The notes beneath the pieces are model-generated. The model did not search any database, was not told the origin of the DNA, and saw only the letters and a list, made by a program, of their open reading frames with translations. Shown here in pieces: positions 1 to 64,000 of a DNA stretch of 64,000 bases. The position numbers and the translations under genes are program-made. Source of the stretch: Leucobacter sp. L43 (GTDB lineage Bacteria; Actinomycetota; Actinomycetes; Actinomycetales; Microbacteriaceae); NCBI RefSeq assembly GCF_016597785.1, contig NZ_JAENJG010000001.1, positions 620,001 to 684,000 of the forward strand, given 5' to 3'. Within the stretch, counting starts at the first letter, position 1. The number at the start of each line of letters is the position of its first letter.

Positions 1-22
1 GCGCGCCGCTCCGCGACCTCGA

Positions 23-1183
23 TCAGACTCGGCGCTCCAGCAGCACCATGACCTCCAGATGGCGGGTGTGCGGGAACATGTCGAACACCCGAGCGCCGCG
101 CACGCGCCAGGACGGCATCGCCGCGAGGTCGGCGGCGAGACTCTCCGGGTTGCAGCTCGAGTAGATGACGCGGTGCGCCGGTGCGCGCTCGATCCAGGCA
201 GCCAGCTCGGCACCGATGCCGCGTCGCGGCGGGTTGACGATGACGGTGTGCGGCGTCTCCTCCGCGGGAGCCCCGAGCGCGTAGGCCGTCGCGTCGGCGG
301 CGACGAACTCCGCCGCGATCCCGGCGTCTGCCGCGCTGCGCCTGGCCGATTCGACCGCGCTTTCGCTGATCTCCACCCCGAGCACGCGCGGCATCGCGGC
401 CGCTCCAGTGCGCGCGGCGGCGGCGCAGTGCAGTGCGAACCCCCCGACTCCGCAGTACAGGTCCCAGATCGAATCGGGGCCTTCCGAGGCGACCCAGTCG
501 GCGGCCTGCGCGTACAGCGCCCGCGCGACGGCGGTGTTCGTCTGGAAGAAGCTCTGCGGTCGCAGGTGCAGCGAGACGTCTCCCAGCCCCATCTCGAGAG
601 ATGACCCGAGCAGCAGCTCCTCTCGTTCCCCTTCCAGCACCGCCTTGTGCTCTGGCAGGAGGTTCACCGATACGACGGCGGCGCGCGGCACGCGTTCCAG
701 CAGGTCGGGGAGCGCCTTCCGCAGCACGTGCAGCGCTTGCTCGGTGCGCGTCACGAACCGCAGCATCAGGTCGCCCGAGGGCGCGAGGGTCAGGTGCACG
801 AATTTCAGCTCACCGCGACGGCGCGGCACATCGTACGGCGCCAGCCCCGTCGCCTCGATGAACGCGGCGAGCTGCGGGATGGCGTGTCGAATGCCCGGCT
901 CCTGTATCAGGCAGTCGCGCAGGTCGATCCCATCGCCGTCCCGTCCGAGGATGCCGAGCGTCACCGAACCGGGTCGCCCGCCGACCACGAGCTTCGCCTT
1001 GTTCCGGAAGTCGGCGGTGCCGCCGCGCACACTCGGCAACCACAGCGCCTCCGGCACCTGGGGCAGCAGCTGCCGGCAGCGCCGCTCCTTGTCGGTGAGC
1101 TGCGCGGGATACGGGGTCTCGATGAGCACGCACGACCGGCAGCGCCCCGCCTCGAAGTACGCGCAGTGCGGAAGAGTCGACAT
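23..1183 (-). CDS. rlmC: 23S rRNA (uracil-747-C5)-methyltransferase RlmC
   Basis: Makes 5-methyluridine in 23S rRNA, using S-adenosylmethionine, in the cytosol. The 386-residue protein has the iron-sulfur cysteines of the RlmC/RlmD family (C7, C15, C18 and C91), a SAM-binding motif DLYCGVGGF at about 241-249, the NPPR motif near 317 and the catalytic cysteine C344 in YSSCNP. It lacks the N-terminal TRAM domain of RlmD/TrmA-type enzymes, and its length and cysteine spacing fit RlmC. It ends 22 bases from the left edge and lies 8 bases upstream of, and in the opposite order to, the ferritin-like gene, whose stop it follows on the minus strand. Family assignment is strong; the exact uridine (747) is inferred from subfamily. 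Confidence 0.9.
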   Translation of the reverse strand: MSTLPHCAYFEAGRCRSCVLIETPYPAQLTDKERRCRQLLPQVPEALWLPSVRGGTADFRNKAKLVVGGRPGSVTLGILGRDGDGIDLRDCLIQEPGIRHAIPQLAAFIEATGLAPYDVPRRRGELKFVHLTLAPSGDLMLRFVTRTEQALHVLRKALPDLLERVPRAAVVSVNLLPEHKAVLEGEREELLLGSSLEMGLGDVSLHLRPQSFFQTNTAVARALYAQAADWVASEGPDSIWDLYCGVGGFALHCAAAARTGAAAMPRVLGVEISESAVESARRSAADAGIAAEFVAADATAYALGAPAEETPHTVIVNPPRRGIGAELAAWIERAPAHRVIYSSCNPESLAADLAAMPSWRVRGARVFDMFPHTRHLEVMVLLERRV

Positions 1184-1191
1184 CGGCGGCC

Positions 1192-1911
1192 TCAGGCGGT
1201 CAGCCCCAACCCGTCCATGCGGCGGATGTGGTCGGCGATCAGCTCGGTGAACACCGGTTCGACCTCGCTCGCGTCGAACTCGCGATGCTCGCTCAGCGAG
1301 AGGACGGCGCGGGAGACGAGCAGGGTGTCTCCGACCAGGCGTCTGCCCCAGACGGCGAGCCAGCTCGAGAGGAGTTCGTCGGCTGCGAGCGCATCCTCGA
1401 GCAGCGTCTTGAGCTCGGGTCGGCCCGTATCGTTGCGCAGGATCGCCGTCGCCTCACTGCGGTAGCCGTCCTTCAGCCCGCCGGCGAGGCTGGCGAAGAA
1501 GTCGTCGAAGAGCCCGCCCACCAGGTACAGGGAGAGCACGTGCTGATGCCAGTCGCCCGTGTCGATGCGTTCGACGTAGGAATCGATGACGGGCGAGAAG
1601 GGCTCCATGACGATGTGCGGCTCGTGCCCGCGTGAGCGGATCTCGCCGGTGAGCTGCTGGTGCTTCGCGAGCGTCTGCCCGGCCACGCGAGCCAGCACGT
1701 CTTTCGCCTCGAGCGACGGCGCTCCCGAGACCGCGCGCGTTGCGGCTTCGTACAGCTCGAGCTGCAGGTAGGCGGTCAAGCCGAGGAACGGCATGATCCC
1801 CGGAGCGAATTCGGCGAGCTCGACCCGCTCGGCCTCAGCGGCGTCTCCGCGCGAGCGCATCTTGCGCGCGGGCGCGTTCTTCCGGCGCAGGCCCTTGATC
1901 CACTCGAACAC
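1192..1911 (-). CDS. Ferritin-like fold protein (MiaE-like tRNA hydroxylase family)
   Basis: A 239-residue protein of the actinobacterial ferritin-like family related to MiaE-type tRNA hydroxylases. The mid-region is all-helical, with candidate diiron ligands in the segments LQLELYEAA, AKHQQLTGE and the DxxDDFFAS region. The first 25 residues are basic and probably disordered. It reads away from the DEAD-box helicase gene across a 143-bp divergent spacer, an arrangement I recall from other actinobacteria, and is followed by rlmC after 8 bases. Together they suggest an RNA-related neighbourhood (rRNA methylation, possible tRNA modification, RNA helicase). The fold is seen with fair confidence; the hydroxylase activity is inference. 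Confidence 0.7.
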   Translation of the reverse strand: MFEWIKGLRRKNAPARKMRSRGDAAEAERVELAEFAPGIMPFLGLTAYLQLELYEAATRAVSGAPSLEAKDVLARVAGQTLAKHQQLTGEIRSRGHEPHIVMEPFSPVIDSYVERIDTGDWHQHVLSLYLVGGLFDDFFASLAGGLKDGYRSEATAILRNDTGRPELKTLLEDALAADELLSSWLAVWGRRLVGDTLLVSRAVLSLSEHREFDASEVEPVFTELIADHIRRMDGLGLTA

Positions 1912-2054
1912 CCTGCCAGCTTACCGTCGTCGCGCGTCCGCCTTGGAATAGACTGGCGCCGAACGTACATCACCGCCGGAGCCATCGGAGCGCCGGCCGC
2001 TGCGCCTACTTCGATACGCGCGCGCAGCACCGCACCCATCGAATAGGACGCACC

Positions 2055-3692
2055 ATGACCACATTCCTCGAACTCGGCGTCGACCAGGACATGGTCGACT
2101 CTCTGACGGATCAGGGCATCATCGACGCCTTCCCGATCCAGGAGCAGACGATCCCCCTCGCCTTGTCGGGTCAGGACATCATCGGCCAGGCGAAGACCGG
2201 CACCGGGAAGACCTTCGGCTTCGGATTGCCGCTCCTGCAGCGCGTCGGGGCCGACCCCGTCGACGGGGTGCAGGCGCTCATCGTCGTACCGACTCGCGAG
2301 CTCGCCGTCCAGGTGTACGAGGATCTGGAGCTCGCCGCCAAGAACCGGGCCGCGACCGTGGTTCCGATCTACGGCGGCAAGGCGTACGAGGGCCAGATCG
2401 AGCAGCTCAAGGCGGGTGCTCAGGTCGTCGTCGGTACCCCCGGCCGTCTCCTCGACCTCGCGAACCAGCGGCTGCTCGATCTGAGCAAGGTCCGCGAGAT
2501 GGTGCTCGACGAGGCCGACAAGATGCTCGACCTCGGCTTCCTCGCCGATATCGAGAAGCTCTTCTCCCTCACGCCGCCAGTGCGCCACACGATGCTCTTC
2601 TCCGCGACGATGCCGGGAACGATCGTGACGCTCGCGCGTCGCTTCATGTCGAACCCGATCCACATCCGAGCGACCGACCCCGACGAGGGCGCGGCGCAGG
2701 CGAACATCGAGCACATCGTCTATCGCGCGCACTCCCTCGACAAGGACGAGGTGATCGGGCGCATCCTGCAGGCCGAGGGCCGTGGAAAGACCGTCGTCTT
2801 CATGCGCACGAAACGCGCTGCGGCGAAGCTGCAGGAAGAGCTCGTCGATCGCGGCTTCTCCGCCGTGTCGGTGCACGGCGACCTGAACCAGGAGCAGCGC
2901 GAACGAGCCATGGCGACGTTCAAGGCCGGCAAGAAGGACATCCTCATCGCGACCGACGTCGCCGCCCGCGGCATCGACGTCGACGACGTCACCCACGTGA
3001 TCAACCACACGGTTCCCGATGACGAGAAGACCTACCTGCACCGCGTGGGGCGGACGGGCCGAGCCGGACGCACCGGTATCGCCGTGACGTTCGTCGACTG
3101 GGACGACATGCACAAGTGGGCGCTGATCAACAAGGCGCTCGAATTCGGGATTCCCGAACCCCTCGAGACGTACTCCTCGTCGCCGCACCTGTTCGCCGAC
3201 CTCAAGATCCCGGAGGGCACCAAGGGCCGACTCAAGGCGACCCCGGTGAAGGATCGCGCCCCTCGCGAGCGCTCCGAGTCGCGCGGCGGCCGTACGGGTG
3301 GCGCCGATCGCGCAAGCAGTTCGGGAGCGAGCGGTTCGGGAGCGAGCGGTTCGGGAGCGAGCGGTGAAGGCGCCGGAGACGGCGCCCGCAAGCGCACTCG
3401 TCGACGCACGCGCAGCGCGAATCCCCTCGGGCAGGGCCGCCACGAGGCGCACGGACACGAGCAGCACGGCCACGACGCCGAGGGCGGCGGCGAGCCCGGC
3501 GCCCCGCTGACCCCGGCCGACGCGCTGGCAGCGTCGGGCGAGACCGCGCCGCCGAAGCGCCGCCGCCGTCGCCGTCGTGGCGGCTCGGGCTCTGGTGAGA
3601 GCACAGCTTCGGTGACGACTGCGGACGCGACCGCCGCCGAGGCGAAGCCCGGCGACGACGCCCCCGTGCAGGCGAGCGTCTCGGCCGAGTAA
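2055..3692 (+). CDS. DEAD-box ATP-dependent RNA helicase
   Basis: Unwinds or remodels RNA in an ATP-dependent way, probably in ribosome assembly or mRNA decay. The 545-residue protein has a Q motif (about 22-30), Walker A AKTGTGKT (46-53), PTRELA (79-84), TPGR (128-131), DEAD (152-155), SAT (about 184), then ARGIDV and HRVGRTGRAG in the second RecA domain. The last roughly 150 residues are a low-complexity, basic tail with Gly/Ser repeats and a run of arginines, typical of actinobacterial RhlE/CsdA-like helicases and likely to bind RNA. The ATG at 2055 starts MTTFLELGV. The tail contains an exact triple DNA repeat listed separately. Confidence 0.93.
   Translation: MTTFLELGVDQDMVDSLTDQGIIDAFPIQEQTIPLALSGQDIIGQAKTGTGKTFGFGLPLLQRVGADPVDGVQALIVVPTRELAVQVYEDLELAAKNRAATVVPIYGGKAYEGQIEQLKAGAQVVVGTPGRLLDLANQRLLDLSKVREMVLDEADKMLDLGFLADIEKLFSLTPPVRHTMLFSATMPGTIVTLARRFMSNPIHIRATDPDEGAAQANIEHIVYRAHSLDKDEVIGRILQAEGRGKTVVFMRTKRAAAKLQEELVDRGFSAVSVHGDLNQEQRERAMATFKAGKKDILIATDVAARGIDVDDVTHVINHTVPDDEKTYLHRVGRTGRAGRTGIAVTFVDWDDMHKWALINKALEFGIPEPLETYSSSPHLFADLKIPEGTKGRLKATPVKDRAPRERSESRGGRTGGADRASSSGASGSGASGSGASGEGAGDGARKRTRRRTRSANPLGQGRHEAHGHEQHGHDAEGGGEPGAPLTPADALAASGETAPPKRRRRRRRGGSGSGESTASVTTADATAAEAKPGDDAPVQASVSAE
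3320..3364 (+). repeat. Three exact 15-bp tandem repeats inside the helicase tail
   Basis: The unit TTCGGGAGCGAGCGG occurs three times without mismatch (3320-3334, 3335-3349, 3350-3364). It encodes repeated Gly-Ala-Ser-Gly-Ser and keeps the frame, so copy-number change would lengthen or shorten the disordered linker without breaking the gene. Confidence 0.9.
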
Positions 3693-3799
3693 CCCCGCCG
3701 GGCTGCGGGAGGGCTTTCGAGCTTCGCCCGCTGCCCGCGCGAGCGACCTCGATGCGGTCGGTGACCACCGGTCGCCGCCCGCATCGCGCCCGCGAAGCG

Positions 3800-4654
3800 C
3801 TACCGCGGTACGGCGAGCCCCTCGCGCAGACGGGCCACCGTATCGAGCTCCGTCACCTGCTGTCCGAGGAGGTTCGGTTTCCCGGCTCCGTGGTAATCGC
3901 TCGAGCCCGTCGCGACGAGGCCGAGCTTCGATGCAGCTGCGATGATGGGCGGGAGCCAGTCCTCGCGGTGCTCGGGGTGCCGCAGCTCGACTCCGAACAG
4001 ACCGGCGTTCGCCAGCTCCGCGAGCTCGCGCGGCGCGACCGGAGTGCGCTGCCGGAACGCTGCGGGATGCGCGAGCACCGCCGCACCGCCCGCCGCCCGC
4101 ACCATGCGTATCGCATCGACGGTCTCGATGGCGTCCGTGCCGAGGTAGTAGGGCGAACGCGGGTGCAGCAGCTCGGAGAACACGGTGCTGCGATCCGGGA
4201 AGTAGCCAGCGGCCACGAGGGCGTCTGCGATGTGGGGGCGTCCCACCGTGCGCGCGTCCTCCTCCCCCATCACGGCTTCCCAGGTGATGGCGTAGTCGGC
4301 TGAGACGAGGCGCACCATCTCCCGCGCCCGAGTCAACCGGGAGCGGCGCACCTGCGCGAGCGCGTCGAACAGTTCGCCGGCGAGCGGAGCGATGCCGTAG
4401 CCGAGGAGGTGCCGCGACTTGCCGTTGTGCTTGGTGGTGATCTCGATGCCGGGGAGAAAGTCGATTCCGGCCGCTTCCGCGGCGTCGCGCGCCTCGTCCC
4501 AGCCGTCGATCGTGTCGTGGTCCGTGAGGGCGAACCCCGCGAGCCCGAGGTCGGCGGCTTCCCGCGCGATCTCGCCCGGCCTGGTCGTGCCGTCGGAGAA
4601 GACCGAGTGCGTGTGCAGATCGAAGCCGGCCTGCGCCACCACGGATTCCGTCAT
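3800..4654 (-). CDS. PHP-domain phosphoesterase
   Basis: A 284-residue member of the polymerase-and-histidinol-phosphatase family, probably a nucleotide or 3',5'-nucleoside bisphosphate phosphatase of the TrpH/YciV group. The N-terminal metal site is clear: DLHTHSVFSDG at about 12-22 (HxH) and LTDHDTIDGW at about 42-51, followed by GIEITT, further histidines in VLAHPAAF and the C-terminal SSDYHG (D, H). Length matches TrpH-like proteins. It reads convergently towards the helicase gene and is divergent from the aminopeptidase gene across 43 bases, so the two promoters must overlap. The substrate cannot be told from sequence. Confidence 0.85.
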   Translation of the reverse strand: MTESVVAQAGFDLHTHSVFSDGTTRPGEIAREAADLGLAGFALTDHDTIDGWDEARDAAEAAGIDFLPGIEITTKHNGKSRHLLGYGIAPLAGELFDALAQVRRSRLTRAREMVRLVSADYAITWEAVMGEEDARTVGRPHIADALVAAGYFPDRSTVFSELLHPRSPYYLGTDAIETVDAIRMVRAAGGAAVLAHPAAFRQRTPVAPRELAELANAGLFGVELRHPEHREDWLPPIIAAASKLGLVATGSSDYHGAGKPNLLGQQVTELDTVARLREGLAVPR

Positions 4655-4697
4655 CCTGTCATCTTACGGCTCGGCCGGAGGATGAGAGGATGGACGC

Positions 4698-6086
4698 ATG
4701 ACCGACAGCGCGCAGTCCACTCACGAGGTGGAGATCGACAACAGCAACCGGAGCACCACGCCGCAGAGCGACGCGTTCGTGGAGTACCTCTCGACGCAGT
4801 GGGCGGATCGCCCGGAGACCCTCCCGGAGGCTTGGCCGGTCGCCGTCCACGCTGCGGCTCGGCGGCGGGCGTTCTCAGCGCACTTCCCCGGTGAGCGCGT
4901 CGTCGTCGCCGCCGGCGCCATGAAACAGCGTTCAAACGACACCTTCTACCAGTACCGTGCGCACAGTGCGTTCGCGCACCTCACCGGCTGGGGCTCGGCG
5001 AGCGAGCCGGGCGCCGTGCTCGTGTTCGAACCGCGCGACGGCGGGCACGACGCCACGGTGTACTTCCGCGAGCGAGCGGGACGCGACAGCGACGAGTTCT
5101 TCGCGAACCCCGAGATCGGCGAGTTCTGGATCGGCCCGCGTCCGTCATTGGAACAGGTTGCAGCCGCTCTCGGCGTCACCACCGCACCGCTCGACGCCTT
5201 CCTGGCGGGGCGCGACGACCGCACGCTGGACGACCACGAGGTGGCTCGCGTCGCCTCCGAGCTGCGCCTGGTCAAAGACGCGTACGAATTGGCGCAGATG
5301 CAGTCCGCCGTCGACGCGACCGCGCAGGGCTTCGACGACGTGCTCGCCGCACTGCCGAGGGCGAGCGCGCATCCGCGCGGCGAGCGCGTCGTTGAAGGCG
5401 TGTTCAACCAGCGAGCCCGCCTCGAGGGCAACACGGTCGGATACGAGACGATCGCGGCCTCCGGCCCTCATGCGTGCACGCTCCACTGGATTCAGAACGA
5501 CGGCGCCGTGCGCGAGGGCGACCTGCTGCTGCTCGATGCCGGCGTCGAGCTCGACAGTCTGTACACCGCCGACATCACGCGCACGGTTCCGATCTCGGGA
5601 GCCTTCACCGACGTGCAGCGCCGCGTGTACGACGCGGTGCTCGAGGCTGCCGATGCTGCGCGCGCCATCGTACGGCCCGGCATCCGATTCCGCGATGTGC
5701 ACGCCGCCGCGATGGAGGTCGTCGAGCGCCGCACCCGCGAGTGGGGATTCCTTCCCGAGGAGGACGGCACCGCCTACTACCGTCGATACATGGTGCACGG
5801 AACGAGCCATCACCTCGGCATGGACGTGCACGACTGCGCGCAGGCCCGCCGCGACATGTACATGGACGGCATCCTGGAGCCCGGCATGGTCTTCACGATC
5901 GAGCCGGGGCTCTACTTCCAGCCCGACGATCTCACCGTGCCCGAGGAGTACCGCGGTATCGGCGTGCGCATCGAGGACGACATCGTCGTCACCGAGAGCG
6001 GCTGCATCAACCTCTCCGCTGAGATTCCCCGCACGGCGCGGGAGGTCGAAGCCTGGGTGCAGGGATACCGCGGATCGGGCAGCTAG
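4698..6086 (+). CDS. Aminopeptidase P family protein (Xaa-Pro aminopeptidase)
   Basis: Removes N-terminal residues that precede proline; a cytosolic M24B metallopeptidase. The 462-residue protein has an N-terminal creatinase-like domain (about 45-180) and the C-terminal pita-bread fold. All five dinuclear metal ligands are visible: Asp in LLDAGVELDS, Asp in YTADITRT, His in VHGTSHHLG, Glu in FTIEPGLYF and Glu in VRIEDDIVV. Length and motif order match E. coli PepP. The ATG at 4698 opens a hydrophilic extension of about 30 residues. The secreted-protein gene follows after 11 bases and may be cotranscribed. Confidence 0.92.
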   Translation: MTDSAQSTHEVEIDNSNRSTTPQSDAFVEYLSTQWADRPETLPEAWPVAVHAAARRRAFSAHFPGERVVVAAGAMKQRSNDTFYQYRAHSAFAHLTGWGSASEPGAVLVFEPRDGGHDATVYFRERAGRDSDEFFANPEIGEFWIGPRPSLEQVAAALGVTTAPLDAFLAGRDDRTLDDHEVARVASELRLVKDAYELAQMQSAVDATAQGFDDVLAALPRASAHPRGERVVEGVFNQRARLEGNTVGYETIAASGPHACTLHWIQNDGAVREGDLLLLDAGVELDSLYTADITRTVPISGAFTDVQRRVYDAVLEAADAARAIVRPGIRFRDVHAAAMEVVERRTREWGFLPEEDGTAYYRRYMVHGTSHHLGMDVHDCAQARRDMYMDGILEPGMVFTIEPGLYFQPDDLTVPEEYRGIGVRIEDDIVVTESGCINLSAEIPRTAREVEAWVQGYRGSGS

Positions 6087-6097
6087 ACTCTGTGCCC

Positions 6098-6667
6098 ATG
6101 GCTTCCGGTTCGGCGCACTCGGGCGATGCGCGGCGCACCCTCACTCGCTCCGCAGGCGCGACGATGACCGCGGCGCTGCTGCTGGGCACGACCGCCCTCG
6201 CCCCGTTCTCGATGACGGCGGCGTTCGCCGACGCCGGGGCGCCCGGCTCGGCCGCCCAGGAGCACGGGCAGTCGCTCGATTCGACAGTCGGGGTGAGCGA
6301 GACCCCGGCCGTCGGCGTGGACGTACCGGTGTCGGAGACCGCGCCGGCAGCTCAGGAGAAGCGCGGAACGGCCGAGAAGGCCGAGCGATCGGCGCTGTTC
6401 ACCCTGGAGCAGTTCCTCTTCAGCGGAGTGATCAACTGGGGCGGGTACCGCTTCACCTTCTACAGCCAGAAGGTGCTCCCGGGGTCGGGTCTCGCGATTC
6501 CCGGTCGTCACGTCAACGAGGGCGGATACGTGAGCGACGCCGACGGCTACATCGTGCTCGCCGGCGACGCCCCCAAGGGGACCGTGTTCGAAACGCCGTT
6601 CGGGTACCAGGGCAAGATCTACGACCGCGGTACGGTCGGCAACCATCTGGACGTCTACATCGAGTGA
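6098..6667 (+). CDS. Small secreted protein with conserved C-terminal domain, function unknown
   Basis: 189 residues. After a hydrophilic start (MASGSAHSGDARRTL) comes a hydrophobic signal segment ending in AAFADAG (signal peptidase I site, about residue 42), then a Ser/Thr/Ala/Pro-rich linker with repeated VSET motifs, and a compact aromatic C-terminal domain of about 80 residues containing NWGGYRFTFYSQ, IPGRHV, DGYIVLAGD, GTVFETPFG and NHLDVYIE. From memory, this pattern resembles a domain at the C-terminus of many Firmicutes cell-surface proteins. That is recollection, not a search result. The ATG at 6098 is preferred over a GTG at 6092. It ends convergently with the YchJ gene. Confidence 0.6.
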   Translation: MASGSAHSGDARRTLTRSAGATMTAALLLGTTALAPFSMTAAFADAGAPGSAAQEHGQSLDSTVGVSETPAVGVDVPVSETAPAAQEKRGTAEKAERSALFTLEQFLFSGVINWGGYRFTFYSQKVLPGSGLAIPGRHVNEGGYVSDADGYIVLAGDAPKGTVFETPFGYQGKIYDRGTVGNHLDVYIE

Positions 6668-6712
6668 TGCCGCACCCCCGACACGGCGCACGAACCACGG
6701 CGTCCTGATGCG

Positions 6713-7099
6713 TTACAGCATGTCGCCATCCACGTAGACCCAGCGGTGATCCGGGCCGGATCGGCGGAACCGGCTGCGTTCCCGCAGTTCGATCCGCCCC
6801 TCCGGCCCGCGCGCGACCGCCGTGTACGTCACCAGACCGGTGTCGTCGAAGGGTCCGCCGCCCGTCGTGTGCTCGACGAACAGCCGTTGCCAGGCAGTAC
6901 CGTCATCGAGATCCAGCGACGCCGGTCGGGTCGACGGGTCCCACGTCGTGAGCAGGTACTGCGCGTCTCCGACCGCGAACGCGCTGTATCGCGAACGCAT
7001 CAGCCGTTCCGCGGTCGGCGCGCGGTCGCCCGCGTGCAGCGGTGCGCAGCATTCGGCGAAGTCGACCCCTCGGCCGCACGGGCAGGGCTGCGCCGTCAC
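6713..7099 (-). CDS. YchJ family protein (SEC-C motif)
   Basis: A 128-residue protein of the YchJ/UPF0225 family. The N-terminus CPCGRGVDFAECCAPLH is a SEC-C zinc-binding motif (CPCG...CC.PLH). It is followed by the conserved LMRSRYSAFAVGDAQYLLTTW block and a C-terminal NTF2-like half with EHTTG, VTYTAVARG and RERSRF. The role of the family is not known to me; zinc binding is established for the motif. The start overlaps the stop of the upstream DUF885 gene by four bases (positions 7096-7099), so translation of the two is probably coupled. Confidence 0.85.
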   Translation of the reverse strand: MTAQPCPCGRGVDFAECCAPLHAGDRAPTAERLMRSRYSAFAVGDAQYLLTTWDPSTRPASLDLDDGTAWQRLFVEHTTGGGPFDDTGLVTYTAVARGPEGRIELRERSRFRRSGPDHRWVYVDGDML

Positions 7100-8784
7100 C
7101 CGCCGAGCCCGCCCCGCAGCGCCCGCTCGAGCGTGTCCAGCCGTACGCCGCCGAGCGCGAGGGCGTCGCGGTGGAAGGCGCGGATGTCGAAGGTCTCACC
7201 AGCGGTCGACGCGCGAGCGGCGGCTTCGTCGCGCAGGCGCTCCCAGATCCGTTGCCCCACCTTGTACGACGGTGCCTGACCGGCCCATCCGAGGTAGCGC
7301 AGCACTTCGAAGCGCACGAAACCGTCGTTCATGTTCACGTTGTCGGCGAGGAACCCGAAGGCGTACTCGCCATCCCATGTGCCCCCATCCGGGCGCCGCT
7401 TGCCGAGATGCACCCCGATGTCGAGCACGACGCGCGCCGCACGCAGGCGCTGACCGTCCAGCATGCCGAGGCGATCCGCGGGGTCATCGAGGTAGCCCAG
7501 CTGCTCCATGAGCCGCTCGGCGTACAGCGCCCATCCCTCGGCGTGCCCGGAGGTTCCGGCGAGTTGGCGGCGCCACTCGTTGAGGGAGCCGCGGTTGACG
7601 ACCGCCTGGCCGATCTGCAGATGATGGCCGGGGACGCCCTCGTGGTAGACCGTCGTCAATTCTCGCCAGGTGTCGAATTCGGTGACCCCCACCGGCACAG
7701 ACCACCACATGCGGCCCGGGCGCGAGAAATCGTCGCTCGGCCCCGTGTAGTAGATGCCGCCCTCCTGCGTGGGCGCGATGCGGCATTCGAGGGTGCGGAT
7801 CTCGTCGGGAACCTCGAATTGCGTACCGGCGAGTTCGGCAACGGCGCGGTCGCTGGTCTCCTGCATCCACCGCTGCAGAGCGGCCGTTCCGTGGAGCTTG
7901 CGAGACGCGTCTCGATCCAGTTTCGCAATGGCTTCGGCAACGATGCCAGGCCTCGGCACCCCGCCGACGATCTCGGCGGCGGCTCGCTCCTGCTCGGAGA
8001 CCATTCGAGCGAGTTCATCGAGACCCCACGCATACGTCTCATCGAGGTCGATCTTCGCCCCGAGGAACGCCTCCGAGGCGAGCTCGTACCGGTCACGACC
8101 GAATGCGTCGTTCTCGGGTGCGTGCGGTGCGACCTCCCGCTCGAGGAAGTCTGCGAGTTCCGCATACGCGCTCGCTGCGCCCGCCGCCGCCGCTGCGAGT
8201 TCGATCGCCGATTCCGCGGGCGTGGTCGACGACCCTGCGAGTCGGCCGAAGAAGCCGAGGTCCTCAGGAGTCCCCGCCGTGCGTCGTGCCTGCGCAGCGA
8301 CCTCCTCGACCTGGCGAACCGCCGGCACGAGACCCTGACGCACGCCGTCCGCGAGCGTTTCGCGGTATCCCGCGAGCGCCGCTGGCACCTCGCGCAGGCG
8401 GCTGGCGACGTGCGACCAGTCGGCCTCGGACTCGGTCGGCATGAGATCGAAGACGTCTCGAATGTTCTGCGACGGCGACGCGATGACGTTGAGGTCGCGG
8501 AGGTGCTCGCCGGCGTCGTGCTGCGTCAGCGCCAACCGCAGCTCGGCCTCGAGGTCGGCGCGGGTCACGGCGTCGACGGCATCGGCAGGGGCGACGGCGA
8601 CGAGTTCTGCCAGTGTGCGGCGCTGGTCGGCCGCCAGGGCGTCGTGCCCGGCCGGGGAGAGATCGGGCAGACCATCGCCCGGCCGGCCGATGTACGTGCC
8701 GACCGTCGGGTCGTGCTCGACGAGGGTGTCGACCCACCCCTCGGCGATGCGATCGATCGCGGTCTGCTCGCGTTGTTCAGTCAT
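7096..8784 (-). CDS. DUF885 domain protein (putative metallo-hydrolase)
   Basis: A 562-residue DUF885 protein, the usual length for the family. The hallmark YHEGVPGHHLQIGQ motif, with a zinc-peptidase-like HE..xxHH pattern, lies at about 375-390. A second conserved block is NEWRRQLAGTSGHAEGWALYAERLM. No signal peptide is seen, so it is probably cytosolic. DUF885 proteins are generally treated as putative zinc carboxypeptidases or dipeptidases, and the activity here is inference. It is the first gene of a pair with YchJ (4-base overlap) and is divergent from the 74-residue membrane protein gene. Confidence 0.85.
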   Translation of the reverse strand: MTEQREQTAIDRIAEGWVDTLVEHDPTVGTYIGRPGDGLPDLSPAGHDALAADQRRTLAELVAVAPADAVDAVTRADLEAELRLALTQHDAGEHLRDLNVIASPSQNIRDVFDLMPTESEADWSHVASRLREVPAALAGYRETLADGVRQGLVPAVRQVEEVAAQARRTAGTPEDLGFFGRLAGSSTTPAESAIELAAAAAGAASAYAELADFLEREVAPHAPENDAFGRDRYELASEAFLGAKIDLDETYAWGLDELARMVSEQERAAAEIVGGVPRPGIVAEAIAKLDRDASRKLHGTAALQRWMQETSDRAVAELAGTQFEVPDEIRTLECRIAPTQEGGIYYTGPSDDFSRPGRMWWSVPVGVTEFDTWRELTTVYHEGVPGHHLQIGQAVVNRGSLNEWRRQLAGTSGHAEGWALYAERLMEQLGYLDDPADRLGMLDGQRLRAARVVLDIGVHLGKRRPDGGTWDGEYAFGFLADNVNMNDGFVRFEVLRYLGWAGQAPSYKVGQRIWERLRDEAAARASTAGETFDIRAFHRDALALGGVRLDTLERALRGGLGG

Positions 8785-8916
8785 GCTTCTACGCTAGAGC
8801 GTCACCCTCCGCGTATTCCGTACGACGCGGCGGCCGGGCGCGAACCCGTCCGGCCCTCACGCTAGACTGGTTGCATTCGCCGCGCAGCCGCGCGCCCGCA
8901 CGCTTGAGGAGTATTC

Positions 8917-9141
8917 GTGAAGATCCGCACCCGCATCGCCACCGCCGTGACTGTCGCGCTCGCTTCGGTCTTCTTCGCTGCTCCCGCGTTCGCGAGCGGC
9001 GGCGGCGACAGCACCGACTCGATGCTGTCGAGTGCCGGAGATCCCGTGAACATCGCGGGGATCGCAGCCGTTGGCATCGTCCTGCTGCTCATCGTGCTGG
9101 TCAGCTCGAAGCTCGTGGGCGATCTCTTCGAGAAGAAGTAA
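8917..9141 (+). CDS. Small exported or membrane protein, unknown function
   Basis: 74 residues from a GTG start preceded by GAGGAG. The sequence has a basic start MKIRTRI, a hydrophobic signal segment ending in APAFASG, a short Gly/Ser/Asp-rich stretch, a second hydrophobic helix (IAGIAAVGIVLLLIVLV, about 47-63) and a charged end (FEKK). The likely topology is a cleaved signal peptide plus one transmembrane helix with a short cytosolic tail. It is followed by a strong terminator, so it appears to be a monocistronic unit. I do not recognise a family. Confidence 0.65.
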   Translation: MKIRTRIATAVTVALASVFFAAPAFASGGGDSTDSMLSSAGDPVNIAGIAAVGIVLLLIVLVSSKLVGDLFEKK

Positions 9142-9160
9142 GCGGCGACCCAGCCATAGT

Positions 9161-9204
9161 CGCCGAAGGGCGGCGGTCCTCAGCGGGATCGCCGCCCTTC
9201 GGCG
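9161..9204 (+). terminator. Strong hairpin terminator between convergent genes
   Basis: A perfect 15-bp stem (9161-9175 with 9190-9204) and a 14-base loop lie 19 bases after the stop of the 74-residue gene and before the end of the decarboxylase gene. It can serve both strands. Confidence 0.8.
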
Positions 9205-9229
9205 TCTCAGCTTGCGCGACGCGCCACGT

Positions 9230-10837
9230 TCACGACCGCACGACGCGGATGCCGGACACCTCCGCGTCGACGGCTCCGCGCACGTACCCCGTCGGGGACG
9301 CGGCGACGGCGCGCAGGAACGCGACGGTCTCCGCCGTGACCTCCTCTCCCGGCAGCAGGTTCGGAATGCCGGGAGGGTAGGCGGCGAGGGTGTCCGCGGA
9401 GACGCGTCCGACTGCTGCAGCTGCAGCGACGACTTCGCTGTCGCCGAAATAGGCGTCTCTCGGCAGCGCGCGGAGCGCACCCGGGGCGGGAAGCTCGGGG
9501 AACGGCTCGGCGACCCCCATCGGGTCGGGATCCGCGAGCGCCGCGCCGGCGACCTCATCGAGAGCGATGAGCACGCGATCGACGTCTGGAGTGGTCAGCG
9601 CTCCGATCACCGCGACGATGCTCGTCGCGGTCGACATCTCGACGAAGATCCCATGCTGCTCGCTCAGGCGCGCCCGAACCCAGTGCCCGCTCCGGCCGAG
9701 CGCGGAGACATCGATCGGCACGCGCAGTCGGTCCGTCGCGATGATGTCCGGGTAGGCTCCGAACCCGTCGCTGATGATGCCGAACCGGTGGTCGCCGCGC
9801 AGACGCTCGCGCATCTCGTCCGCGGCCGCGAGGGCGTCGCCGATTCGGGCTTCCCCGAGCACGAGCGCTCGTCTCGCCTCGTCGAGAGACCCCATGAGGA
9901 TGCTGCTCATCGACGTGGAGGCGGTCATGGAATACGCCCGCTCGACGAGCGATTCGAGCCGATCCGCGAACGGACCGTGGCCGAGATGGAGCATCGCCGA
10001 CTGCGTGAGCGAACCGGCGAGCTTGTGGGTGCTCGAGACCACGAGATCGGCACCGAGACGGGCCGGCGACTCGGGGAGGCCGGGGTGGAACCCGAAGTGC
10101 GAGCCCCAGGCACCATCGACGATGAGTGCTGCGTCGTGGGCGTGGGCGACGTCCGCGAGCCCGGCCACATCGGCCGTGGAGCCGAAGTAGCTGGGTGACA
10201 CCACGTAGACGCTCGAGACCCTGCGACCAGCCTCCGCTTCGCGCGTCAGGGCAGCGTCGAGTGCGGACGGAGTCAAGCCGTGCGCAATACCGTGGTGCGC
10301 GTCGATCCCGGGTTGCACGAACGCCGGGACGAGGCCGGAGAGCAGCACGCCATCGGTGAAACTCGAATGCATGCTGCGCTGCACGAGCACGCGATCTCCG
10401 AGTCCGCGTACGGCGATCGCCGCTGTACGGTTCGCCTGCGAGGCCCCGTTCGTCAGGAACCAGGTGCGACGCGCGCCCCACGCGCCCGCCGCCAGCTGCT
10501 GCGCCTGAGCGAGCGGGGAGTTCTCTCCGAGGTCGATCCCGTCCAGCATGAGCGGGATGTCGACGGCCGCTGCGCGTTCGCCCAGGAGTGCAGAGAGGTG
10601 TTCCGATCCCCGCTCCGCGCCCGTGCCGTGTCCCGGCACCATGAGCGACATCGGCCGCTCATCCGCGAACCGGCGCAACGCGTCCGCGTAGGGTGCAGTC
10701 CGCTGCACGTCGGGAATATCCCGCCCGCGATTCGTGGCGCCGAGCGCTGCAGCGGCGCCGCCCGACACGATCGCGCTCGGCGACTCGTTGCCCAGCGGAG
10801 AATGACGGGGGTCGACTCGCGAATCCTGATCCAGCAT
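9230..10837 (-). CDS. Orn/Lys/Arg-type PLP-dependent decarboxylase family protein
   Basis: A 535-residue fold-type I PLP enzyme of the ornithine/lysine/arginine decarboxylase family, without the N-terminal receiver-like wing domain of E. coli CadA/SpeF. The PLP lysine lies in VVSSTHKLAGSLTQ (about 305-318). PLP-contact motifs are VPGHGTG (about 69-75), FLTNGASQANR (about 122-132) and DGAWGSHFGFH (about 240-250). The C-terminal block AYPPGIPNLLPGE is also typical. It probably makes a polyamine such as cadaverine, putrescine or agmatine; the substrate is not determined. It is divergent from a LysR-type regulator gene 123 bp away, its probable regulator. Confidence 0.85.
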   Translation of the reverse strand: MLDQDSRVDPRHSPLGNESPSAIVSGGAAAALGATNRGRDIPDVQRTAPYADALRRFADERPMSLMVPGHGTGAERGSEHLSALLGERAAAVDIPLMLDGIDLGENSPLAQAQQLAAGAWGARRTWFLTNGASQANRTAAIAVRGLGDRVLVQRSMHSSFTDGVLLSGLVPAFVQPGIDAHHGIAHGLTPSALDAALTREAEAGRRVSSVYVVSPSYFGSTADVAGLADVAHAHDAALIVDGAWGSHFGFHPGLPESPARLGADLVVSSTHKLAGSLTQSAMLHLGHGPFADRLESLVERAYSMTASTSMSSILMGSLDEARRALVLGEARIGDALAAADEMRERLRGDHRFGIISDGFGAYPDIIATDRLRVPIDVSALGRSGHWVRARLSEQHGIFVEMSTATSIVAVIGALTTPDVDRVLIALDEVAGAALADPDPMGVAEPFPELPAPGALRALPRDAYFGDSEVVAAAAAVGRVSADTLAAYPPGIPNLLPGEEVTAETVAFLRAVAASPTGYVRGAVDAEVSGIRVVRS

Positions 10838-10960
10838 TCCTCCAGACTGGCCGCTCGCGTCCGCGGCGAGAAACCCGCATTCGACTCCCGGGAGTCATAG
10901 ACTGTATGGATCGAGGCCGGGCACGACACCCGGTGCGTTCCAGAGGATTCGAGGTGCCGG

Positions 10961-11875
10961 GTGATCGACTTCCGTCAACTGCAAGCGCTCAGCGCGGTCG
11001 CATCGGAGGGTTCGGTGGCGCGTGCCGCCAAACGGCTCGGGTGGAGTCAGCCCACCGTCGACTATCACCTGCGCAACCTCGACCGGCTCGTCGGCACCGA
11101 CCTCACGACGCGGAGCACACGGGGCAGCAAGCTCACGACGGCCGGCCACCTCATGCTCGAGCGCGGGGACGAGATGCTAAGTCTGGCAGACCGCGCACTC
11201 ACCGACGTGCGCGACCTCGCGCAGCTCGGGAAGATCCGCCTGCGCTTCGGTACGTTTCCCACTGCCGCGTCTCGGCTGCTGCCCGGCATCGCATCTCGCG
11301 TCGCCGAGCTCGGCATCGAGCTCGACGCAACGCTCGAGGAGCTGGCACCGCTCATCACACGGGTGAACCAGCACACACTCGATGCGGCGCTCGTCTATGC
11401 GGCGGGCGGATACCGGCTGCCGTTCAGGGCGGAAGTGCACACCACGCACCTGTTCACCGACCCCATGCTGCTCGCACTGCCGGCGTCGCATCCCGCGTCC
11501 GACCGATCATCGTTCGACCGCCGCAGCCTGCTCGCGCTCTCGGGTGACAGCTGGGTCATGGGCTCCACGCCGGGCGACACGCTCGACGACCTGGTGCGCG
11601 AGGTGTTCGAGTCGGAGGGGATCCAGATGAACGTCGCCATCCGCACCGATGACTACTCGGTGGTGCTCGGCCTCATCGCTGCTGGCATGGCGGTCGCCCT
11701 CGTTCCCAGCCTCGTGAGCTTCAACCCGCCGGAGGGCGTCGTACTGCGGCCGATCGACGACCCGATGTTCGCGCGCGAGCTCCTGCTCGCCGCGCCGGCC
11801 GGGCCCGGCGGCCCCTCAGCGGCCGTGCGTCAACTCGCTGAGGCGGTTCGCCGATCGATCAGCGCGCTCGGGTGA
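10961..11875 (+). CDS. LysR family transcriptional regulator
   Basis: 304 residues. The N-terminal winged helix-turn-helix (about 1-60) has FRQLQALSAVASEGSVARAAKRLGWSQ in parts and the LysR pattern SQPTVDYHLRNLDRLVG, then a periplasmic-binding-like effector domain (about 88-295). A GTG start at 10961 is chosen because GAGG precedes it by 6 bases and the HTH begins at once. It is divergent from the decarboxylase gene, the usual LysR arrangement, so it probably regulates that gene and itself from the 123-bp spacer. It is convergent with the drug exporter gene. Confidence 0.9.
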   Translation: MIDFRQLQALSAVASEGSVARAAKRLGWSQPTVDYHLRNLDRLVGTDLTTRSTRGSKLTTAGHLMLERGDEMLSLADRALTDVRDLAQLGKIRLRFGTFPTAASRLLPGIASRVAELGIELDATLEELAPLITRVNQHTLDAALVYAAGGYRLPFRAEVHTTHLFTDPMLLALPASHPASDRSSFDRRSLLALSGDSWVMGSTPGDTLDDLVREVFESEGIQMNVAIRTDDYSVVLGLIAAGMAVALVPSLVSFNPPEGVVLRPIDDPMFARELLLAAPAGPGGPSAAVRQLAEAVRRSISALG

Positions 11876-11958
11876 ACCGACGTGCGGCGGCCGCCGGAGC
11901 TCTCGCTCCGCACGACCGCCGCACGCTCCTCCCCGGGGACGGGTGGCTTGCCGCCGCC

Positions 11959-13503
11959 TCAGTGCCCGACGTGCGCCGGAGCGTCGTCTTCGACCGGTTT
12001 GTTGATGAAGAACGACAGCGCGACCGGCACGAGTGCGATGCACGCTGCCGTGAAGAACGCCACGTTCGCCCCCGGCGCTCCCGCATCTGCGACTGAGAGG
12101 CCCTGGGCCTCGCCCGTGTGCAGCGCGCTCGAGTAGATCGAGATCAGTACGGCGGTGCCCGCGGCGCCGCCGACCTGCTGGAGCGTGTTCAGCACCGCAG
12201 AGCCGTGGGAGTAGAGCGACCGGTCCAGGGAGCCGAGCGACGCTGAGAACAGCGGCGTGAACGACCCGGCGAGTCCGAGCGACATCGCGATCTGCACGAG
12301 CATGAGGAACCACATCGGAGTGTGGGTGCCGACGGTCGAGTACACGAACATCGCTCCCGCAATCAGAATGGTGCCGGGAATCAGCAGGGTACGCGGGCCG
12401 CGGGCGTCGTAGACCCGGCCCATGATCGGGCCGAGCACTCCCATGAGCACGGATCCCGGCAGCAGCACGAGGCCGGCGGCGGTCGGGTCGAGCCCTGCGA
12501 CGTTCTGCAGATACAGCGGCAGCAGCGAGAAGGTGCCGAACATCGCCAGCGAGATGATCGCCATGATGACGACCGCGATGACGTAGTTGCGCGACGCGAA
12601 CACGCGCAGGTCGAGCAGCGCGTCGTTCTTCTTCTGCAGCATCAGCTGACGCCACACGAAGATCGCCAGGAAGAGCACGCCGAGCCCGATGACCAGCGCA
12701 GGCGGCAGCCCGCCCGTCGCGCCATGGCCACCGAGTTGACTGAGGCCGAACACGATCCCTCCGAATGCCAGCGCGGAGAGCACGATGGAGAGCACGTCGA
12801 TCGGCGCGTGCATCGTTTCGCCGAGGTTCGTCATCCACTTCGCTCCCAGCAGCAGCGCGACGACCGCGATCGGCAGGATGATGCCGAAGAGCCACCGCCA
12901 GCCGAGGGTGTCGAGCACAACGCCCGACAGGGTCGGGCCGAGCGCGGGCGCGAGGCTGATGACGAGGCCGACGCGCCCCATCATGCGTCCGCGCGAGCGT
13001 GCCGGAACAACGTTCATGACCGTGGTCATGAGGAGCGGCATCATGATGCCAGTACCGGCTGCCTGCACCACTCGACCGGCGAGCAACGCGGGGAATCCGG
13101 GCGCTACGAGGCAGATCGCCGTGCCGAGCACGAACGTTCCGATGGCCGCGAGGAAGACCTGACGGGTGGTGAAGCGCTGGAGCAAGAACCCGGTCGTGGG
13201 AATCACGACAGCCATCGTGAGCATGAAGGCGCTGGTCAGCCACTGGCCGAGCTCGGGCGGAATGCCCAGCGTCTGATTGAGTTCGGGAATGGCGATCGCC
13301 ATCGTCGTCTCGTTGAGAATGGCGACGAATGCGGCGACGAGCAGCAGCCAGATCACCCGCATGCCTGCGGGATCGATCGGCTCATCGGCGGATTTCGGCA
13401 GCCGAATGGATGCGGTATCGGATGTCAAGAGTGAAGACTCCTCGAGAAGACGGACGCTGCCCCGGGCCAGGAGCTCGCGCAGCTCCTCGTAGGCAGACCT
13501 CAC
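11959..13503 (-). CDS. MFS multidrug exporter, DHA2 (EmrB/QacA) family
   Basis: A 514-residue proton-coupled efflux pump with about 14 transmembrane segments. Family motifs include LNETTMAIAIPELNQTLG in helix 1, QWLTSAFMLTMAV (motif D1-like), GRVVQAAGTGIMMPL (motif B) and ALGPTLSGVV (antiporter motif C). A cytosolic N-terminal extension of about 48 hydrophilic residues precedes helix 1, so the true start could lie further inside. It ends with PVEDDAPAHVGH. The gene stands alone with no adjacent regulator apart from the convergent LysR gene. Substrates are unknown. Confidence 0.88.
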   Translation of the reverse strand: MRSAYEELRELLARGSVRLLEESSLLTSDTASIRLPKSADEPIDPAGMRVIWLLLVAAFVAILNETTMAIAIPELNQTLGIPPELGQWLTSAFMLTMAVVIPTTGFLLQRFTTRQVFLAAIGTFVLGTAICLVAPGFPALLAGRVVQAAGTGIMMPLLMTTVMNVVPARSRGRMMGRVGLVISLAPALGPTLSGVVLDTLGWRWLFGIILPIAVVALLLGAKWMTNLGETMHAPIDVLSIVLSALAFGGIVFGLSQLGGHGATGGLPPALVIGLGVLFLAIFVWRQLMLQKKNDALLDLRVFASRNYVIAVVIMAIISLAMFGTFSLLPLYLQNVAGLDPTAAGLVLLPGSVLMGVLGPIMGRVYDARGPRTLLIPGTILIAGAMFVYSTVGTHTPMWFLMLVQIAMSLGLAGSFTPLFSASLGSLDRSLYSHGSAVLNTLQQVGGAAGTAVLISIYSSALHTGEAQGLSVADAGAPGANVAFFTAACIALVPVALSFFINKPVEDDAPAHVGH

Positions 13504-13600
13504 AGTCTAACGAAGATCTCCCCCGATCCATTCCCGGTTCGAGCAGTGTTCTCTCGTTCCGCTGAGCACGCCTGACCCGTGGCGAGCGCGGCCGGCAGGT

Positions 13601-14368
13601 CTACGCCGTGAACGGATCACTCAGGCGCGCGAGGAATTCACGCGTCTCCGGCCGCTGCGGGTGCTCGAAGATCTGCTCGGGCGTGCCCGATTCGATGATC
13701 ACGCCGTCCTTGAGATACACGACCCGGTCGGCCACTCGACGCGCGAACGACATCTCGTGCGTCGCCATCACGATGGTGGAGCCGGCGGCCTTCAACTCGC
13801 TGACGAGGTCGAGCACCTCTCCCACGAGCTGCGGATCGAGCGCGCTCGTGATCTCGTCGAGCAGCAGCAGCTCGGGGTTCGTCGCGATCGCGCGCACGAT
13901 CGCGACGCGCTGCTGCTGGCCGCCGGAGAGCCGGTCCGGGTACTCCCCTGCCTTGTCTCCGAGCCCGATGCGCGCGAGCAGCTCGAGGCCGCGCCGCTCG
14001 GCTTCGGCTCGCGACGTGCCGAAGACTTTGCGCATGGCGAGGACGACGTTCGCGAGCACCGTCATGTGCGGGAAGAGGTTGTAGTGCTGGAAGACGACGC
14101 CGATTCTGGCGCGCACCGCGTCGACGTCCGCCCGTGGGTCCGTGATGTCGTCGCCGGCGAGCACGATGCGTCCGTCGTCGACCTGCTCCAGCAGGTTGAC
14201 GGTCTTCAGCAGGGTCGATTTCCCGGAACCGGAGGCTCCGATCAGCACCACCGCCTCGTGCTGATGCACGGTGAGGTCGATGCCCCGCAGCACATGCTGA
14301 TCACCGAAGCGCTTGTGCACGCCCTGCACCTCGAGCACGGCACGGTTCCCGCGATCCTGCGCGCTCAT
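13601..14368 (-). CDS. Polar amino acid ABC transporter, ATP-binding protein
   Basis: 255 residues, the ATPase of a polar amino acid uptake transporter. It has Walker A GASGSGKST (about 43-51), Q-loop VFQHYNLFPHM, signature LSGGQQQRV (about 152-160), Walker B LLLLDEITSALD and the switch histidine in MATHEMSF. The sequence is close to GlnQ/HisP-type ATPases. Its start overlaps the permease stop by four bases (14365-14368). It is the last gene of the SBP-permease-ATPase operon. Confidence 0.95.
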   Translation of the reverse strand: MSAQDRGNRAVLEVQGVHKRFGDQHVLRGIDLTVHQHEAVVLIGASGSGKSTLLKTVNLLEQVDDGRIVLAGDDITDPRADVDAVRARIGVVFQHYNLFPHMTVLANVVLAMRKVFGTSRAEAERRGLELLARIGLGDKAGEYPDRLSGGQQQRVAIVRAIATNPELLLLDEITSALDPQLVGEVLDLVSELKAAGSTIVMATHEMSFARRVADRVVYLKDGVIIESGTPEQIFEHPQRPETREFLARLSDPFTA

Positions 14369-15252
14369 ACGACTCCCCCGATCTGCTCGCGCCGCTGCGC
14401 CCGAGCGGTCAGCCAGTCCGTCAACCGGATGAAGGGCAGCGAGAGCAGCACGAAGAGCAGGCCGGCGAGCACGTAGGGCGTGAAGTTGTAACTCGACGCG
14501 ACCTCGATCTGAGCGGCGCGGATCGCATCGACTGCGCCGAGCACCGAGATCAGGCCGACATCCTTCTGCATCGACACGAAGTCATTCATGAGCGCGGGGG
14601 TCACCTTGCGCACCGCCTGCGGCATCACGACGAGCCGGAGCGTCTTCGCGTGGCTGAGCCCGAGCGAACGCGCTGCGAGCCGCTGCGACGGGTGCACGGC
14701 GTCGATCCCGGCGCGCAGCACTTCCGAGACGTAGGCCGAGTAGCAGAGGATCAGCGCGACCGTGCCCCAGAACTGCGCAGGGAGGCGCCCCGTGAGTTCG
14801 AGACCCGGGATGCCGAACCCGACGAGGTAGAGCACGAGCAGTACCGGGATGCCTCGGAACAGGTCCGTGTACCCGGCCGCGACCAGGCGCAGCGGGGTGA
14901 AGACCGGCCCCTTGAGCGTCCGGGCGATGGCGAGCAGGGTGCCGAGAATCGCGACCCCGATCGCGGCGACGAAGAGCACCTGGATGTTGAGCCAGAGGCC
15001 CTTGATGACGCGAGGGAACGCCTCGACCGCGATAGCCGGGTCGAAGAACGTCTCCCGCACCGCGTCCCAGCCCGGGCTGTTGACGAGCACCAGAGCGAAG
15101 ACGCCCGCGAACACCAGGGTGCTCGCGATGCTGACCAGGACCGACCGGCGCTTCCGGGCGTGCCGGTACCCGCGCCGCTCGAGCTCGATGGCGCTGGGGG
15201 CGAATTCCGGTTCGGAGCGTTGCGTCTTCGCGGGAAGCGGGGCGTGGGTCAC
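14365..15252 (-). CDS. Polar amino acid ABC transporter, permease
   Basis: 295 residues, the membrane component of the importer. After a cytosolic N-terminus of about 35 residues there are roughly five or six transmembrane helices and the EAA loop with DAVHPSQRLAARSLGLSHAK. This is the HisM/GlnP pattern of polar amino acid permeases. A single permease gene implies a homodimeric pore. It lies 7 bases after the binding-protein gene and overlaps the ATPase gene by four bases. Confidence 0.93.
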   Translation of the reverse strand: MTHAPLPAKTQRSEPEFAPSAIELERRGYRHARKRRSVLVSIASTLVFAGVFALVLVNSPGWDAVRETFFDPAIAVEAFPRVIKGLWLNIQVLFVAAIGVAILGTLLAIARTLKGPVFTPLRLVAAGYTDLFRGIPVLLVLYLVGFGIPGLELTGRLPAQFWGTVALILCYSAYVSEVLRAGIDAVHPSQRLAARSLGLSHAKTLRLVVMPQAVRKVTPALMNDFVSMQKDVGLISVLGAVDAIRAAQIEVASSYNFTPYVLAGLLFVLLSLPFIRLTDWLTARAQRREQIGGVV

Positions 15253-15259
15253 GTCGGGG

Positions 15260-16096
15260 CTACTTCAGGACCGGTGCGCCCTGATCGGCGATCCACTCGG
15301 CGGCGAGATCGTCGAGCGTGCCGTTCTCACGAAGGGTGCCGACCGCGGCGGAGACGTCTTCGGTCATCGACGAGTCCTTCGGCAGCACGAACGCGAATTC
15401 GTCGCCTCCCTCGGCCGAGTCGAGCTGACCCACGATCACTCCGTCGTCGAGCTGGGCGTCGCGCACGTAGAAGGCGCCGGGCAGATCCGTGACGAGGGCG
15501 TCGATGGTGCCGTTCTGCAACGCGGCGACCGCGTCGTCGACACTGTTGAAGACCTGCAGATCTTCATTCGGCGCGATCACGTCTTCGGCGACGGTGAGCG
15601 AGGTCGTACCCGACGCGACGCCCAACCGGGCATCCTTCAGGTCGGCTACGCTCGTGGCCTTCGCCGCGTCGGTGCCGCCGGCGGCGACGACCGCCTGCGT
15701 CGTCTCGTAGTACGGAGTCGAGAAGTCGACCGCGCGCTCGCGCTCCTCGCTCACCGAGAACTGCTGGATGTTGAGGTCGAAGTCCTTCGGCCCCGGGGCG
15801 ATCGCGGCGTCGAAGCTGGTGCGCACCCATTCCACGTCGTCCTTCGCGAAGCCCAGCTCCTCAGCGACGGCGTAGGCGACTGCAGCCTCGAAACCGTCAC
15901 CGCTCTCCGGTGCGTCGTCGATGACCCACGGGGCGTAAGCCGGTTCGCCGGTCGCAATGGTGAGCTTGCCCTCGGAGACCGGGGCGGCTCCGGCGTCGTC
16001 GCCAGCGCCGCTCCCGCCGCTCGTGCACGCCGAGAGCGCGAAGACCGCTGCGGCACCAATGGCGACCGCCGCGGCAAGACGAGATGAACGGGACAT
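15260..16096 (-). CDS. Polar amino acid ABC transporter, substrate-binding lipoprotein
   Basis: 278 residues, a family 3 extracellular solute-binding protein. The N-terminus MSRSSRLAAAVAIGAAAVF leads to a lipobox (ALSAC, cysteine about residue 24), so it is a membrane-anchored lipoprotein. The body has typical SBP3 landmarks: GYAPWV-like segment EPAYAPWV, EEL-GF, FDLNIQQFSVSEERERAVDFSTPYY and the second-lobe GTTSLTVAEDV. The start is set by an AAGGAG Shine-Dalgarno 4 bases upstream. It is the promoter-proximal gene of the three-gene importer. The ligand is unknown, probably an amino acid. Confidence 0.92.
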   Translation of the reverse strand: MSRSSRLAAAVAIGAAAVFALSACTSGGSGAGDDAGAAPVSEGKLTIATGEPAYAPWVIDDAPESGDGFEAAVAYAVAEELGFAKDDVEWVRTSFDAAIAPGPKDFDLNIQQFSVSEERERAVDFSTPYYETTQAVVAAGGTDAAKATSVADLKDARLGVASGTTSLTVAEDVIAPNEDLQVFNSVDDAVAALQNGTIDALVTDLPGAFYVRDAQLDDGVIVGQLDSAEGGDEFAFVLPKDSSMTEDVSAAVGTLRENGTLDDLAAEWIADQGAPVLK

Positions 16097-16152
16097 GAGA
16101 CTCCTTGGCTTCGAGGCGAGGGCGCAGGGTCGTGCACCGTCGAACGACGTTC

Positions 16153-16158
16153 ATTATA
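16153..16158 (-). promoter_or_regulatory. Candidate -10 element (TATAAT) for the ABC importer operon
   Basis: On the minus strand a perfect TATAAT lies about 57 bases upstream of the binding-protein ATG, in a short AT-rich island within otherwise GC-rich DNA. No convincing -35 is seen at 17-18 bases, so activator dependence is possible. Confidence 0.45.
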
Positions 16159-16231
16159 TGAGACATTGCGAGTGCCGATTCGCCGCACGTCATCGGGCGA
16201 CATCCGCGTGCTGCGAGCGGATGGCTCGATG

Positions 16232-17542
16232 TCAGCGCCGGAACTTCTCGACGCCGCCGACCACCGTGCGCCGGGCACGACCGGCTCCAGCCTCGACGAG
16301 CTCTGCCAGAGACGCATCCGGATCGTGCACCGGCAGATCGAAGAACGCGAGATCGGCCATCGCGCCGACTCCGAGTTGACCGATCCGCCGCTTGCCGACG
16401 TGCAATCCCAGCGCTGTCGCTCCGCCGAGCGTCGCGGCCCCCAGAAGACGCTGGTGCAGGTCGTCGCCGCGGTATCCCTGGTCTCGCGCGACGCGATAGA
16501 GCTTGGCCACATCTGCGAGCAGGTCGAGCGAGGGAGACGATGACAGCGAGTCCGTGCCCACCGCGATCGCGTTGCCCTCCCGGAGGTAGGCGGCGACAGG
16601 AGGCATGTCGAGCCCGATAACCTCATTCGATCGAGGGCAGAGCGCGACGCTCGTGCCGCGGGCGCGGAGCAGGGCGCGATCCTCAGCGCTCACGTAGACG
16701 CCGTGAGCGATATGGCAATCCGGTCCGAGCACCCCCAGGTGATCGACGAACTGCGTCGACGAGACGCCGATTCCGTGCGAGCGGAGCGCGCGGAAACTGT
16801 CGGCGCCGAGCTCCGGCCAGGCTCCGTGGCCCCCCGGGCCGGCTCCGACGTAGCCGTCGATGCCGTCGAACTCGCGCTCCATGTGCGCTTCCGCAAGGTG
16901 GATGTGCAGGCGCAGCCCCTCTTCCCGCACGATGTCGGGGAGCTCGAGCAGCGGCTGGACCTCGAGGGAGTAGGGAGCATGCGGAGATACGCCGGCGCCG
17001 GGCGGCGTCGGGATCTGCCGGATCTGCTCGCGCACCGCCGCCTTCGCCTCCGGGGTCCAGTCGGTATTGCTGGCGCCGTACACCTCCCAATAGGCGATGC
17101 CGTGCATCCCGGCATCGTGCAGCGCGCTGAGCGCCTCCCGATCGGTCACCACGTCCGCCGCCGCGGTGACGCCGGCCTCCAGCGACAGCTGCGTGCCCTC
17201 GGCGGCGGCGGCCTTCCAGTCGTGGGACTCGCGCGCGTAGACCGCGTCGAACGCGTCGCCCCAGTGATCGAACCCGGTGTAGTTGCGCGCTGCGACCTCG
17301 CGCATGCCGGTGTACTGCAAGTGCGTGTGCGCGTTGACGAGTCCGGGCACGAGCACCCCGTCCCAGTGCTCCTCGCGGAACTCCGCGCCGCGTTCGCCCA
17401 GCACGTCGAGCACCCACCGGCGGTCGCCGACGTGCAGAATGTGCTCGCCCTGCACCGCGACCGCGCCGTCGACGATGCGCGGGCTGGTGACGGGGAACAC
17501 GAGTGCGGCGCTGTAGACGACGACGGGGGCTTCGGGGTTCAC
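16232..17542 (-). CDS. Amidohydrolase, SAH/MTA-deaminase or aminofutalosine-deaminase type
   Basis: A 436-residue cytosolic metal-dependent deaminase of the ATZ/TRZ-MtaD family. Metal ligands are visible: HxH in LVNAHTHLQYTGM (about residue 65), a later His in HIHLAEAHMERE, another in HGVYVS and Asp in GTDSLSSSPSLDLL. The open frame runs further upstream into the neighbouring gene. I place the start at the GTG at 17542 (VNPEAPVV), 10 bases after the stop of the SAH-hydrolase-like gene, because the family begins there. The neighbour suggests that the substrate is an adenosyl thioether (SAH to S-inosylhomocysteine). Aminodeoxyfutalosine deaminase (MqnX) is an alternative, but no other futalosine gene is present. 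Confidence 0.8.
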   Translation of the reverse strand: MNPEAPVVVYSAALVFPVTSPRIVDGAVAVQGEHILHVGDRRWVLDVLGERGAEFREEHWDGVLVPGLVNAHTHLQYTGMREVAARNYTGFDHWGDAFDAVYARESHDWKAAAAEGTQLSLEAGVTAAADVVTDREALSALHDAGMHGIAYWEVYGASNTDWTPEAKAAVREQIRQIPTPPGAGVSPHAPYSLEVQPLLELPDIVREEGLRLHIHLAEAHMEREFDGIDGYVGAGPGGHGAWPELGADSFRALRSHGIGVSSTQFVDHLGVLGPDCHIAHGVYVSAEDRALLRARGTSVALCPRSNEVIGLDMPPVAAYLREGNAIAVGTDSLSSSPSLDLLADVAKLYRVARDQGYRGDDLHQRLLGAATLGGATALGLHVGKRRIGQLGVGAMADLAFFDLPVHDPDASLAELVEAGAGRARRTVVGGVEKFRR

Positions 17543-17552
17543 TCGCAAGAGT

Positions 17553-19214
17553 CTAGGGCGTCGGCGCCTCAGCGCTCGCCGCGCCCGGCTCCGGGCCCCG
17601 TGCGCGGTACCGGTGCACGGTCCAGGGCTGGGCGGCTCCCCCTGCACGCGTCGTTCCGGGCGACGGGTCGACCTCGCCCTGCAGCGCCGCGAGAGCTGCA
17701 GCGGCGACACGACGCTCGTCGGTCTCGGAGAGGCGGTGCACTCCCGGCTCCTGGGGGGTCTCGATCAGCCTGGCCAGCGCTGCGAGCTGCGTGGCGAATG
17801 AGAGATCCATCACTTCTATGGGGTTGCCCTCCCCCGCCGTGTAGTTGATGCCGCCGCCGCCGGCGAGCACGAGCACCGTCGTGGCGCCGGGGGCTGCCGG
17901 AGCGGTCCATGCCGTTGCGCTCGGCGCGATGAGTCGCTCACGCCAGCCGGCGTCGCGCATCTCGTCGAGCGCGATCTCGTCATCGATACCGCCGGCGACC
18001 GCGACCACTGCGCCGTCGCGCAGCGTCGAGATCGCTGCCGCATCCAGGGTGTGCCAGACGCCCGTCGCACTCACCACGACGTCGGCCTCGGGAAGTGCGG
18101 TCGCGCGCGTCGCCGCTTCGTAGCCGTCGTGCAGGGCGGCGAGCGCGCGCACCGGATCCCGCTCCACGACGACGACGTCGGCTCCCAGCGCAGCGGCGAA
18201 TCGGGCGACCCCCTGGCCTACGGGACCATAACCGAGCACGGCCCAGCGGGTTCCGGCGATTCCCCCGTACGGACGCCGATCGCGGGCGTCGTCGAGCACG
18301 TCCGCGATCGCGAACACGCACGATTGCCCGGTGCCCACGAGATTGTCGAAACCTGTCTTCGTGCGGGCGTCGTTGACGGCGATCACCGGAATGCGCAAGT
18401 CGCCGAGCGCCTCCATCTCACGCACGGGACGCACGCCGCTCGTGGTCTCTTCCGCCGCGCCTCGCAGCCGCGCCAGAGCCGCCGTGCGCTCGCTGTGCGC
18501 GAGACGGATGAGATGGGCACCGTCGTCGATCAGGAACTCCGGCCCCCAGTCGAGGATCCCGGCCGCGTGCTCGGCGTCCAACGATTCCGCGGATTGCTCC
18601 CGGTCGGCGGTGCGGGGTGCGAATACCGAGATGCGCTCGTCGCGGGCGAGCTCCTCCGCAACGGTCGGATCCGTCTCTGAGACCGCGCTGAACACCGCCA
18701 CGGCGCAGCCGGCGTCGGCCAGCACTCTGGCGAAGGCCGCGGTTTTCGGTTCGAGCACGAGGCTCACAGCGACGCGCACGCCCGCGTGCGATCCACCGGC
18801 GACGAGGTGCTCCGCAAGCCGGGCGGTGGTCGGCATTCCCGCCGCGGCCCAGGCGATGCGAGACGCCGCGCTTCCGCCCCTCGGTGATCGCACCGAACCG
18901 TCCAAGCCCACGACGAGTGTCGGCAACCCGGCTCCCGGCTGGTGCACCGTGCCGAGAGGACTGCGGAGAGCACTGTCGAGGTCGCCCGTGACGCTCTCGA
19001 CGAAGCTGAACTCCACCTCGTCTCCGATGGGCCGCAGCCGGGCTCCCATCGCGCGCAGCGCCGTCACGAGGGCGGTCCGAACCGGACCTGGATCCAGGTC
19101 GACGGACGCCGTCGACGCCGCGATGAGGCGGTTTCCGGATCGCGCGGCCAGCCGGATCGCGCGTTCGACCGCCAGAGTCACCTCGGATGCGTTCGGCAGA
19201 TCGTCGGGTGTCAT
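17553..19214 (-). CDS. Divergent S-adenosylhomocysteine hydrolase-like protein
   Basis: 553 residues, related to SAH hydrolase but unusual. The NAD site GYGPVGQG is at 328-335. Core catalytic residues are kept: D230/D231 in LIDDGAH and N280, K286, D290 in NDARTKTGFDN. The adenine-side pocket differs: the usual LHMTVET (or LHLExKT) segment is LVLEPKTAAF (152-161), with Val for His, and the usual GHPS is GNPIEVMD (463-470), Asn for His. The C-terminal KPDHYRY motif is missing, only VHRYRA being present. About 90-110 extra residues precede the hydrolase fold. The pattern is nearer to archaeal/Thermotoga homologues than to bacterial AhcY. It overlaps the lipoprotein gene by four bases and is followed by the deaminase gene. 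It may act on S-inosylhomocysteine (inference). Confidence 0.72.
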   Translation of the reverse strand: MTPDDLPNASEVTLAVERAIRLAARSGNRLIAASTASVDLDPGPVRTALVTALRAMGARLRPIGDEVEFSFVESVTGDLDSALRSPLGTVHQPGAGLPTLVVGLDGSVRSPRGGSAASRIAWAAAGMPTTARLAEHLVAGGSHAGVRVAVSLVLEPKTAAFARVLADAGCAVAVFSAVSETDPTVAEELARDERISVFAPRTADREQSAESLDAEHAAGILDWGPEFLIDDGAHLIRLAHSERTAALARLRGAAEETTSGVRPVREMEALGDLRIPVIAVNDARTKTGFDNLVGTGQSCVFAIADVLDDARDRRPYGGIAGTRWAVLGYGPVGQGVARFAAALGADVVVVERDPVRALAALHDGYEAATRATALPEADVVVSATGVWHTLDAAAISTLRDGAVVAVAGGIDDEIALDEMRDAGWRERLIAPSATAWTAPAAPGATTVLVLAGGGGINYTAGEGNPIEVMDLSFATQLAALARLIETPQEPGVHRLSETDERRVAAAALAALQGEVDPSPGTTRAGGAAQPWTVHRYRARGPEPGAASAEAPTP

Positions 19215-19780
19215 CGGGTTTCTCCTCCGTCTTCCGCGGTGCCGGCATCATCGTCGCTCTCCCGCCATGCCGCGCACGCGGCATCGGCGTCGGCCGGCAG
19301 CTCGAGCGCCGCGCGGGCCTCCGACGCGGCGGCCCCGATGTCGTCCACGCCCTCCCAGCGGTAGTCGACCGCCTGCGCGGCCGGGAGCGCGGCGACGCGT
19401 TTCGCCTGCGCCTGATCCGCCGCAAGCGTTTCCGCGACCGCGGCCACCGGATCGCGCGCCGCGTCGGGCCAGGTCCGCTCCTCTGAGGTGAGCGACGTCG
19501 CCGCGGTGCCGCTCCGCTTCGCCACTTCCGTCATCGATGCGGCGAAGGCGGAGGTGCTGGCCGATTCTCCGCGCGCTTCGGCGAGCCTGAGCCGGTCGAG
19601 CTCGACGTCGGCCTCGTCCCAGGCCTCATTCACCGGGCATACGGCCTCGAGGTAGACGGTGGCGGCGCGCGTCGGGGTGAGGGTTTCCGGCTCTGGCGGC
19701 GGCTCCGGAGCGCACCCGCTCACTCCGAGCACGAGCGCGGCGAGGCCGAGCAGGGTCAGGGAACGGCGGGCGGTACGCAT
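19211..19780 (-). CDS. Putative lipoprotein, unknown function
   Basis: 189 residues from the ATG at 19780 (MRTARRSLTLLGL), chosen over an upstream in-frame start because it begins a proper signal sequence ending in the lipobox LGVSGC (cysteine about residue 23). The mature protein is acidic, Ala-rich and helical, and contains the segments YLEAVCPVNEAWDEADVEL and DADAACAAW, whose two cysteines could form a disulfide. I do not recognise a family. Its stop overlaps the start of the SAH-hydrolase-like gene (ATGA, 19211-19214). It is divergent from the GNAT gene across 58 bases. Confidence 0.7.
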   Translation of the reverse strand: MRTARRSLTLLGLAALVLGVSGCAPEPPPEPETLTPTRAATVYLEAVCPVNEAWDEADVELDRLRLAEARGESASTSAFAASMTEVAKRSGTAATSLTSEERTWPDAARDPVAAVAETLAADQAQAKRVAALPAAQAVDYRWEGVDDIGAAASEARAALELPADADAACAAWRESDDDAGTAEDGGETR

Positions 19781-19838
19781 CCTCTGAGAATACCGGCGCC
19801 CCCTCCAGGTTCCGCCCGTTGCGGGATAGGGTGGCGGC

Positions 19839-20174
19839 ATGGCCAGATATCTGAATGAAGCGCAGGCGGCTGCCGACGGATTCACCATCACGCACGAGCC
19901 CGAGCGCAGTCGCTACGCGATCACAGCGAGCGGACCAGACGGCGGGCGCGTCGTCGGCGAAGCCCACTACACCCTGCGGGGCGACGACGTCATCGATTTC
20001 GACCACACCGTCGTGGTCCCTGAGCTCCGCGGCACGGGCCTCTCCGGTCTCCTGGCGAACCGCGCCGTCACGGGTGAGGCGGTCGGCCAGCGCCGGGTGG
20101 AGGCGTCCTGCTCGTTCATCGACGGCTACCTGCAGCGGCACCCCGAGCTGCTCGGGACGTCAGAGGAGTCGTAG
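19839..20174 (+). CDS. GNAT family N-acetyltransferase, YjdJ-like
   Basis: 111 residues, a minimal acetyltransferase of the YjdJ/GTNAT type. Landmarks are VGEAHYTLRGDDVIDFDHTVV with the family's YxLxGDxIxFxHTxV pattern, VPELRGTGLSGLLANRAV (acetyl-CoA loop RGTGLS) and VEASCSFIDGYLQRHPEL near the C-terminus. The substrate is unknown; short members are thought to act on small molecules or protein N-termini. The gene is monocistronic and convergent with the HNH gene. Confidence 0.85.
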   Translation: MARYLNEAQAAADGFTITHEPERSRYAITASGPDGGRVVGEAHYTLRGDDVIDFDHTVVVPELRGTGLSGLLANRAVTGEAVGQRRVEASCSFIDGYLQRHPELLGTSEES

Positions 20175-20290
20175 CTGGAGCCTCTGCGCTCCTCTTCGCG
20201 TCTCTGCGCGTCTCAGCGTGAGCGGCGCCGAGGAGGCGCGAATCCTGCGACGATACGCTGCGATTCCGCGGCTCCGGCCCCACAGCCGCA

Positions 20291-20310
20291 ACACGCACGG
20301 CAGTGCGTGT
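20291..20310 (+). terminator. Hairpin between convergent GNAT and HNH genes
   Basis: An 8-bp perfect stem (20291-20298 with 20303-20310) and 4-base loop lie in the 149-bp spacer between convergent genes. It is short and has no U-tract, so it is only a weak terminator candidate. Confidence 0.35.
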
Positions 20311-20323
20311 CTCGGTGCGGTGG

Positions 20324-21964
20324 TCAGAAGGGGTGCCACCCACCGTCAGGACTGCTGCGCGCGGCGACGCGGCCCGGGCCCGGTGGCCCGGTCTCCGCGA
20401 ACCTCACCCGGCTCGGTGGCCGGTCCACATGGGTGCGGCCCGTCGGACTCGTCCAGAGCAGATCCCCGCCACCCTTCTGCCGCACCTTCCACTCCGTGTG
20501 GTGCTTGAGCACGTGATGCCCCCGACACAAGTGCGCGAGATTCACCGTCGAGGTCGCACCGCCGCGTGCGGCATCGATGGTGTGGTCGAGATCGCACCGC
20601 GAGAGCGGCACGCGGCACCCCGGGAACCGGCAATGCTGATCCCGGGCCGCGAGCAGGCGCCGCATCTGCTCGCTCGGACGATACCGGTCGACCTGCAGCA
20701 CCGCCCCCGACTCCGCATCGACCACGACCCGCTCCCACAGCGCAGTCGCTGCGGCGATGCTCCGCGCGGCACTCACCGCGATCGGGCCCGCCCCGGAAAG
20801 CTCCGCCACCGGAACCAGGCGCCCATCAGCGCGACCCATGTCAGCGCGACCCATGTCAGCGCGATCCATGTCAGCGCGGCCCCCGGCAGCACTGCGCTCG
20901 GCGGTGACACCACCCGCCTCGGGTTCCAGGGCGGTGACCGGGACGACCACCTGCACCCGGGCACGCACCGCCTCATCCCTCGAGCATGCCACCGCGCTCG
21001 GCTCGGCACCGAGCAGCAGCTCTGTGAACACATCCGCCCGGATCTCATCCCGTGCACGCCGCGCCCCGGAACCCTCCACCCCGCCCGCGGCGCTTCCGTC
21101 ACCCGCGGCATTTTCATCACCAGCGGCGGTTTCGTCGCCCGCAGCGCTTCCGTCGCCCGCAGCGGTTTCGGCGCGTTCGACCTCGCGCGCGATCCGCGTC
21201 AACCGGTCGTGAATCGCGTACGCCTCCACGGTGGGCAGATACGCCCACAAATCCGACATCCCGTCCTCGCGCTCCTGCACCACCACCCGACGCCTTCGCA
21301 CCTCTTCACGGTGCCGCTCATCGAGAGACTCCACAGAGTACTGCTCGGCGATCCTGCGCGCGATCGGCCGCAAACGGTTCACGGACTCTTGGCGCGCGAA
21401 CGAGAGCACCTCGCGCTGATACGCCTCCCGCCGGGCCACGCACTCCGGAGACGACCCCGCCCCGATGCGCTGCCCCGCGTCGACGATGACCCGGGCGTGC
21501 GCGGCCGAGATCTCCCCCACCGAGAGCACCTCGTGCGTGATCGCGAACCTCGTGCGCAACGACCACGCCACATCCAACTGGGACTCCGCGACACGCTCGC
21601 TCGCGCCCAGCACCGTTGCGAGCTCTGCCCGCAGCGACCGGTACGCGAGCTCCCGCTCACCCGACCCGGCATCGGCAGTCGCCATCTGGACCGCGGCCGA
21701 GAGCAGATCGGTGCGGATGGCGTCGAGCCCGCGCTGCCGGTACTCCAACTGCTCGATCAAGTTCACGACCTGATCGAGGGTGAGCGAATCGGGAACCTCC
21801 TCCGGCACCGGCACCGGCACCTGAGCCGGCAGAGCCTCCGACGCAGAAGCCTCCGACGTAGGCGCCTGCTCAGGCGCACGCACCTGCGCCGGCTCAGGCG
21901 CCGGGCCGGATCCGAACGAGAAGGAGACCATGCCCCCAGTCAACTCGCACCCACCGACATTCAT
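20324..21964 (-). CDS. DUF222 / HNH endonuclease domain protein
   Basis: 546 residues, of the DUF222-HNH family that is multicopy in many actinobacteria. The N-terminal DUF222 helical region spans about 50-330. The C-terminal HNH nuclease has CRFPGCRVPLSRCDLDHTI, GGATSTVNLAHLCRGHH and KHHTEWKV (about 455-510), with both zinc-type cysteines and the catalytic DH...N...H. Two tandem-repeat linkers, AAGDxx and RADMxx, interrupt the middle. The first Met (21964) has no clear Shine-Dalgarno; an ATG at 21931 is an alternative start. Its biological role is unresolved: possibly a selfish or defence nuclease. Confidence 0.85.
   Translation of the reverse strand: MNVGGCELTGGMVSFSFGSGPAPEPAQVRAPEQAPTSEASASEALPAQVPVPVPEEVPDSLTLDQVVNLIEQLEYRQRGLDAIRTDLLSAAVQMATADAGSGERELAYRSLRAELATVLGASERVAESQLDVAWSLRTRFAITHEVLSVGEISAAHARVIVDAGQRIGAGSSPECVARREAYQREVLSFARQESVNRLRPIARRIAEQYSVESLDERHREEVRRRRVVVQEREDGMSDLWAYLPTVEAYAIHDRLTRIAREVERAETAAGDGSAAGDETAAGDENAAGDGSAAGGVEGSGARRARDEIRADVFTELLLGAEPSAVACSRDEAVRARVQVVVPVTALEPEAGGVTAERSAAGGRADMDRADMGRADMGRADGRLVPVAELSGAGPIAVSAARSIAAATALWERVVVDAESGAVLQVDRYRPSEQMRRLLAARDQHCRFPGCRVPLSRCDLDHTIDAARGGATSTVNLAHLCRGHHVLKHHTEWKVRQKGGGDLLWTSPTGRTHVDRPPSRVRFAETGPPGPGRVAARSSPDGGWHPF
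20829..20873 (+). repeat. 15-bp tandem repeat inside the DUF222-HNH gene
   Basis: The unit GCGCGACCCATGTCA is present three times (20829-20843, 20844-20858, 20859-20873), the last with one mismatch. Degenerate copies flank it. It encodes repeated Arg-Ala-Asp-Met-(Gly/Asp) on the minus strand and preserves the frame. Confidence 0.85.
21090..21175 (+). repeat. 18-bp degenerate tandem repeat inside the DUF222-HNH gene
   Basis: About four imperfect 18-bp units encode Ala-Ala-Gly-Asp-x-x repeats (x-x being Gly-Ser, Glu-Thr, Glu-Asn and Gly-Ser). The units differ mainly at the variable dipeptide. They form a flexible acidic linker in the middle of the protein. Confidence 0.75.
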
Positions 21965-22032
21965 GACCCGAACGAGCCGAGCCGACGCAACCGTCAGAGA
22001 ACCGGCATCGGTGCGAGGATCCGAGGCCGGAG

Positions 22033-22698
22033 TCAGGACTCCGGCGCGTCCCGGCCCTTGTCCTTGCGCTTGAACTTGCGCACCTTGGCCGGCGCCTCGG
22101 TGCGCTGCTGCACCAGAGCAGTCAGGTCCTTCTCGATGAGCTGCTGGATCCGCGCCTCGCGCTCCTCGCGGTACTCGTCGTTGTTGCCGCCGCTGTAGTA
22201 CGGGTGCTCGGCCCGATCGGCGAGCGAGGTGCCGATCTCGTCCCAGGCCATCTCGCGTGCGCGCTCAGCAGCAGCGGTCAGGTACGCGTCATCTGCGGCG
22301 CGATTGCGCAGCTCTTCGGCGACCTTCTCGTAGACTTCCTGGCGGTGGCGCAGCGTGCGGTTGTCATCGTTGCCGTAATCGGATTCGCTCCACGAGCTCC
22401 GGCCCGTGTCGCGGATCTCTCCGCGCATCCGAGAGATGTGCTTCGCGTCGCGCTCCCGCTCCTCGGCGAGATCGATCGTCGTCTCACGGACCATGTCGAT
22501 GATCTGATCAGCGTCGTAGTCGACATGCCGTTTCAGCGCATTCATGATGATCGCGTTCTTCACCGTCATGCGCACCGCGACGTCGGCGACGAGCAGTCCC
22601 TGCTCCGTGATCTCCTCGACCGGCGCGAGCACGCGTCGAGGCAGTCGCCGTGGTGGGCGCGCTGATCCCCGCTTGCGCTTCTTCAGCCAGCCGAACAC
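22033..22698 (-). CDS. Hypothetical protein, charged and helical
   Basis: 221 residues. I choose the GTG at 22698 (VFGWLKKRKRG) because GAGAGGAG lies 4 bases upstream; an ATG 12 codons earlier has no ribosome-binding site. The protein begins with a basic patch. The central half is helical and rich in Arg/Glu (ITEQGLLVADVAVRMTVKNAI, then DADQIIDMVRETTIDLAEERERDAKHI), and the end is basic (KFKRKDKGRD). No signal peptide or membrane segment is seen. I recall similar actinobacterial proteins carrying misleading names, so no function is assigned. It is divergent from the riboswitch-SMR operon. Confidence 0.7.
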   Translation of the reverse strand: MFGWLKKRKRGSARPPRRLPRRVLAPVEEITEQGLLVADVAVRMTVKNAIIMNALKRHVDYDADQIIDMVRETTIDLAEERERDAKHISRMRGEIRDTGRSSWSESDYGNDDNRTLRHRQEVYEKVAEELRNRAADDAYLTAAAERAREMAWDEIGTSLADRAEHPYYSGGNNDEYREEREARIQQLIEKDLTALVQQRTEAPAKVRKFKRKDKGRDAPES

Positions 22699-22883
22699 CG
22701 CACTCCTCTCGGGCCCTGACGGGCACCCCACCATTATCGCCTATGACGGGGCTTCGCACCGATCGGGCTTCTCCGCAACGCGTGGTGAATCGCCCCCGCT
22801 GGCCCATCGGGCGACCTGAGCAGCGCCTGGGCACCTCTGCGCTCGGATCGTGCGACACTGAAGACGACCCCGAGAGCAGGGGT

Positions 22884-22922
22884 GCGGACGAGGGAGCAGT
22901 ACCCGCATATCGACGACTGCCA
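22884..22922 (+). ncRNA. Guanidine-III (ykkC-III) riboswitch
   Basis: The RNA begins UGCGGACGAGG and continues through a short loop to ACCCGCA. The stem UGCGG (22884-22888) pairs perfectly with CCGCA (22904-22908). Loop bases GCAGU (22897-22901) pair with ACUGC (22917-22921) to make an H-type pseudoknot. The invariant CGGACGAGG, the GUACCCG stretch and the GAC before the 3' pseudoknot strand match the class-III guanidine aptamer as I know it from Thermobifida. It ends 14 bases before the first SMR gene, so ligand binding would act at translation initiation. Guanidinium should switch on the exporter genes. This class is established upstream of SMR genes in actinobacteria. Confidence 0.82.
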
Positions 22923-22936
22923 GAAAGACCGAACTC

Positions 22937-23257
22937 ATGTCACTGGCATGGATACTGCTGATTCTGAGTGGAATGCTCGAAGCCGTGTGGGCGACCGCAC
23001 TCGACGCTTCGAGAGGATTCCGCCGCTTCTGGCCGACCGCGCTGTTCGTGGTGAGCTACGTCGCCAGCATGGCGGGCCTGGCCTACGGCATGCTCGAGAT
23101 CCCGGTCGGCACCGCGTACGCGGTGTGGGTGGGAATCGGCGCGGTACTCACCGCGGCCTGGGCGATGCTCACCGGCGCCGACCGGGCGAGCCTCATCCGC
23201 GTCGTGCTGCTCGCCGGGCTCATCGCCTGCGTCGTCGGCCTGAAGGCGGTGAGCTGA
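22937..23257 (+). CDS. SMR family guanidinium exporter subunit 1 (Gdx/SugE type)
   Basis: 106 residues with four transmembrane helices, a small multidrug resistance protein. The conserved membrane glutamate is E15 in LILSGMLEAVWATAL, the Gdx/SugE-type pattern (GxxExxWAxAL) rather than the EmrE-type one. Helix 3 has the GTAYAVWVGIG signature. A guanidine-III riboswitch precedes it directly, which marks the pair as a proton-coupled guanidinium exporter. The second SMR gene starts two bases after its stop codon, so the two are probably made together as a heterodimer. Confidence 0.9.
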   Translation: MSLAWILLILSGMLEAVWATALDASRGFRRFWPTALFVVSYVASMAGLAYGMLEIPVGTAYAVWVGIGAVLTAAWAMLTGADRASLIRVVLLAGLIACVVGLKAVS

Positions 23258-23258
23258 G

Positions 23259-23651
23259 ATGGTACGCGCGATCCGCGCCGCTTCACGTCGCGAGGCCCCT
23301 GCGCGCGCCCCGAAGGTCGCTCGACGAGCGCACTGGATCGTGCTGCTGGCGAGCGCGATCCTCGAATCCGTCTGGGCGCTCGCACTGCACGATTCCCGCG
23401 GGTTCACCGAGGTCGTACCGACGATCGTGTTCTTCGTCGCCAACCCGCTGAGCATGGTCGGCTTGGGCTACGCGATGCGCGGCATCCCCGTGAGTACCGC
23501 CTACGCCATCTGGACGGGGCTCGGGGCGGCGCTCACCGTCGGCGCGTCCCTGCTGCTCGGCACCGAGGCGCCCTCCGTGCTCAAGCTGGTGTTCCTCGCC
23601 GGGATCATCGGGTGCGTCATCGGGCTCAAGTTCGTGAAGGATCCGGCGTAG
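23259..23651 (+). CDS. SMR family guanidinium exporter subunit 2
   Basis: 130 residues, a second SMR protein with four helices and the key glutamate in LLASAILESVWALALHDS (about residue 36), plus STAYAIWTGLG in helix 3. A basic hydrophilic extension of about 25 residues (MVRAIRAASRREAPARAPK) precedes helix 1 and is absent from its partner. Such asymmetry is common in paired SMR genes, where the two subunits take opposite orientations in the membrane. It begins two bases after the first SMR stop, and its 3' end overlaps the convergent DtxR-family gene by 26 bases. Confidence 0.88.
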   Translation: MVRAIRAASRREAPARAPKVARRAHWIVLLASAILESVWALALHDSRGFTEVVPTIVFFVANPLSMVGLGYAMRGIPVSTAYAIWTGLGAALTVGASLLLGTEAPSVLKLVFLAGIIGCVIGLKFVKDPA

Positions 23652-24336
23652 CTTCGAGCGACACCCAGACCGCTGCCGCCGCGGATGGTCCCAGACTCAC
23701 GGAACCACCCGCGGCCGTAGCGTCGTCGCCGACGCGCACCGTGACCGTCTCGGAGTAGGGCTCGCCCGGCAGCACGTGCAGCACCGCATCGACGACGACG
23801 CCCCGAGCTGCGAAGAACTGCAGCATGCCGTTGTCGGCGTCGGAGATGCGCTCGACGCGCGCACGACTCGGCGCGGGGGCCGCAAGCAACTGCATCGCGT
23901 CGGGCCGATGCACGGCACCGGTCGCGCTCGGTATCGGATCGCCATGGGGGTCGCGCGTCGGATACCCGAGCACGCGATCCATGCGATCGATGAACTCGTC
24001 CGAAACGGCGTGCTCGAGGCGGTCGGCTTCGTCGTGCACCTCGTCCCACTCGTATTCGAGGTGACGCACGAGAAACGTCTCGAGGAGGCGATGCCGCCGA
24101 ATCATCGCGACGGCATGGCCTCGACCGAGATCGGTGAGCGTGACGGTGCCGTAGCGCACGTGGCCGATGAGTTCGAGGTCTGAGAGCTTGCGAAGGGCAT
24201 CGGAGACGGTGGAGAGCCGCACTCCAGCGGACTCGGCGATCGCGGAGTTCGACACGGGGGCGTCGGACCACTCCTGCAGCCCCCAGATCACCTTGAGGTA
24301 ATTCTGCACGCTCGGAGACAGATCATCGACACTCAC
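23626..24336 (-). CDS. DtxR/MntR-family metal-dependent repressor
   Basis: 236 residues from a GTG at 24336 (VSVDDLSPSVQNYL). The frame stays open upstream, but nothing there resembles the family. It has an N-terminal winged helix (NSAIAESAGVRLSTVSDALRKLSDLEL), a dimerisation/metal domain and a C-terminal SH3-like FeoA domain (about 150-230). In the metal site RLEH...SDE the Glu and His are kept, but the position of DtxR Cys102 is Asp (EADRLEH), which favours a manganese regulator such as MntR over iron-sensing DtxR/IdeR (inference). It is divergent from the LacI gene across 190 bp. Confidence 0.85.
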   Translation of the reverse strand: MSVDDLSPSVQNYLKVIWGLQEWSDAPVSNSAIAESAGVRLSTVSDALRKLSDLELIGHVRYGTVTLTDLGRGHAVAMIRRHRLLETFLVRHLEYEWDEVHDEADRLEHAVSDEFIDRMDRVLGYPTRDPHGDPIPSATGAVHRPDAMQLLAAPAPSRARVERISDADNGMLQFFAARGVVVDAVLHVLPGEPYSETVTVRVGDDATAAGGSVSLGPSAAAAVWVSLEATPDPSRT

Positions 24337-24526
24337 CAGCCCAGGATAACCGCCCGCACCTCGTTGCCAGCGCTCGCCGCGGAGCGTGCAGGTGTCTCGC
24401 CGGTCAACGACACTGCGGCGAGCACGTGCCGAATCGATTTGGCGCGTGTCCGGCGCGAACCATACGCTGGACGTGCACGAGACACCAGCAACCGGAGCGA
24501 TGCACCGCACCCGAGACCGAGGCCAG

Positions 24527-25543
24527 ATGAAACCCCGCCGCATCACCATCAAGGACGTCGCGAGAGAAGCCGGCGTATCGGTGGCGACCGCCTCCGAGGC
24601 GTTGAACGGCAAGGGCCGCGTCGCGGCAGCGACGAGGCAGAACGTCATCGATGTCGCTGCGCGTGTGGGATACACCGCCAACCGGCTCGCCAAGAACCTC
24701 AATGCGGGTCGCACGGGTTCCCTCGTGCTCGCGGTGTCGCCCCAGCCGCTCACGGAGGAGGGCTCCGGTCTCCAGCCGGAATGGGACATCGAGTACTACT
24801 TCCGAGTACTGAACGGTGCGAGCCTGCAGGCCTTCCAGCGTGGCTTCCTGCTGTCGATGCTCCCGACGCAGACGTCGTCCCGGGATTTCCTCTCTGCGGC
24901 AGACGGCCTCATCGTGGTCGACCCGAGCGATGACGATCCGCTCATCGCCGAGGCGGTGCGCAGCGGCCTGCCCTGCGTGACCGTCGGCCGCAACTCGGGC
25001 GATCTCAGCTGGGTCGACAATGATTTCTTCACCGGCACGACATCGGCGCTCGCGCACATCGGCAACGACCGGCCGGCCCGGGTCGCGCTCTTTCTCAGCG
25101 AGACCGCTTCTTCATACGTGCGCGATGAGCTCTCCTCGTACCTCGACTGGTGCAGCGCCACCGGCGCCGCACCCATCATCTTGCGCTCCCCCGGCCCGCG
25201 CGTCGACGAGGCGGAGCCGGTGATCCACGCGGCGCTCGCTCGCACCGACCGCGAGTTCGACGCCGTGCTGACCACGCTCGACACCCTCGCGCACGCGACG
25301 GAGCGGGCGGCGCTGGCGCTCGACCTCGATGTGCCGGGCGATCTGCAGATCGTCAGCCTCGCCGACAGCCGGTATCTCGACTACGGGCTGCAGAAGTCGA
25401 TCACCGCGCTCGATCTGCATCCCGTGCAGCTCGGAGAGATCGCGGTCGAACTGCTCATCGGCGCACTCGATGGTCACGGCGAGCGGCGCCGCGAGGTCGT
25501 GCCGATCTCCCTGAATGTGCGGGAATCGACCCTCGCCGACTGA
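24527..25543 (+). CDS. LacI family transcriptional regulator
   Basis: 338 residues. The HTH begins at once: MKPRRITIKDVAREAGVS, then the hinge ANRLAKNLNAG and a periplasmic-binding-like effector domain. The ATG at 24527 is preferred, with GAGG 5 bases upstream, over an open frame reaching back to 24386. The HTH recognition helix is SVATASEALNG. It is convergent with an APC permease gene and close to an agmatinase-family gene whose promoter carries two LacI-type operators, so it is the likely repressor of that pair. The inducer is unknown: a guanidino compound or amine is plausible, a sugar less so. Confidence 0.9.
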   Translation: MKPRRITIKDVAREAGVSVATASEALNGKGRVAAATRQNVIDVAARVGYTANRLAKNLNAGRTGSLVLAVSPQPLTEEGSGLQPEWDIEYYFRVLNGASLQAFQRGFLLSMLPTQTSSRDFLSAADGLIVVDPSDDDPLIAEAVRSGLPCVTVGRNSGDLSWVDNDFFTGTTSALAHIGNDRPARVALFLSETASSYVRDELSSYLDWCSATGAAPIILRSPGPRVDEAEPVIHAALARTDREFDAVLTTLDTLAHATERAALALDLDVPGDLQIVSLADSRYLDYGLQKSITALDLHPVQLGEIAVELLIGALDGHGERRREVVPISLNVRESTLAD

Positions 25544-25552
25544 CACGGGCGA

Positions 25553-25586
25553 CGCGGGTGCGGCGCGTGCGGCGCCAGCACCCGCG
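25553..25586 (+). terminator. Bidirectional hairpin terminator
   Basis: A 9-bp perfect stem (25553-25561 with 25578-25586) lies between the convergent lacI and permease genes and can end transcription from both sides. Confidence 0.6.
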
Positions 25587-25591
25587 CCGGT

Positions 25592-27082
25592 TCACCTGCG
25601 TGCGGTTCGCGCGGGAGCGAAGTCCTCGCGATCGTCCTCGGATTCATCGCGCTCGAACACGACGATCGTGGATCCGGTGCTGGCCGCGTGCAGACGCTTG
25701 CGGTGCACCCAGGCCTCGATCGCCACGCCGAGCACACCGACCACGGCGACGCCGATCACCGTCGACCAGTCGGTCGCCCACCCGGCTCCCGATTCCCGGG
25801 GCCACGCGACGTTCACGATCTGGAACAGCAGCCACACGAGTGCGAGCCACCCGACGACGCGGCCGGCCCGGCCGAGGAAGAGACCGGGTTCGTCCCTCCA
25901 GGTGCCGCGAGCGCGTGCGATCGCCCACCCCAGTATCGGGAAGAGGAAGGAGATGAAGAAGCCGACCGACGAGAACGAGATGAGCGCCATCTGAATGCCC
26001 TCGCTCTGGAACGGCAGGAACAGCAGCGCTGCGATCACGGCGGTGATGAGAACGGCGGTGCGCGGCAGGCCCGTCTCTCCCGACAGCCTCGTCAGGGTGC
26101 GCGCGAACGGGAGCTCCCCGTTGCGCGCCGTCGCCCAGACGATGCGCGAGACGGTGATCTGGATCGTCATGAGGCTCGCCGCGAAGGCGATCACGAACAG
26201 CGCCAGGATTCCGCGGAATATCGGTGCGGGGAATGATGCTGCGATGATCGCCACGGCCGGATCCGCAGCGTTCTCCGGGTCCTGCAGGAACGCGTCGCTC
26301 GGAACGGCGAGCGTGAACGCGAGCGTGCTGAGGAGCACGATGATCATGATGGCGAAGAACGAGGCGACCATCGCGCGCGGCACGGCGCGCTTGGGGCGCT
26401 GCACCTCCTCGGCGATCGAGCTCGCGCTCTCGAAGCCGATCGCGAAGTAGCTGGAGAAGGCGATCGCCATCACCAGCGGCGCTGAGAAGAACACGCCGCT
26501 GTAATCGGCGAGCGATGCCGGGGAGAGGTACTCGAGCGTCTGATGGCGCTCGAAGAACAGGAGCCAGATCGCCACGCCGACGGAGCCGACGGCCTCGGCG
26601 GCGATGACCGCGATCATGAGAATCTTGATGAACACCCGCCCCGCCAGATTCACCATCGTCGAGAAGGCGAGGATGCCGATCGCGAGCCAGGTGACCACCT
26701 GGTGGCCTGCGGCCGGGATGTCGAAGATCGGCGGGATGAGCACGGCTCCCGCGTACGCCACCGCTGGCAGGGTGATGAGCAACGTGCAGATGTACGTCCA
26801 GGAGGCGAACCAGCCGTATCGATGGCCGAGCAGTCGACGCGACCACTGATAGATGCCGCCGGAGTCGGCCCACTTCGATGCCAGCACCCCCAGCGCGAGG
26901 ACGACGATCAGCTGACCGATGTAGAGGATGAGTCCGCCCCAGATGAAGGCGGGGCCAGAACTGGCGAGGCCGACGCCGAGAACGCTGTACAGCGCGACGA
27001 TCGGCGAAACGAACGCGAACGCGACTGAGAGCGCGGAAAACATGGTGAATTCTCTCTTCATCACCGGTGGCGCCGTGGTCAT
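25592..27082 (-). CDS. APC family amino acid/amine permease
   Basis: 496 residues and about 12 transmembrane helices, from the ATG at 27082. That start has AAAGGAG 7 bases upstream and begins MTTAPPVMKREFTMF; an earlier in-frame start has none. Helix 1 shows FAFVSPIVALYSVLGVGL, and a conserved SxSS.IAEE loop (FESASSIAEEVQRPKRAVPRA) is typical of the amino acid-polyamine-choline superfamily. The C-terminal tail is hydrophilic. It lies upstream of the agmatinase-family gene on neither strand's immediate operon but in the same direction and 204 bases downstream of it, so cotranscription is possible. Substrate is probably an amino acid, polyamine or guanidino compound. Confidence 0.85.
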   Translation of the reverse strand: MTTAPPVMKREFTMFSALSVAFAFVSPIVALYSVLGVGLASSGPAFIWGGLILYIGQLIVVLALGVLASKWADSGGIYQWSRRLLGHRYGWFASWTYICTLLITLPAVAYAGAVLIPPIFDIPAAGHQVVTWLAIGILAFSTMVNLAGRVFIKILMIAVIAAEAVGSVGVAIWLLFFERHQTLEYLSPASLADYSGVFFSAPLVMAIAFSSYFAIGFESASSIAEEVQRPKRAVPRAMVASFFAIMIIVLLSTLAFTLAVPSDAFLQDPENAADPAVAIIAASFPAPIFRGILALFVIAFAASLMTIQITVSRIVWATARNGELPFARTLTRLSGETGLPRTAVLITAVIAALLFLPFQSEGIQMALISFSSVGFFISFLFPILGWAIARARGTWRDEPGLFLGRAGRVVGWLALVWLLFQIVNVAWPRESGAGWATDWSTVIGVAVVGVLGVAIEAWVHRKRLHAASTGSTIVVFERDESEDDREDFAPARTARR

Positions 27083-27110
27083 GGAAACTCCTTTGCTTCG
27101 TGTACGGCGG

Positions 27111-27138
27111 CGGTTCGCGCCGTCATTGGCGCGAACCG
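27111..27138 (-). promoter_or_regulatory. 11-bp perfect inverted repeat upstream of the permease gene
   Basis: CGGTTCGCGCC (27111-27121) and GGCGCGAACCG (27128-27138) flank a 6-base loop, 28 bases upstream of the permease ATG. It could be an operator, or an RNA hairpin between the ureohydrolase and permease genes that sets their relative expression. There is no U-tract. Confidence 0.45.
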
Positions 27139-27286
27139 TCTGGGAAGTGCTGCGGGCCACCCGCCGGTGCCCCTGCCCTGCTCGGCGCGAACGGCGAGAA
27201 CGGCATCCGAGTCGTGCGCCTGCACCGTGCGTCGCCCGCCCGCCCGGATCGGCGGCGACCCGGGCGAGCGAGATCGAACCGTTGGT

Positions 27287-28276
27287 TCAGCCCACGTAGA
27301 CCGGTGTGCGAGGCGCTCCGGCGTGCGACGCGAGGGCCTCCAGTGCGATGCGGCCCGCGACGAGCTGTGTCCGCGTCGAGTGGTCGAGCGACGGTGCGGG
27401 CTCCGCGATGTCCACCCCGATGAGGCCGGCGGGCGAGATGCCTCGCACGATCTCGATCGCCTCGCGCATGGTCATTCCGCCCGGGGTGGGAGCGCACGTG
27501 CCCGGCGCGAATGCCGCGTCGAGTGCGTCGACGTCGAACGTGAGGTAGAACCCCTCCTCGCCGACGCGTTCGAGGATCTGCTCAACGGCCCATGCCGTGC
27601 CGCGCTCCCAGATGTCCTCGAGCCAGATGACGCGAATGCCGTGGTCCCGGCAGTACTTGAGCTCGGTCTTCGGGTTCATCCAGCCGCTGATGCCGACGAG
27701 CACCATCTTTGCCGGGTCGTAGCCGTTGTCGACGGCCCTCGTGATGGTGCAGCAGTGATTGAGCTCCTCCCCTCCCACATTCGGTGCGGCATCGAGATGG
27801 GTGTCGAACTGCACCCACCCGGGGTTCGTCCCCTCCCGCTTGGCGGCCTTCCCGACGGGGATGCTCACGGAATGATCTCCGCCGAAGACGACCGGGATCG
27901 CGCCCGCCGCCACGATCTCTGCGATGTCGGCTTCGACGCGCTCGAACGTCTTCGGCGTGTTCCCGAGTGCGACGTGGCAATCGCCCCCGTCGACGAGCGG
28001 CAGGTGCGCGAACAGGTCGAAGTCGAACGTCGCTTGGAAGTTGGTGAACTGCACCGACGTCTCGCGAATGGCGCGCGGGCCGTAATTGGCACCGCTGCGG
28101 CTGATCGTCGTCGCGTCGAAGGGGAAGCCGTAGACGACCGCTTTCGCGCCGGATGCACGGATCGCCTCCCGGTCGAGCTCCACCTTCGGCACCCCCATGA
28201 ACGTTCCGCCGAGCCCGCCGTGCAGCAGGCCGTTCCACATGGTCTCGTCGAAGGATCCCGTCGCCGTTTCAGTCAT
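27287..28276 (-). CDS. Ureohydrolase family protein (agmatinase-like)
   Basis: 329 residues of the arginase/agmatinase family, which hydrolyse a guanidino group to urea. All six di-manganese ligands are present: H135 in GGDHS, D158/H160/D162 in FDTHLD (the usual DAHxD with Thr for Ala) and D248/D250 in FDVDALDAAFAPG (Ala for the usual Pro after the third Asp). The second half contains NHCCTI where agmatinases have DHGTMF, so the specificity loop differs. Possible substrates are agmatine, guanidinobutyrate, guanidinopropionate or guanidine itself. Two LacI-type operators lie upstream, and an APC permease follows, suggesting an inducible uptake and breakdown unit. Confidence 0.85.
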   Translation of the reverse strand: MTETATGSFDETMWNGLLHGGLGGTFMGVPKVELDREAIRASGAKAVVYGFPFDATTISRSGANYGPRAIRETSVQFTNFQATFDFDLFAHLPLVDGGDCHVALGNTPKTFERVEADIAEIVAAGAIPVVFGGDHSVSIPVGKAAKREGTNPGWVQFDTHLDAAPNVGGEELNHCCTITRAVDNGYDPAKMVLVGISGWMNPKTELKYCRDHGIRVIWLEDIWERGTAWAVEQILERVGEEGFYLTFDVDALDAAFAPGTCAPTPGGMTMREAIEIVRGISPAGLIGVDIAEPAPSLDHSTRTQLVAGRIALEALASHAGAPRTPVYVG

Positions 28277-28317
28277 GATCTCTACTTCCCTCCCGCGGCG
28301 GACCGCGCGTCATAGTG

Positions 28318-28374
28318 TCGAAACGTTTAGGAAGCGGCCTGGTAATAACGACTACGCTGCCGAAACGCTTCGGC
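28318..28374 (-). promoter_or_regulatory. Two LacI-type operators upstream of the ureohydrolase gene
   Basis: One site is centred on AAACGTTT (28321-28328). The other is the near-palindrome GCCGAAACGCTTCGGC (28359-28374). Both carry the GAAACG-type half-site with the central CG typical of LacI-family operators. Their centres are 42 bp apart, about four helical turns. A TATGAC -10-like element follows the proximal site on the minus strand. They fit repression by the LacI protein encoded 3 kb away (inference). Confidence 0.55.
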
Positions 28375-28513
28375 AATCGTACCCGCTGCATCGCACCGAT
28401 GTCCAGACATCCGCGGCAGCTCGTCTCAGCGCGCGAGTGCGTCTCAGCGCATGAGCGCGGGTCGCAACGCGAGAGCGCCTGTCGGGGCGGGGCACCGTCG
28501 TGATGCCCGCTCG

Positions 28514-30055
28514 TCACACCTCGTCGAGGATCGCCCGGAGCTGCACGAGTGCCGCATCGAATGCGGCATCATCGTCACCGCCGACACCGATCACGAGGCC
28601 CGCCGTGCCGGTGCCGGAACCTGCCCGCTGCCAGTACCGCCCGAGGGCCTGAACACCGAGTGCGTCCACCGCGGGGTGCGCGACCACGGCGGCCTCCCGG
28701 CGGCGAGCGCGCTCGGGCTCGCCCGCGAACTCGATCACCGCATGCAGTCCCCCGTCCATGGGCCGTACGCGCGCGGCGCGTGCTCCTGCAAGCCGCTCGG
28801 AGACGAGATCGCGGCGAGCAGCGTACCGACGCAGCATCCGAGCGGTATGGCGTCGAAGCTCACCGCTCGCGAGATAGGCGGTGAGCGCCGACTGCACGAC
28901 GGTCGACACCGTTCCGCCGAGGTCGCGCCGCACCGGCTCGATGAGCGCCCGCAACCCCGCCGGGGCGAGGAGGTATCCGGCGGAGAGCGCGGGCGTGATC
29001 GTGCGCGAGAAGGTTCCGAGCAGCACGACGACGCCGTTCTCCGGGTCGTCGAGGGCCGCGAGCGTGGGCAGCGGTGTGCCGGTGTATCGCAGCTCCGAAT
29101 CGAAGTCGTCCTCGATGATCACGACCCCGTTGCGCCTGGCCCAGGCGAGAAGGGCGCGTCGGCGGGCGAGCGGCAGCGAACCTCCCAGAGGGTATTGATG
29201 GCTCGGCGTCACGATGACCGCGTCGAGCATCCCGTCGGGAAGCCGACCCGTGTCGAGCCCGAGACCGTCGGCGGGGAGTGCGACGATGGTCGCGCCCGCC
29301 CGGGAAGCGGCCCCGCGCAGAGACGGCAGCCCCGGATCCTCGACGCCCACGACGAGGGTTCGCCCCCGTGTCGCGCCGAGGGCCGCGAGCAGCAGCCAGA
29401 GTCCGTCGCGCGTTCCGGCGGTGACGAGCACGTCCGCCGCCGAGCGGGAGGTACCGCGCATGCGTCGCAGGTGCTCTGCGATCTCGCCGCGCAGAGCCGG
29501 GTCCCCGAGCGGCGGTGCGACCACTTCAACCACCGCCACGTCGGCTGCGGCGGTGCGCCATGCGGCCCGCCACGCCGAGCCGACGACGCCGTCGGTGATC
29601 GGGGCGCCCGGGGCGAGTGGGGCGGGGCGTTCAGCGCCGACGGGCGCATCCGCCGGAATCATCCGCGTGCCGGCCTCTGCCTGCCGTGCCGCGTCGCGGT
29701 CGCCGCGACTCGCGCGATCCTCGGTCTCGGTCTGGGTACGCGCCAGGTCCGGATGCACGAGCGTGCCCCGCCCCTGGGACGGCGACAGGTAGCCCTCCGC
29801 GATGAGCTGCTCGTACGCCGCGACGACCACGCCTCGCGCGACGCCGAGACGCCGGCTCAGTTCTCGCGTCGCTGGCACGGCCTCCCCCGGGCGCACCAGT
29901 GCGGCGTCGATCGCCTCGCGGAGTGCGCTGGCGATCTGCACCGGCAGTGGGAGGTTGGAGGCGCGGTCGATCTGCACCGGCAGACCGCTCGCGGCCCGGT
30001 TCCGAGCGAAGCCGTTCGGCTCCCCCTGGGCGGTGGCGGGTGTCTTCGCGCTCAC
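28514..30055 (-). CDS. MocR/PdxR-type regulator (GntR HTH plus aminotransferase-like domain)
   Basis: 513 residues from a GTG at 30055. The N-terminal GntR winged helix spans about 33-105 (PVQIASALREAID, ATRELSRRLGVARGVVVAAYEQL). After a linker comes a fold-type I aminotransferase-like domain (about 160-510) with VTAGTRDGLWLLL, TPSHQYPLGG and IEDDFDSELRY. The PLP lysine expected in GTFSK is Arg: LLGTFSRTITPAL, R351. It therefore may bind PLP only without a Schiff base, or sense another ligand. Its start overlaps the stop of the DNA methyltransferase gene (GTGA, 30052-30055), so the two are coupled. Targets are unknown. Confidence 0.85.
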   Translation of the reverse strand: MSAKTPATAQGEPNGFARNRAASGLPVQIDRASNLPLPVQIASALREAIDAALVRPGEAVPATRELSRRLGVARGVVVAAYEQLIAEGYLSPSQGRGTLVHPDLARTQTETEDRASRGDRDAARQAEAGTRMIPADAPVGAERPAPLAPGAPITDGVVGSAWRAAWRTAAADVAVVEVVAPPLGDPALRGEIAEHLRRMRGTSRSAADVLVTAGTRDGLWLLLAALGATRGRTLVVGVEDPGLPSLRGAASRAGATIVALPADGLGLDTGRLPDGMLDAVIVTPSHQYPLGGSLPLARRRALLAWARRNGVVIIEDDFDSELRYTGTPLPTLAALDDPENGVVVLLGTFSRTITPALSAGYLLAPAGLRALIEPVRRDLGGTVSTVVQSALTAYLASGELRRHTARMLRRYAARRDLVSERLAGARAARVRPMDGGLHAVIEFAGEPERARRREAAVVAHPAVDALGVQALGRYWQRAGSGTGTAGLVIGVGGDDDAAFDAALVQLRAILDEV

Positions 30056-30921
30056 GCGAACACCGCCCCCGTGGCGCTGAGTCGCCCGCGCATGACGTCG
30101 AGGGCCTCCGGGTTCTCGTCGATGAGGAGGAACTTGCGCTCGAGTCGCGCCGCCGCATCCCCGGTGGTGCCGCTGCCCGCGAAGGGGTCGAGCACCCAGT
30201 CGCCTGGCCGCGTGGACGCCTGGATGATTCGGCGCAGGATCCCGACGGGCTTCTGGGTCGGGTATCCCGTGCGCTCTCCCCCGGTCGGCGACACGATGGT
30301 GTGCCACCAGGTGTCGGTCGGCAGCTTGCCGAGAGCGGCCTTCTCCGCTGTCACGAGGCCCGGAGCCATGTACGGTTCGCGATCCACCGCATCGGCGTCG
30401 AAGTAGTACCAGTCCGGATGCTTCGCGTAGACGAGGATGTTGTCGTGCTTGGCCGGCCACCGCCGTTTCGATCGCGCTCCGTAATCGTAGGCCCAGATGA
30501 TCTCGTTGATGAAGCACTCCGGCCCGAAGAGCGCGTCGAGCAGCACCTTCGCATAGTGCACTTCTCGGTAGTCGAGATGCAGATAGAGCAGGCCGTCGGG
30601 CGAGAGCAGGCGCCAGGCCTCCTCGAGACGCGGTTCGAGGAAGTCCCAGTAGTCGGCGAATCGATCGTCGTAGCTGAGCGTCGTCTCGCGCGTCACGCGG
30701 TACCCCTGCCCGCGGAACCCCAGCCGGTCGCCCGCAGCGGCCTCGAGCGGACCCGCGACACGGGTGCCCCGGACGCGCTCGGCCTGTCGGGATCGCCCCG
30801 TGTTGAACGGCGGATCGAGGTAGGCGACGGCGAAGGCCGCGGTCGGCAGTGAGCGCAGGATCGGCAGATTGTCGCCCTGCATCACTCGACTCGGCCCGGT
30901 CGCGTTCCAGGGGTCACTCAC
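30052..30921 (-). CDS. Orphan DNA methyltransferase (beta-type, N6-adenine or N4-cytosine)
   Basis: 289 residues. The catalytic motif IV DPPFNTG is at about 36-42 and the SAM motif FAGSGTTGDAA at about 250-260, so the order IV then I marks a beta-class amino-methyltransferase. DPPF suggests adenine, though N4-cytosine cannot be excluded. Target recognition probably lies in the middle (WAYDYGARSKRRWPAKHDNILVY in parts). No restriction endonuclease gene is adjacent, so it is an orphan with a possible regulatory or mismatch-repair role. It is the first gene of a two-gene unit with the MocR-type regulator. Confidence 0.87.
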   Translation of the reverse strand: MSDPWNATGPSRVMQGDNLPILRSLPTAAFAVAYLDPPFNTGRSRQAERVRGTRVAGPLEAAAGDRLGFRGQGYRVTRETTLSYDDRFADYWDFLEPRLEEAWRLLSPDGLLYLHLDYREVHYAKVLLDALFGPECFINEIIWAYDYGARSKRRWPAKHDNILVYAKHPDWYYFDADAVDREPYMAPGLVTAEKAALGKLPTDTWWHTIVSPTGGERTGYPTQKPVGILRRIIQASTRPGDWVLDPFAGSGTTGDAAARLERKFLLIDENPEALDVMRGRLSATGAVFA

Positions 30922-30993
30922 CGTCTCAGGCTACCGGCCTTCGGCGGAACGCCGTAGCGTGGGAGGCGGCGTACGACGACGAACGGGGCGGGC

Positions 30994-31350
30994 ATGATCG
31001 GTTTGAGCATGATCACGATGGATACGACGGATCCGCGCACGCTCGCGGGCTGGTGGGCGGAGCGCCTCGGCGGCGAGATCGTGCACGAGGCCGACGGGTG
31101 GTTCTGCATCGTGCGGGCGCCGCAGCTGCCCGCCGCACTCGGCTTCCAGAAGGTCGACGACCCGGGCGCGGGGAAGAACCGCTTGCACCTGGATTTCGAC
31201 ATCGACTCTTCGGTCGACCGTGCTTCCCTCGTCGATGAGTGGGTGGAGGCGGGAGCGACGCACCTCGGGCGCCGCGGCGAGGCCGGGCTCGCATGGGATA
31301 CGTTCTCGGATCCCGACGGCAACGAGTTCTGCATCGGCGACCCCCACTAG
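30994..31350 (+). CDS. VOC family (glyoxalase/bleomycin-resistance-like) protein
   Basis: 118 residues in two beta-alpha-beta-beta-beta repeats. The pattern is ITMDTTDPRTLAGWWAERLGG, then GAGKNRLHLDFDID and ending SDPDGNEFCIGDPH, where the Glu in GNEFCI and His in LHLDFD would be two of the metal ligands. Most such actinobacterial proteins are uncharacterised; a small-molecule detoxification role is plausible only. It is convergent with the WYL regulator gene, sharing a terminator. Confidence 0.85.
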   Translation: MIGLSMITMDTTDPRTLAGWWAERLGGEIVHEADGWFCIVRAPQLPAALGFQKVDDPGAGKNRLHLDFDIDSSVDRASLVDEWVEAGATHLGRRGEAGLAWDTFSDPDGNEFCIGDPH

Positions 31351-31379
31351 CCCTGCCGAGGCGGGGAGGCGTGCGGGGT

Positions 31380-32078
31380 TCATCCGCGAGGCCGGTGCAC
31401 CGGCCTCGCGGTCGCCGGAGGGGTGCCGACCTCCGCTACCGAGTGCCCCGTGCAGTTCTCTCCGGTCACGCTGGCGCGCTCGATGCGCGTCACGGCGAAC
31501 CAGCGCACGGCGTCGCGCAGACGACACCATCCCACCAGGTACCAGCGTCCGTTCGTCGACGCGAAGAGCACTGGTTCGACGTCGCGGGTCGTGGTGACGC
31601 CGTCGCCTGACACGTACGTGATCCTGAGCACGCGCTGATCGGTCATCGCCGCCTCGAGTGCTGAGGTGACGGCACGGGACCCCGTCGTCGGCGTGTCGAC
31701 CCACACCCGGTGTGCGAGTTCGTCGACCCTCACCCGGGTCCGCGGATCGAGGACGTCGAGGATCTTCTGCATCCCGGCGGCCGCGAGATCGGCGTAGGGC
31801 GCGTCGGGTGCCGCCGACACCGCGGCGTGGAGCGCCACGGCCTGCGCCGGGGAGAGCATGACCGGCGGAAGGGAGGTCGCCGCAGCCCACCCGTAGCCTC
31901 CGCCCGGGCCTGGCCGGGACCAGATCGGGGCGCCGCTGCGCTCGAGTGCTGCGAGATCTCGCTTCACGGTGCGCACGGAGATCTGGAACTCCCGCGCCAG
32001 CCGCTCGGCCGTGCACCCTCGGGATCCGCCGCGCCGCAATGATTCGGAGAGGGCGTGCAGTCGCTCTGCTCGCTTCAC
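31380..32078 (-). CDS. WYL-domain transcriptional regulator (YafY type)
   Basis: 232 residues from a GTG at 32078 (VKRAERLHALSESL), the usual family start; the frame is open for 25 further codons upstream. An N-terminal HTH (TAERLAREFQISVRTVKRDLAALE) is followed by a WYL domain (about 125-220) with RWYLVGWCRLRDAVRWFAVTRI, and a short basic tail. It is divergent from an alpha/beta-hydrolase gene 74 bases away, the likely target. A direct repeat in that spacer is a candidate operator. Confidence 0.87.
   Translation of the reverse strand: MKRAERLHALSESLRRGGSRGCTAERLAREFQISVRTVKRDLAALERSGAPIWSRPGPGGGYGWAAATSLPPVMLSPAQAVALHAAVSAAPDAPYADLAAAGMQKILDVLDPRTRVRVDELAHRVWVDTPTTGSRAVTSALEAAMTDQRVLRITYVSGDGVTTTRDVEPVLFASTNGRWYLVGWCRLRDAVRWFAVTRIERASVTGENCTGHSVAEVGTPPATARPVHRPRG
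31384..31411 (+). terminator. 12-bp hairpin overlapping the end of the WYL gene
   Basis: A perfect 12-bp stem (31384-31395 with 31400-31411) and TGCA loop lie inside the last codons of the WYL gene, 34 bases after the VOC gene's stop. It is a compact shared terminator for two convergent genes. Confidence 0.75.
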
Positions 32079-32100
32079 GATTGCGCTCGGTTCAGATTCA

Positions 32101-32119
32101 TGACACAAATAGTGACACA
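32101..32119. promoter_or_regulatory. Direct repeat TGACACA in the WYL-hydrolase divergent spacer
   Basis: TGACACA occurs at 32101-32107 and 32113-32119, spaced 12 bp start to start, 33 bases upstream of the hydrolase ATG. A candidate operator for the adjacent WYL regulator or part of a promoter; no binding motif is known to me. Confidence 0.4.
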
Positions 32120-32151
32120 CTGCTGCCCAGCGCGGGGTCGAGACTGATCGC

Positions 32152-32892
32152 ATGACATCTCATGCAAGCACCCCGACCATCATTCTCATCGCCGGCCACT
32201 GGCTCGGCGCCTGGGCCTGGGACGACGTCCGCGCGCACCTCGGCACCGACGATTCGCTCGTCGCCGCGATCACGCTCCCAGGCCTCGAAGCCGGTGACCC
32301 CGCACGGACAGAGGCGACGCTCGACGATCAGGCCGAGGCGATCCGAAGGGTGATCGCAGAGCTCGGAGGTTCCCGGGAGCATCCGGTGGTGATCGTCGCT
32401 CACAGCGGCGCGAATGCTCCCGTGAGTCTCGTTCTCGACCACGATCCCGAGTTGATTCGCCGGGTCGTCTGGGTCGATTCGGGGCCGGTGGCACCGGGGA
32501 GCATCTTCGCTCCCGGACTCCCCGCGGAGGTGCAGGAGCTTCCGCTCCCGCCCTTCGACGTTCTTGCAGAGCAGGCGAGTATCGCCGGCTTGAGCGCTGA
32601 CGTGCTCGCGCGGTTCCGCGACCGTGCTGTCCCACAACCCGGCCCCGTGCTCCGCCAACCCGTCGCCCTCGTGAACGACGACCGTCGCAAGATCCCGACG
32701 ACGCTGATCTGCTGCTCGATCTCGGGCGCGCAGGTGCTCGAACTTGCCCGCGGGGGCAACGCCATGTTCGCGGAGGTCGCGGCCCTGGAGCACTGCGACG
32801 TCGTCGACCTTCCGACCGGGCACTGGCCGATGTGGAGCCGGCCGCGGGATCTTGCCGTGGCGATCCGGTCAGCCGCGTCCCGCGTCAGCTGA
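32152..32892 (+). CDS. Alpha/beta-hydrolase, small-molecule esterase type
   Basis: 246 residues. The alpha/beta fold starts IILIAGHWLGAWAWDDV (oxyanion region HWLGAW). The nucleophile elbow is VAHSGAN, so Ser is at about residue 84 (A-H-S-G-A, like plant SABP2/HNL-type enzymes). The catalytic His is in DLPTGHWPMWSRP (about 224). Asp is probably in the strand VVWVDSG or thereafter. No signal peptide is seen. The substrate is unknown; divergent transcription from a WYL regulator suggests induction. Its 3' end overlaps the convergent crotonase-like gene by 24 bases. Confidence 0.85.
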   Translation: MTSHASTPTIILIAGHWLGAWAWDDVRAHLGTDDSLVAAITLPGLEAGDPARTEATLDDQAEAIRRVIAELGGSREHPVVIVAHSGANAPVSLVLDHDPELIRRVVWVDSGPVAPGSIFAPGLPAEVQELPLPPFDVLAEQASIAGLSADVLARFRDRAVPQPGPVLRQPVALVNDDRRKIPTTLICCSISGAQVLELARGGNAMFAEVAALEHCDVVDLPTGHWPMWSRPRDLAVAIRSAASRVS

Positions 32893-34014
32893 ACGAGGCC
32901 GGCTCACCTCCAGGTCGAGCGGTTGCTCGTCTGCGTGCGCCTCCGGGTCGAGGATCCGAGCGAGCACAGCGTCGTCGAGATCCTCGATCCGGGCCGGCGA
33001 CCATTGCGGGCTGCGATCCTTGTCGATGACCTGCGCACGCACGCCCTCCGCGAAATCGGGCAGCGCGGCGAGCCTTCCGAGGGTTCGCAGGTCGTCGGCC
33101 AGCACGTCAGCGAGCGAGAGCGCGCGCCGCCTGGTCCGGTCGAGCTGAGCGAGCGTGACCGCGACCGATGTGGGACTCATCGTGCGAACGACAGCGGCGA
33201 GGCGTCCCGCATCGGCGTCGTCGCTCGCTTCGAGTGCCCGGATCAGGCGGAGCGCGGCTCCTGCCGGATCCTCGGAGGCCGGCGGTTCTTGGGCTCCGAA
33301 CACTGACGCCGCGATGGGTGACCACCAGTCGCGGGCGTCGAGGATCGCCGAGGCCGGTGCTGGCTCCGCCACGCCGTCCACGGCGGCCTGCGGATCGGCC
33401 CCTGCGGCGAGCGCCGCCTGCAGCGGCGGCAGCCGCTCCGCAGGTACGAAGACGTCCGCGAACCCGAGGGCGATCGCGTCGCCCGCCGCCATGTCTCCTG
33501 CCGAGACGGCGAGCATCTCGCCGAGCCGCTCCGGGGCCGCGGCGAGCAGGAGGTGGCCTCCGACATCCGGCACGATGCCGATCCGCGCCTCCGGCATCGC
33601 CAGGCGGCTGCGCTCGGTCACGACGCGGATCGCAGAGTGCCCGGTCAGTCCGATCCCGCCGCCCATGGTGATGCCGTCCATGATTCCCACGACCGGGGTT
33701 GCTGAGGTGCTGATCGCGTAGTCGAGCCGGTACTCGTTCGCGAGGATCGTCCGAGCCGAGCCCTGCGACAGTTCCTTGACGTCTCCTCCACCGCAGAACC
33801 CGCGATCACCGGCCCCGTCGAGCAGGATCGCCTGCGAGCCGTCGTGCTGCGCCGCTGAGACCGCCGCCGCGAGCCGCGCGAACATGTCGCTGTTCAGGGC
33901 GTTGATCGCTCGCGGCCGATTCAGCGTGAGATGCGTGATCGCGCCGTCACGACGCACGAGCACGAGCGGTGTTTCATCGGAATCGAACGGATGCGACTGC
34001 GGTGCGGCACTCAT
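32869..34014 (-). CDS. Enoyl-CoA hydratase/isomerase family, 3-hydroxyisobutyryl-CoA hydrolase-like
   Basis: 381 residues of the crotonase superfamily and the longer HIBYL-CoA hydrolase subgroup (valine breakdown). The oxyanion-hole segment is GFCGGGDVKELSQG (about 72-85), followed by MDGITMGGGIGLTGHS and MPEARIGIVPDVGG, with the subgroup's acidic residues in EARIGIVPD. The C-terminal extension (about 260-370) matches the family. No other valine-catabolic gene is adjacent. It sits between convergent and divergent single genes, so it is probably monocistronic. Confidence 0.88.
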   Translation of the reverse strand: MSAAPQSHPFDSDETPLVLVRRDGAITHLTLNRPRAINALNSDMFARLAAAVSAAQHDGSQAILLDGAGDRGFCGGGDVKELSQGSARTILANEYRLDYAISTSATPVVGIMDGITMGGGIGLTGHSAIRVVTERSRLAMPEARIGIVPDVGGHLLLAAAPERLGEMLAVSAGDMAAGDAIALGFADVFVPAERLPPLQAALAAGADPQAAVDGVAEPAPASAILDARDWWSPIAASVFGAQEPPASEDPAGAALRLIRALEASDDADAGRLAAVVRTMSPTSVAVTLAQLDRTRRRALSLADVLADDLRTLGRLAALPDFAEGVRAQVIDKDRSPQWSPARIEDLDDAVLARILDPEAHADEQPLDLEVSRPRSADAGRG

Positions 34015-34052
34015 TCCAGCACCGTATCACCGCCCCACCCCCGGCCACCGGC

Positions 34053-35375
34053 TCAGGGGGTGGGATGGCGCGCGTCGTATCGCTGGAATCCGGACGCCGT
34101 GCGGAGCAGCACCAGCATGACGCCGAGGATCACGATGCCTCCGAGGAGGGCGGGCGCCCAGAGTGCGACGAGCGTTGCGACGGCGCCCGCGAGCAGATCG
34201 CCGACTCTCGGGCCGCCGGCGACCACGACGTAGAAGATGCCCTGCATGCGCCCGCGAACGTCATCGGGGGCTGCCGTCTGGAGGATGGTGGTGCGGAACA
34301 CGGCGCTGACGTTGTCGGCGGCACCGGTACCCGCGAGGGCCACGCCGGCGAGCACGATGGCAGGGATGATCGGGTCATCGCTGCGCTCGGAGATGCCCGA
34401 GGTCGACGCCGTGATGAGCAGCACGAGACCGAAGCACGCGGTGCACGCCCCGAAGGCCGCGATGGCGAGCGTCACCGCGCGTCCCTGCCGCCTCACGGCG
34501 CCGAGCGGCCCGGAGAGGAGACCGCTCAGGAGCGCTCCCGCGGCGAACGACGCGGTGAGCGCCCCCACGGTCACCGGACCGCCGCCGAGCACGAGGGCCC
34601 CGGCTGCGGGGAAGACGACGCGCGGGGTGCCGAAGATCATCGCGACGAGATCCCAGATGAAGGTCGCACGCACATTGGGCGCTCGCGTCAGGAACTTCAG
34701 GCTCTCGAGCACCCCGCCGAGGCCCGGAGCGCTGCGAGCGCCGTCCGGCGCCATGCGGGGCAGGCTGAGAATACCGACGAAGGCGCCGGTGAACAGCACG
34801 GCGTCGAGCAGATACGTCCACGGCACCCCGACGCTCGCGACGAGCACGCCGGCGACTGCCGGGCCGACGGTGATGGCGAGGCCCATCGTGATTCCGCTCA
34901 ACGCGGCGGCGGCAGGCAGGAGCTGCGGAGGCAGCAGGCGCGGCAGGATCGCACCGCGTGTCGCCCCCATGATGGTGGCAGAAGCCGCGTTGACCGCGGC
35001 GAGCGCGTAGTAGGGCCACGTGGCCTGCACGTCGAGGAACGCGATCACGGTCATCGCGCAGATACTGACCCAAGCCGCGATGGCGGTGACCAGGGCGACG
35101 AGCCGTCGATCGAACGCATCGGCGAGCGCACCGCCCACGAATCCGGCCACGATCATGGGCCCGAGGGCCCACAGCGCGACGAGGGATACGGCGAGCGTGG
35201 ACTGCGTGAGCTCGAAGATGTGCAGCCCCACCGCGACGATCGTCACCTGCGCACCGATCTGCGCGATCGACGTGCCCGTCCAGAGCTTCGCGAACGCGGG
35301 GCTCGCGCGGAGCGGCGTGGTATCGACGAGCAGCGAGCGCAATCGGGTGCGTCGGTCGCCGGCCTCGGGTGTCAC
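34053..35375 (-). CDS. MFS transporter, enterobactin-exporter-like type
   Basis: 440 residues with 12 predicted helices. The first half has FAKLWTGTSIAQIGAQVTIVAVGL in parts, then the cytosolic motif A-like FVGGALADAFDRRLV. Similar proteins (MFS_3 group) are annotated as efflux pumps. A cytosolic central loop follows helix 6 and contains RMAPDGARSAPGLGGVLESLK. No regulator is nearby; the substrate is unknown. It is convergent with the 3-hydroxyisobutyryl-CoA hydrolase-like gene only in the sense of following it downstream on the same strand. Confidence 0.87.
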   Translation of the reverse strand: MTPEAGDRRTRLRSLLVDTTPLRASPAFAKLWTGTSIAQIGAQVTIVAVGLHIFELTQSTLAVSLVALWALGPMIVAGFVGGALADAFDRRLVALVTAIAAWVSICAMTVIAFLDVQATWPYYALAAVNAASATIMGATRGAILPRLLPPQLLPAAAALSGITMGLAITVGPAVAGVLVASVGVPWTYLLDAVLFTGAFVGILSLPRMAPDGARSAPGLGGVLESLKFLTRAPNVRATFIWDLVAMIFGTPRVVFPAAGALVLGGGPVTVGALTASFAAGALLSGLLSGPLGAVRRQGRAVTLAIAAFGACTACFGLVLLITASTSGISERSDDPIIPAIVLAGVALAGTGAADNVSAVFRTTILQTAAPDDVRGRMQGIFYVVVAGGPRVGDLLAGAVATLVALWAPALLGGIVILGVMLVLLRTASGFQRYDARHPTP

Positions 35376-35622
35376 CGCACCAATCTATCGCGAGCGCCCG
35401 GCCACGACCGCGCGCCCGCCGCCGGTCGACGGTTTGCCGAATTTTCTTACGTGGTCCAAAGTCCATCGTGGCAGAAGCTTTGAGCTGCCGATCTTCTAGG
35501 GGGAGTTCCTTCTCGCGGGCGACGTGTTGCGACACGAGAACCTGCGGGAGGGCATCGGGTGGTGCGATCAGCACGCGCGTGCGGATGTCGCATTGATTGC
35601 AAACGAACCCCCTGGAGTAACT

Positions 35623-36488
35623 ATGAAGTTCAGCAAGAAGCTCGCCGGTGCTGCGGCGATCGGCGCCGTCGCCGTCCTCACGTTCGGCGGCACGGCCGCG
35701 AATGCCGCTCAGGGCGACCCGGTCACCCTGACGCCGCAGATCACGCTGGGCGCGGAGTCGTTCACGGTATCGGGCGCCGACTGCGTCAGCCCCGACGGCA
35801 CTCCCGGTGAGTTCGCCGTGCGCGTCACGGTCGGCTCGACTCAGATCGCTGAGGCCGGTACGGCGAACGCTGACGGCACCTGGTCGACGACCATCGCTTC
35901 ACCCGCGGAGAGCGGCGTGTACCCCGTCTACGCGGAGTGCGATCAGTACGCCGAGAAGTTCTACTACGCGGCGAACGAGGCACTCGTGAGCAAGGCAGCG
36001 GGCGTACAGCTCGAGGTGGCCGAAGCGAAGCACTTCCAGTCCATCGACTTCTCGGGTGCCGGTTACACGCCGAAGGAGAACGTGCGTATCGAGTTCCGCC
36101 AGAACGGTGTGGTCATGGATTCCTCGAGCCTCGGAGCTGTGAACGCGGTCGGCGAGTTCGAGGGATGGGTGAGGCTCGGCAACACCCTCGCGGCTGGCGC
36201 GTACGACGTCGTCTTCGTCGGCGAGACGAGCGGAGCCGAGTACTCGGCTCCGCTGACCATCACGAGCGACGGCACGAGCAGCGATGACCCCGTTGCTTCG
36301 ACGGCCGATACGAACTACGCCACCCCGCCGCGAACATCGACCCGGCCGCCACCGGTGCGAAGGGCTCGCTCGCCACGACCGGTGGCGAGAACCTCGCTCC
36401 ACTCGCGATCGCGGGTGGCGCCGCTGCGCTGGCGCTCGGTGCTGGCGCAGTCGCGCTCGGCCGCCGCAAGGCGCGCGCTTCCGCCTGA
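35623..36488 (+). pseudogene. LAxTG-type surface protein with frameshift before the sorting signal
   Basis: Begins MKFSKKLAGAAAIGAVAVL with a cleaved signal (TAANAAQG) and is collinear with the paralogue at 36806 through two Ig-like/bacterial adhesion-like repeats. After NYATP at about 36326 the frame runs into an Arg/Pro-rich tail ending at 36636. The class E sorting signal (LATTGGENLAPLA, hydrophobic helix, RRKARASA, stop 36486-36488) lies in another frame. One extra C in a CCCC run (36323-36326, or 36288-36291) would restore it. A GGAG Shine-Dalgarno precedes the ATG. This is either a true frameshift, a phase-variable gene or a sequencing error. Confidence 0.75.
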
Positions 36489-36805
36489 CCGACTGCGGGC
36501 ACTGCGCACGCAGCGCAGCGCCCGCGGCGCGGTCGCCCCGGGCAGACCACCCGTTCTGTCCGGGGCGCTCGCCCGGCCTCCGAAGAGATGTGCCGACGCG
36601 ACAGAAAGTGAGCCTGAGTGCTTGCTCAATATGTAGCCGCCGTCTACCGTTGACCTAGGCTGACGCTCCAGTGCACCTGCTGTGGCGAACAACTGCGCAT
36701 CAACGGTGACATGTTTGCCGGATATGCACGGGAGCGGTGCCGGGAGCAACACCCTCGTATTGCCGTAGTCGCGAAACATCATCACCCCATTACCTCGGAG
36801 GCAAC
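36489..36805 (+). other. 317-bp spacer between surface-protein paralogues
   Basis: It holds one hairpin (listed separately) and the Shine-Dalgarno GGAGG of the next gene. The frameshifted frame of the upstream gene runs through to 36636. No other gene or clear promoter is seen. Confidence 0.6.
36534..36567 (+). terminator. Hairpin terminator after the frameshifted surface-protein gene
   Basis: 13-bp stem (36534-36546 with 36555-36567) including one G-U pair and an 8-base loop, about 45 bases after the intact-frame stop at 36488. Its placement supports 36488, not 36636, as the ancestral gene end. Confidence 0.65.
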
Positions 36806-37672
36806 ATGAAGTTCTCGAAGAAGCTCGCCGGCGCAGCGGCGATCGGCGCAATCGCCGCGCTGACGTTCGGCGGAAGCGCTGCAAGCGCTGCCGAAGGCGA
36901 CCCCATCACCCTGACGCCGCAGATCACGCTCGGTGCAGAGTCGTTCACCGTCACCGGCGCCGACTGCATCAACCCCGGCGGCACCCCGGGCGAGTTCGCG
37001 GCAGTGCTCGCGACCGACGATGTCGAGAACCCCGTCGTGCAGACCGGGATCGCGAACGCCGACGGCACCTGGAGCGCGACGATCGCCTCACCCGCCGAGA
37101 GCGGCGTCTACGAAGTTGCGGCGTACTGCAACCTCTACGTCGACCAGTTCGCCTACGCCTCCTCCGATCTGCTCGTCAGCGCCGAAGCCGGCGTGACGCT
37201 CGACGTCGCAGAGGCTCAGCACTTCGAGTCGTTCGGGTTCAGCGGCGCCGGTTTCGCGCCCTCTGAGAACGTGCGCGTCGAGTTCCGCCAGAACGGCGCG
37301 GTCATCGAGTCGCTCGGCACCGTCGCGGCGAACGAGGTCGGCGAGATCGTCGGAGACATCACCCTCGGAAACACGCTCGCATACGGCGCGTACGACGTCG
37401 TCTTCGTCGGCGAGACCAGTGGCACCGAGTTCGCGGCCCCGCTGGCCGTGACCGACGGCACCGTGGCTCCCGGCGCACCCGCCGATCCGGGGAACGTCGG
37501 CGGCGGCGTGACGCCTCCCGCCCAGCCGGTCGGCTACACCCCGGGCGCGAAGCTCGCGAACACCGGTGGCGAGAACCTCGCACCGTTCGCGATCGCCGGT
37601 GGCGTCGCAGCCCTCGCACTCGGCGCCGGCGCTGTCGCACTGGGTCGCCGCAAGGCACGCGCTGCGGAGTAA
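36806..37672 (+). CDS. LAxTG-anchored cell-surface protein (intact paralogue)
   Basis: 288 residues from an ATG with GGAGG 5 bases upstream. It has a signal peptide (MKFSKKLAGAAAIGAIAAL ... SAASAAEG, cleavage about residue 30), then two Ig-like modules with ADGTWSATIASPAESGVY and ENVRVEFRQNGAVIESLG, a Gly/Pro/Val-rich linker, and a sorting signal LANTGGENLAPFAIAGG, hydrophobic helix and RRKARAAE. LAxTG is the recognition motif of class E sortases of high-GC Gram-positives, so it is probably linked to peptidoglycan. It is a tandem duplicate of the upstream frameshifted gene. Function (adhesion, surface layer) is unknown. Confidence 0.85.
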   Translation: MKFSKKLAGAAAIGAIAALTFGGSAASAAEGDPITLTPQITLGAESFTVTGADCINPGGTPGEFAAVLATDDVENPVVQTGIANADGTWSATIASPAESGVYEVAAYCNLYVDQFAYASSDLLVSAEAGVTLDVAEAQHFESFGFSGAGFAPSENVRVEFRQNGAVIESLGTVAANEVGEIVGDITLGNTLAYGAYDVVFVGETSGTEFAAPLAVTDGTVAPGAPADPGNVGGGVTPPAQPVGYTPGAKLANTGGENLAPFAIAGGVAALALGAGAVALGRRKARAAE

Positions 37673-37693
37673 CAGCTGAAGAGCACTGCATCG

Positions 37694-37746
37694 CGAAACG
37701 CCCCCGATCCGGACGGACATCCCCGTCCGCGATCGGGGGCGTTTCG
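37694..37746 (+). terminator. Long hairpin terminator after the surface-protein gene
   Basis: 16-bp perfect outer stem (37694-37709 with 37731-37746) with a further inner stem (GGACGG with CCGTCC). It lies 22 bases after the stop, in the leader of the LCP gene. Confidence 0.8.
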
Positions 37747-37783
37747 CCGCGCCGCGCGCATCGCCGCAGTCATCGCGCTCGTC

Positions 37784-38668
37784 GTGGTGCTGGCGCTGGG
37801 CGCTGCAGCCGCGGTGATCGCGACGCGCATCGATGCGGTCACGATGCCGCAACTCGACAGCGAGCACCAGGCGCAACGGAAGAGTTCGGGCGACACGGTG
37901 TATCTCTTCGTCGGCGCCGACTCGGGCATCGAGCGGGCTGCGACTGACATCCAGCGCGATACGCCGGACGGCCAGGCGCGCGCCGACGCCCTCGTGCTCG
38001 TGCGACTCGGCGCCGACGGCACCGCATCAGCGGTATCGCTTCCGAGAGACCTGCTCTCGACGGACGGGTACTTCGGCTCCATCGCACTCGCGCTCCTCGA
38101 CGGTCCGGATGTGCTGATGGAGAGCGTATGCAGCACGACCGGTGTCGCAGTCGACCGGTACGTCTCGATCGACGGATCGGGTTTCGTCGACGCGATCGAC
38201 GCGCTCCGCGGCATCGAGGTGGACATCGAGTACCCGCTGCGCGATCCCGCAGCCGAACTCAGCATCGACACCGCCGGCACCCAGCGGGTCGACGGGGCGA
38301 CCGCGCTCGGGCTCGTGCGTTCGCGTCACGGCGAGCAGTTCGTCGACGGAGCGTGGGTGAGCGTCTCCGAGAGCGAGGGGGCGCGGCAGCGCGCGCTCTG
38401 GTCGGCCCGTGTGCTCGACGGCGTGCGCTCTGCCCTCAGCGACGCCGACGTCGCCTCGTTGACGCGCGCCGTGTGGTCGGGCAGCGCATCCCTGAGTCTC
38501 GGCGGCGGCCTGCATCCCTTCGAGCTCGGACGTCTGGCGCGCGCGGAACTCGACATCCGCGAATTGCCGGCGGAGAAGATCGGTGACGGTCGAGCGCTGC
38601 AGATGAATGAGCAGAGCGCGTCCGTCCTCACGGACGCGGGCTTCCGCACGGACTGCTCGCTCGACTGA
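37784..38668 (+). CDS. LCP family (LytR-CpsA-Psr) protein
   Basis: At least 294 residues. A hydrophobic N-terminal anchor is followed by an extracytoplasmic LCP domain (about 40-190) with FVGADSG, ADALVLVRLGADG, SVSLPRDLL and the RSRHGEQ block. These enzymes attach teichoic acids or other polymers to peptidoglycan. The start is uncertain: the GTG at 37784 cuts the predicted membrane helix short, while the frame is open back to the preceding stop at 37672 and would encode the rest of the helix (AARIAAVIALVVV), yet has no ATG, GTG, TTG or CTG in frame. Alternative: an unconventional start codon. Confidence 0.78.
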   Translation: MVLALGAAAAVIATRIDAVTMPQLDSEHQAQRKSSGDTVYLFVGADSGIERAATDIQRDTPDGQARADALVLVRLGADGTASAVSLPRDLLSTDGYFGSIALALLDGPDVLMESVCSTTGVAVDRYVSIDGSGFVDAIDALRGIEVDIEYPLRDPAAELSIDTAGTQRVDGATALGLVRSRHGEQFVDGAWVSVSESEGARQRALWSARVLDGVRSALSDADVASLTRAVWSGSASLSLGGGLHPFELGRLARAELDIRELPAEKIGDGRALQMNEQSASVLTDAGFRTDCSLD

Positions 38669-38747
38669 CGGGGCAGGGTGCAGAGCGCTGCGATTCGACG
38701 GTCCTCTCACACGCGTGGCCTCGGTCGACAGCGATAAGCTCGATCGC

Positions 38748-39584
38748 ATGTTCGACGACCGATACGATCTCGACCCCGTGGCGCGCATGAAGCCGCGGCG
38801 CGGTCCCGTTGAGCGGCGCGACGTGCCGCTCGCGAAAGGACTCGTGCTCGAGCACACCGAGTCCGAGTGGTGCGGAGCCGTCGTCGGTGCGCGCGAAGGG
38901 CTCGTGCAGCTCGAAGACTTCCGGGGCAAGGTTCGAGCCTTCCCCCTCGCCGACGGGTTCCTGGTCGACGGCAAGCCGGTGCGCCTGGTGCGGCCGACGG
39001 CGCCGCCCGGCACGCGCAAGCGTACAGCGTCGGGCTCCTTCGCGGCGCCTCAGCAGCGAGCGCGGGTGGCGATGCCCAGTCGCATCTTCGTCGAAGGCAA
39101 GCACGATGCCGAGCTCGTCGAGCAGGTGTGGGGCGACGACTTGCGCGTCGAAGGCGTCGTCGTCGAACTGCTGCAGGGCGCTGACAATCTCGAGCAGGTG
39201 CTCGCGGACTTCGCTCCCGGCCCCGATCGCCGCGCCGGGGTGCTCCTCGACCATCTCGTTCGCGGCAGCAAAGAAACCAGAATCGCCGACACCATCGCAC
39301 GCGGGCCCCACGGCAACCATGTCCTCATCGTTGGGCACCCCTTCGTGGATATCTGGCAGGCGGTGAAGCCCGCCCGGGTCGGCCTGCAGGAATGGCCGAC
39401 AATTCCACGCAGCATCGAGTGGAAAACCGGCATCTGCCGCGCTCTCGGCTGGCCGAGCGAGGAGCAGGCGGACATCGCTGACGCCTGGTCGCGCATCAGA
39501 TCGCGCGTGCGCGATTTCCGCGACCTCGAACCCGAGCTCGTCGGGCGCGTCGAGCACCTGATCGACTTCGTGACGGTCGACTGA
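38748..39584 (+). CDS. DUF3097 domain protein
   Basis: 278 residues, an actinobacterium-specific family. The ATG at 38748 begins MFDDRYDLDPVARM. A TOPRIM-like core is suggested by RIFVEGKHDAELVEQVWGDD (E in VEGKHD) and VLLDHLVRGSKE plus LIVGHPFVDIWQAV. No catalytic function has been shown for the family to my knowledge; a role with nucleic acids is inferred from the fold. It is followed after 115 bases by the arginase-family gene. Confidence 0.87.
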   Translation: MFDDRYDLDPVARMKPRRGPVERRDVPLAKGLVLEHTESEWCGAVVGAREGLVQLEDFRGKVRAFPLADGFLVDGKPVRLVRPTAPPGTRKRTASGSFAAPQQRARVAMPSRIFVEGKHDAELVEQVWGDDLRVEGVVVELLQGADNLEQVLADFAPGPDRRAGVLLDHLVRGSKETRIADTIARGPHGNHVLIVGHPFVDIWQAVKPARVGLQEWPTIPRSIEWKTGICRALGWPSEEQADIADAWSRIRSRVRDFRDLEPELVGRVEHLIDFVTVD

Positions 39585-39699
39585 TCGCCTCTCGGTCACC
39601 GCTGCACGATGTTCTCGCACCGCGGAACTCGGGCACCCCTCCGAGCCGCGGGCGTATCCTGAGCAGCAGTCGAAGCAGTGAACCTGCGAGGAGGGCGCC

Positions 39700-40581
39700 G
39701 TGGCACACCCAATGTTCTTTCTGATGCCTCAGTGGCAGGGATCGCCCTCTGCTCGGGCGATGCAGCTCGCGGAGGGCGCCGATCTCCTCCGTGAGGATCT
39801 GCCGGCTTCCGCGCTGCGCGAGGTGCCCGTGCCTCTCGAAGCCGGTGATGCGATGGGCACGCCCGTGGCCAGGCTCAGCAGCCTCGTGCGAGCCCGCGAG
39901 GCGGCTCGCACGGCCATCGAGCCGGCACTCGCCGATGGGCGAGCTCCGATCATTGTGGGCGGCGACTGCGCGACCTCTCTGCCGGGGCTCGAAGCGGCGG
40001 CGCGCTCCGTCGACCGGCTCGCAGTGCTGTGGTTCGACGCTCACGCCGATCTGCAGCATCCCAGTACGTCGCCGTCGGGAAGCGCATCGGGAATGACCCT
40101 GCGGCACGCGCTCGGCGACGGCTCCCCCGATCTGGTCGCAGCGCCCACGATCGCTGCCGACGACGTCACCCTCATCGGAGCGCGGGCGCTCGACCCGGAG
40201 GAGGCGGACGAGCTGGAGCGTCTCGGGATCGCGGTGCTGCACGCAGACGCCGCTGAGACGGGTGCCGACTCGCTGCGCTCCGCGATCCTCGAGCGCATCG
40301 CGGGAGCCGACGGAGTGTACATCCACGTGGATCTCGACGTGCTCGACCCTGCCGAGTTCGGTTCGGTGCACTCCCCGGTCCCATTCGGGCTCTCCGTCGC
40401 GCAACTCACGGACGCCATTCGCGCGGCCGTCGCCGAGGTGCCGCTCGCCGGCGCCGCGATCTGCGAATTCGCGCCGGCGGACAGTCATCGAGCGGCCGAG
40501 GACCTGCCGACGGTGCTGCGCACGCTCGCCGCGCTCACCTCTGGCACCGGATCACGACCGGCACAGGCGGGCGCGGCGTGA
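39700..40581 (+). CDS. Arginase family protein with one substituted metal ligand
   Basis: 293 residues, arginase/agmatinase/formiminoglutamase family. The GTG start at 39700 has GAGGAGGG 5-8 bases upstream. Metal motifs are DAHAD (113-117) and DLDVLDP (211-217), all acidic ligands intact, but the first-ligand motif GGDH is GGDC (C90), replacing a conserved His. It may use one metal, another metal, or Cys as a ligand. The substrate is unknown. It overlaps the small HExxH gene by four bases (40578-40581). Confidence 0.82.
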   Translation: MAHPMFFLMPQWQGSPSARAMQLAEGADLLREDLPASALREVPVPLEAGDAMGTPVARLSSLVRAREAARTAIEPALADGRAPIIVGGDCATSLPGLEAAARSVDRLAVLWFDAHADLQHPSTSPSGSASGMTLRHALGDGSPDLVAAPTIAADDVTLIGARALDPEEADELERLGIAVLHADAAETGADSLRSAILERIAGADGVYIHVDLDVLDPAEFGSVHSPVPFGLSVAQLTDAIRAAVAEVPLAGAAICEFAPADSHRAAEDLPTVLRTLAALTSGTGSRPAQAGAA

Positions 40582-40943
40582 TGCCGGCGGGTCGCCCCTG
40601 GCCGTTCGCTCGCCTGGGATACGCATATGCGACCTGCGTCGGATTCGTGTGGGGCGCGATCTGGAGTCGCGGCCGCATCGAGCGCCACGACGACCTGTGG
40701 GTGTTTCGCGGCATGCCCCGCTGGACCTTCGGACGCGGTGGGAGCTGCGTCGGAGCGTGCTACCTGACGAACCAGAACGTCTCGACGCGCGTGCTGCGCC
40801 ATGAGCGCGTGCACCGCGCGCAGTGGCGGCACTACGGGATGGCGCTGCCAGTGCTGTACGCGCTCGCCGGCCGTGATCCTCTGCGCAATCGGTTCGAGAT
40901 CGAGGCGGGTCTGCGCGACGGAGGGTACGTTCGCACTCCGTAG
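40578..40943 (+). CDS. Small HExxH protein, function unknown
   Basis: 121 residues (GTG at 40578; an ATG at 40581 is equally possible). The centre has VLRHERVHRAQWRHYG, an HExxH zinc-binding motif, flanked upstream by YATCVGFVWGAIWSRGRIE and a hydrophobic stretch after it (MALPVLYALAGRDPL). It is too short for a complete known peptidase. Its start is coupled to the arginase-family gene, and a hydrolase gene follows 9 bases later. Probably a membrane-associated metalloprotein of unknown role. Confidence 0.65.
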   Translation: MMPAGRPWPFARLGYAYATCVGFVWGAIWSRGRIERHDDLWVFRGMPRWTFGRGGSCVGACYLTNQNVSTRVLRHERVHRAQWRHYGMALPVLYALAGRDPLRNRFEIEAGLRDGGYVRTP

Positions 40944-40952
40944 ACTGGCCGG

Positions 40953-41903
40953 ATGACTGCAGCGGCAGCGCCTCCGGCGTCCGACGACGAGTTCCGCTTC
41001 CTTGACTTCGACGCTCGGCGGGTCGGACGCGCAGGGCCGCTTCCCGCGGTCGCGCGGATCGCGGTCGACGTCGCGGATCACCGCGCCGTCAGCGGCTTGG
41101 CCTTCGACGGTGGGCTTCCGCCGGAGATCGTCGCACTGCACGGCGCGGGCCTGAACGCGCACAGCTTCGATCCGACGCTCCTCGCCCTCGGGCGACCGGC
41201 GCTCGCCCTCGACCTTCCCGGGCACGGGCGAAGCGATTGGCGCAGCGACGGCGACTATCGGCCCGATGCGCTGGCCGCAGACGTCGTCGAGGTGCTCGAG
41301 CGCGTAGCCCGGCGGCCCGTCACCCTGCTCGGCCACTCCCTCGGCGGGTTGACCGCCGCGCTCGTCGCTGCGATGCGGCCCGACCTCGTGCGACGCGTCA
41401 TTCTCGTCGACATCACCCCTGGCGTCTCACCCGCGCGAGACACCGGATCGGTGCGCGAGTTCATTCAGGGTCAGCGCGATTTCAGCAGCATCGACGAGAT
41501 CGTGCAGCGCGCCCAGCGATTCGGCATCGGCCACGAGCGCGCTGCGCTTGAGCGCGGCATCGCGCTCAACACCCGGCTCCGCCCCGACGGACGTCTCGAG
41601 TGGGCGCACCACCTGGCGCACCTGGAGCCGGCGCCGCGCACGGCCGACGGCGAGGAAGCGCAACCGTATGCGCCCATCTGGGGCGCCCTCGAACGACTCC
41701 GGTCGCTCGATGTTCCGGTGGCGCTCATCGCGGCGGACGCGGGCATCCTGTCGCGGCAGCACATCACGGAGTGGGAGGATCGACTCCCGAGCAGCGCGGT
41801 CGTCACCATCCACGGATCGCACAACCTGCACGAGGCCGCACCGCTGCGGCTCGCCGAGGTGCTCGACGGCCTGCATGCGAAGCGGAGCGATGCAGCGACC
41901 TGA
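40953..41903 (+). CDS. Alpha/beta-hydrolase
   Basis: 316 residues of the alpha/beta-hydrolase superfamily, epoxide-hydrolase/haloalkane-like subgroup. The oxyanion region is IVALHGAGLNAHSFDP. The nucleophile elbow is LLGHSLGGLTA (Ser about 131). Probable Asp is in VPVALIAADAGI and the catalytic His in HGSHNLHEAAP. No signal peptide. It lies 9 bases after the small HExxH gene, so the three genes from 39700 appear to form one unit. The substrate is unknown. Confidence 0.87.
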   Translation: MTAAAAPPASDDEFRFLDFDARRVGRAGPLPAVARIAVDVADHRAVSGLAFDGGLPPEIVALHGAGLNAHSFDPTLLALGRPALALDLPGHGRSDWRSDGDYRPDALAADVVEVLERVARRPVTLLGHSLGGLTAALVAAMRPDLVRRVILVDITPGVSPARDTGSVREFIQGQRDFSSIDEIVQRAQRFGIGHERAALERGIALNTRLRPDGRLEWAHHLAHLEPAPRTADGEEAQPYAPIWGALERLRSLDVPVALIAADAGILSRQHITEWEDRLPSSAVVTIHGSHNLHEAAPLRLAEVLDGLHAKRSDAAT

Positions 41904-41906
41904 CGG

Positions 41907-42164
41907 TCAGCCGACGAGTCCGCGATCCTCTGCGCGCAGACTGCGGAGAATGGCCTCTCGCAGGTCGACCGGCGGGCAGTTACTGTCCCGCTCCTCCTCG
42001 CACGCCCGCTTCACGACATTCGTGAGCTTCTCGCACGCGTTCCGCTCATCCTGGCACGACGGGCACGCCGCGATGTGCGCCCGGATCGGCGCTGATTCCT
42101 CGGCGCAGAGCTCGCCTCGGAGCAGCTCGTAGACATTCGCCTTGGCCTGCTCGCACTCATTCAT
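41907..42164 (-). CDS. rsrA: Mycothiol-linked anti-sigma factor RsrA
   Basis: 85 residues from the ATG at 42164 ([15 protein letters not shown]). It holds the zinc-binding ZAS motif with exact RsrA spacing: C4, H30, C34, C37 (C-x25-H-x3-C-x2-C). In Streptomyces RsrA the same residues bind zinc, and disulfide formation under thiol stress releases SigR. The C-terminal part (about 45-85) would contact sigma. It overlaps the sigR stop by four bases (42161-42164), so the two proteins are made in a coupled ratio. Confidence 0.9.
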
Positions 42165-42775
42165 CGCGCTGCTCCCTTCTTGGTCGGTTTCTTTCCCGCA
42201 TTGAGTCCAACGCCCTGCTCGTTCGCGTATTCCCCGAGCGCTTTGCGCAATCGGGCCCGGCCGCGATGCAGGCGGCTCATCACCGTTCCGATCGGCACCT
42301 CGGCGATATCGGCGATCTCCTGATAGCTGAACCCCTCGACGTCCGCCAGGTACACCGCGATGCGGAAGTCCTCGGGAAGCGCATTCAGCGCCGAGGTGAC
42401 CACCGAATCGGGCGTGCGGTCGATCGCCTCGGCCTCGGCCGATTGCGACGACATCGCCGTCGTCGATTCGGCGCCTCCGAGCTGCCAGTCCTCGAGCTCG
42501 TCCACGGCGCCGAGGAAGGGCTCGCGCTGCCGCTTCCGGTACGTGTTGATGTAGCTGTTGGTCATGATCCGGTACAACCACGCCTTGAGGTTCGTGCCCT
42601 CCTGGAACGAGGCGAATGCCGAGAACGCTTTGAGGAACGTCTCCTGCACCAGATCCTGCGCGTCCTGCGGATTCCGGGTCATCTTCATCGCTGCGCCGTA
42701 CAGCTGATCGAGCATCGGAAGCGCCTCCGACGTGAAGCGCTGTTCCAGCTTCGCCTGTGCTGCGGTATCACTCAC
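42161..42775 (-). CDS. sigR: ECF sigma factor SigR (RpoE-type), oxidative/thiol stress
   Basis: 204 residues from the GTG at 42775 ([14 protein letters not shown]); the frame is open upstream but the extra sequence is low-complexity. Sigma region 2 (about 30-100) has [18 protein letters not shown] and [19 protein letters not shown]. Region 4 (about 130-190) has [25 protein letters not shown] and [16 protein letters not shown]. Together with rsrA it forms the actinobacterial redox-responsive pair that controls thioredoxin and mycothiol genes. It is divergent from aroA with only 44 bases between, so their promoters overlap. Confidence 0.92.
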
Positions 42776-42819
42776 GCCCTCGATCCTACTGTCGAGTGCT
42801 GCGGGTAGACTCGATCCCG

Positions 42820-44334
42820 ATGCTGATCGCGAAGATGAACCAGGGCAAAGACGGCGACGAGACCGGCACCGGCGAGGGCGTCGGCGAGGCTGCGGCGCTG
42901 TGGCCTGCGCCGCAGGCGGAGCGCGCGATCGACGCGACCGTTCCCCTGCCCGGCTCGAAATCACTCACCGGGCGCGAGCTCGTACTCGCCGCGCTCGCCG
43001 ACGGACCGAGCACGCTCCATGCTCCGCTCCAGTCGCGAGACGCGGCGCTCATGATCGACGCGCTGCGCGCGCTCGGCACGGATATCGAGGAGCTCCCGCG
43101 CGGCGAGTCGGCGGATCCCGACCTTCGCGTCACCCCGGCGCCCGAGCTGACCGGGTCGACGACCATCGAATGCGGTCTCGCGGGTACCGTGATGCGGTTC
43201 GTGCCGGCGGTCGCCGCGCTCGCGCTCGGACCGGTCGCATTCGACGGCGACCCGTATGCGCGCAAGCGCCCCATGCGCCCCGTGCTCGACGCCCTGCGCA
43301 CGCTCGGGGCCGACATCGCTGACGAGGGCCGCGGCGCCCTGCCGTTCACGGTGCACGGCACGGGGTCGCTGCAGGGCGGGCGGGTCGAGCTCGACGCCTC
43401 GCTGTCGAGCCAGTTCGTCTCCGCCCTGCTCCTGGCGGGAGCGCGCTTCGAGAACGGCGTGCACGTGGTGCACACGGGCGAACGCCTGCCGAGCCTCCCG
43501 CACATCGAGATGACGATCGCCACCCTCCGTGCGCGCGGCGTGCGGGTCGACTCCCCCGCCGACGGCGAGTGGATCGTCGCTCCGGGCGCGATTCGCGCCA
43601 TCGACGTGACCATCGAGCCGGACCTCTCGAACGCCGCCCCCTTCCTCGCCGCAGCGCTCGTCACCGGTGGTCGCATCACGGTGCCGAACTGGCCGAGCTC
43701 CACCACGCAGGTGGGAGATTCGCTCCGCACATTGCTCCCCGAGTTCGGCGCTGCGACGCACCTCGATCACGCGGGAGATCTCACCATCACTGCGACCGGG
43801 GCGATCTCGGGCGTCTCGCTGCACGTGCCAGAGGCCGGCGAGCTCGCGCCGACCCTCGTCGGGCTCGCCGCGCTCGCCGCTCACGGCACCGACGGCACCG
43901 ACGGTGCCGCGAGCACCATCACGGGCATCGGGCACATCCGCCATCACGAGACCGATCGCATCGCGGCGCTCGTCGCCGAGATCAATGCGCTCGGCGGTGA
44001 CGCGGTCGAGCTCGATGACGGCATCGAGGTACGACCCGCCCCGTTGCACGGCGGCGTGTGGCACAGTTACGCCGACCATCGCATGGCGACGACCGGAGCG
44101 CTCATCGGATTGCGCGTCCCAGGAGTCGAGATCGAAGACATCGCGTCCACATCGAAGACGCTGCCCCGATTCACCGAGCTCTGGGCGCGCGCCGTCGCAC
44201 CCCGCGAGGCGCTCGCCGAATCCTCGCGCGACGGCGTGGACGTTGCGTTCGAGCTCGGCGCCCCGGGCGGCGACGCCGCGGCGCACGACACGTCACTCGG
44301 CCAGGCCGCTCGCGGCTTCATCGCGGGGCTGTGA
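42820..44334 (+). CDS. aroA: 3-phosphoshikimate 1-carboxyvinyltransferase (EPSP synthase)
   Basis: 504 residues from the ATG at 42820 ([12 protein letters not shown]). It transfers the enolpyruvyl group of PEP to shikimate 3-phosphate, the sixth step of the shikimate pathway. Landmarks are [15 protein letters not shown] (P-G-S-K-S), [13 protein letters not shown] (actinobacterial form of the PEP-binding loop), [13 protein letters not shown] and [11 protein letters not shown] catalytic Asp/Glu segment ([11 protein letters not shown]) and [10 protein letters not shown] follow. A hydrophilic N-terminal extension of about 40 residues is longer than in E. coli. rsgA follows 4 bases after the stop. 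Confidence 0.95.
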
Positions 44335-44338
44335 ACGC

Positions 44339-45397
44339 GTGAGCTGGCTCACCCCCGACGAGGACGCCGACGACCCGTACGCCGAGTATGCCGACCTCCA
44401 GGTGCGTCAGCGCCCCAATCCGAAGGCGAACCGGCCGCGCACGAAGCGGCGCCCGGAGCACGCGGACGCGGTGACGGGCATGATCACGGCCGTCGACCGG
44501 GGGCGCTACACCGCGCTCGTGGAGACCGGCGCCGATCCGCAGGATCCGCGCGAGCGAACGGTTCTCGCCTCGCGCGCCCGGGAACTGCGCCGCACGCCGA
44601 TCGTCATCGGAGACCGCGTGCACCTCGTCGGCGACACGAGCGGCGATACGGGCACGCTGTCGCGCATCGTCGCCGTGGAGGATCGCCGCACGCTGCTGCG
44701 ACGCAGCGCAGACGACAGCGACCGGATCGAACGGGTGATGGTCGCGAACGCCGACCAGATGCTCATCGTCGTCGCCGCAGCGAACCCCGAGCCGAGGGTG
44801 CGCCTCGTCGATCGCTACCTGGTGGCCGCATACGACGCCGGCATCTCGCCGCTCATCTGCATCACCAAGGTCGATCTCGCAGACCCGGAGCCGTTCCTCT
44901 CGCACTTCGCGGCACTCGAAGTGCCGGTGTTCCGCTCAGAACCGGATGCCTGGCCGCTCGCGGAGATCCGGGAATCCCTCGCCGGTCGCACGACGGTCTT
45001 CGTCGGGCACTCCGGCGTCGGCAAATCGACCCTCATCAACGCGCTCGTACCCGAGGCCGAGCGCGCCATCGGGCACGTCAACGAGGTCACCGGCCGCGGT
45101 CGCCACACGTCCTCATCCTCCGTCGCGCTGCGCGCTGCGACCCCCGGTGCCGCGAACGGCGCCGCCGGGTGGGTGATCGACACCCCGGGAGTGCGCTCCT
45201 TCGGTCTCGGCCACGTCACGACCGAAGGGATGCTGCGCGGGTTCACGGACCTGGCGGAGATCATCGAGGGCTGCCCGAGAGGGTGCACGCACCAAGACGA
45301 TGCGCCCGACTGCGAACTGGACGCCGCGATTGCGGACGGCCGCCTCGACGCCGCCGGAGCGGCACGCGTCGAATCGCTCCGCCGACTGCTCAAGTAG
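44339..45397 (+). CDS. rsgA: Ribosome small-subunit-dependent GTPase RsgA
   Basis: 352 residues from a GTG at 44339 (VSWLTPDEDADD). It is a circularly permuted GTPase that helps late 30S maturation. An OB-fold covers about 40-110. The GTPase order is G4 ITKVDL, G1 GHSGVGKST, G2 region with TGRGRHTSSSSVAL, then G3 DTPGVR, as in the permuted YjeQ family. The C-terminal zinc motif is CPRGCTHQDDAPDC (C..C.H......C). It lacks a clear Shine-Dalgarno and probably depends on coupling to aroA. Confidence 0.94.
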   Translation: MSWLTPDEDADDPYAEYADLQVRQRPNPKANRPRTKRRPEHADAVTGMITAVDRGRYTALVETGADPQDPRERTVLASRARELRRTPIVIGDRVHLVGDTSGDTGTLSRIVAVEDRRTLLRRSADDSDRIERVMVANADQMLIVVAAANPEPRVRLVDRYLVAAYDAGISPLICITKVDLADPEPFLSHFAALEVPVFRSEPDAWPLAEIRESLAGRTTVFVGHSGVGKSTLINALVPEAERAIGHVNEVTGRGRHTSSSSVALRAATPGAANGAAGWVIDTPGVRSFGLGHVTTEGMLRGFTDLAEIIEGCPRGCTHQDDAPDCELDAAIADGRLDAAGAARVESLRRLLK

Positions 45398-45459
45398 CCG
45401 GCGTGCGCTGCTGCGCACCCTCCGGGCACGCCGAGGGAGCGCAGCGATAGGCTGGCCGT

Positions 45460-45933
45460 ATGACTGATCGCGTAGTGCTCGAGCCCGGCCAAGAGGCCCC
45501 CGACTTCACCCTCCTCGACCAGGATGGCAACACCCGTGCGCTGGCGCAGTACCAGGGCAAGCGGGTCATCCTCTTCTTCTACCCAGAGGCCATGACCCCC
45601 GGGTGCACCACTGAGGCCTGCGACTTCCGCGACTCGACGCTGCCGCTCGAGGCCGCCGGCTATCACGTGCTCGGCGTGTCGCGCGACTCGGTGGAGAAAC
45701 TGCGCCGGTTCGCCGACCGCGACGCACTCGAATACCCGCTCCTCAGCGACCCGGACGCCGCAGTGCACCGCGCATACGGCGCGTTCGGGGAGAAGAACAA
45801 CTACGGGCGCATCGTCGAGGGCGTCATCCGGTCCACCTTCGTGATCGATGAGCAGGGCAGGATCGCCCACGCGCTCACCAACGTGAAGGCCACCGGGCAC
45901 GTCGCGCGTCTGCGCAAGCTGCTCGACGTCTGA
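45460..45933 (+). CDS. bcp: Thioredoxin-dependent thiol peroxidase (Bcp/PrxQ)
   Basis: 157 residues, an atypical 2-Cys peroxiredoxin that reduces hydroperoxides. The peroxidatic cysteine C49 and resolving cysteine C54 are in MTPGCTTEACDFRD, the 5-residue spacing typical of BCP. The N-terminal thioredoxin-fold start is APDFTLLDQDGN and the conserved YPEAMTPG precedes the cysteine. The ending GHVARLRKLLDV is typical. Likely a monocistronic detoxification gene near the SigR redox locus, but not shown to be under SigR. Confidence 0.93.
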   Translation: MTDRVVLEPGQEAPDFTLLDQDGNTRALAQYQGKRVILFFYPEAMTPGCTTEACDFRDSTLPLEAAGYHVLGVSRDSVEKLRRFADRDALEYPLLSDPDAAVHRAYGAFGEKNNYGRIVEGVIRSTFVIDEQGRIAHALTNVKATGHVARLRKLLDV

Positions 45934-45950
45934 CCCGCACGCGGCTCCTG

Positions 45951-46373
45951 TTACGCCCCGGAGGCGCCCTCGTCGATGACGGGGCGCTCGTCAGGGCGCG
46001 CGAGCACCGCCGCGATGAACCCCAGGAGAGCGCACGCGACGAGGGCGAAGCCGAACTGCCAGGTGCCGATGCCGAGCTGCAAGCAGCCGGTGCCCCCTGC
46101 GAAGAGCAGGACGTGGATGGTGAGGGCCGACCCGCGCACCCAGCTCGGACGCCCGCGCAGGGCCGCTACAGCCGTGATCGCCACCCAGGCCAGGGCGAGG
46201 ACTGCCATGGCGACGATGCTGGCGTTCTGCGCCACGGGTCCGACCGAGCCGAATGCCGCTGCGACGGAGAAGATCAGCACCCCGACGAGCAGCGCGCTCT
46301 CGAGCACCAGGAGCACGCGGAGCACCGCCCACCCCGCACGTGAACGAGGGTGATCGGGAGATGTCGGGGGCAT
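45951..46373 (-). CDS. Small integral membrane protein, unknown function
   Basis: 140 residues from the ATG at 46373 (MPPTSPDHPRSRAGW); a TTG seven codons upstream is an alternative. Four hydrophobic helices are visible (VLRVLLVLESALLVGVLIF, then NASIVAMAVLALAWVAITAV, ALTIHVLLFAGGTGCL, FGFALVACALLGFIAAVLA). The short cytosolic tail contains RPDERPVIDEG. It matches the general pattern of small actinobacterial membrane proteins and I do not recognise a function. It is divergent from whiB1 across an AT-rich spacer. Confidence 0.7.
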   Translation of the reverse strand: MPPTSPDHPRSRAGWAVLRVLLVLESALLVGVLIFSVAAAFGSVGPVAQNASIVAMAVLALAWVAITAVAALRGRPSWVRGSALTIHVLLFAGGTGCLQLGIGTWQFGFALVACALLGFIAAVLARPDERPVIDEGASGA

Positions 46374-46413
46374 TGCGGCTCGCTTTCCAGTCAATTGCGG
46401 GTTACCTATTGAT

Positions 46414-46442
46414 TTGCATCTATTTCCGTGGAACTATATAAC
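46414..46442 (+). promoter_or_regulatory. Candidate promoter for whiB1
   Basis: A -35-like TTGCAT (46414-46419) is separated by 17 bases from a -10-like TATAAC (46437-46442), in an AT-rich spacer unlike the rest of the window. It lies about 120 bases upstream of the whiB1 start, leaving a long leader. Confidence 0.45.
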
Positions 46443-46563
46443 CCGTCGAGTTTCGCGCACGCCGACGTGAGCATTCTCAGCCACGTATTAGGTAGTTACG
46501 GCGCGAATTCTAGGCTATCCGGTCTCCGGATTGTTCGCGCGCGTGCGTTACAGAGGAGGACAC

Positions 46564-46812
46564 ATGGATTGGCGTGAACAGGCAGCTTGCCTCACCGTAG
46601 ACCCGGAGCTTTTCTTCCCGGTCGGCAACACGGGGCCTGCGGTCGAGCAGATCGAACGGGCGAAGTCGGTGTGCGCTCGGTGCACCGTGACGGAGATGTG
46701 CCTGCAGTACGCGATGGACACCGGTCAGGATTCGGGCGTGTGGGGCGGCCTCAGCGAGGACGAGCGCCGCGCGCTCAAGCGCCGTGCGGCTCGCGCGCGT
46801 CGCGCTTCCTGA
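46564..46812 (+). CDS. whiB1: WhiB-family iron-sulfur transcription regulator, WhiB1 type
   Basis: 82 residues from the ATG at 46564, with AGAGGAGGA 4 bases upstream. Four cluster-binding cysteines are at C9, C37, C40 and C46 (C-x27-C-x2-C-x5-C). The GVWGG turn is at 58-62 and a basic C-terminal tail (LKRRAARARR) contacts DNA or sigma. The start MDWREQAACLTVDPELF and the whole length match mycobacterial WhiB1, which carries a [4Fe-4S] cluster and binds the primary sigma factor. The gene stands alone between a divergent membrane gene and a terminator. Confidence 0.93.
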   Translation: MDWREQAACLTVDPELFFPVGNTGPAVEQIERAKSVCARCTVTEMCLQYAMDTGQDSGVWGGLSEDERRALKRRAARARRAS

Positions 46813-46828
46813 GCAGCTCACAGAGCCG

Positions 46829-46864
46829 AACGGCCCGTCCCCTCCTCGGAGGAGACGGGCCGTT
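46829..46864 (+). terminator. Terminator after whiB1
   Basis: 11-bp stem (46829-46839 with 46854-46864) with a further inner pairing of CCTCC and GGAGG, 17 bases after the whiB1 stop and followed by a short T-containing stretch. Confidence 0.75.
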
Positions 46865-47025
46865 TCTGTGTGTCGTATCGTGGCCGCCGGTCGGGCAGCT
46901 CGACTCCCCCGGCCACCCGGCAGCTCACTCTCGCTCGCGCACGCGATCCGGCGTGACGCGGTGCACGCGGCGTGCACGCACCCGCTCCACACCGGATCCC
47001 CTGCAGGAGCAACGCGACCCACGCA

Positions 47026-47057
47026 CGAAGGGCCCATCCGAACGGATGGGCCCTTCG
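47026..47057 (-). terminator. Terminator after argG
   Basis: 15-bp perfect inverted repeat (47026-47040 with 47043-47057), 21 bases past the argG stop on the minus strand, in the convergent spacer with whiB1. Confidence 0.8.
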
Positions 47058-47077
47058 GAGCTCAGCAGTGCGCGAAC

Positions 47078-48616
<1,539 letters not shown>

Positions 48617-49615
48617 CTACGGGAACAGCCCGAGCTCCTGCACCGCGTCGCGTTCGGCGGCGAGCTCCGCGACCGATGCGTCGATCCGCTCCCGCGAGAA
48701 CGCATCGATATCGAGCCCCTCGACCACGCTCCAGTTTCCGCCTGCGGATGTCACCGGGAATGACGAGATCAGGCCCGCGGGAACTCCGTATTCACCGCGC
48801 GACACGATTGCGGCGCTGGTCCAGTGCCCCGCCGAGCGCTCCCCGGTGCCGAGAAGCCAGTCGCGGGTGTGCTCGATGGCCGCATTGGCGGCCGAGGCGA
48901 CCGAGGATCCCCCGCGCACCTCGATGATCTCGGCGCCGCGCTGCGCGACGCGCTCGATGTAGGGCCCGCGCGCCCAGGAGGCGTCGACGATGTCGAGGGC
49001 CGGCCGCCCCCGAACCGTCGCGTGGCTGAGGTCGGGATACTGGGTGGCCGAGTGGTTGCCCCAGATGGTGACCCCCGAGATGTCGGCGACCGGGGTGCCT
49101 GCCTCGGCGGCGAGCAGCCCAACGGCGCGGTTGTGGTCGAGTCGGGTGAGCGCGGTGAAGCGCTCCGACGGCACATCGGGCGCGTGCTGCTGGGCGATCA
49201 GCGCATTGGTGTTCGCCGGGTTGCCAACGACGACGACGCGCACGTCGTCGGCAGCGCGGTCGTTGATCGCCCGACCCTGCGGCCCGAAGATCGCTCCGTT
49301 CGCCGCGAGCAGATCTCCGCGCTCCATCCCGGCGGAACGCGGGCGCGACCCGACGAGCAGTGCGACGTTCGCGCCATCGAACGCGACATTCGCATCGTCG
49401 GTGATCTCGACGCTCGCAAGCGTCGGGAACGCGCAGTCGGCGAGCTCGAGCGCAGCGCCTTCTGCAGCGCGCATGCCCTGGGGAATCTCGAGCAGTCGAA
49501 GCGCAACGGGCTGATCCGGGCCGAGGAGGTCGCCGGCCGCGATCCGGAACAGGGCTGCGTAACCGATCTGTCCGCCGGCGCCGGTCAGCGTGATGGTGAT
49601 GGGTGCGTGGGTCAC
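48617..49615 (-). CDS. mdh: Malate dehydrogenase
   Basis: 332 residues, NAD-dependent interconversion of malate and oxaloacetate in the citric acid cycle. Glycine-rich NAD site [17 protein letters not shown] (about 10-26). Substrate arginines occur in [17 protein letters not shown] and LTRLDHNRA, and the catalytic His in [12 protein letters not shown]. It is the cytosolic/Thermus-type MDH without a signal. The aldo/keto reductase gene lies 9 bases upstream on the same strand and may be cotranscribed. Confidence 0.94.
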
Positions 49616-49624
49616 GTCGTGCTC

Positions 49625-50461
49625 CTATCGTCCGTCGAACGTGCGCGGATCCGGTCCGAAGTTCGTTCCGGCCTCGTAGGCGTCGATGGCCGCCATCTGC
49701 GACGGATCGAGCTCGAAATCGAACAGGTCGGCGTTCTCGATGAGGCGCTCCCGGCGCACGGTCTTCGGGAAGATGATGCGCCCCTGCTGCACATGCCAGC
49801 GGAGCACCACCTGCGCCGGGCTCTTGCCGTGGGCTCGAGCGATCTCGAGCAGTTCGGGCCGCTCGAAGAGGTCCGACTTGCCCTGCGCGAGCGGCGCCCA
49901 CGCCTCGATCGCGATGCCGTGCTCCCTGCAGAACTCGACGAGTTCGCGACGCTGATGCAGGGGGTGCAGTTCGATCTGGTTGACCGCCGGCACCACGCCG
50001 GTCTCATCGATGAGCTGCTGCAGATCGGAGATCTCGAAGTTCGAGACGCCGATCGCCGAAGCCCGGCCCGACTCCGCGATCTCGATGAGCGCCCTCCACG
50101 CGCCCAGCGCCTCTCCGAACATCGGCTGGGGCCAGTGGATGAGGTAGAGGTCGACCCGATCGAGCGCGAGGCGGTCCAGGCTCTCGGCGAAGGCGTCGGC
50201 CGCGCGTGTCTGGTCGGTGTTCCAGAGCTTGGTGGTGACGAAGACCTCGTCGCGCGGGAGGCCGCTGCGCGCGACCGCCCGGCCGACCTCCGCCTCGTTG
50301 CCGTAGAGGCTGGCGGTGTCGATGTGCCGGTATCCGACCTCGAGCGCCGTGGTGACGACGTCCTCGGCCTCGCCGGGTTTCACGAGGTAGACGCCGGAGC
50401 CGAGCTGCGGGATCGACGTGCCGTTGTTGAGGGGAACATTCGGGATCGGGAGTGCAGACAT
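49625..50461 (-). CDS. Aldo/keto reductase (2,5-diketo-D-gluconate reductase type)
   Basis: 278 residues, an NADPH-dependent (beta/alpha)8 reductase of AKR5-like type. The catalytic tetrad is visible as Asp and Tyr in DTASLYGNEAEVG, Lys in VTTKLWN and His in YLIHWPQP. The NADPH site is LRWHVQQGRIIFPKTVRRERL. Length is typical. The substrate is unknown; family members reduce ketones, aldehydes or keto-sugars. It is followed by mdh after 9 bases. Confidence 0.9.
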   Translation of the reverse strand: MSALPIPNVPLNNGTSIPQLGSGVYLVKPGEAEDVVTTALEVGYRHIDTASLYGNEAEVGRAVARSGLPRDEVFVTTKLWNTDQTRAADAFAESLDRLALDRVDLYLIHWPQPMFGEALGAWRALIEIAESGRASAIGVSNFEISDLQQLIDETGVVPAVNQIELHPLHQRRELVEFCREHGIAIEAWAPLAQGKSDLFERPELLEIARAHGKSPAQVVLRWHVQQGRIIFPKTVRRERLIENADLFDFELDPSQMAAIDAYEAGTNFGPDPRTFDGR

Positions 50462-50565
50462 CGTGCCCTTTCAAGTGGTCTCGCGGAACAGCCGCCGACC
50501 CAGCGATCGGCGCGGTCGGCGTCAGTCTACGCTCGGGCGACTGGGCGCGGGATAATAGGAGCATC

Positions 50566-53500
50566 ATGACGTCGCCCCCGCTCCAGATCACGTTCCCAGA
50601 GGAGCTTCCCGTCTCGCAGATGCGCGAGGAGATCTCGGAGGCGATCCGTACGCACCAGGTCGTCATCGTCGCGGGCGAGACCGGCTCCGGCAAGACGACC
50701 CAGCTGCCGAAGATCGCGCTCGCGCTCGGGCGGGAACGGATCGCCCATACGCAGCCGCGGCGCATCGCGGCTCGCACCATCGCCGAGCGCGTCGCCGAGG
50801 AGCTGGGATCTGAGCTCGGCGGTCTCGTCGGCTACCAGGTGCGGTTCACCGATCAGGTGTCGGCCGAGACGCGCGTCCGCCTCATGACCGACGGCATTCT
50901 GCTCAACGCGATCCACCGCGACCGCGAGCTCTCCGCCTACGACACGATCATCATCGATGAGGCGCACGAGCGCAGTCTGAACATCGACTTCCTGCTCGGG
51001 TACCTGCAGACGCTGCTCCCCCGCCGCCCCGACCTGAAGGTCATCATCACGTCGGCGACCATCGACCCCGAATCCTTCGCGAAGCACTTCGCAGACGCGA
51101 AGACGGGCGAGCCCGCTCCGGTCATCGAGGTGTCGGGCCGCACCTACCCCGTCGAGGTGCGGTACCGCCCGCTGGTCGAGCAGATCGAGAAGCCCGATGC
51201 GAAGACCGGCGCTCCGAAGGTCACGACGATCGAGCGCGACCTGTTCGAGGGCATCGGCGACGCCGTCGACGAGCTCGCGAAGGAGGCGCCGGGCGACGTG
51301 CTCGTGTTCCTCTCCGGCGAGGCCGAGATCCGAGACGCCACCGATGCGCTGCAGGGGCGCCTGCGGAGCTCGGCTCGGAGCGCCCGCACCGAGATCCTGC
51401 CGCTGTACGGGCGGTTGAGCAGCGCCGAGCAGCATCGCGTGTTCGAGCGGCGCACGGGCGGCGCTCGTCGCATCGTGCTGGCCACGAACGTTGCCGAGAC
51501 GTCGCTGACGGTGCCCGGTATCCGCTACGTCATCGACGCCGGCACGGCGCGCATCTCCCGGTACAGCGCCCGCAGCAAGGTGCAGCGTCTCCCCATCGAA
51601 GCCGTCTCGCAGGCGAGCGCGAACCAGCGGTCCGGCCGTTCCGGTCGCACCAGCCCGGGCATCGCGATCCGGCTCTACTCGGAGGAGGACTTCGCCTCGC
51701 GCCCCGAGTTCACGGAACCGGAGATCCGGCGCACGGGGCTCGCGTCGGTGATCCTCCAGATGCTCGCGCTCGGACTCGGCGACATCGCCCGCTTCCCGTT
51801 CCTCACTCCGCCCGACCAGCGCGGCATCGCCGACGGTCTCGGCCTGCTCGCCGAGCTCGGCGCCGTGGAAGCCGCTCCCGCGAAGGGGCGGAACCGGGGC
51901 CGGGGCGGGCAGCGCGGCGGCGAGCGCGGCGCGAGCCATCGGATCACGAGGATCGGCCGCGAGCTCTCCCGCCTCCCCATCGAGCCCCGGTTCGCCCGTA
52001 TGGTCGTCGAAGCCAGGGCGCACGACGTGGTGCCCGAGGTGCTCGCGATCGTCGCCGGTCTCACGGTGCAGGATGTGCGGGAGCGCCCCCAGGCCGAGCG
52101 CGGTCGCGCCGATGAGCTGCACGGTCGGTTCTCCGACCCGCAGGGCGACCTCGCGACGCTCCTGAATCTCTGGAACTACCTGCAGGAGCAGCAGCGCGAG
52201 CTGTCGTCGAGCGCCTTCCGCAGACTCTGCAAGGCCGAGTACCTCAATTTTCTGCGAGTGCGCGAGTGGATGGACCTGTACCGGCAGCTCGCGAGGATCG
52301 CGAAAGCCCCGCGCGATGGCGCCGACCGGGGTGCGACCGGCGGTTCGGGTGAGGCGATCCATCGATCGGTGCTCGCCGGGCTCCTGTCGCAGCTCGGCGT
52401 CCGGGACGACCGGCAGGATCGCGCCGCGCCGGCGCGCGGCCGCTCTGCAGCGGGCGCGACGAGGCGCAAGCCGGCGCAGGAGTACCTCGGTTCGCGCGGC
52501 GCGCGCTTCGTGCTCTACCCGGGTTCCGTGCTCGCGAAGAAACCGCCTGAGGTGGTCATGAGCGTCGAGCTCGTCGAGACCTCGCGCCTGTTCGCCCGCT
52601 CCAACGCGGTGGTGGATCCCGCGTGGGCCGAGGAACTCGCGGGTCCGCTCGCGAAGCGGCAGATCTCGGAGCCGCGATGGGAGAAGAACCAGGGGGCGGC
52701 AGTCGCCTACGAGCGGGTGACGCTCTACGGCGTTCCGATCGTCGACCGCCGGCGCGTGCAGCTCGCCCGGTACGACCAGGAGCACGCGCGCGAGCTCTTC
52801 ATCAGGCACGCGCTCGTCGACGGGGAGTGGGATTCGCCGCAGGCGTTCGATCGCGCGAACCGCCAGCTGCGGCGCGAGCTCGAACAGCTCGAGGAGCGCA
52901 CGCGACGCCGCGACATCGTGGGCGACGACGAGGCCATTTTCGAGTTCTACGATGCGCGCATCCCAGCTGACGTCGTTTCGACGCGCAGCTTCGAGGGGTG
53001 GTGGAAGCAGAAGCGCGCGACCGACCCGCAGTTCTTGCATCTCCGGCGCGAAGACCTCGTGGAGGACGACGCCGACTCGGTCGACGAGCAGGAGTTTCCG
53101 AGGCAGTGGTCGCACGGCGATCAGACGCTCCGCCTGAAGTATCGCTTCGATCCGACCGCTGAAGACGACGGCGTCACGGTGAACGTGCCGCTTCCCCTGC
53201 TCCCCCGCCTCGACGGATCGGACTTCGAGAAGCTCGTGCCCGGGTTGCGGCACGAGCTGGTCACGGCCCTCATCAAGACGCTGCCGAAGGCCATCCGCAA
53301 GCACGTCGTCCCGGCCGCGGATTGGGCCCGGACGCTGCTCGCGACGGTGGGCCCGCAGCTCGACGCCCCGGTGGCGCCTGGCTCGACGCCGCCGGCGCTG
53401 ACGCAGCTGCTCGCCACCGAGATCCGCCGCCGCACGAGCGTGCGCGTAGCGCCCGCGGACTTCGACCCCGACCGGCTTCCGGCGCATCTCACACCCACGT

Positions 53501-54522
53501 TCCGGGTCGTCGACGGACGCGGCCGCACCGTGGGAACCGGCAAGAACCTCGCAGAGCTCCAGACGGCGCACCGCGAGCGCGCGACCGAGGGCGTCGCGAA
53601 GGTCGCCGCTGCCGCACTGCCGAAGAGCGATCTCGAACGCACCGGTGCGACCTCCTGGACCTTCGGAGATCTGCCCCAGCACGTCGATTCGACGTACGCC
53701 AAGGGACGCGGATCCGCTGGCGCCGGCGTGGTGCGCGCGTACCCGGCGATCCTCGACCGTCGCACCGCTGTCGATCTGGTGCTCGTCGCCGATCAGGGCG
53801 AGCAGGAGCGCATCTCCCGGCGCGGCATCCGCCGTCTCCTCGTGCTGAGCTCTCCTTCGCCGGCTTCGTACGTGCGCGACCACCTCTCGAACCAGGAGAA
53901 GCTGCTGCTCGGCGCTGGACCCTACCGCACGCTCGACCAGGCGATCGCCGACGTGTCGCTCGCGGTCGCCGACCGTGTGATCCGCCGACACGCGGCGGAC
54001 GGGCTCATCTGGAGGGAAGCCGAGTTCGAGGCCCTGGCCGACGACTACGCCCGGTCGCTCATCGACGAGATCTACGGTGCGATCTCGCTCACCGCGCGCG
54101 TGCTCGACGGCGCCCGCCTGGCCCGCAAGGCGATCGACTCGGCGAAGTCGATGCAGGTGCTCGGCCAGGTGGCCGATGCCGCCCGGCAGGTCGACGGCCT
54201 GGTGTTCGAAGGCTTCGTCTCGCGAACCGGTCTCGCACAGCTGGAACGCGTGCCGGTGTACCTCGAAGCGGTGCAGATGCGCATGCGCGCCCTCACCGAG
54301 CAGCCGGGCCGGGATCGCGCCTGGCAGAACGAGATCGACCGAGCGGCCGCTCTCTACACCGAGGCCGGCGGGGTCGTCCCGCTGCCGGTCGACGCACCGA
54401 AGCGGCTCGTGCGCGCCCGGTGGCTGATCGAGGAGCTGCGCGTCAGCCTGTTCGCGCAGCAGCTGCGCACCGCGGAGCCCGTCTCGCTGCAGCGCATTCA
54501 GAAGGCGCTGCGCGACGAGTGA
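50566..54522 (+). CDS. hrpA: ATP-dependent RNA helicase HrpA
   Basis: 1318 residues, a DEAH-box helicase of the HrpA family that may rescue stalled ribosomes. Walker A is GETGSGKTT (38-46), DEAH 131-134, SAT about 165, then the TNVAETSLT and QRSGRSGRTSPG motifs, winged-helix and ratchet domains, an OB-fold region and the HrpA-specific C-terminal extension (DUF3418, about 700-1300). The ATG at 50566 follows AGGAGC. The frame is open upstream to 50452 with no family similarity. High GC gives a long open antisense frame over much of it, which I regard as a shadow. Confidence 0.95.
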   Translation: MTSPPLQITFPEELPVSQMREEISEAIRTHQVVIVAGETGSGKTTQLPKIALALGRERIAHTQPRRIAARTIAERVAEELGSELGGLVGYQVRFTDQVSAETRVRLMTDGILLNAIHRDRELSAYDTIIIDEAHERSLNIDFLLGYLQTLLPRRPDLKVIITSATIDPESFAKHFADAKTGEPAPVIEVSGRTYPVEVRYRPLVEQIEKPDAKTGAPKVTTIERDLFEGIGDAVDELAKEAPGDVLVFLSGEAEIRDATDALQGRLRSSARSARTEILPLYGRLSSAEQHRVFERRTGGARRIVLATNVAETSLTVPGIRYVIDAGTARISRYSARSKVQRLPIEAVSQASANQRSGRSGRTSPGIAIRLYSEEDFASRPEFTEPEIRRTGLASVILQMLALGLGDIARFPFLTPPDQRGIADGLGLLAELGAVEAAPAKGRNRGRGGQRGGERGASHRITRIGRELSRLPIEPRFARMVVEARAHDVVPEVLAIVAGLTVQDVRERPQAERGRADELHGRFSDPQGDLATLLNLWNYLQEQQRELSSSAFRRLCKAEYLNFLRVREWMDLYRQLARIAKAPRDGADRGATGGSGEAIHRSVLAGLLSQLGVRDDRQDRAAPARGRSAAGATRRKPAQEYLGSRGARFVLYPGSVLAKKPPEVVMSVELVETSRLFARSNAVVDPAWAEELAGPLAKRQISEPRWEKNQGAAVAYERVTLYGVPIVDRRRVQLARYDQEHARELFIRHALVDGEWDSPQAFDRANRQLRRELEQLEERTRRRDIVGDDEAIFEFYDARIPADVVSTRSFEGWWKQKRATDPQFLHLRREDLVEDDADSVDEQEFPRQWSHGDQTLRLKYRFDPTAEDDGVTVNVPLPLLPRLDGSDFEKLVPGLRHELVTALIKTLPKAIRKHVVPAADWARTLLATVGPQLDAPVAPGSTPPALTQLLATEIRRRTSVRVAPADFDPDRLPAHLTPTFRVVDGRGRTVGTGKNLAELQTAHRERATEGVAKVAAAALPKSDLERTGATSWTFGDLPQHVDSTYAKGRGSAGAGVVRAYPAILDRRTAVDLVLVADQGEQERISRRGIRRLLVLSSPSPASYVRDHLSNQEKLLLGAGPYRTLDQAIADVSLAVADRVIRRHAADGLIWREAEFEALADDYARSLIDEIYGAISLTARVLDGARLARKAIDSAKSMQVLGQVADAARQVDGLVFEGFVSRTGLAQLERVPVYLEAVQMRMRALTEQPGRDRAWQNEIDRAAALYTEAGGVVPLPVDAPKRLVRARWLIEELRVSLFAQQLRTAEPVSLQRIQKALRDE

Positions 54523-54537
54523 CGCTCGGGCCGACGG

Positions 54538-55335
54538 TCAGGGCAGATCCCGCATCCGGTCGAGCGAGTAGGGGGCCTCGGCGTAGGGCCCGCCCTGGGG
54601 TGCGAGCGGGTCGAACGGGAGCGGGTCTCCCGACGCCGTTGCGTTGTCTTTCGGCGCGAACCCGATCGCCTCCCCCGCCGCCAGATCCCACCAGCGCGCC
54701 TCATTCGCCGAAACCGCATAGAACACGACCCCGGGTTCGGTCGTCGTCATCGCCGCGATGAAGGCCAGCACCGCGTCGGCTGGGCTCAGCCAGGTGCGCT
54801 GCTCGCGGGCCGACGTCGGCTGATCCTCGTAACTTCCGATGCGCACGGAAGCCGTGCACAAGCCGAACTTGTCGGCGTAGAGCCGGCACAGGGCCTCGCC
54901 GGCGACTTTGGACACCCCGTAGAAGCCGTCGGGGCGCGGCGGCATATCGGGCGACACCATCGTATTCGCCGGGTACATCCCGGTCAGCCGATTGCTGCTC
55001 GCGAAGACGACCCGTGGAGTGCCTGCCCGTCGCGCAGCCTCGAGCACGTGGTACGTCCCGACGATATTGACCTCGGCGAGGTCGTGGAAGTCCGCCTCGT
55101 CCGCGATACCGCCGAGATGGATCACACCGTCGGCGCCTCGCAGCACCTCCGTCAGCGCGGTCAGGTCTGCGAGATCAGCCACCGCGAAGCGGTCTCGATC
55201 ACCGACGACCTCGGCCCGACGCGCATCGGTCGAGGTCAGTGCGACCCCCCGATCGTGCAGCGCTCGCCGCAGCGTCGACCCGATGGTGCCCGCTGCTCCC
55301 GTGACCACCCAGTGACTGTTCTCGATCGCGCCCAT
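54538..55335 (-). CDS. NAD-dependent epimerase/dehydratase family, uronate-dehydrogenase-like
   Basis: 265 residues of the extended SDR superfamily. The NAD site is VTGAAGTIGSTL (about 11-22). The catalytic Tyr and Lys are in FYGVSKVAGEAL (YxxxK). VNIVGTYHVLEAARRAG, VFASSNRLTGMYP and the late WWDLAAGEAIGFAPKDNA resemble uronate dehydrogenases (Udh), which oxidise glucuronate or galacturonate to the lactone. No other uronate gene is adjacent, so the activity is a guess. It is convergent with hrpA. Confidence 0.8.
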   Translation of the reverse strand: MGAIENSHWVVTGAAGTIGSTLRRALHDRGVALTSTDARRAEVVGDRDRFAVADLADLTALTEVLRGADGVIHLGGIADEADFHDLAEVNIVGTYHVLEAARRAGTPRVVFASSNRLTGMYPANTMVSPDMPPRPDGFYGVSKVAGEALCRLYADKFGLCTASVRIGSYEDQPTSAREQRTWLSPADAVLAFIAAMTTTEPGVVFYAVSANEARWWDLAAGEAIGFAPKDNATASGDPLPFDPLAPQGGPYAEAPYSLDRMRDLP

Positions 55336-55516
55336 GCTCGGATCCTAGCGGCGCCCGCTCTCCCGCGCGCCTTCAGGAGCAGCCAGGGCCGCGTCAACCC
55401 CGCGACGCGGCGGCGGCCAGCTCGTAAACTGGCGCTGGCCGACCTCCCGTGCGCTCCGCGCCGTCGGATGCGGCCTGCGTCATCCCGACCACCGATCGAG
55501 CATTGGAGAGTGCCCC

Positions 55517-55876
55517 GTGAACGAGACCCCAGCCTCAGACCAGGAGATCGCCGACGCGATCCGCCAGTTCCACGAAGCACGCGCCGAGTCCGGTGACCTG
55601 GCGGCACAGGCGCTCTCATCGGTCTCGGCCGACGAAGGCATCGTGAAGGTGGTCTACGACGCGTCGCTCTCGCATCCCGACACCCGCGCCTGGCTCTCCG
55701 AGCACTCGATCGAGAACCTCGCCGAGTACGCCTGCACCCCGCTCGCCCAAGCGACGCCGGAGTCGACGCGCATGCGCATGTCGACGGTCCGCGTCGAGAC
55801 TGAACTCGCGGATGGAACGCCGCTCGGCGCTCTCGAGAACGCCGGCATCCGGGCGCTGAACGGTCTCGAGAAGTAG
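55517..55876 (+). CDS. Hypothetical cytosolic protein
   Basis: 119 residues, acidic and mostly helical in the first half, with ADEGIVKVVYDASLSHPDTRAWL in the centre and TPLGALENAGIRALNGLEK at the end. No signal peptide or membrane helix is seen. I do not recognise the family. A GAGAG-type sequence lies upstream of the start. It is convergent with the general-stress gene. Confidence 0.6.
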   Translation: MNETPASDQEIADAIRQFHEARAESGDLAAQALSSVSADEGIVKVVYDASLSHPDTRAWLSEHSIENLAEYACTPLAQATPESTRMRMSTVRVETELADGTPLGALENAGIRALNGLEK

Positions 55877-55917
55877 TTCGGGATCGCGCGGGCCGGGCCC
55901 CGGTCCGCGCACGCGCG

Positions 55918-56421
55918 CTACTTCTCCACGGCCTCCGTGAGCACGCGCCGCGCTTCGTGCAGCAGCTCGGGTTCGGTGATCAGGTCGTATCGCGTCGCGA
56001 CCATCTGCATCACCGACGAGAAGTCGCGGCGGTTGCGGTTCATCGCGTACGACAGCACGCCGAAGAGCATTCCGAAGCCCGCACCGATGGCGATGGCCGC
56101 GGCGAAGACGCCGAGGATCGCGCCGTTATCCGGCTGGAAGATGAAGAGGAGCAAGCCGAGGAAGAGCCCGAGGTAGGCGCCGGAGAGCGCGCCCATGAGC
56201 GCGACACGGCCGTAGGTGAGTCGGCCGGTGACCCGCTCGACGCTGCGCACGTCGTTGCCCACGATGCTGATCTGCCGCACGGGGAAGCTCGCGCGAGCGA
56301 GCACGTCGACGGCGTGCTTCGCGTCCTCGTACCGGTCGTACGTCGAGACGATCTCGCCCTTCGGAATCTCGGGGACCAGCGGGAGACGCGACGACCGCAT
56401 GGGTCCATCAGGAGTGCTCAT
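55918..56421 (-). CDS. General stress protein 17M-like membrane protein
   Basis: 167 residues from the ATG at 56421. A conserved N-terminal domain (IVSTYDRYEDAKHAVDVLARASFPVRQISIVGNDVRS in parts) has the ferredoxin-like pattern of the GSP17M/YflT family. Two hydrophobic glycine-rich helices follow (MGALSGAYLGLFLGLLLF and AIAIGAGFGMLFGVLS), then a hydrophilic tail. Role in stress is inferred from family name only. It lies downstream of, and in the same direction as, the Tat lipoprotein gene, with a 62-base gap. Confidence 0.8.
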   Translation of the reverse strand: MSTPDGPMRSSRLPLVPEIPKGEIVSTYDRYEDAKHAVDVLARASFPVRQISIVGNDVRSVERVTGRLTYGRVALMGALSGAYLGLFLGLLLFIFQPDNGAILGVFAAAIAIGAGFGMLFGVLSYAMNRNRRDFSSVMQMVATRYDLITEPELLHEARRVLTEAVEK

Positions 56422-56483
56422 AGTGCGATTCTCCCATTTTCGGCGACGAACGCGACGGAGGAGTCGGGGAATCTCACCCGGAT

Positions 56484-57746
56484 TCAGCTCCGAGCGTACG
56501 AAACGAGGGCCTGCGGGTAGCCAGCGACGGGGAGCGCGCGCGTTTCGAGCGAATCGAGTGATACCAGGGTGATGCCGTCCCACCCCTCGTTCCGCGTGTT
56601 CCCGCCCGCGACAGCCGCGAACTCGGCGCCCTCGGCGTCTCTCCACACCGCGACCGTCTCGTGGGGGACGTCGAGCGGCACGACGCGCTCCTCCCCCGCA
56701 CCCGCGCCGGTCACGCGGAGCAGCGACAGATTGGGGCCGCTCTGCGCGTTGCCGAACGCGCCGGTGCCGACCGTCATGAGCACGTCGCCAGCGAGCGCCG
56801 TGCCGTGGGCGTGGGAGTCCGCCGTGCTCGTGAGCGCGGCAGTCTCCCCGGTGCGAGGGTCGAGCTTGACGACGACCCGCCCCTGGTACGGGAGCAGGAT
56901 CGCGCCTGCGGCATCGACCGCGCCGTAGTGCGGCTTCTCCCACGAGGCGAGCCCGCCCTCGGTGCCGAACGGCGCGACGGTGTGACTCGTCGGCACGAGT
57001 GCGGCCGCATCGACGACGGTCACAGTGAACCCATCGTGATCGATCGTCGCCGCCCACGTGCCGTCCGGCGCGACGACGACGTCGAAGGGGCGGAGCCCGA
57101 CGGGAACCGAACCGACGAACTCGCCGACGCGCGTGTCGAAGACCTCGAGGGCGTACGCGCCATCACCAGGGGTCACTGCGACATAGACCCGATTGCCGTC
57201 GGGCGAGACCGCGAGACCGAGGCCGCCCGGCCGGTACTCGCCGAACTCGACGCGATTCGCCGGGTGCAGGAAGGGCACCAGGGCGGTGCGGGAGGCCGCA
57301 CCGAGATCGATCACCGCCAGACCTTCGGCGGTCGCCGCGTACCCGGTGCGTCCGTCACCCGCGACGCCGACGCCCCAGGGCGCGGCTCCCACGGTGACGA
57401 GCTGCACCGCCTCCGCATCCGAGACGGAGGGGTCGATGATGGCGACGGCGTCGGACTGCGCGAGGGAGGCGAGCAGCAGCATCGGGGCCTCCTGCGGCGC
57501 AGACGGGGCGTCACTCTCCGGGGCGGGGGCGGGGGCCGGGTCGGGCGCACGGTCGCCTGGCGAGGTGTCTGCTCGCGGTTCCGGGGCGCACCCGACGAGC
57601 AGCGCCCCGGCCGCCGCGAGCGCGCCCCAGGCGGTGAGGCGCACCGCGTCTCTGCGCGACACGCGATGCTCGGTGTCCCTCCGAGTTGGGGCATCGGCTG
57701 GCTCCCACGGCGCTGACGGGCCGGAGAGCGAAGACGCTGGGTGCAT
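56484..57746 (-). CDS. Tat-exported lipoprotein with a beta-propeller (YVTN-like)
   Basis: 420 residues from the ATG at 57746. The signal has a twin-arginine motif VSRRDAVRL followed by a hydrophobic stretch and lipobox LVGC, so it is exported folded by Tat and lipidated. A Pro/Ala/Asp-rich linker follows. The body (about 85-420) has repeated beta-propeller blades such as GLGLAVSPDGNRVYVAV and PFDVVVAPDGTWAATIDHDG. Such repeats mediate binding rather than catalysis. The ligand is unknown. It is divergent from the MgtE-like gene. Confidence 0.82.
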   Translation of the reverse strand: MHPASSLSGPSAPWEPADAPTRRDTEHRVSRRDAVRLTAWGALAAAGALLVGCAPEPRADTSPGDRAPDPAPAPAPESDAPSAPQEAPMLLLASLAQSDAVAIIDPSVSDAEAVQLVTVGAAPWGVGVAGDGRTGYAATAEGLAVIDLGAASRTALVPFLHPANRVEFGEYRPGGLGLAVSPDGNRVYVAVTPGDGAYALEVFDTRVGEFVGSVPVGLRPFDVVVAPDGTWAATIDHDGFTVTVVDAAALVPTSHTVAPFGTEGGLASWEKPHYGAVDAAGAILLPYQGRVVVKLDPRTGETAALTSTADSHAHGTALAGDVLMTVGTGAFGNAQSGPNLSLLRVTGAGAGEERVVPLDVPHETVAVWRDAEGAEFAAVAGGNTRNEGWDGITLVSLDSLETRALPVAGYPQALVSYARS

Positions 57747-57789
57747 GCCCTCAGTATCGCCGCACGTCGCTGAGCGGTACCGTAGTGGG

Positions 57790-59064
57790 GTGAGTACTTC
57801 GAGGATCTTCGTCGGTCGGCTCGCCGGTCGCGGCGTGTTCGATCCGGTCGGCGACCGCATCGGCAAAGTGCGCGACGTACTGATCGTCTTCCGGGCGACC
57901 AGCGCCCCGCGCGTCGTCGGCCTCATCGTCGAGATTCCCGGGAAGCGCCGCGTGTTCGTGCCGATCGGCCGCGTCACGTCGATCGGTTCCGGTCAGGTCA
58001 TCACCACCGGGCTCATCAACGTGCGCCGATTCGAGCAGCGCGGGGGCGAGACCCGCATGATCGCGGAACTCATCGGGCGCGATGTGCAGTTGGCTCAGAC
58101 GAACGCGGGTCCCACGACGACCGCGCGGATCGAAGACGCCGCGATCGAGCGGAGCCGCACGGGCGAGTGGCTCGTCACCGAAGTGTTCGTGCGCCTGCCG
58201 AAGCCCGCGGCCCCGTTCAGCCGAGGCGACGCCCGCATCGTGCGCTGGGGCGAGCTGCGACTTCCGAGTTCTGCCGAGGGCACGCGCACCGCCGAGCTGC
58301 TCATCCAGACACTGGTCGATCTGAAACCGGCCGACCTCGCGGAGGCGCTGCTCGAACTGCCTCAGCCGCGCATGATCGAGGTGATCGAGGAGCTGCCCGA
58401 CGAGCGCGTCGCCGACGCGCTCGAAGAGATGAGCGAACAGGATCAGCTCGCCCTGCTCGCGCAACTGCCCTCCGGCCGCACCGCCGATGTTCTCGACCGC
58501 ATGGAGGCGGACGACGCCGCCGACCTCATCTCAGCGCTGCCGGCCGCGCAGGGCGCCGAGCTGCTCGACCTCATGGAGCCGGAGGAAGCCGAAGACGTGC
58601 GTCGGCTGCTCGAGTACGATGCGGACACGGCGGGCGGGCTGATGAGCCCTGCGCCGATCGTGCTGGCCGGGGAGTCGAGCGTTGCCGAGGGTCTCGCGAT
58701 GATCCGCAGGGCGGAGATCTCTCCGGCGATGGCGTCTGCGGTGTACGTGACGCACCCGCCCTACGAGACGCCGACCGGCGAGTACATCGGCCTCGCGCAC
58801 TTCCAGCGCATGCTGCGGTTCCCGCCGCACGAGCGCATGGCTTCGCTGCTGGACGCCGAGATCGAGCCGGTGACGGTGCACGCGAGCGCGGCCGAAGTAT
58901 CCCGCCGCCTCGCCAGCTACAATCTGGTCGCGCTGCCCGTGGTCGACGATCAGAACCGGCTCGTCGGAGTCGTGACCGTCGATGACGTGCTCGATCATCT
59001 GCTGCCCGACGATTGGCGGCACGCCGATGACGACGCCCCGGTCAGCACCGGAGCCGCCGGATGA
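57790..59064 (+). CDS. MgtE-like cytosolic module (PRC-barrel, MgtE N domain, CBS pair), no channel
   Basis: 424 residues from a GTG at 57790. It has an N-terminal PRC-barrel-like part (RIFVGRLAGRGVFDPVGDRIGK), then the MgtE intracellular helical domain (LKPADLAEALLELPQPRMIEV, LLAQLPSGRTADVLDRMEADD, EAEDVRRLLEYDADTAGGLMS) and two CBS domains ending VDDVLDHLLPDDW. All transmembrane helices of MgtE are absent, so this is a Mg-sensing regulator rather than a transporter (inference). It overlaps the DUF1003 gene (ATGA, 59061-59064), and Mrp follows. Confidence 0.85.
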   Translation: MSTSRIFVGRLAGRGVFDPVGDRIGKVRDVLIVFRATSAPRVVGLIVEIPGKRRVFVPIGRVTSIGSGQVITTGLINVRRFEQRGGETRMIAELIGRDVQLAQTNAGPTTTARIEDAAIERSRTGEWLVTEVFVRLPKPAAPFSRGDARIVRWGELRLPSSAEGTRTAELLIQTLVDLKPADLAEALLELPQPRMIEVIEELPDERVADALEEMSEQDQLALLAQLPSGRTADVLDRMEADDAADLISALPAAQGAELLDLMEPEEAEDVRRLLEYDADTAGGLMSPAPIVLAGESSVAEGLAMIRRAEISPAMASAVYVTHPPYETPTGEYIGLAHFQRMLRFPPHERMASLLDAEIEPVTVHASAAEVSRRLASYNLVALPVVDDQNRLVGVVTVDDVLDHLLPDDWRHADDDAPVSTGAAG

Positions 59065-59651
59065 GCGCGTTCAAGCGGGGCGGCGGGCTCGACGCCCCAC
59101 GTGCTGCGAGCGCGCGGGTCTCGGCGCGCGGTGAGGGCCGCTCGGGCAACAGCGAGCGCTTCGGCCGGTGGACCGAGAGCATTGCGCGCGGCATGGGTAC
59201 CCCGTGGTTCCTCTTCGCACTCACCATCGTCTGCGTCGCCTGGCTGCTGTGGAACACCTACGGGCCCGAGTCCTTCCGGTTCGACTCTGCGGCGCTCGGA
59301 TTCACTGCGCTCACGCTGATTCTCTCCCTGCAGGCCTCGTACGCGGCGCCGCTGCTCCTGCTCGCGCAGAATCGCCAGGATGACCGCGACCGTGTGCAGA
59401 TCGAGCAGGATCGCCAGCGCGCCGAGCGCAATCTCGCCGACACGGAGTTCCTCGCGCGCGAGGTCGTCGCTCTGCGTCTCGCGCTCAAAGATCTTCCCGA
59501 CCGCGACTTCCTGCGTGCAGAACTCCGGTCATTGCTCGCCGAGCTCGCCGACGACGAGGCATCGAGCGACGAACCGCGAGATCGCGGCACGAGGAGTCGC
59601 GCTCGGCGCGACGCCTCGCCGGAGCGGTCTGCGAGCTCGCAGGATGACTGA
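59061..59651 (+). CDS. DUF1003 membrane protein
   Basis: 196 residues. A basic N-terminal segment (about 1-45) precedes two helices, WFLFALTIVCVAWLLWNTY and GFTALTLILSLQASYAAPLLLLAQNRQ, the DUF1003 core with its NRQ motif. A long charged coiled-coil-like tail (RDRVQIEQDRQRAERNLAD) follows. It lies between the MgtE-like and Mrp genes with overlaps on both sides, which suggests cotranslation and joint action in magnesium or membrane homeostasis. Confidence 0.87.
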   Translation: MSAFKRGGGLDAPRAASARVSARGEGRSGNSERFGRWTESIARGMGTPWFLFALTIVCVAWLLWNTYGPESFRFDSAALGFTALTLILSLQASYAAPLLLLAQNRQDDRDRVQIEQDRQRAERNLADTEFLAREVVALRLALKDLPDRDFLRAELRSLLAELADDEASSDEPRDRGTRSRARRDASPERSASSQDD

Positions 59652-60807
59652 ACGGCCCGCCGCCGGAACGGCGCGGGCCGTCTGGGATGCGCTCGATCGC
59701 GTCAAGGACCCCGAGATCCTCCGCCCGATCACGGAGCTCGGCATGGTGCGCGACGTGACGGTCGATGCGGCCGGGGGCGCCGAGGTCTCGATCCTGCTCA
59801 CCATCGCAGGGTGCCCGGCGGCTCGGCGCATCGAGGCGGATGTGCGAGCGGCGACGGAGGCGGCGCCGGGAGTCACGGCGGCGGAAGTCATCGTCGGCGT
59901 GATGTCGACGCGGGAGCGCCAGGCGTTCATCGAACGCGTACGGGGGGATCGCGGTGCCCGGCCGCAGCAGTTCGGCCCGGACTCGCTCACCCGCGTCATC
60001 GCCGTGACGAGCGGCAAGGGCGGCGTGGGCAAGTCGTCGTTGACGACGGGGCTCGCCGTCGCGCTCGCCCAGCACGGCTTGGCGGTCGGACTCGTCGATG
60101 CCGACGTGTTCGGGTTCTCCATTCCCGGGTTGCTCGGACTGAGCCGCGACGGGCGCACCGAGCAGCCAACGCGGGTCGGCGAGATGATCCTGCCACCCGT
60201 CGCGCACGGTGTGAAGGTGATCTCCATCGGCATGTTCCTCGGTGACGCCGATCCGAGAAGCACGGCCGTATCCTGGCGGGGGCCGATGCTGCACCGCACG
60301 ATCGAGCAGTTCCTGCGCGATGTGTGGTTCGGCGACCTCGACGTCCTGCTCCTCGATCTGCCGCCCGGTACGGGCGACATCGCGATCAGCATCGGCCAGC
60401 TGCTGCCGCAGGCCGAGGTGCTGGTCGTCACCACTCCTCAGGAAGCGGCGGCGGATGTCGCCGTTCGCAGTGCGCTCGTAGCCCGGCAGACCGGTCAGAA
60501 GGTCATCGGCGTCATCGAGAACATGGCTGGGTTCACCCAGCCGGACGGGAGCGTGCTCGACCTGTTCGGGGCGGGCGGGGGCCGGTTGGTCGCCGAACGA
60601 CTGAGCGACCCGGAGCACGGCACCGTTGCGCTCCTCGGAAGCGTGCCGCTGAGCCCCGTCTTCCGCGAGGGCGGCGATGCGGGGGCGCCGACCGTTCTCA
60701 CCGACCAGGCGGACCCGGCCGCGGCCGAGGTGATTCGTATCGCCGCGGAGCTCGCCCGCAGCGGGCGCGGCCTCGCCGGGCGCTCGCTCGGTATCAGCCC
60801 GCGATAG
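59644..60807 (+). CDS. mrp: Mrp/NBP35 family iron-sulfur carrier ATPase
   Basis: 387 residues from the ATG at 59644. The N-terminal MIP18/DUF59 domain (about 10-85) contains VKDPEILRPITELGM. The deviant P-loop is TSGKGGVGKSS (about 119-129), followed by DADVFGFSIPGLLG and the Mrp block LLLDLPPGTGDIAISIGQLLPQ. These ATPases carry Fe-S clusters to target apoproteins. The classical C-terminal CxxC pair of some family members is not evident. It overlaps the DUF1003 stop by eight bases. Confidence 0.93.
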   Translation: MTERPAAGTARAVWDALDRVKDPEILRPITELGMVRDVTVDAAGGAEVSILLTIAGCPAARRIEADVRAATEAAPGVTAAEVIVGVMSTRERQAFIERVRGDRGARPQQFGPDSLTRVIAVTSGKGGVGKSSLTTGLAVALAQHGLAVGLVDADVFGFSIPGLLGLSRDGRTEQPTRVGEMILPPVAHGVKVISIGMFLGDADPRSTAVSWRGPMLHRTIEQFLRDVWFGDLDVLLLDLPPGTGDIAISIGQLLPQAEVLVVTTPQEAAADVAVRSALVARQTGQKVIGVIENMAGFTQPDGSVLDLFGAGGGRLVAERLSDPEHGTVALLGSVPLSPVFREGGDAGAPTVLTDQADPAAAEVIRIAAELARSGRGLAGRSLGISPR

Positions 60808-62617
60808 CCGGCGCCTCGATGGGCTCGGGCCCGCCGAAGAGGTACCCCTGGAACGCGTCCACGCCGAGGGCGTGCAGGAGGGCGAACTGCTCCTCCGTCT
60901 CAACGCCCTCGCCGACGACCTGCAGGCCGAATATCCGGGCGAGGCGCACGATCGTCTCCGCGATCGCGGCCGTGCGATCGTCTTCGACGATCGACGAGAC
61001 GAACGACCGGTCGATCTTCAACTGCTGCACCGGGAGCCGACGCAGATAGTTGAGCGAGGAGTAGCCCGTGCCGAAGTCGTCGAGCGAGGCGTGCACGCCG
61101 TCGGCGCGGAGGTGCTCGAGCAGCGAGATCGTGCGCGCGAGGTCGCTGTGGAGCACACTCTCAGTGAGCTCGAACTTGAGGCGTGCGCGTGCGATGCCGT
61201 ATCGCGAGATCATCTCGCGCACGCGATCCTCGAATCCGTCGGCGTGCAGCTGGCGCTCGCTGAGATTCACGGCGAGGGTCAGCTCGTCGGTTGCCTCCGA
61301 AGCGGCCCAGTGCGCGAGCACCTGGCATGCGCGTTCGAGCGCCCAGTCCCCGATCTGCGTGATCAGGCCCGTCTGCTCGGCGATCGGGATGAACTCATCG
61401 GGTGGGATCAATCCGCGGGAGCTGTGCTGCCACCGAATCAGGGCTTCCTTGCCGATCACGCGGCGCTTCCGATCGACGATCGACTGCGCGTAGAGGCGGA
61501 GTTCGCCGCGTTCCACGCCCGCTCGCAGTTCGGAGACGAGCACCATGCGGTCGTGCACCTCGTCGAGCATCCGCTGCTCGAATCGCTGCGCGCGCCGTTG
61601 CCCGCTCATCCGCTTCGCCCGCTTCCGCGCGATCTCGGAGCATTTCATCACTTCATTGGCATCGTCCGACGCGATGAACGCGTCGGCCCCGCGCTCCGCG
61701 TCGACGCGAGCCGGGTCGCCACGGGCGCCGGGCGATGTCCAGAGCACGTGCCCCACGCTGACCCCGGCGCCGATGACGATGCCGGAGAACGTCTCACTGG
61801 CTGCTGAGAGCGCTTCGAACATGCGCCCGATGGTGGTCCGCACGGCGTCTTCGGCGGCGCCGAGCTCGACGCCCAGATCCTGCCGCAGCACTCCGTAGGT
61901 GTGGGAGCCGATTCGGCCGACGCGGGTGACGCCGTCGGCCAGGCCCTTCAGCCGCAGCCCGGCGTCGAGGAGCAGGCGGTCCCCCGCTTCGAACCCGAAC
62001 GCATCATTCACCGATGGGAGTTGGTCGAGGCTCACGGTCACGAAGGCAGAGAACTCATCGCTCGGCGTCCGACTCGACGTAATGCGTTCGATCGCGCGGA
62101 GCATGGCCGCCCGATTCTCGAGCCCGGTCACCGGATCCACGTAGGCGAGACGTCGCACGGCGACTTCGGCGTCCCGCCGCGGCTTCGCCTCCGTGCGCAG
62201 AGCCACGTAGCTGACCGGCAGGTCACCGTCTCCCATGAGGGGGATGATGGTCGTATTGAGCCAGTACTTGGACCCGTCGCGAGCGCGGTTGCAGATCTCG
62301 CCCTGCCAGATGCGGCCTTCGGAGATCGTGCTCCAGAGGTCGGCGAAGAAGGCGGCCGGATGGTGCCCGGAGTTCACGACCCGGTGCGTACGTCCGATCA
62401 GCTCGTCGCGCCGAAACTGCGAGAGCTCGCAGAAGCGATCGTTGACGTGCGTGATGCGGCCCGTGGCATCCGTCACGGCGACGATCGACCGCTCGTTGAG
62501 TGCGATCAGGATCTTGTCGGTGTCGTGCTGCGGACGCGCGACCCGCTCATGCGTGCTGCGCTGTTCATTCGAGATCCCCCCGACGGCACCATTGCCGTCG
62601 ATCTCGTTCGCGGTCAC
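60794..62617 (-). CDS. PAS-GGDEF(degenerate)-EAL c-di-GMP phosphodiesterase
   Basis: 607 residues from a GTG at 62617 (VTANEIDGNGAVGG). A PAS domain (about 45-160: ATGRITHVNDRFCELSQFRRDELIG) is followed by a GGDEF domain whose signature RxGGDEF is RIGSHTYGVL, so it should not make c-di-GMP. The EAL domain keeps its motifs: EALIRW, ELTESVL, LDDFGTGYSSLNYL and EGVETEEQ. It should therefore hydrolyse c-di-GMP, gated by PAS. It starts 16 bases downstream of the tatB stop and overlaps the Mrp gene convergently. Confidence 0.9.
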   Translation of the reverse strand: MTANEIDGNGAVGGISNEQRSTHERVARPQHDTDKILIALNERSIVAVTDATGRITHVNDRFCELSQFRRDELIGRTHRVVNSGHHPAAFFADLWSTISEGRIWQGEICNRARDGSKYWLNTTIIPLMGDGDLPVSYVALRTEAKPRRDAEVAVRRLAYVDPVTGLENRAAMLRAIERITSSRTPSDEFSAFVTVSLDQLPSVNDAFGFEAGDRLLLDAGLRLKGLADGVTRVGRIGSHTYGVLRQDLGVELGAAEDAVRTTIGRMFEALSAASETFSGIVIGAGVSVGHVLWTSPGARGDPARVDAERGADAFIASDDANEVMKCSEIARKRAKRMSGQRRAQRFEQRMLDEVHDRMVLVSELRAGVERGELRLYAQSIVDRKRRVIGKEALIRWQHSSRGLIPPDEFIPIAEQTGLITQIGDWALERACQVLAHWAASEATDELTLAVNLSERQLHADGFEDRVREMISRYGIARARLKFELTESVLHSDLARTISLLEHLRADGVHASLDDFGTGYSSLNYLRRLPVQQLKIDRSFVSSIVEDDRTAAIAETIVRLARIFGLQVVGEGVETEEQFALLHALGVDAFQGYLFGGPEPIEAPAIAG

Positions 62618-62633
62618 CCGATGTTCCCGTCCA

Positions 62634-63008
62634 TCACGTCGCTTCTTCGTCGAAATGCAGCACTCCTGCGGCGCCGCTCCCCGAGTCCGGCCTGATTCCG
62701 CGCCGGGCTTCAGCGTCGGCCATGTTCGACCGCCGAGCCGCGTCCCTGGCCTCGCGCTCGTCTTCGAGCAGCGCATCCCTGATGATGCGGCGCGGGTCGT
62801 ACTGGCGGGGATCGAGCTGACGCCAGTCGACGTCGTCGAACTCGGGACCCATCTCGTCGCGCAAGCGATCTTTCGCGCCGTCCGCCATGCGTTTCACGTT
62901 GCGCACCAGTTCGCCGAGCTTCTGCGCATAGATCGGGAGTCGCTGCGGGCCCAGCACGAACATGGCGATCACGAGGATCACCAGAATCTTGTCGATCGTC
63001 AGGCCCAC
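62634..63008 (-). CDS. tatB: Sec-independent protein translocase TatB
   Basis: 124 residues from a GTG at 63008 (VGLTIDKILVILVIAMFV), the normal TatB position; a GTG eight codons upstream (63032) is an alternative. One N-terminal helix, then the GPxRLP hinge as LGPQRLPIYAQKL and an amphipathic helix, with a charged tail of about 75 residues. TatB binds Tat signal peptides with TatC. It shares a strand with the EAL gene; the divergent O-methyltransferase gene is 185 bp away. The Tat lipoprotein encoded at 56484 is a likely client. Confidence 0.88.
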   Translation of the reverse strand: MGLTIDKILVILVIAMFVLGPQRLPIYAQKLGELVRNVKRMADGAKDRLRDEMGPEFDDVDWRQLDPRQYDPRRIIRDALLEDEREARDAARRSNMADAEARRGIRPDSGSGAAGVLHFDEEAT

Positions 63009-63009
63009 A

Positions 63010-63026
63010 ACCGCTATCGTAGCGGT
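63010..63026. repeat. 7-bp inverted repeat at the tatB start
   Basis: ACCGCTA (63010-63016) and TAGCGGT (63020-63026) flank a 3-base loop. It lies directly upstream of the preferred tatB start and could affect its translation. Confidence 0.4.
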
Positions 63027-63193
63027 CACCACTGATCGCCGAGCCGAATTCTGAGCGGCGTCTCGCGCCCGCTTTCCCGCTGACCCGCGTGTGCTGCGAG
63101 AGGGATCGCACGGCGGCCCTACGCTGGTGATTCAGGATCGCTCCGCCTCGCCGTCATGCGGCACGCCGGGGCGGAGCATCACCGGAGGAAATC

Positions 63194-63859
63194 GTGAGCA
63201 AGCTCGAACGCAACTGGCAGTACGCCGAGCAGTACCCCGGCGAGACGGAGGCGCTCGTCCGCGCCCGCCGCCTGTCCCTCGAGCTGGGCATCGAACCGGT
63301 GAGCCGCTCCGTCGGCGCGCAGCTCTCAGGATCGACTGTGCTCGCCCGCGCGCAGGCCATCTGCGAGGTCGGCACGGGGGTCGGCGTCAGCGGGCTCTCT
63401 CTGCTCCGGTACGCCTCGGAAGCGACGCTCACCTCGATCGAGATCGAACCCGAGCACCTGCGGGAGGCTCGCGGCGTGTTCTCCGATGCGGGGATCGCCG
63501 CTGCCCGTCTGCGCCTCATCGAGGGCGACGCTCGGCACGTGATGCCGCGTATGAATCTGGCGGCGTACGACCTCGTGCTCATCGACGCAGAGCCGGCCCA
63601 GCTGCTGGAGCACTTCGAGAACGCACTCGGAATCGTGCGGCCCGGCGGATGCATCATCGTTCCAGGCGCGTTCGCGCACGGCCGAGTTCCGGATCCCGCT
63701 GCACGGGACGAAGACGTTCAGGCGATGCGGGATCTCCTCGCGCTCGTCGCCGAGTCCCCTGCGATCGCTCCGATCCTGTCTCCGGCGGGCGACGGCCTCC
63801 TCACCCTCGTGCGCCTCGACGGCGATGCCCCCGGCACGCCGAACCCCCCGCGGCGCTAG
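63194..63859 (+). CDS. O-methyltransferase
   Basis: 221 residues from a GTG at 63194 with GGAGGA 4-6 bases upstream. Class I methyltransferase fold of the catechol-type O-methyltransferase family: SAM motif ICEVGTGVGVSGLSLL (about 56-71), acidic residue after beta-2 in SIEIEPEHL, and the VLIDAEPAQ motif. The actinobacterial protein is often found near tatB or a divergent regulator; target unknown. It is followed at once by a strong terminator that overlaps its stop. Confidence 0.87.
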   Translation: MSKLERNWQYAEQYPGETEALVRARRLSLELGIEPVSRSVGAQLSGSTVLARAQAICEVGTGVGVSGLSLLRYASEATLTSIEIEPEHLREARGVFSDAGIAAARLRLIEGDARHVMPRMNLAAYDLVLIDAEPAQLLEHFENALGIVRPGGCIIVPGAFAHGRVPDPAARDEDVQAMRDLLALVAESPAIAPILSPAGDGLLTLVRLDGDAPGTPNPPRR

Positions 63860-63873
63860 CCGCAGGGGGTTCG
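63840..63873 (+). terminator. Terminator overlapping the O-methyltransferase stop
   Basis: 9-bp outer stem CGAACCCCC (63840-63848) with GGGGGTTCG (63865-63873) plus an inner stem. It spans the stop codon and can serve the convergent DUF3117 gene. Confidence 0.7.
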
Positions 63874-63910
63874 ATCCGGTACCGCTGAACGGTGAAGCGA
63901 GAACGGCGTC

Positions 63911-64000
63911 TTAGCCGTCGAGCACGCCGGCGAGCACATCGCGCAGCTGTGCGGCTTCCTGATCGTTCACAGACACCACCAGACGTCCGCCGCCCTCGAG
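63911..64000 (-). CDS. DUF3117 domain protein, 3' end (runs off the window)
   Basis: The last 29 codons are visible on the minus strand, ending in the stop at 63911-63913. They read LEGGGRLVVSVNDQEAAQLR then DVLAGVLDG, the typical C-terminus of the small actinobacterial DUF3117 protein (usually about 55-60 residues). The 5' half lies beyond the right edge. Function is unknown. Confidence 0.8.
   Translation of the reverse strand, partial: LEGGGRLVVSVNDQEAAQLRDVLAGVLDG

Follow-up and report, generated by a model that had tools for sequence, protein, structure and literature searches.

A putative short-spine guanidine-III-type leader upstream of a Gdx-type SMR gene pair in Leucobacter

Guanidine is a toxic waste product, and the question raised by this locus of Leucobacter sp. 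L43 is whether the leader in front of its two SMR genes senses guanidine and whether the two genes export it. Neither a guanidine switch in front of a Gdx gene nor a pair of Gdx proteins is new in itself. Guanidine-III was described before emrE- and speB-type genes in 2010 (PMC2864571), its ligand and structure followed in 2017 (PMC5696562), and the literature on which we draw depicts a riboswitch that has guanidine as its ligand and acts in the export or detoxification of this compound (PMC5696562, PMC12186494). What appears to be new, on comparison of sequences, is an aptamer with a shortened spine that runs through a whole lineage and has look-alikes in a few other genera; our survey of the literature on guanidine-III/ykkC-III, on SMR/Gdx proteins and on Leucobacter together with guanidine returned no description of this short form, and an earlier publication may exist. 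For the locus as a whole we favour, with a probability of about 0.85, a short-spine guanidine-III (ykkC-III) riboswitch followed by an obligate Gdx heterodimer that would export guanidinium.

Architecture of the leader RNA

Across the window, i.e., the whole stretch of 64,000 nucleotides that was analysed, no Rfam family matches at its gathering score. The earlier note had presented the leader as a class-III guanidine aptamer and had named a covariance-model score below threshold as the outcome that speaks against it. This is the outcome obtained: at a lax threshold the guanidine-III model RF01763 aligns to 22863-22924 over all 67 model positions with 26.2 bits, under its curated gathering cut-off of 36 bits, and the claim survives only through comparison with related leaders, which reveals a shortened variant. 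Genome-wide, the leader is the first of 22 RF01763 matches (E 0.0024), the runner-up reaching 20.8 bits (E 0.054), and the 23 copies of the short form described below score 20.9-31 bits each, all of them under 36. Because a false match in the sister genome L026, which is devoid of GUACC and in which no aptamer is seen by eye, outscores the leader with 29.4 bits, the score alone cannot decide either way. In the normal-form leader of L009, P1, the loop and the 5' strand of P2 are identical to those of L43 (GCGGACGAGGGAGCAGTACCCGC), as is the 3' strand of P2 (ACTGCC); the differences lie in the spine, the linker and P0, and L009 scores 47.0 bits against 26.2 in L43. When 20 loci from the best 80 relatives of the first SMR gene product were scanned, 16 passed the cut-off, the four misses being two Leucobacter loci and two loci without the core.

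The leader extends over 22867-22936 of the forward strand, directly before SMR1, and all its parts lie on that strand. It opens with a hairpin, P0 (22867-22871 / 22879-22883, span 22867..22883), that stands immediately 5' of P1, outside the coordinates covered by the earlier note, and has U22883 as its closing base. The P1 stem follows in the Rfam alignment at 22884-22887 / 22903-22906 (span 22884..22906) and is paired and invariant in 23/23 short-form leaders. The UGCGG/CCGCA stem proposed earlier is indeed present in the sequence at 22883-22887/22903-22907, except that its outermost U22883-A22907 pair is not conserved as a P1 pair (U-A in 15 of the 23 leaders, C opposite A in six, U/C in one and U/U in one) and that U22883 closes P0 instead. 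The same alignment places the ACGA loop strand at 22888-22891, whose C22889 and G22890 are predicted ligand contacts equivalent to C6 and G7 of the T. fusca structure, and the proposed GCAGU/ACUGC pseudoknot, P2, is found at 22896-22900 / 22916-22920, with 115/115 cells paired in the 23 leaders; within it, G22899 is the predicted third ligand-contacting base, equivalent to G17 (PMC5696562). These three bases, which would hold guanidinium in the P1/P2 pseudoknot, are invariant in 23/23, the C6 and G7 positions being fixed by the search pattern. The CGGACGAGG core claimed before stands at 22885-22893, and what falls is the notion of a fully canonical core, the spine being shortened: GACG (22912..22915) takes the place where GACAAG is normal and A32-A33 are absent. 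GACG is invariant in 23/23 leaders, being required by the pattern that retrieved them. The distance of 14 bases given between leader and genes is in fact 16, taking the end of the last P2 pair and the first ATG as its limits.

The shortening can be read against the solved structure. In the T. fusca RNA the last strand of the aptamer lies alongside P1; its G29 reaches into P1 to pair with C20, and G28, A30, C31, A32 and A33 form a stack ahead of the passage into P2, the guanidine contacts being C6, G7 and G17. Every core base between P1 and P2 is given as more than 97% conserved, a value that may or may not take in A32-A33, and a Kd of 60 uM for guanidine is quoted for the class (PMC5696562). 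In the leader of Leucobacter sp. L43 the conserved GACAAGAC strand is reduced to GACGAC, and the RF01763 alignment is gapped in this last strand (consensus GCGACAAGACG vs leader UCGACGACUG). We place the loss at A32-A33 because the gap is flanked on either side by a conserved GAC, and the removal of these two bases accounts for the low score of the leader. With guanidine-III (RF01763; T. fusca 5NWQ) the leader has in common P1, the ACGA loop, the H-type P2, the G29-C20 bases, the C6/G7/G17 contacts, the upstream hairpin (in the Rfam model) and the position before a Gdx-type gene; it departs from it in that only two bases, not four, separate G29 from G34, by five P2 pairs where T. fusca has seven, and by a linker of nine bases where 65 of the 74 core-bearing relatives (among the best 80 of 552) have 11. 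Of the features that define the class, the P1 stem, the CGGACGA loop and the H-type P2 pseudoknot are all found, whereas the conserved GACAAG spine between P1 and P2 is not. Because it falls short of both the cut-off and the spine, we regard the leader as a variant that probably works like guanidine-III, and not as a standard member.

The loss of two stacked spine bases could leave binding weak or lost. It could also go along with a changed ligand or tuning, e.g., for a substituted guanidine, the pump still being Gdx; we deem this quite unlikely, even though the two missing bases are near-invariant elsewhere (A[AG]G is kept in 72 of the 74 core-bearing relatives, best 80 of 552), the rest of the aptamer is fixed (35/60 columns invariant in the 23 leaders), small core changes have altered the ligands of guanidine-I relatives and perhaps those of guanidine-IV relatives (PMC9788692), and guanidine-III itself also accepts methyl-, amino- and ethylguanidine as well as agmatine (PMC5696562). 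Against it, the three ligand-touching bases are unaltered, the regulated genes are still of the Gdx type, and the normal form found in the sister species L009-L014 precedes the same kind of pair. If, as we favour, the short-spine leader is of the guanidine-III type and senses guanidine, its P1 stem, ACGA loop, P2 pseudoknot and three ligand-contact bases being intact, then the locus suggests that a near-fixed core may lose two stacked bases and yet stay under selection across a genus, and the short form offers a natural test of how the guanidine-III pocket is built.

Spread and conservation in Leucobacter

The pattern CGGACGA-N(3-9)-GTACCCG-N(3-9)-GACGAC was run on 54 Leucobacter genomes. It finds the short form in 23 of them, exactly once per genome, and its reversed control has no match in the same 54; the short form occurs more often than chance allows. 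A normal GACAAGAC aptamer stands before an SMR gene in 16 other Leucobacter genomes (L009-L023, L029), six of these loci preceding an SMR pair and ten a single SMR gene in the stretch examined. The latter (L015-L023, L029) combine the normal GACAAGAC spine with a GGG...CCC P1 and score 27.5-40 bits, 6/10 below the Rfam cut-off. Neither form was found in the remaining 15 Leucobacter genomes, of which 13 are without an RF01763 match at E 0.1, L026 has the false match and G051 a weak one of 20.4 bits. A recognisable aptamer therefore precedes an SMR gene in 39/54 Leucobacter genomes, some of which also have a weak second match, and only 10/54 pass the cut-off, which means that the library cut-off hides most of the apparent guanidine switches of the genus.

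Of 552 named relatives of SMR1 the best 80 were compared, the closest being those of Leucobacter chromiireducens (85% identity) and L. zeae (78%). A core lies directly upstream in 74 of these 80, with the spine AAG in 71, AGG in one and ACG in two, i.e., 72 with the normal guanidine-III core and two with the short form, both of them the Leucobacter loci; L077 (Bifidobacterium), which is among the six where the pattern finds no core, seems by eye to carry a diverged copy, and an SMR pair follows the leader in 26 of the 80. Normal paired and short-form Leucobacter lie near each other both in a tree of SMR1, drawn from 41/113 SMR1 rows with only 2/10 single-SMR Leucobacter in it, and in a tree of SMR1 and SMR2 with 35 rows; the backbone of both is not resolved, and a single origin of the short form is neither shown nor excluded.

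Across the 23 short-form leaders, identity reaches 90% or more in 39/60 alignment columns, of which 35 are invariant, part of these letters being fixed by the search pattern itself. With few exceptions the conserved columns belong to P1, the core, GACG or P2; variation is seen in the linker and in the loop of P0. Standard pairs fill all 230 cells of P1, P2 and G29-C20. P1 is without variation among the 23, and covariation is limited there to P0 and to one pair of P2, which changes on both sides (A-U to U-G) in 6/23; against these six two-sided cells, shuffling yields 1.5 on average and sliding yields none, though the close kinship of the 23 sequences inflates such counts. P0 retains 5/5 pairs in 23/23 leaders with a loop length free from 4 to 11, and compensating changes are present in its combinations, ACCCC/GGGGU (15), GCCCC/GGGGC (5), AUCCC/GGGAU (2) and GCCUC/GGGGC (1). 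A wider alignment joins L43 to 73 normal leaders (74 in total, 70 distinct), which were picked by a pattern requiring the normal spine and are uninformative on spine constancy. In this set 98.7% of cells pair and two-sided cells number 62 vs 20.8 in shuffles; the pairs showing two-sided changes are four, three of them in P2, a number reached by 73/500 shuffles and not unusual. The first P1 pair is C-G in 61 and G-C in eight of the 70 distinct sequences. Taken as sequence comparison, this argues that the short-form leader is kept by selection.

A decayed riboswitch, in which the two-base loss broke binding and left the pair constitutively expressed, is the least probable of the readings weighed here. 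It would accord with the score under the Rfam cut-off, with a Shine-Dalgarno sequence weaker than in normal Leucobacter leaders and with a predicted accessibility change that in L43 goes opposite to the expected direction (-0.13). A relic would drift, however, and for that reason the conservation speaks against decay: the 39/60 columns at or above 90% identity are shared by 23 species and lie almost all in P1, the core, GACG and P2, and the two-sided P2 change preserves pairing in 6/23.

The SMR gene pair and its expression

SMR1 (22937-23257, forward strand, 106 aa, predicted N-out/C-out) and SMR2 (23259-23651, forward strand, 130 aa, predicted N-in/C-in) both look like Gdx-type subunits and match PF00893 with 74.2 and 66.3 bits (cut-off 23.7 bits); no further PF00893 protein was found in the L43 genome. 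One base (23258) separates the genes, not two as had been reported. An SMR pair lies downstream in 23/23 short-form loci, and the earlier claim, a Gdx-type pair preceded immediately by a guanidine-III-type leader, is supported by sequence comparison. The two-gene layout is also that of the paired SMRs EbrAB, MdtIJ and YkkCD, which are of other subtypes than the L43 pair; the Ebr and Mdt models give 24-49 bits on SMR1/SMR2 vs 78-84 for SugE.

For both subunits the best solved relative is 6wk5, whose sequence equals that of 6wk9 (Gdx-Clo), with ungapped alignments of 62.3 bits for SMR1 and 63.5 bits for SMR2, as compared with 43.9 and 24.3 bits against EmrE. The central Glu, the two Trp, the Ser and the switch Tyr of Gdx-Clo (E13, W16, S42, Y59 and W62, as listed in PMC9574504) recur as E15, W18, S44, Y61 and W64 in SMR1 and as E36, W39, S65, Y82 and W85 in SMR2, and the GXG fulcrum is in both as well. 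Since EmrE also possesses W63 and S42 (PMC9574504), those residues alone do not separate Gdx from Qac.

What sets the L43 pair apart from Gdx-Clo is that it consists of two unlike subunits of opposite bias, SMR2 bearing a basic N-terminal extension. According to PMC9574504, an SMR pair forms a fixed heterodimer, about 20% of Gdx are paired, adjacent SMR pairs show opposite bias in more than 95% of cases, and Gdx exchange two protons. Calculated with the formula of that paper and approximate loop limits, the Arg/Lys bias is -3 for SMR1 and +10 for SMR2, and it is opposite in 18/18 parsed short-form pairs (SMR1 -2 to -6, SMR2 +5 to +10), the parsing covering 18 of the 23 pairs and leaving out L118, L122, L123, L131 and L136. 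Adjacent genes and opposite bias are what the PSMR heterodimers share with the L43 pair; their inward subunits centre on +4 (PMC9574504), and the +10 of SMR2 is higher owing to its extension. This 25-residue basic extension was correctly reported; it is N-terminal (23259..23333, forward strand) and contains 8 Arg/Lys. An asymmetric heterodimer had been suggested on its account: the asymmetry is supported by the opposite bias of -3/+10, while the extension is not its source, because SMR2 without it is still at +2 by the same formula and pairs without an extension occur (L014, L041, L042, L043, L045, L117). In the 18/18 parsed loci the extension measures 7-28 residues with 1-8 Arg/Lys and a variable sequence, as would befit a topology aid rather than a domain.

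One may ask whether SMR1 and SMR2 could instead each form a homodimer of its own, or pump multiple drugs (Qac) or polyamines. The best NCBIfam model for both is named quaternary ammonium SugE (84.1 and 77.5 bits, under its cut-off of 126), which would suit such pumps. Yet the charge bias of the two is opposite, their genes lie one base apart, no other SMR was found in the genome, and Gdx-Clo, not EmrE, is the best solved relative of both; we hold these alternatives to be very improbable. SMR1 and SMR2 probably form one guanidinium-exporting heterodimer: the two proteins would insert in opposite orientations into one obligate antiparallel dimer, which would exchange guanidinium for two protons, and a pair otherwise annotated as 'multidrug' pumps would likely be a guanidinium exporter.

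As to the start of transcription, an extended -10-like element, TGCGACACT (22851..22859, forward strand), is a candidate that would place it near P0, and the transcribed leader would then be almost wholly aptamer. The motif TGN(1-2)[GT]ANNNT occurs 32-34 bases before P1 in 18/23 short-form loci (control windows 0/0/0) and in the near window of 42/72 other, normal loci (controls 16/2/1). A sigma-70 consensus scan of 22700-23000 returned no promoter, and a simple consensus scan of the same interval no terminator-like site. The Shine-Dalgarno sequence is weak, the candidate in the sequence being GAAAG (22923..22927, forward strand), two bases past P2. A ribosome-binding site so close to P2, together with the absence of a terminator-like site from that scan, fits control of translation or of mRNA stability, as has been proposed for the guanidine-III class (PMC12186494); with the ligand bound, the two-gene operon would be translated more and/or its mRNA be more stable, an ON direction that we borrow from the class. 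When the aptamer is folded in silico, the accessibility of the start region changes by a mean of 0.032 in the 23 leaders vs 0.014 with shuffled aptamers and exceeds the shuffled mean in 13/23; in L43 itself the sign is reversed (-0.13). The minimum-energy fold of the leader (-33.7 kcal/mol, z -2.06) pairs GCAGUACCC with SMR1 codons; around the start codon, UGCCAG and CUGGCA pair with each other. We considered this fold as a possible OFF form and set it aside, since among the 23 leaders L119, L124 and L125 alone have both coding halves and the accessibility changes are mixed.

In the vicinity of the pair, a gene for a DtxR/MntR-type metal-dependent repressor (23626-24333, reverse strand) is convergent and overlaps with its 3' end the last 26 bases of SMR2. 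An agmatinase-family enzyme is encoded at 27287-28276 on the reverse strand, 3.6 kb from the exporter and outside the control of this riboswitch, and adjoins an amino acid permease gene (25592-27160). The best solved relatives of the agmatinase-family enzyme are 'Probable agmatinase 2' (7esr/7oi1, 161.7 bits), a guanidine hydrolase, guanidinobutyrase (157.5 bits) and metformin hydrolase A (154.0 bits), so that several substrates are conceivable.

Short spines and related aptamers beyond Leucobacter

The exact short-form pattern, run on 394 genomes of the class, matched 28 of them, the reversed control three. Four of the 28 were retained as short form (the L43 window, L146, L147 and L149). Many of the others have a normal AAG, with GACGAC lying inside the P2 strand behind it; L144 and L145 have a normal GACAAGAC downstream of the matched letters, L161-L163 appear within coding sequence, and the remainder were judged from the matched string alone. 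A looser pattern matched in 184 of 398 genomes of the family (reversed control 8), and nine leaders (L150-L158) were retained among the matches listed, of which only the aptamer-like ones were examined as leaders. A spine ending in GACG or CACG is thus found, among the matches listed, in L157 (one genome of g79, another genus of Microbacteriaceae) before an SMR gene and in eight leaders of g5, g57, g55 and g68 (L150-L156, L158) before a protein of about 85 residues, to which L146, L147 (g123) and L149 (g117) add three further leaders from the class. L146, L147, L149 and L153-L156 pass the Rfam cut-off with 41.1-45.4 bits; L150, L151, L152, L157 and L158 stay below it with 26.4-34.2 bits. Since some short spines pass, a short spine alone does not exclude membership of the family, and part of the short-spine variation is already within reach of the library, which tempers the novelty. 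It is tempting to see the NACG-for-ACAAG spines as a convergent and structurally distinct guanidine-III subclass with the pocket held differently and the affinity or ligand range retuned, spanning Leucobacter and g79 before SMR genes and other actinobacterial genera before the small membrane-type protein; such a subclass seems to us rather unlikely.

The protein of about 85 residues deserves a word of its own. Guanidine-III-like aptamers precede it in several actinobacterial genera (L148, L150-L156, L158, L159, L160), and it is conserved, with the motif GSLLVLAGFALAQ ... GSGxLAVDA ... QWGFLLLEGVWAxVS. No Pfam match was obtained in the two members scanned, the protein presumably resembles CBU_0592-type membrane proteins, and its family may be linked to guanidine.

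A further peculiarity is a mismatch kept within P2, GCGCCGU opposite ACGACGC with C opposite A at positions 15-38, in L153-L156, L159, L160 and L164-L177. It coincides with a base triple of the solved structure, and the exact pattern is found in 14/394 genomes of the class, where what follows it includes SMR genes and the ~85-residue protein. Finally, the aptamers of L146 (42.0 bits) and L147 (41.1 bits) stand directly before a gene for an isochorismatase-family hydrolase (PF00857 in L146, L147 being alike by eye), an unusual partner.
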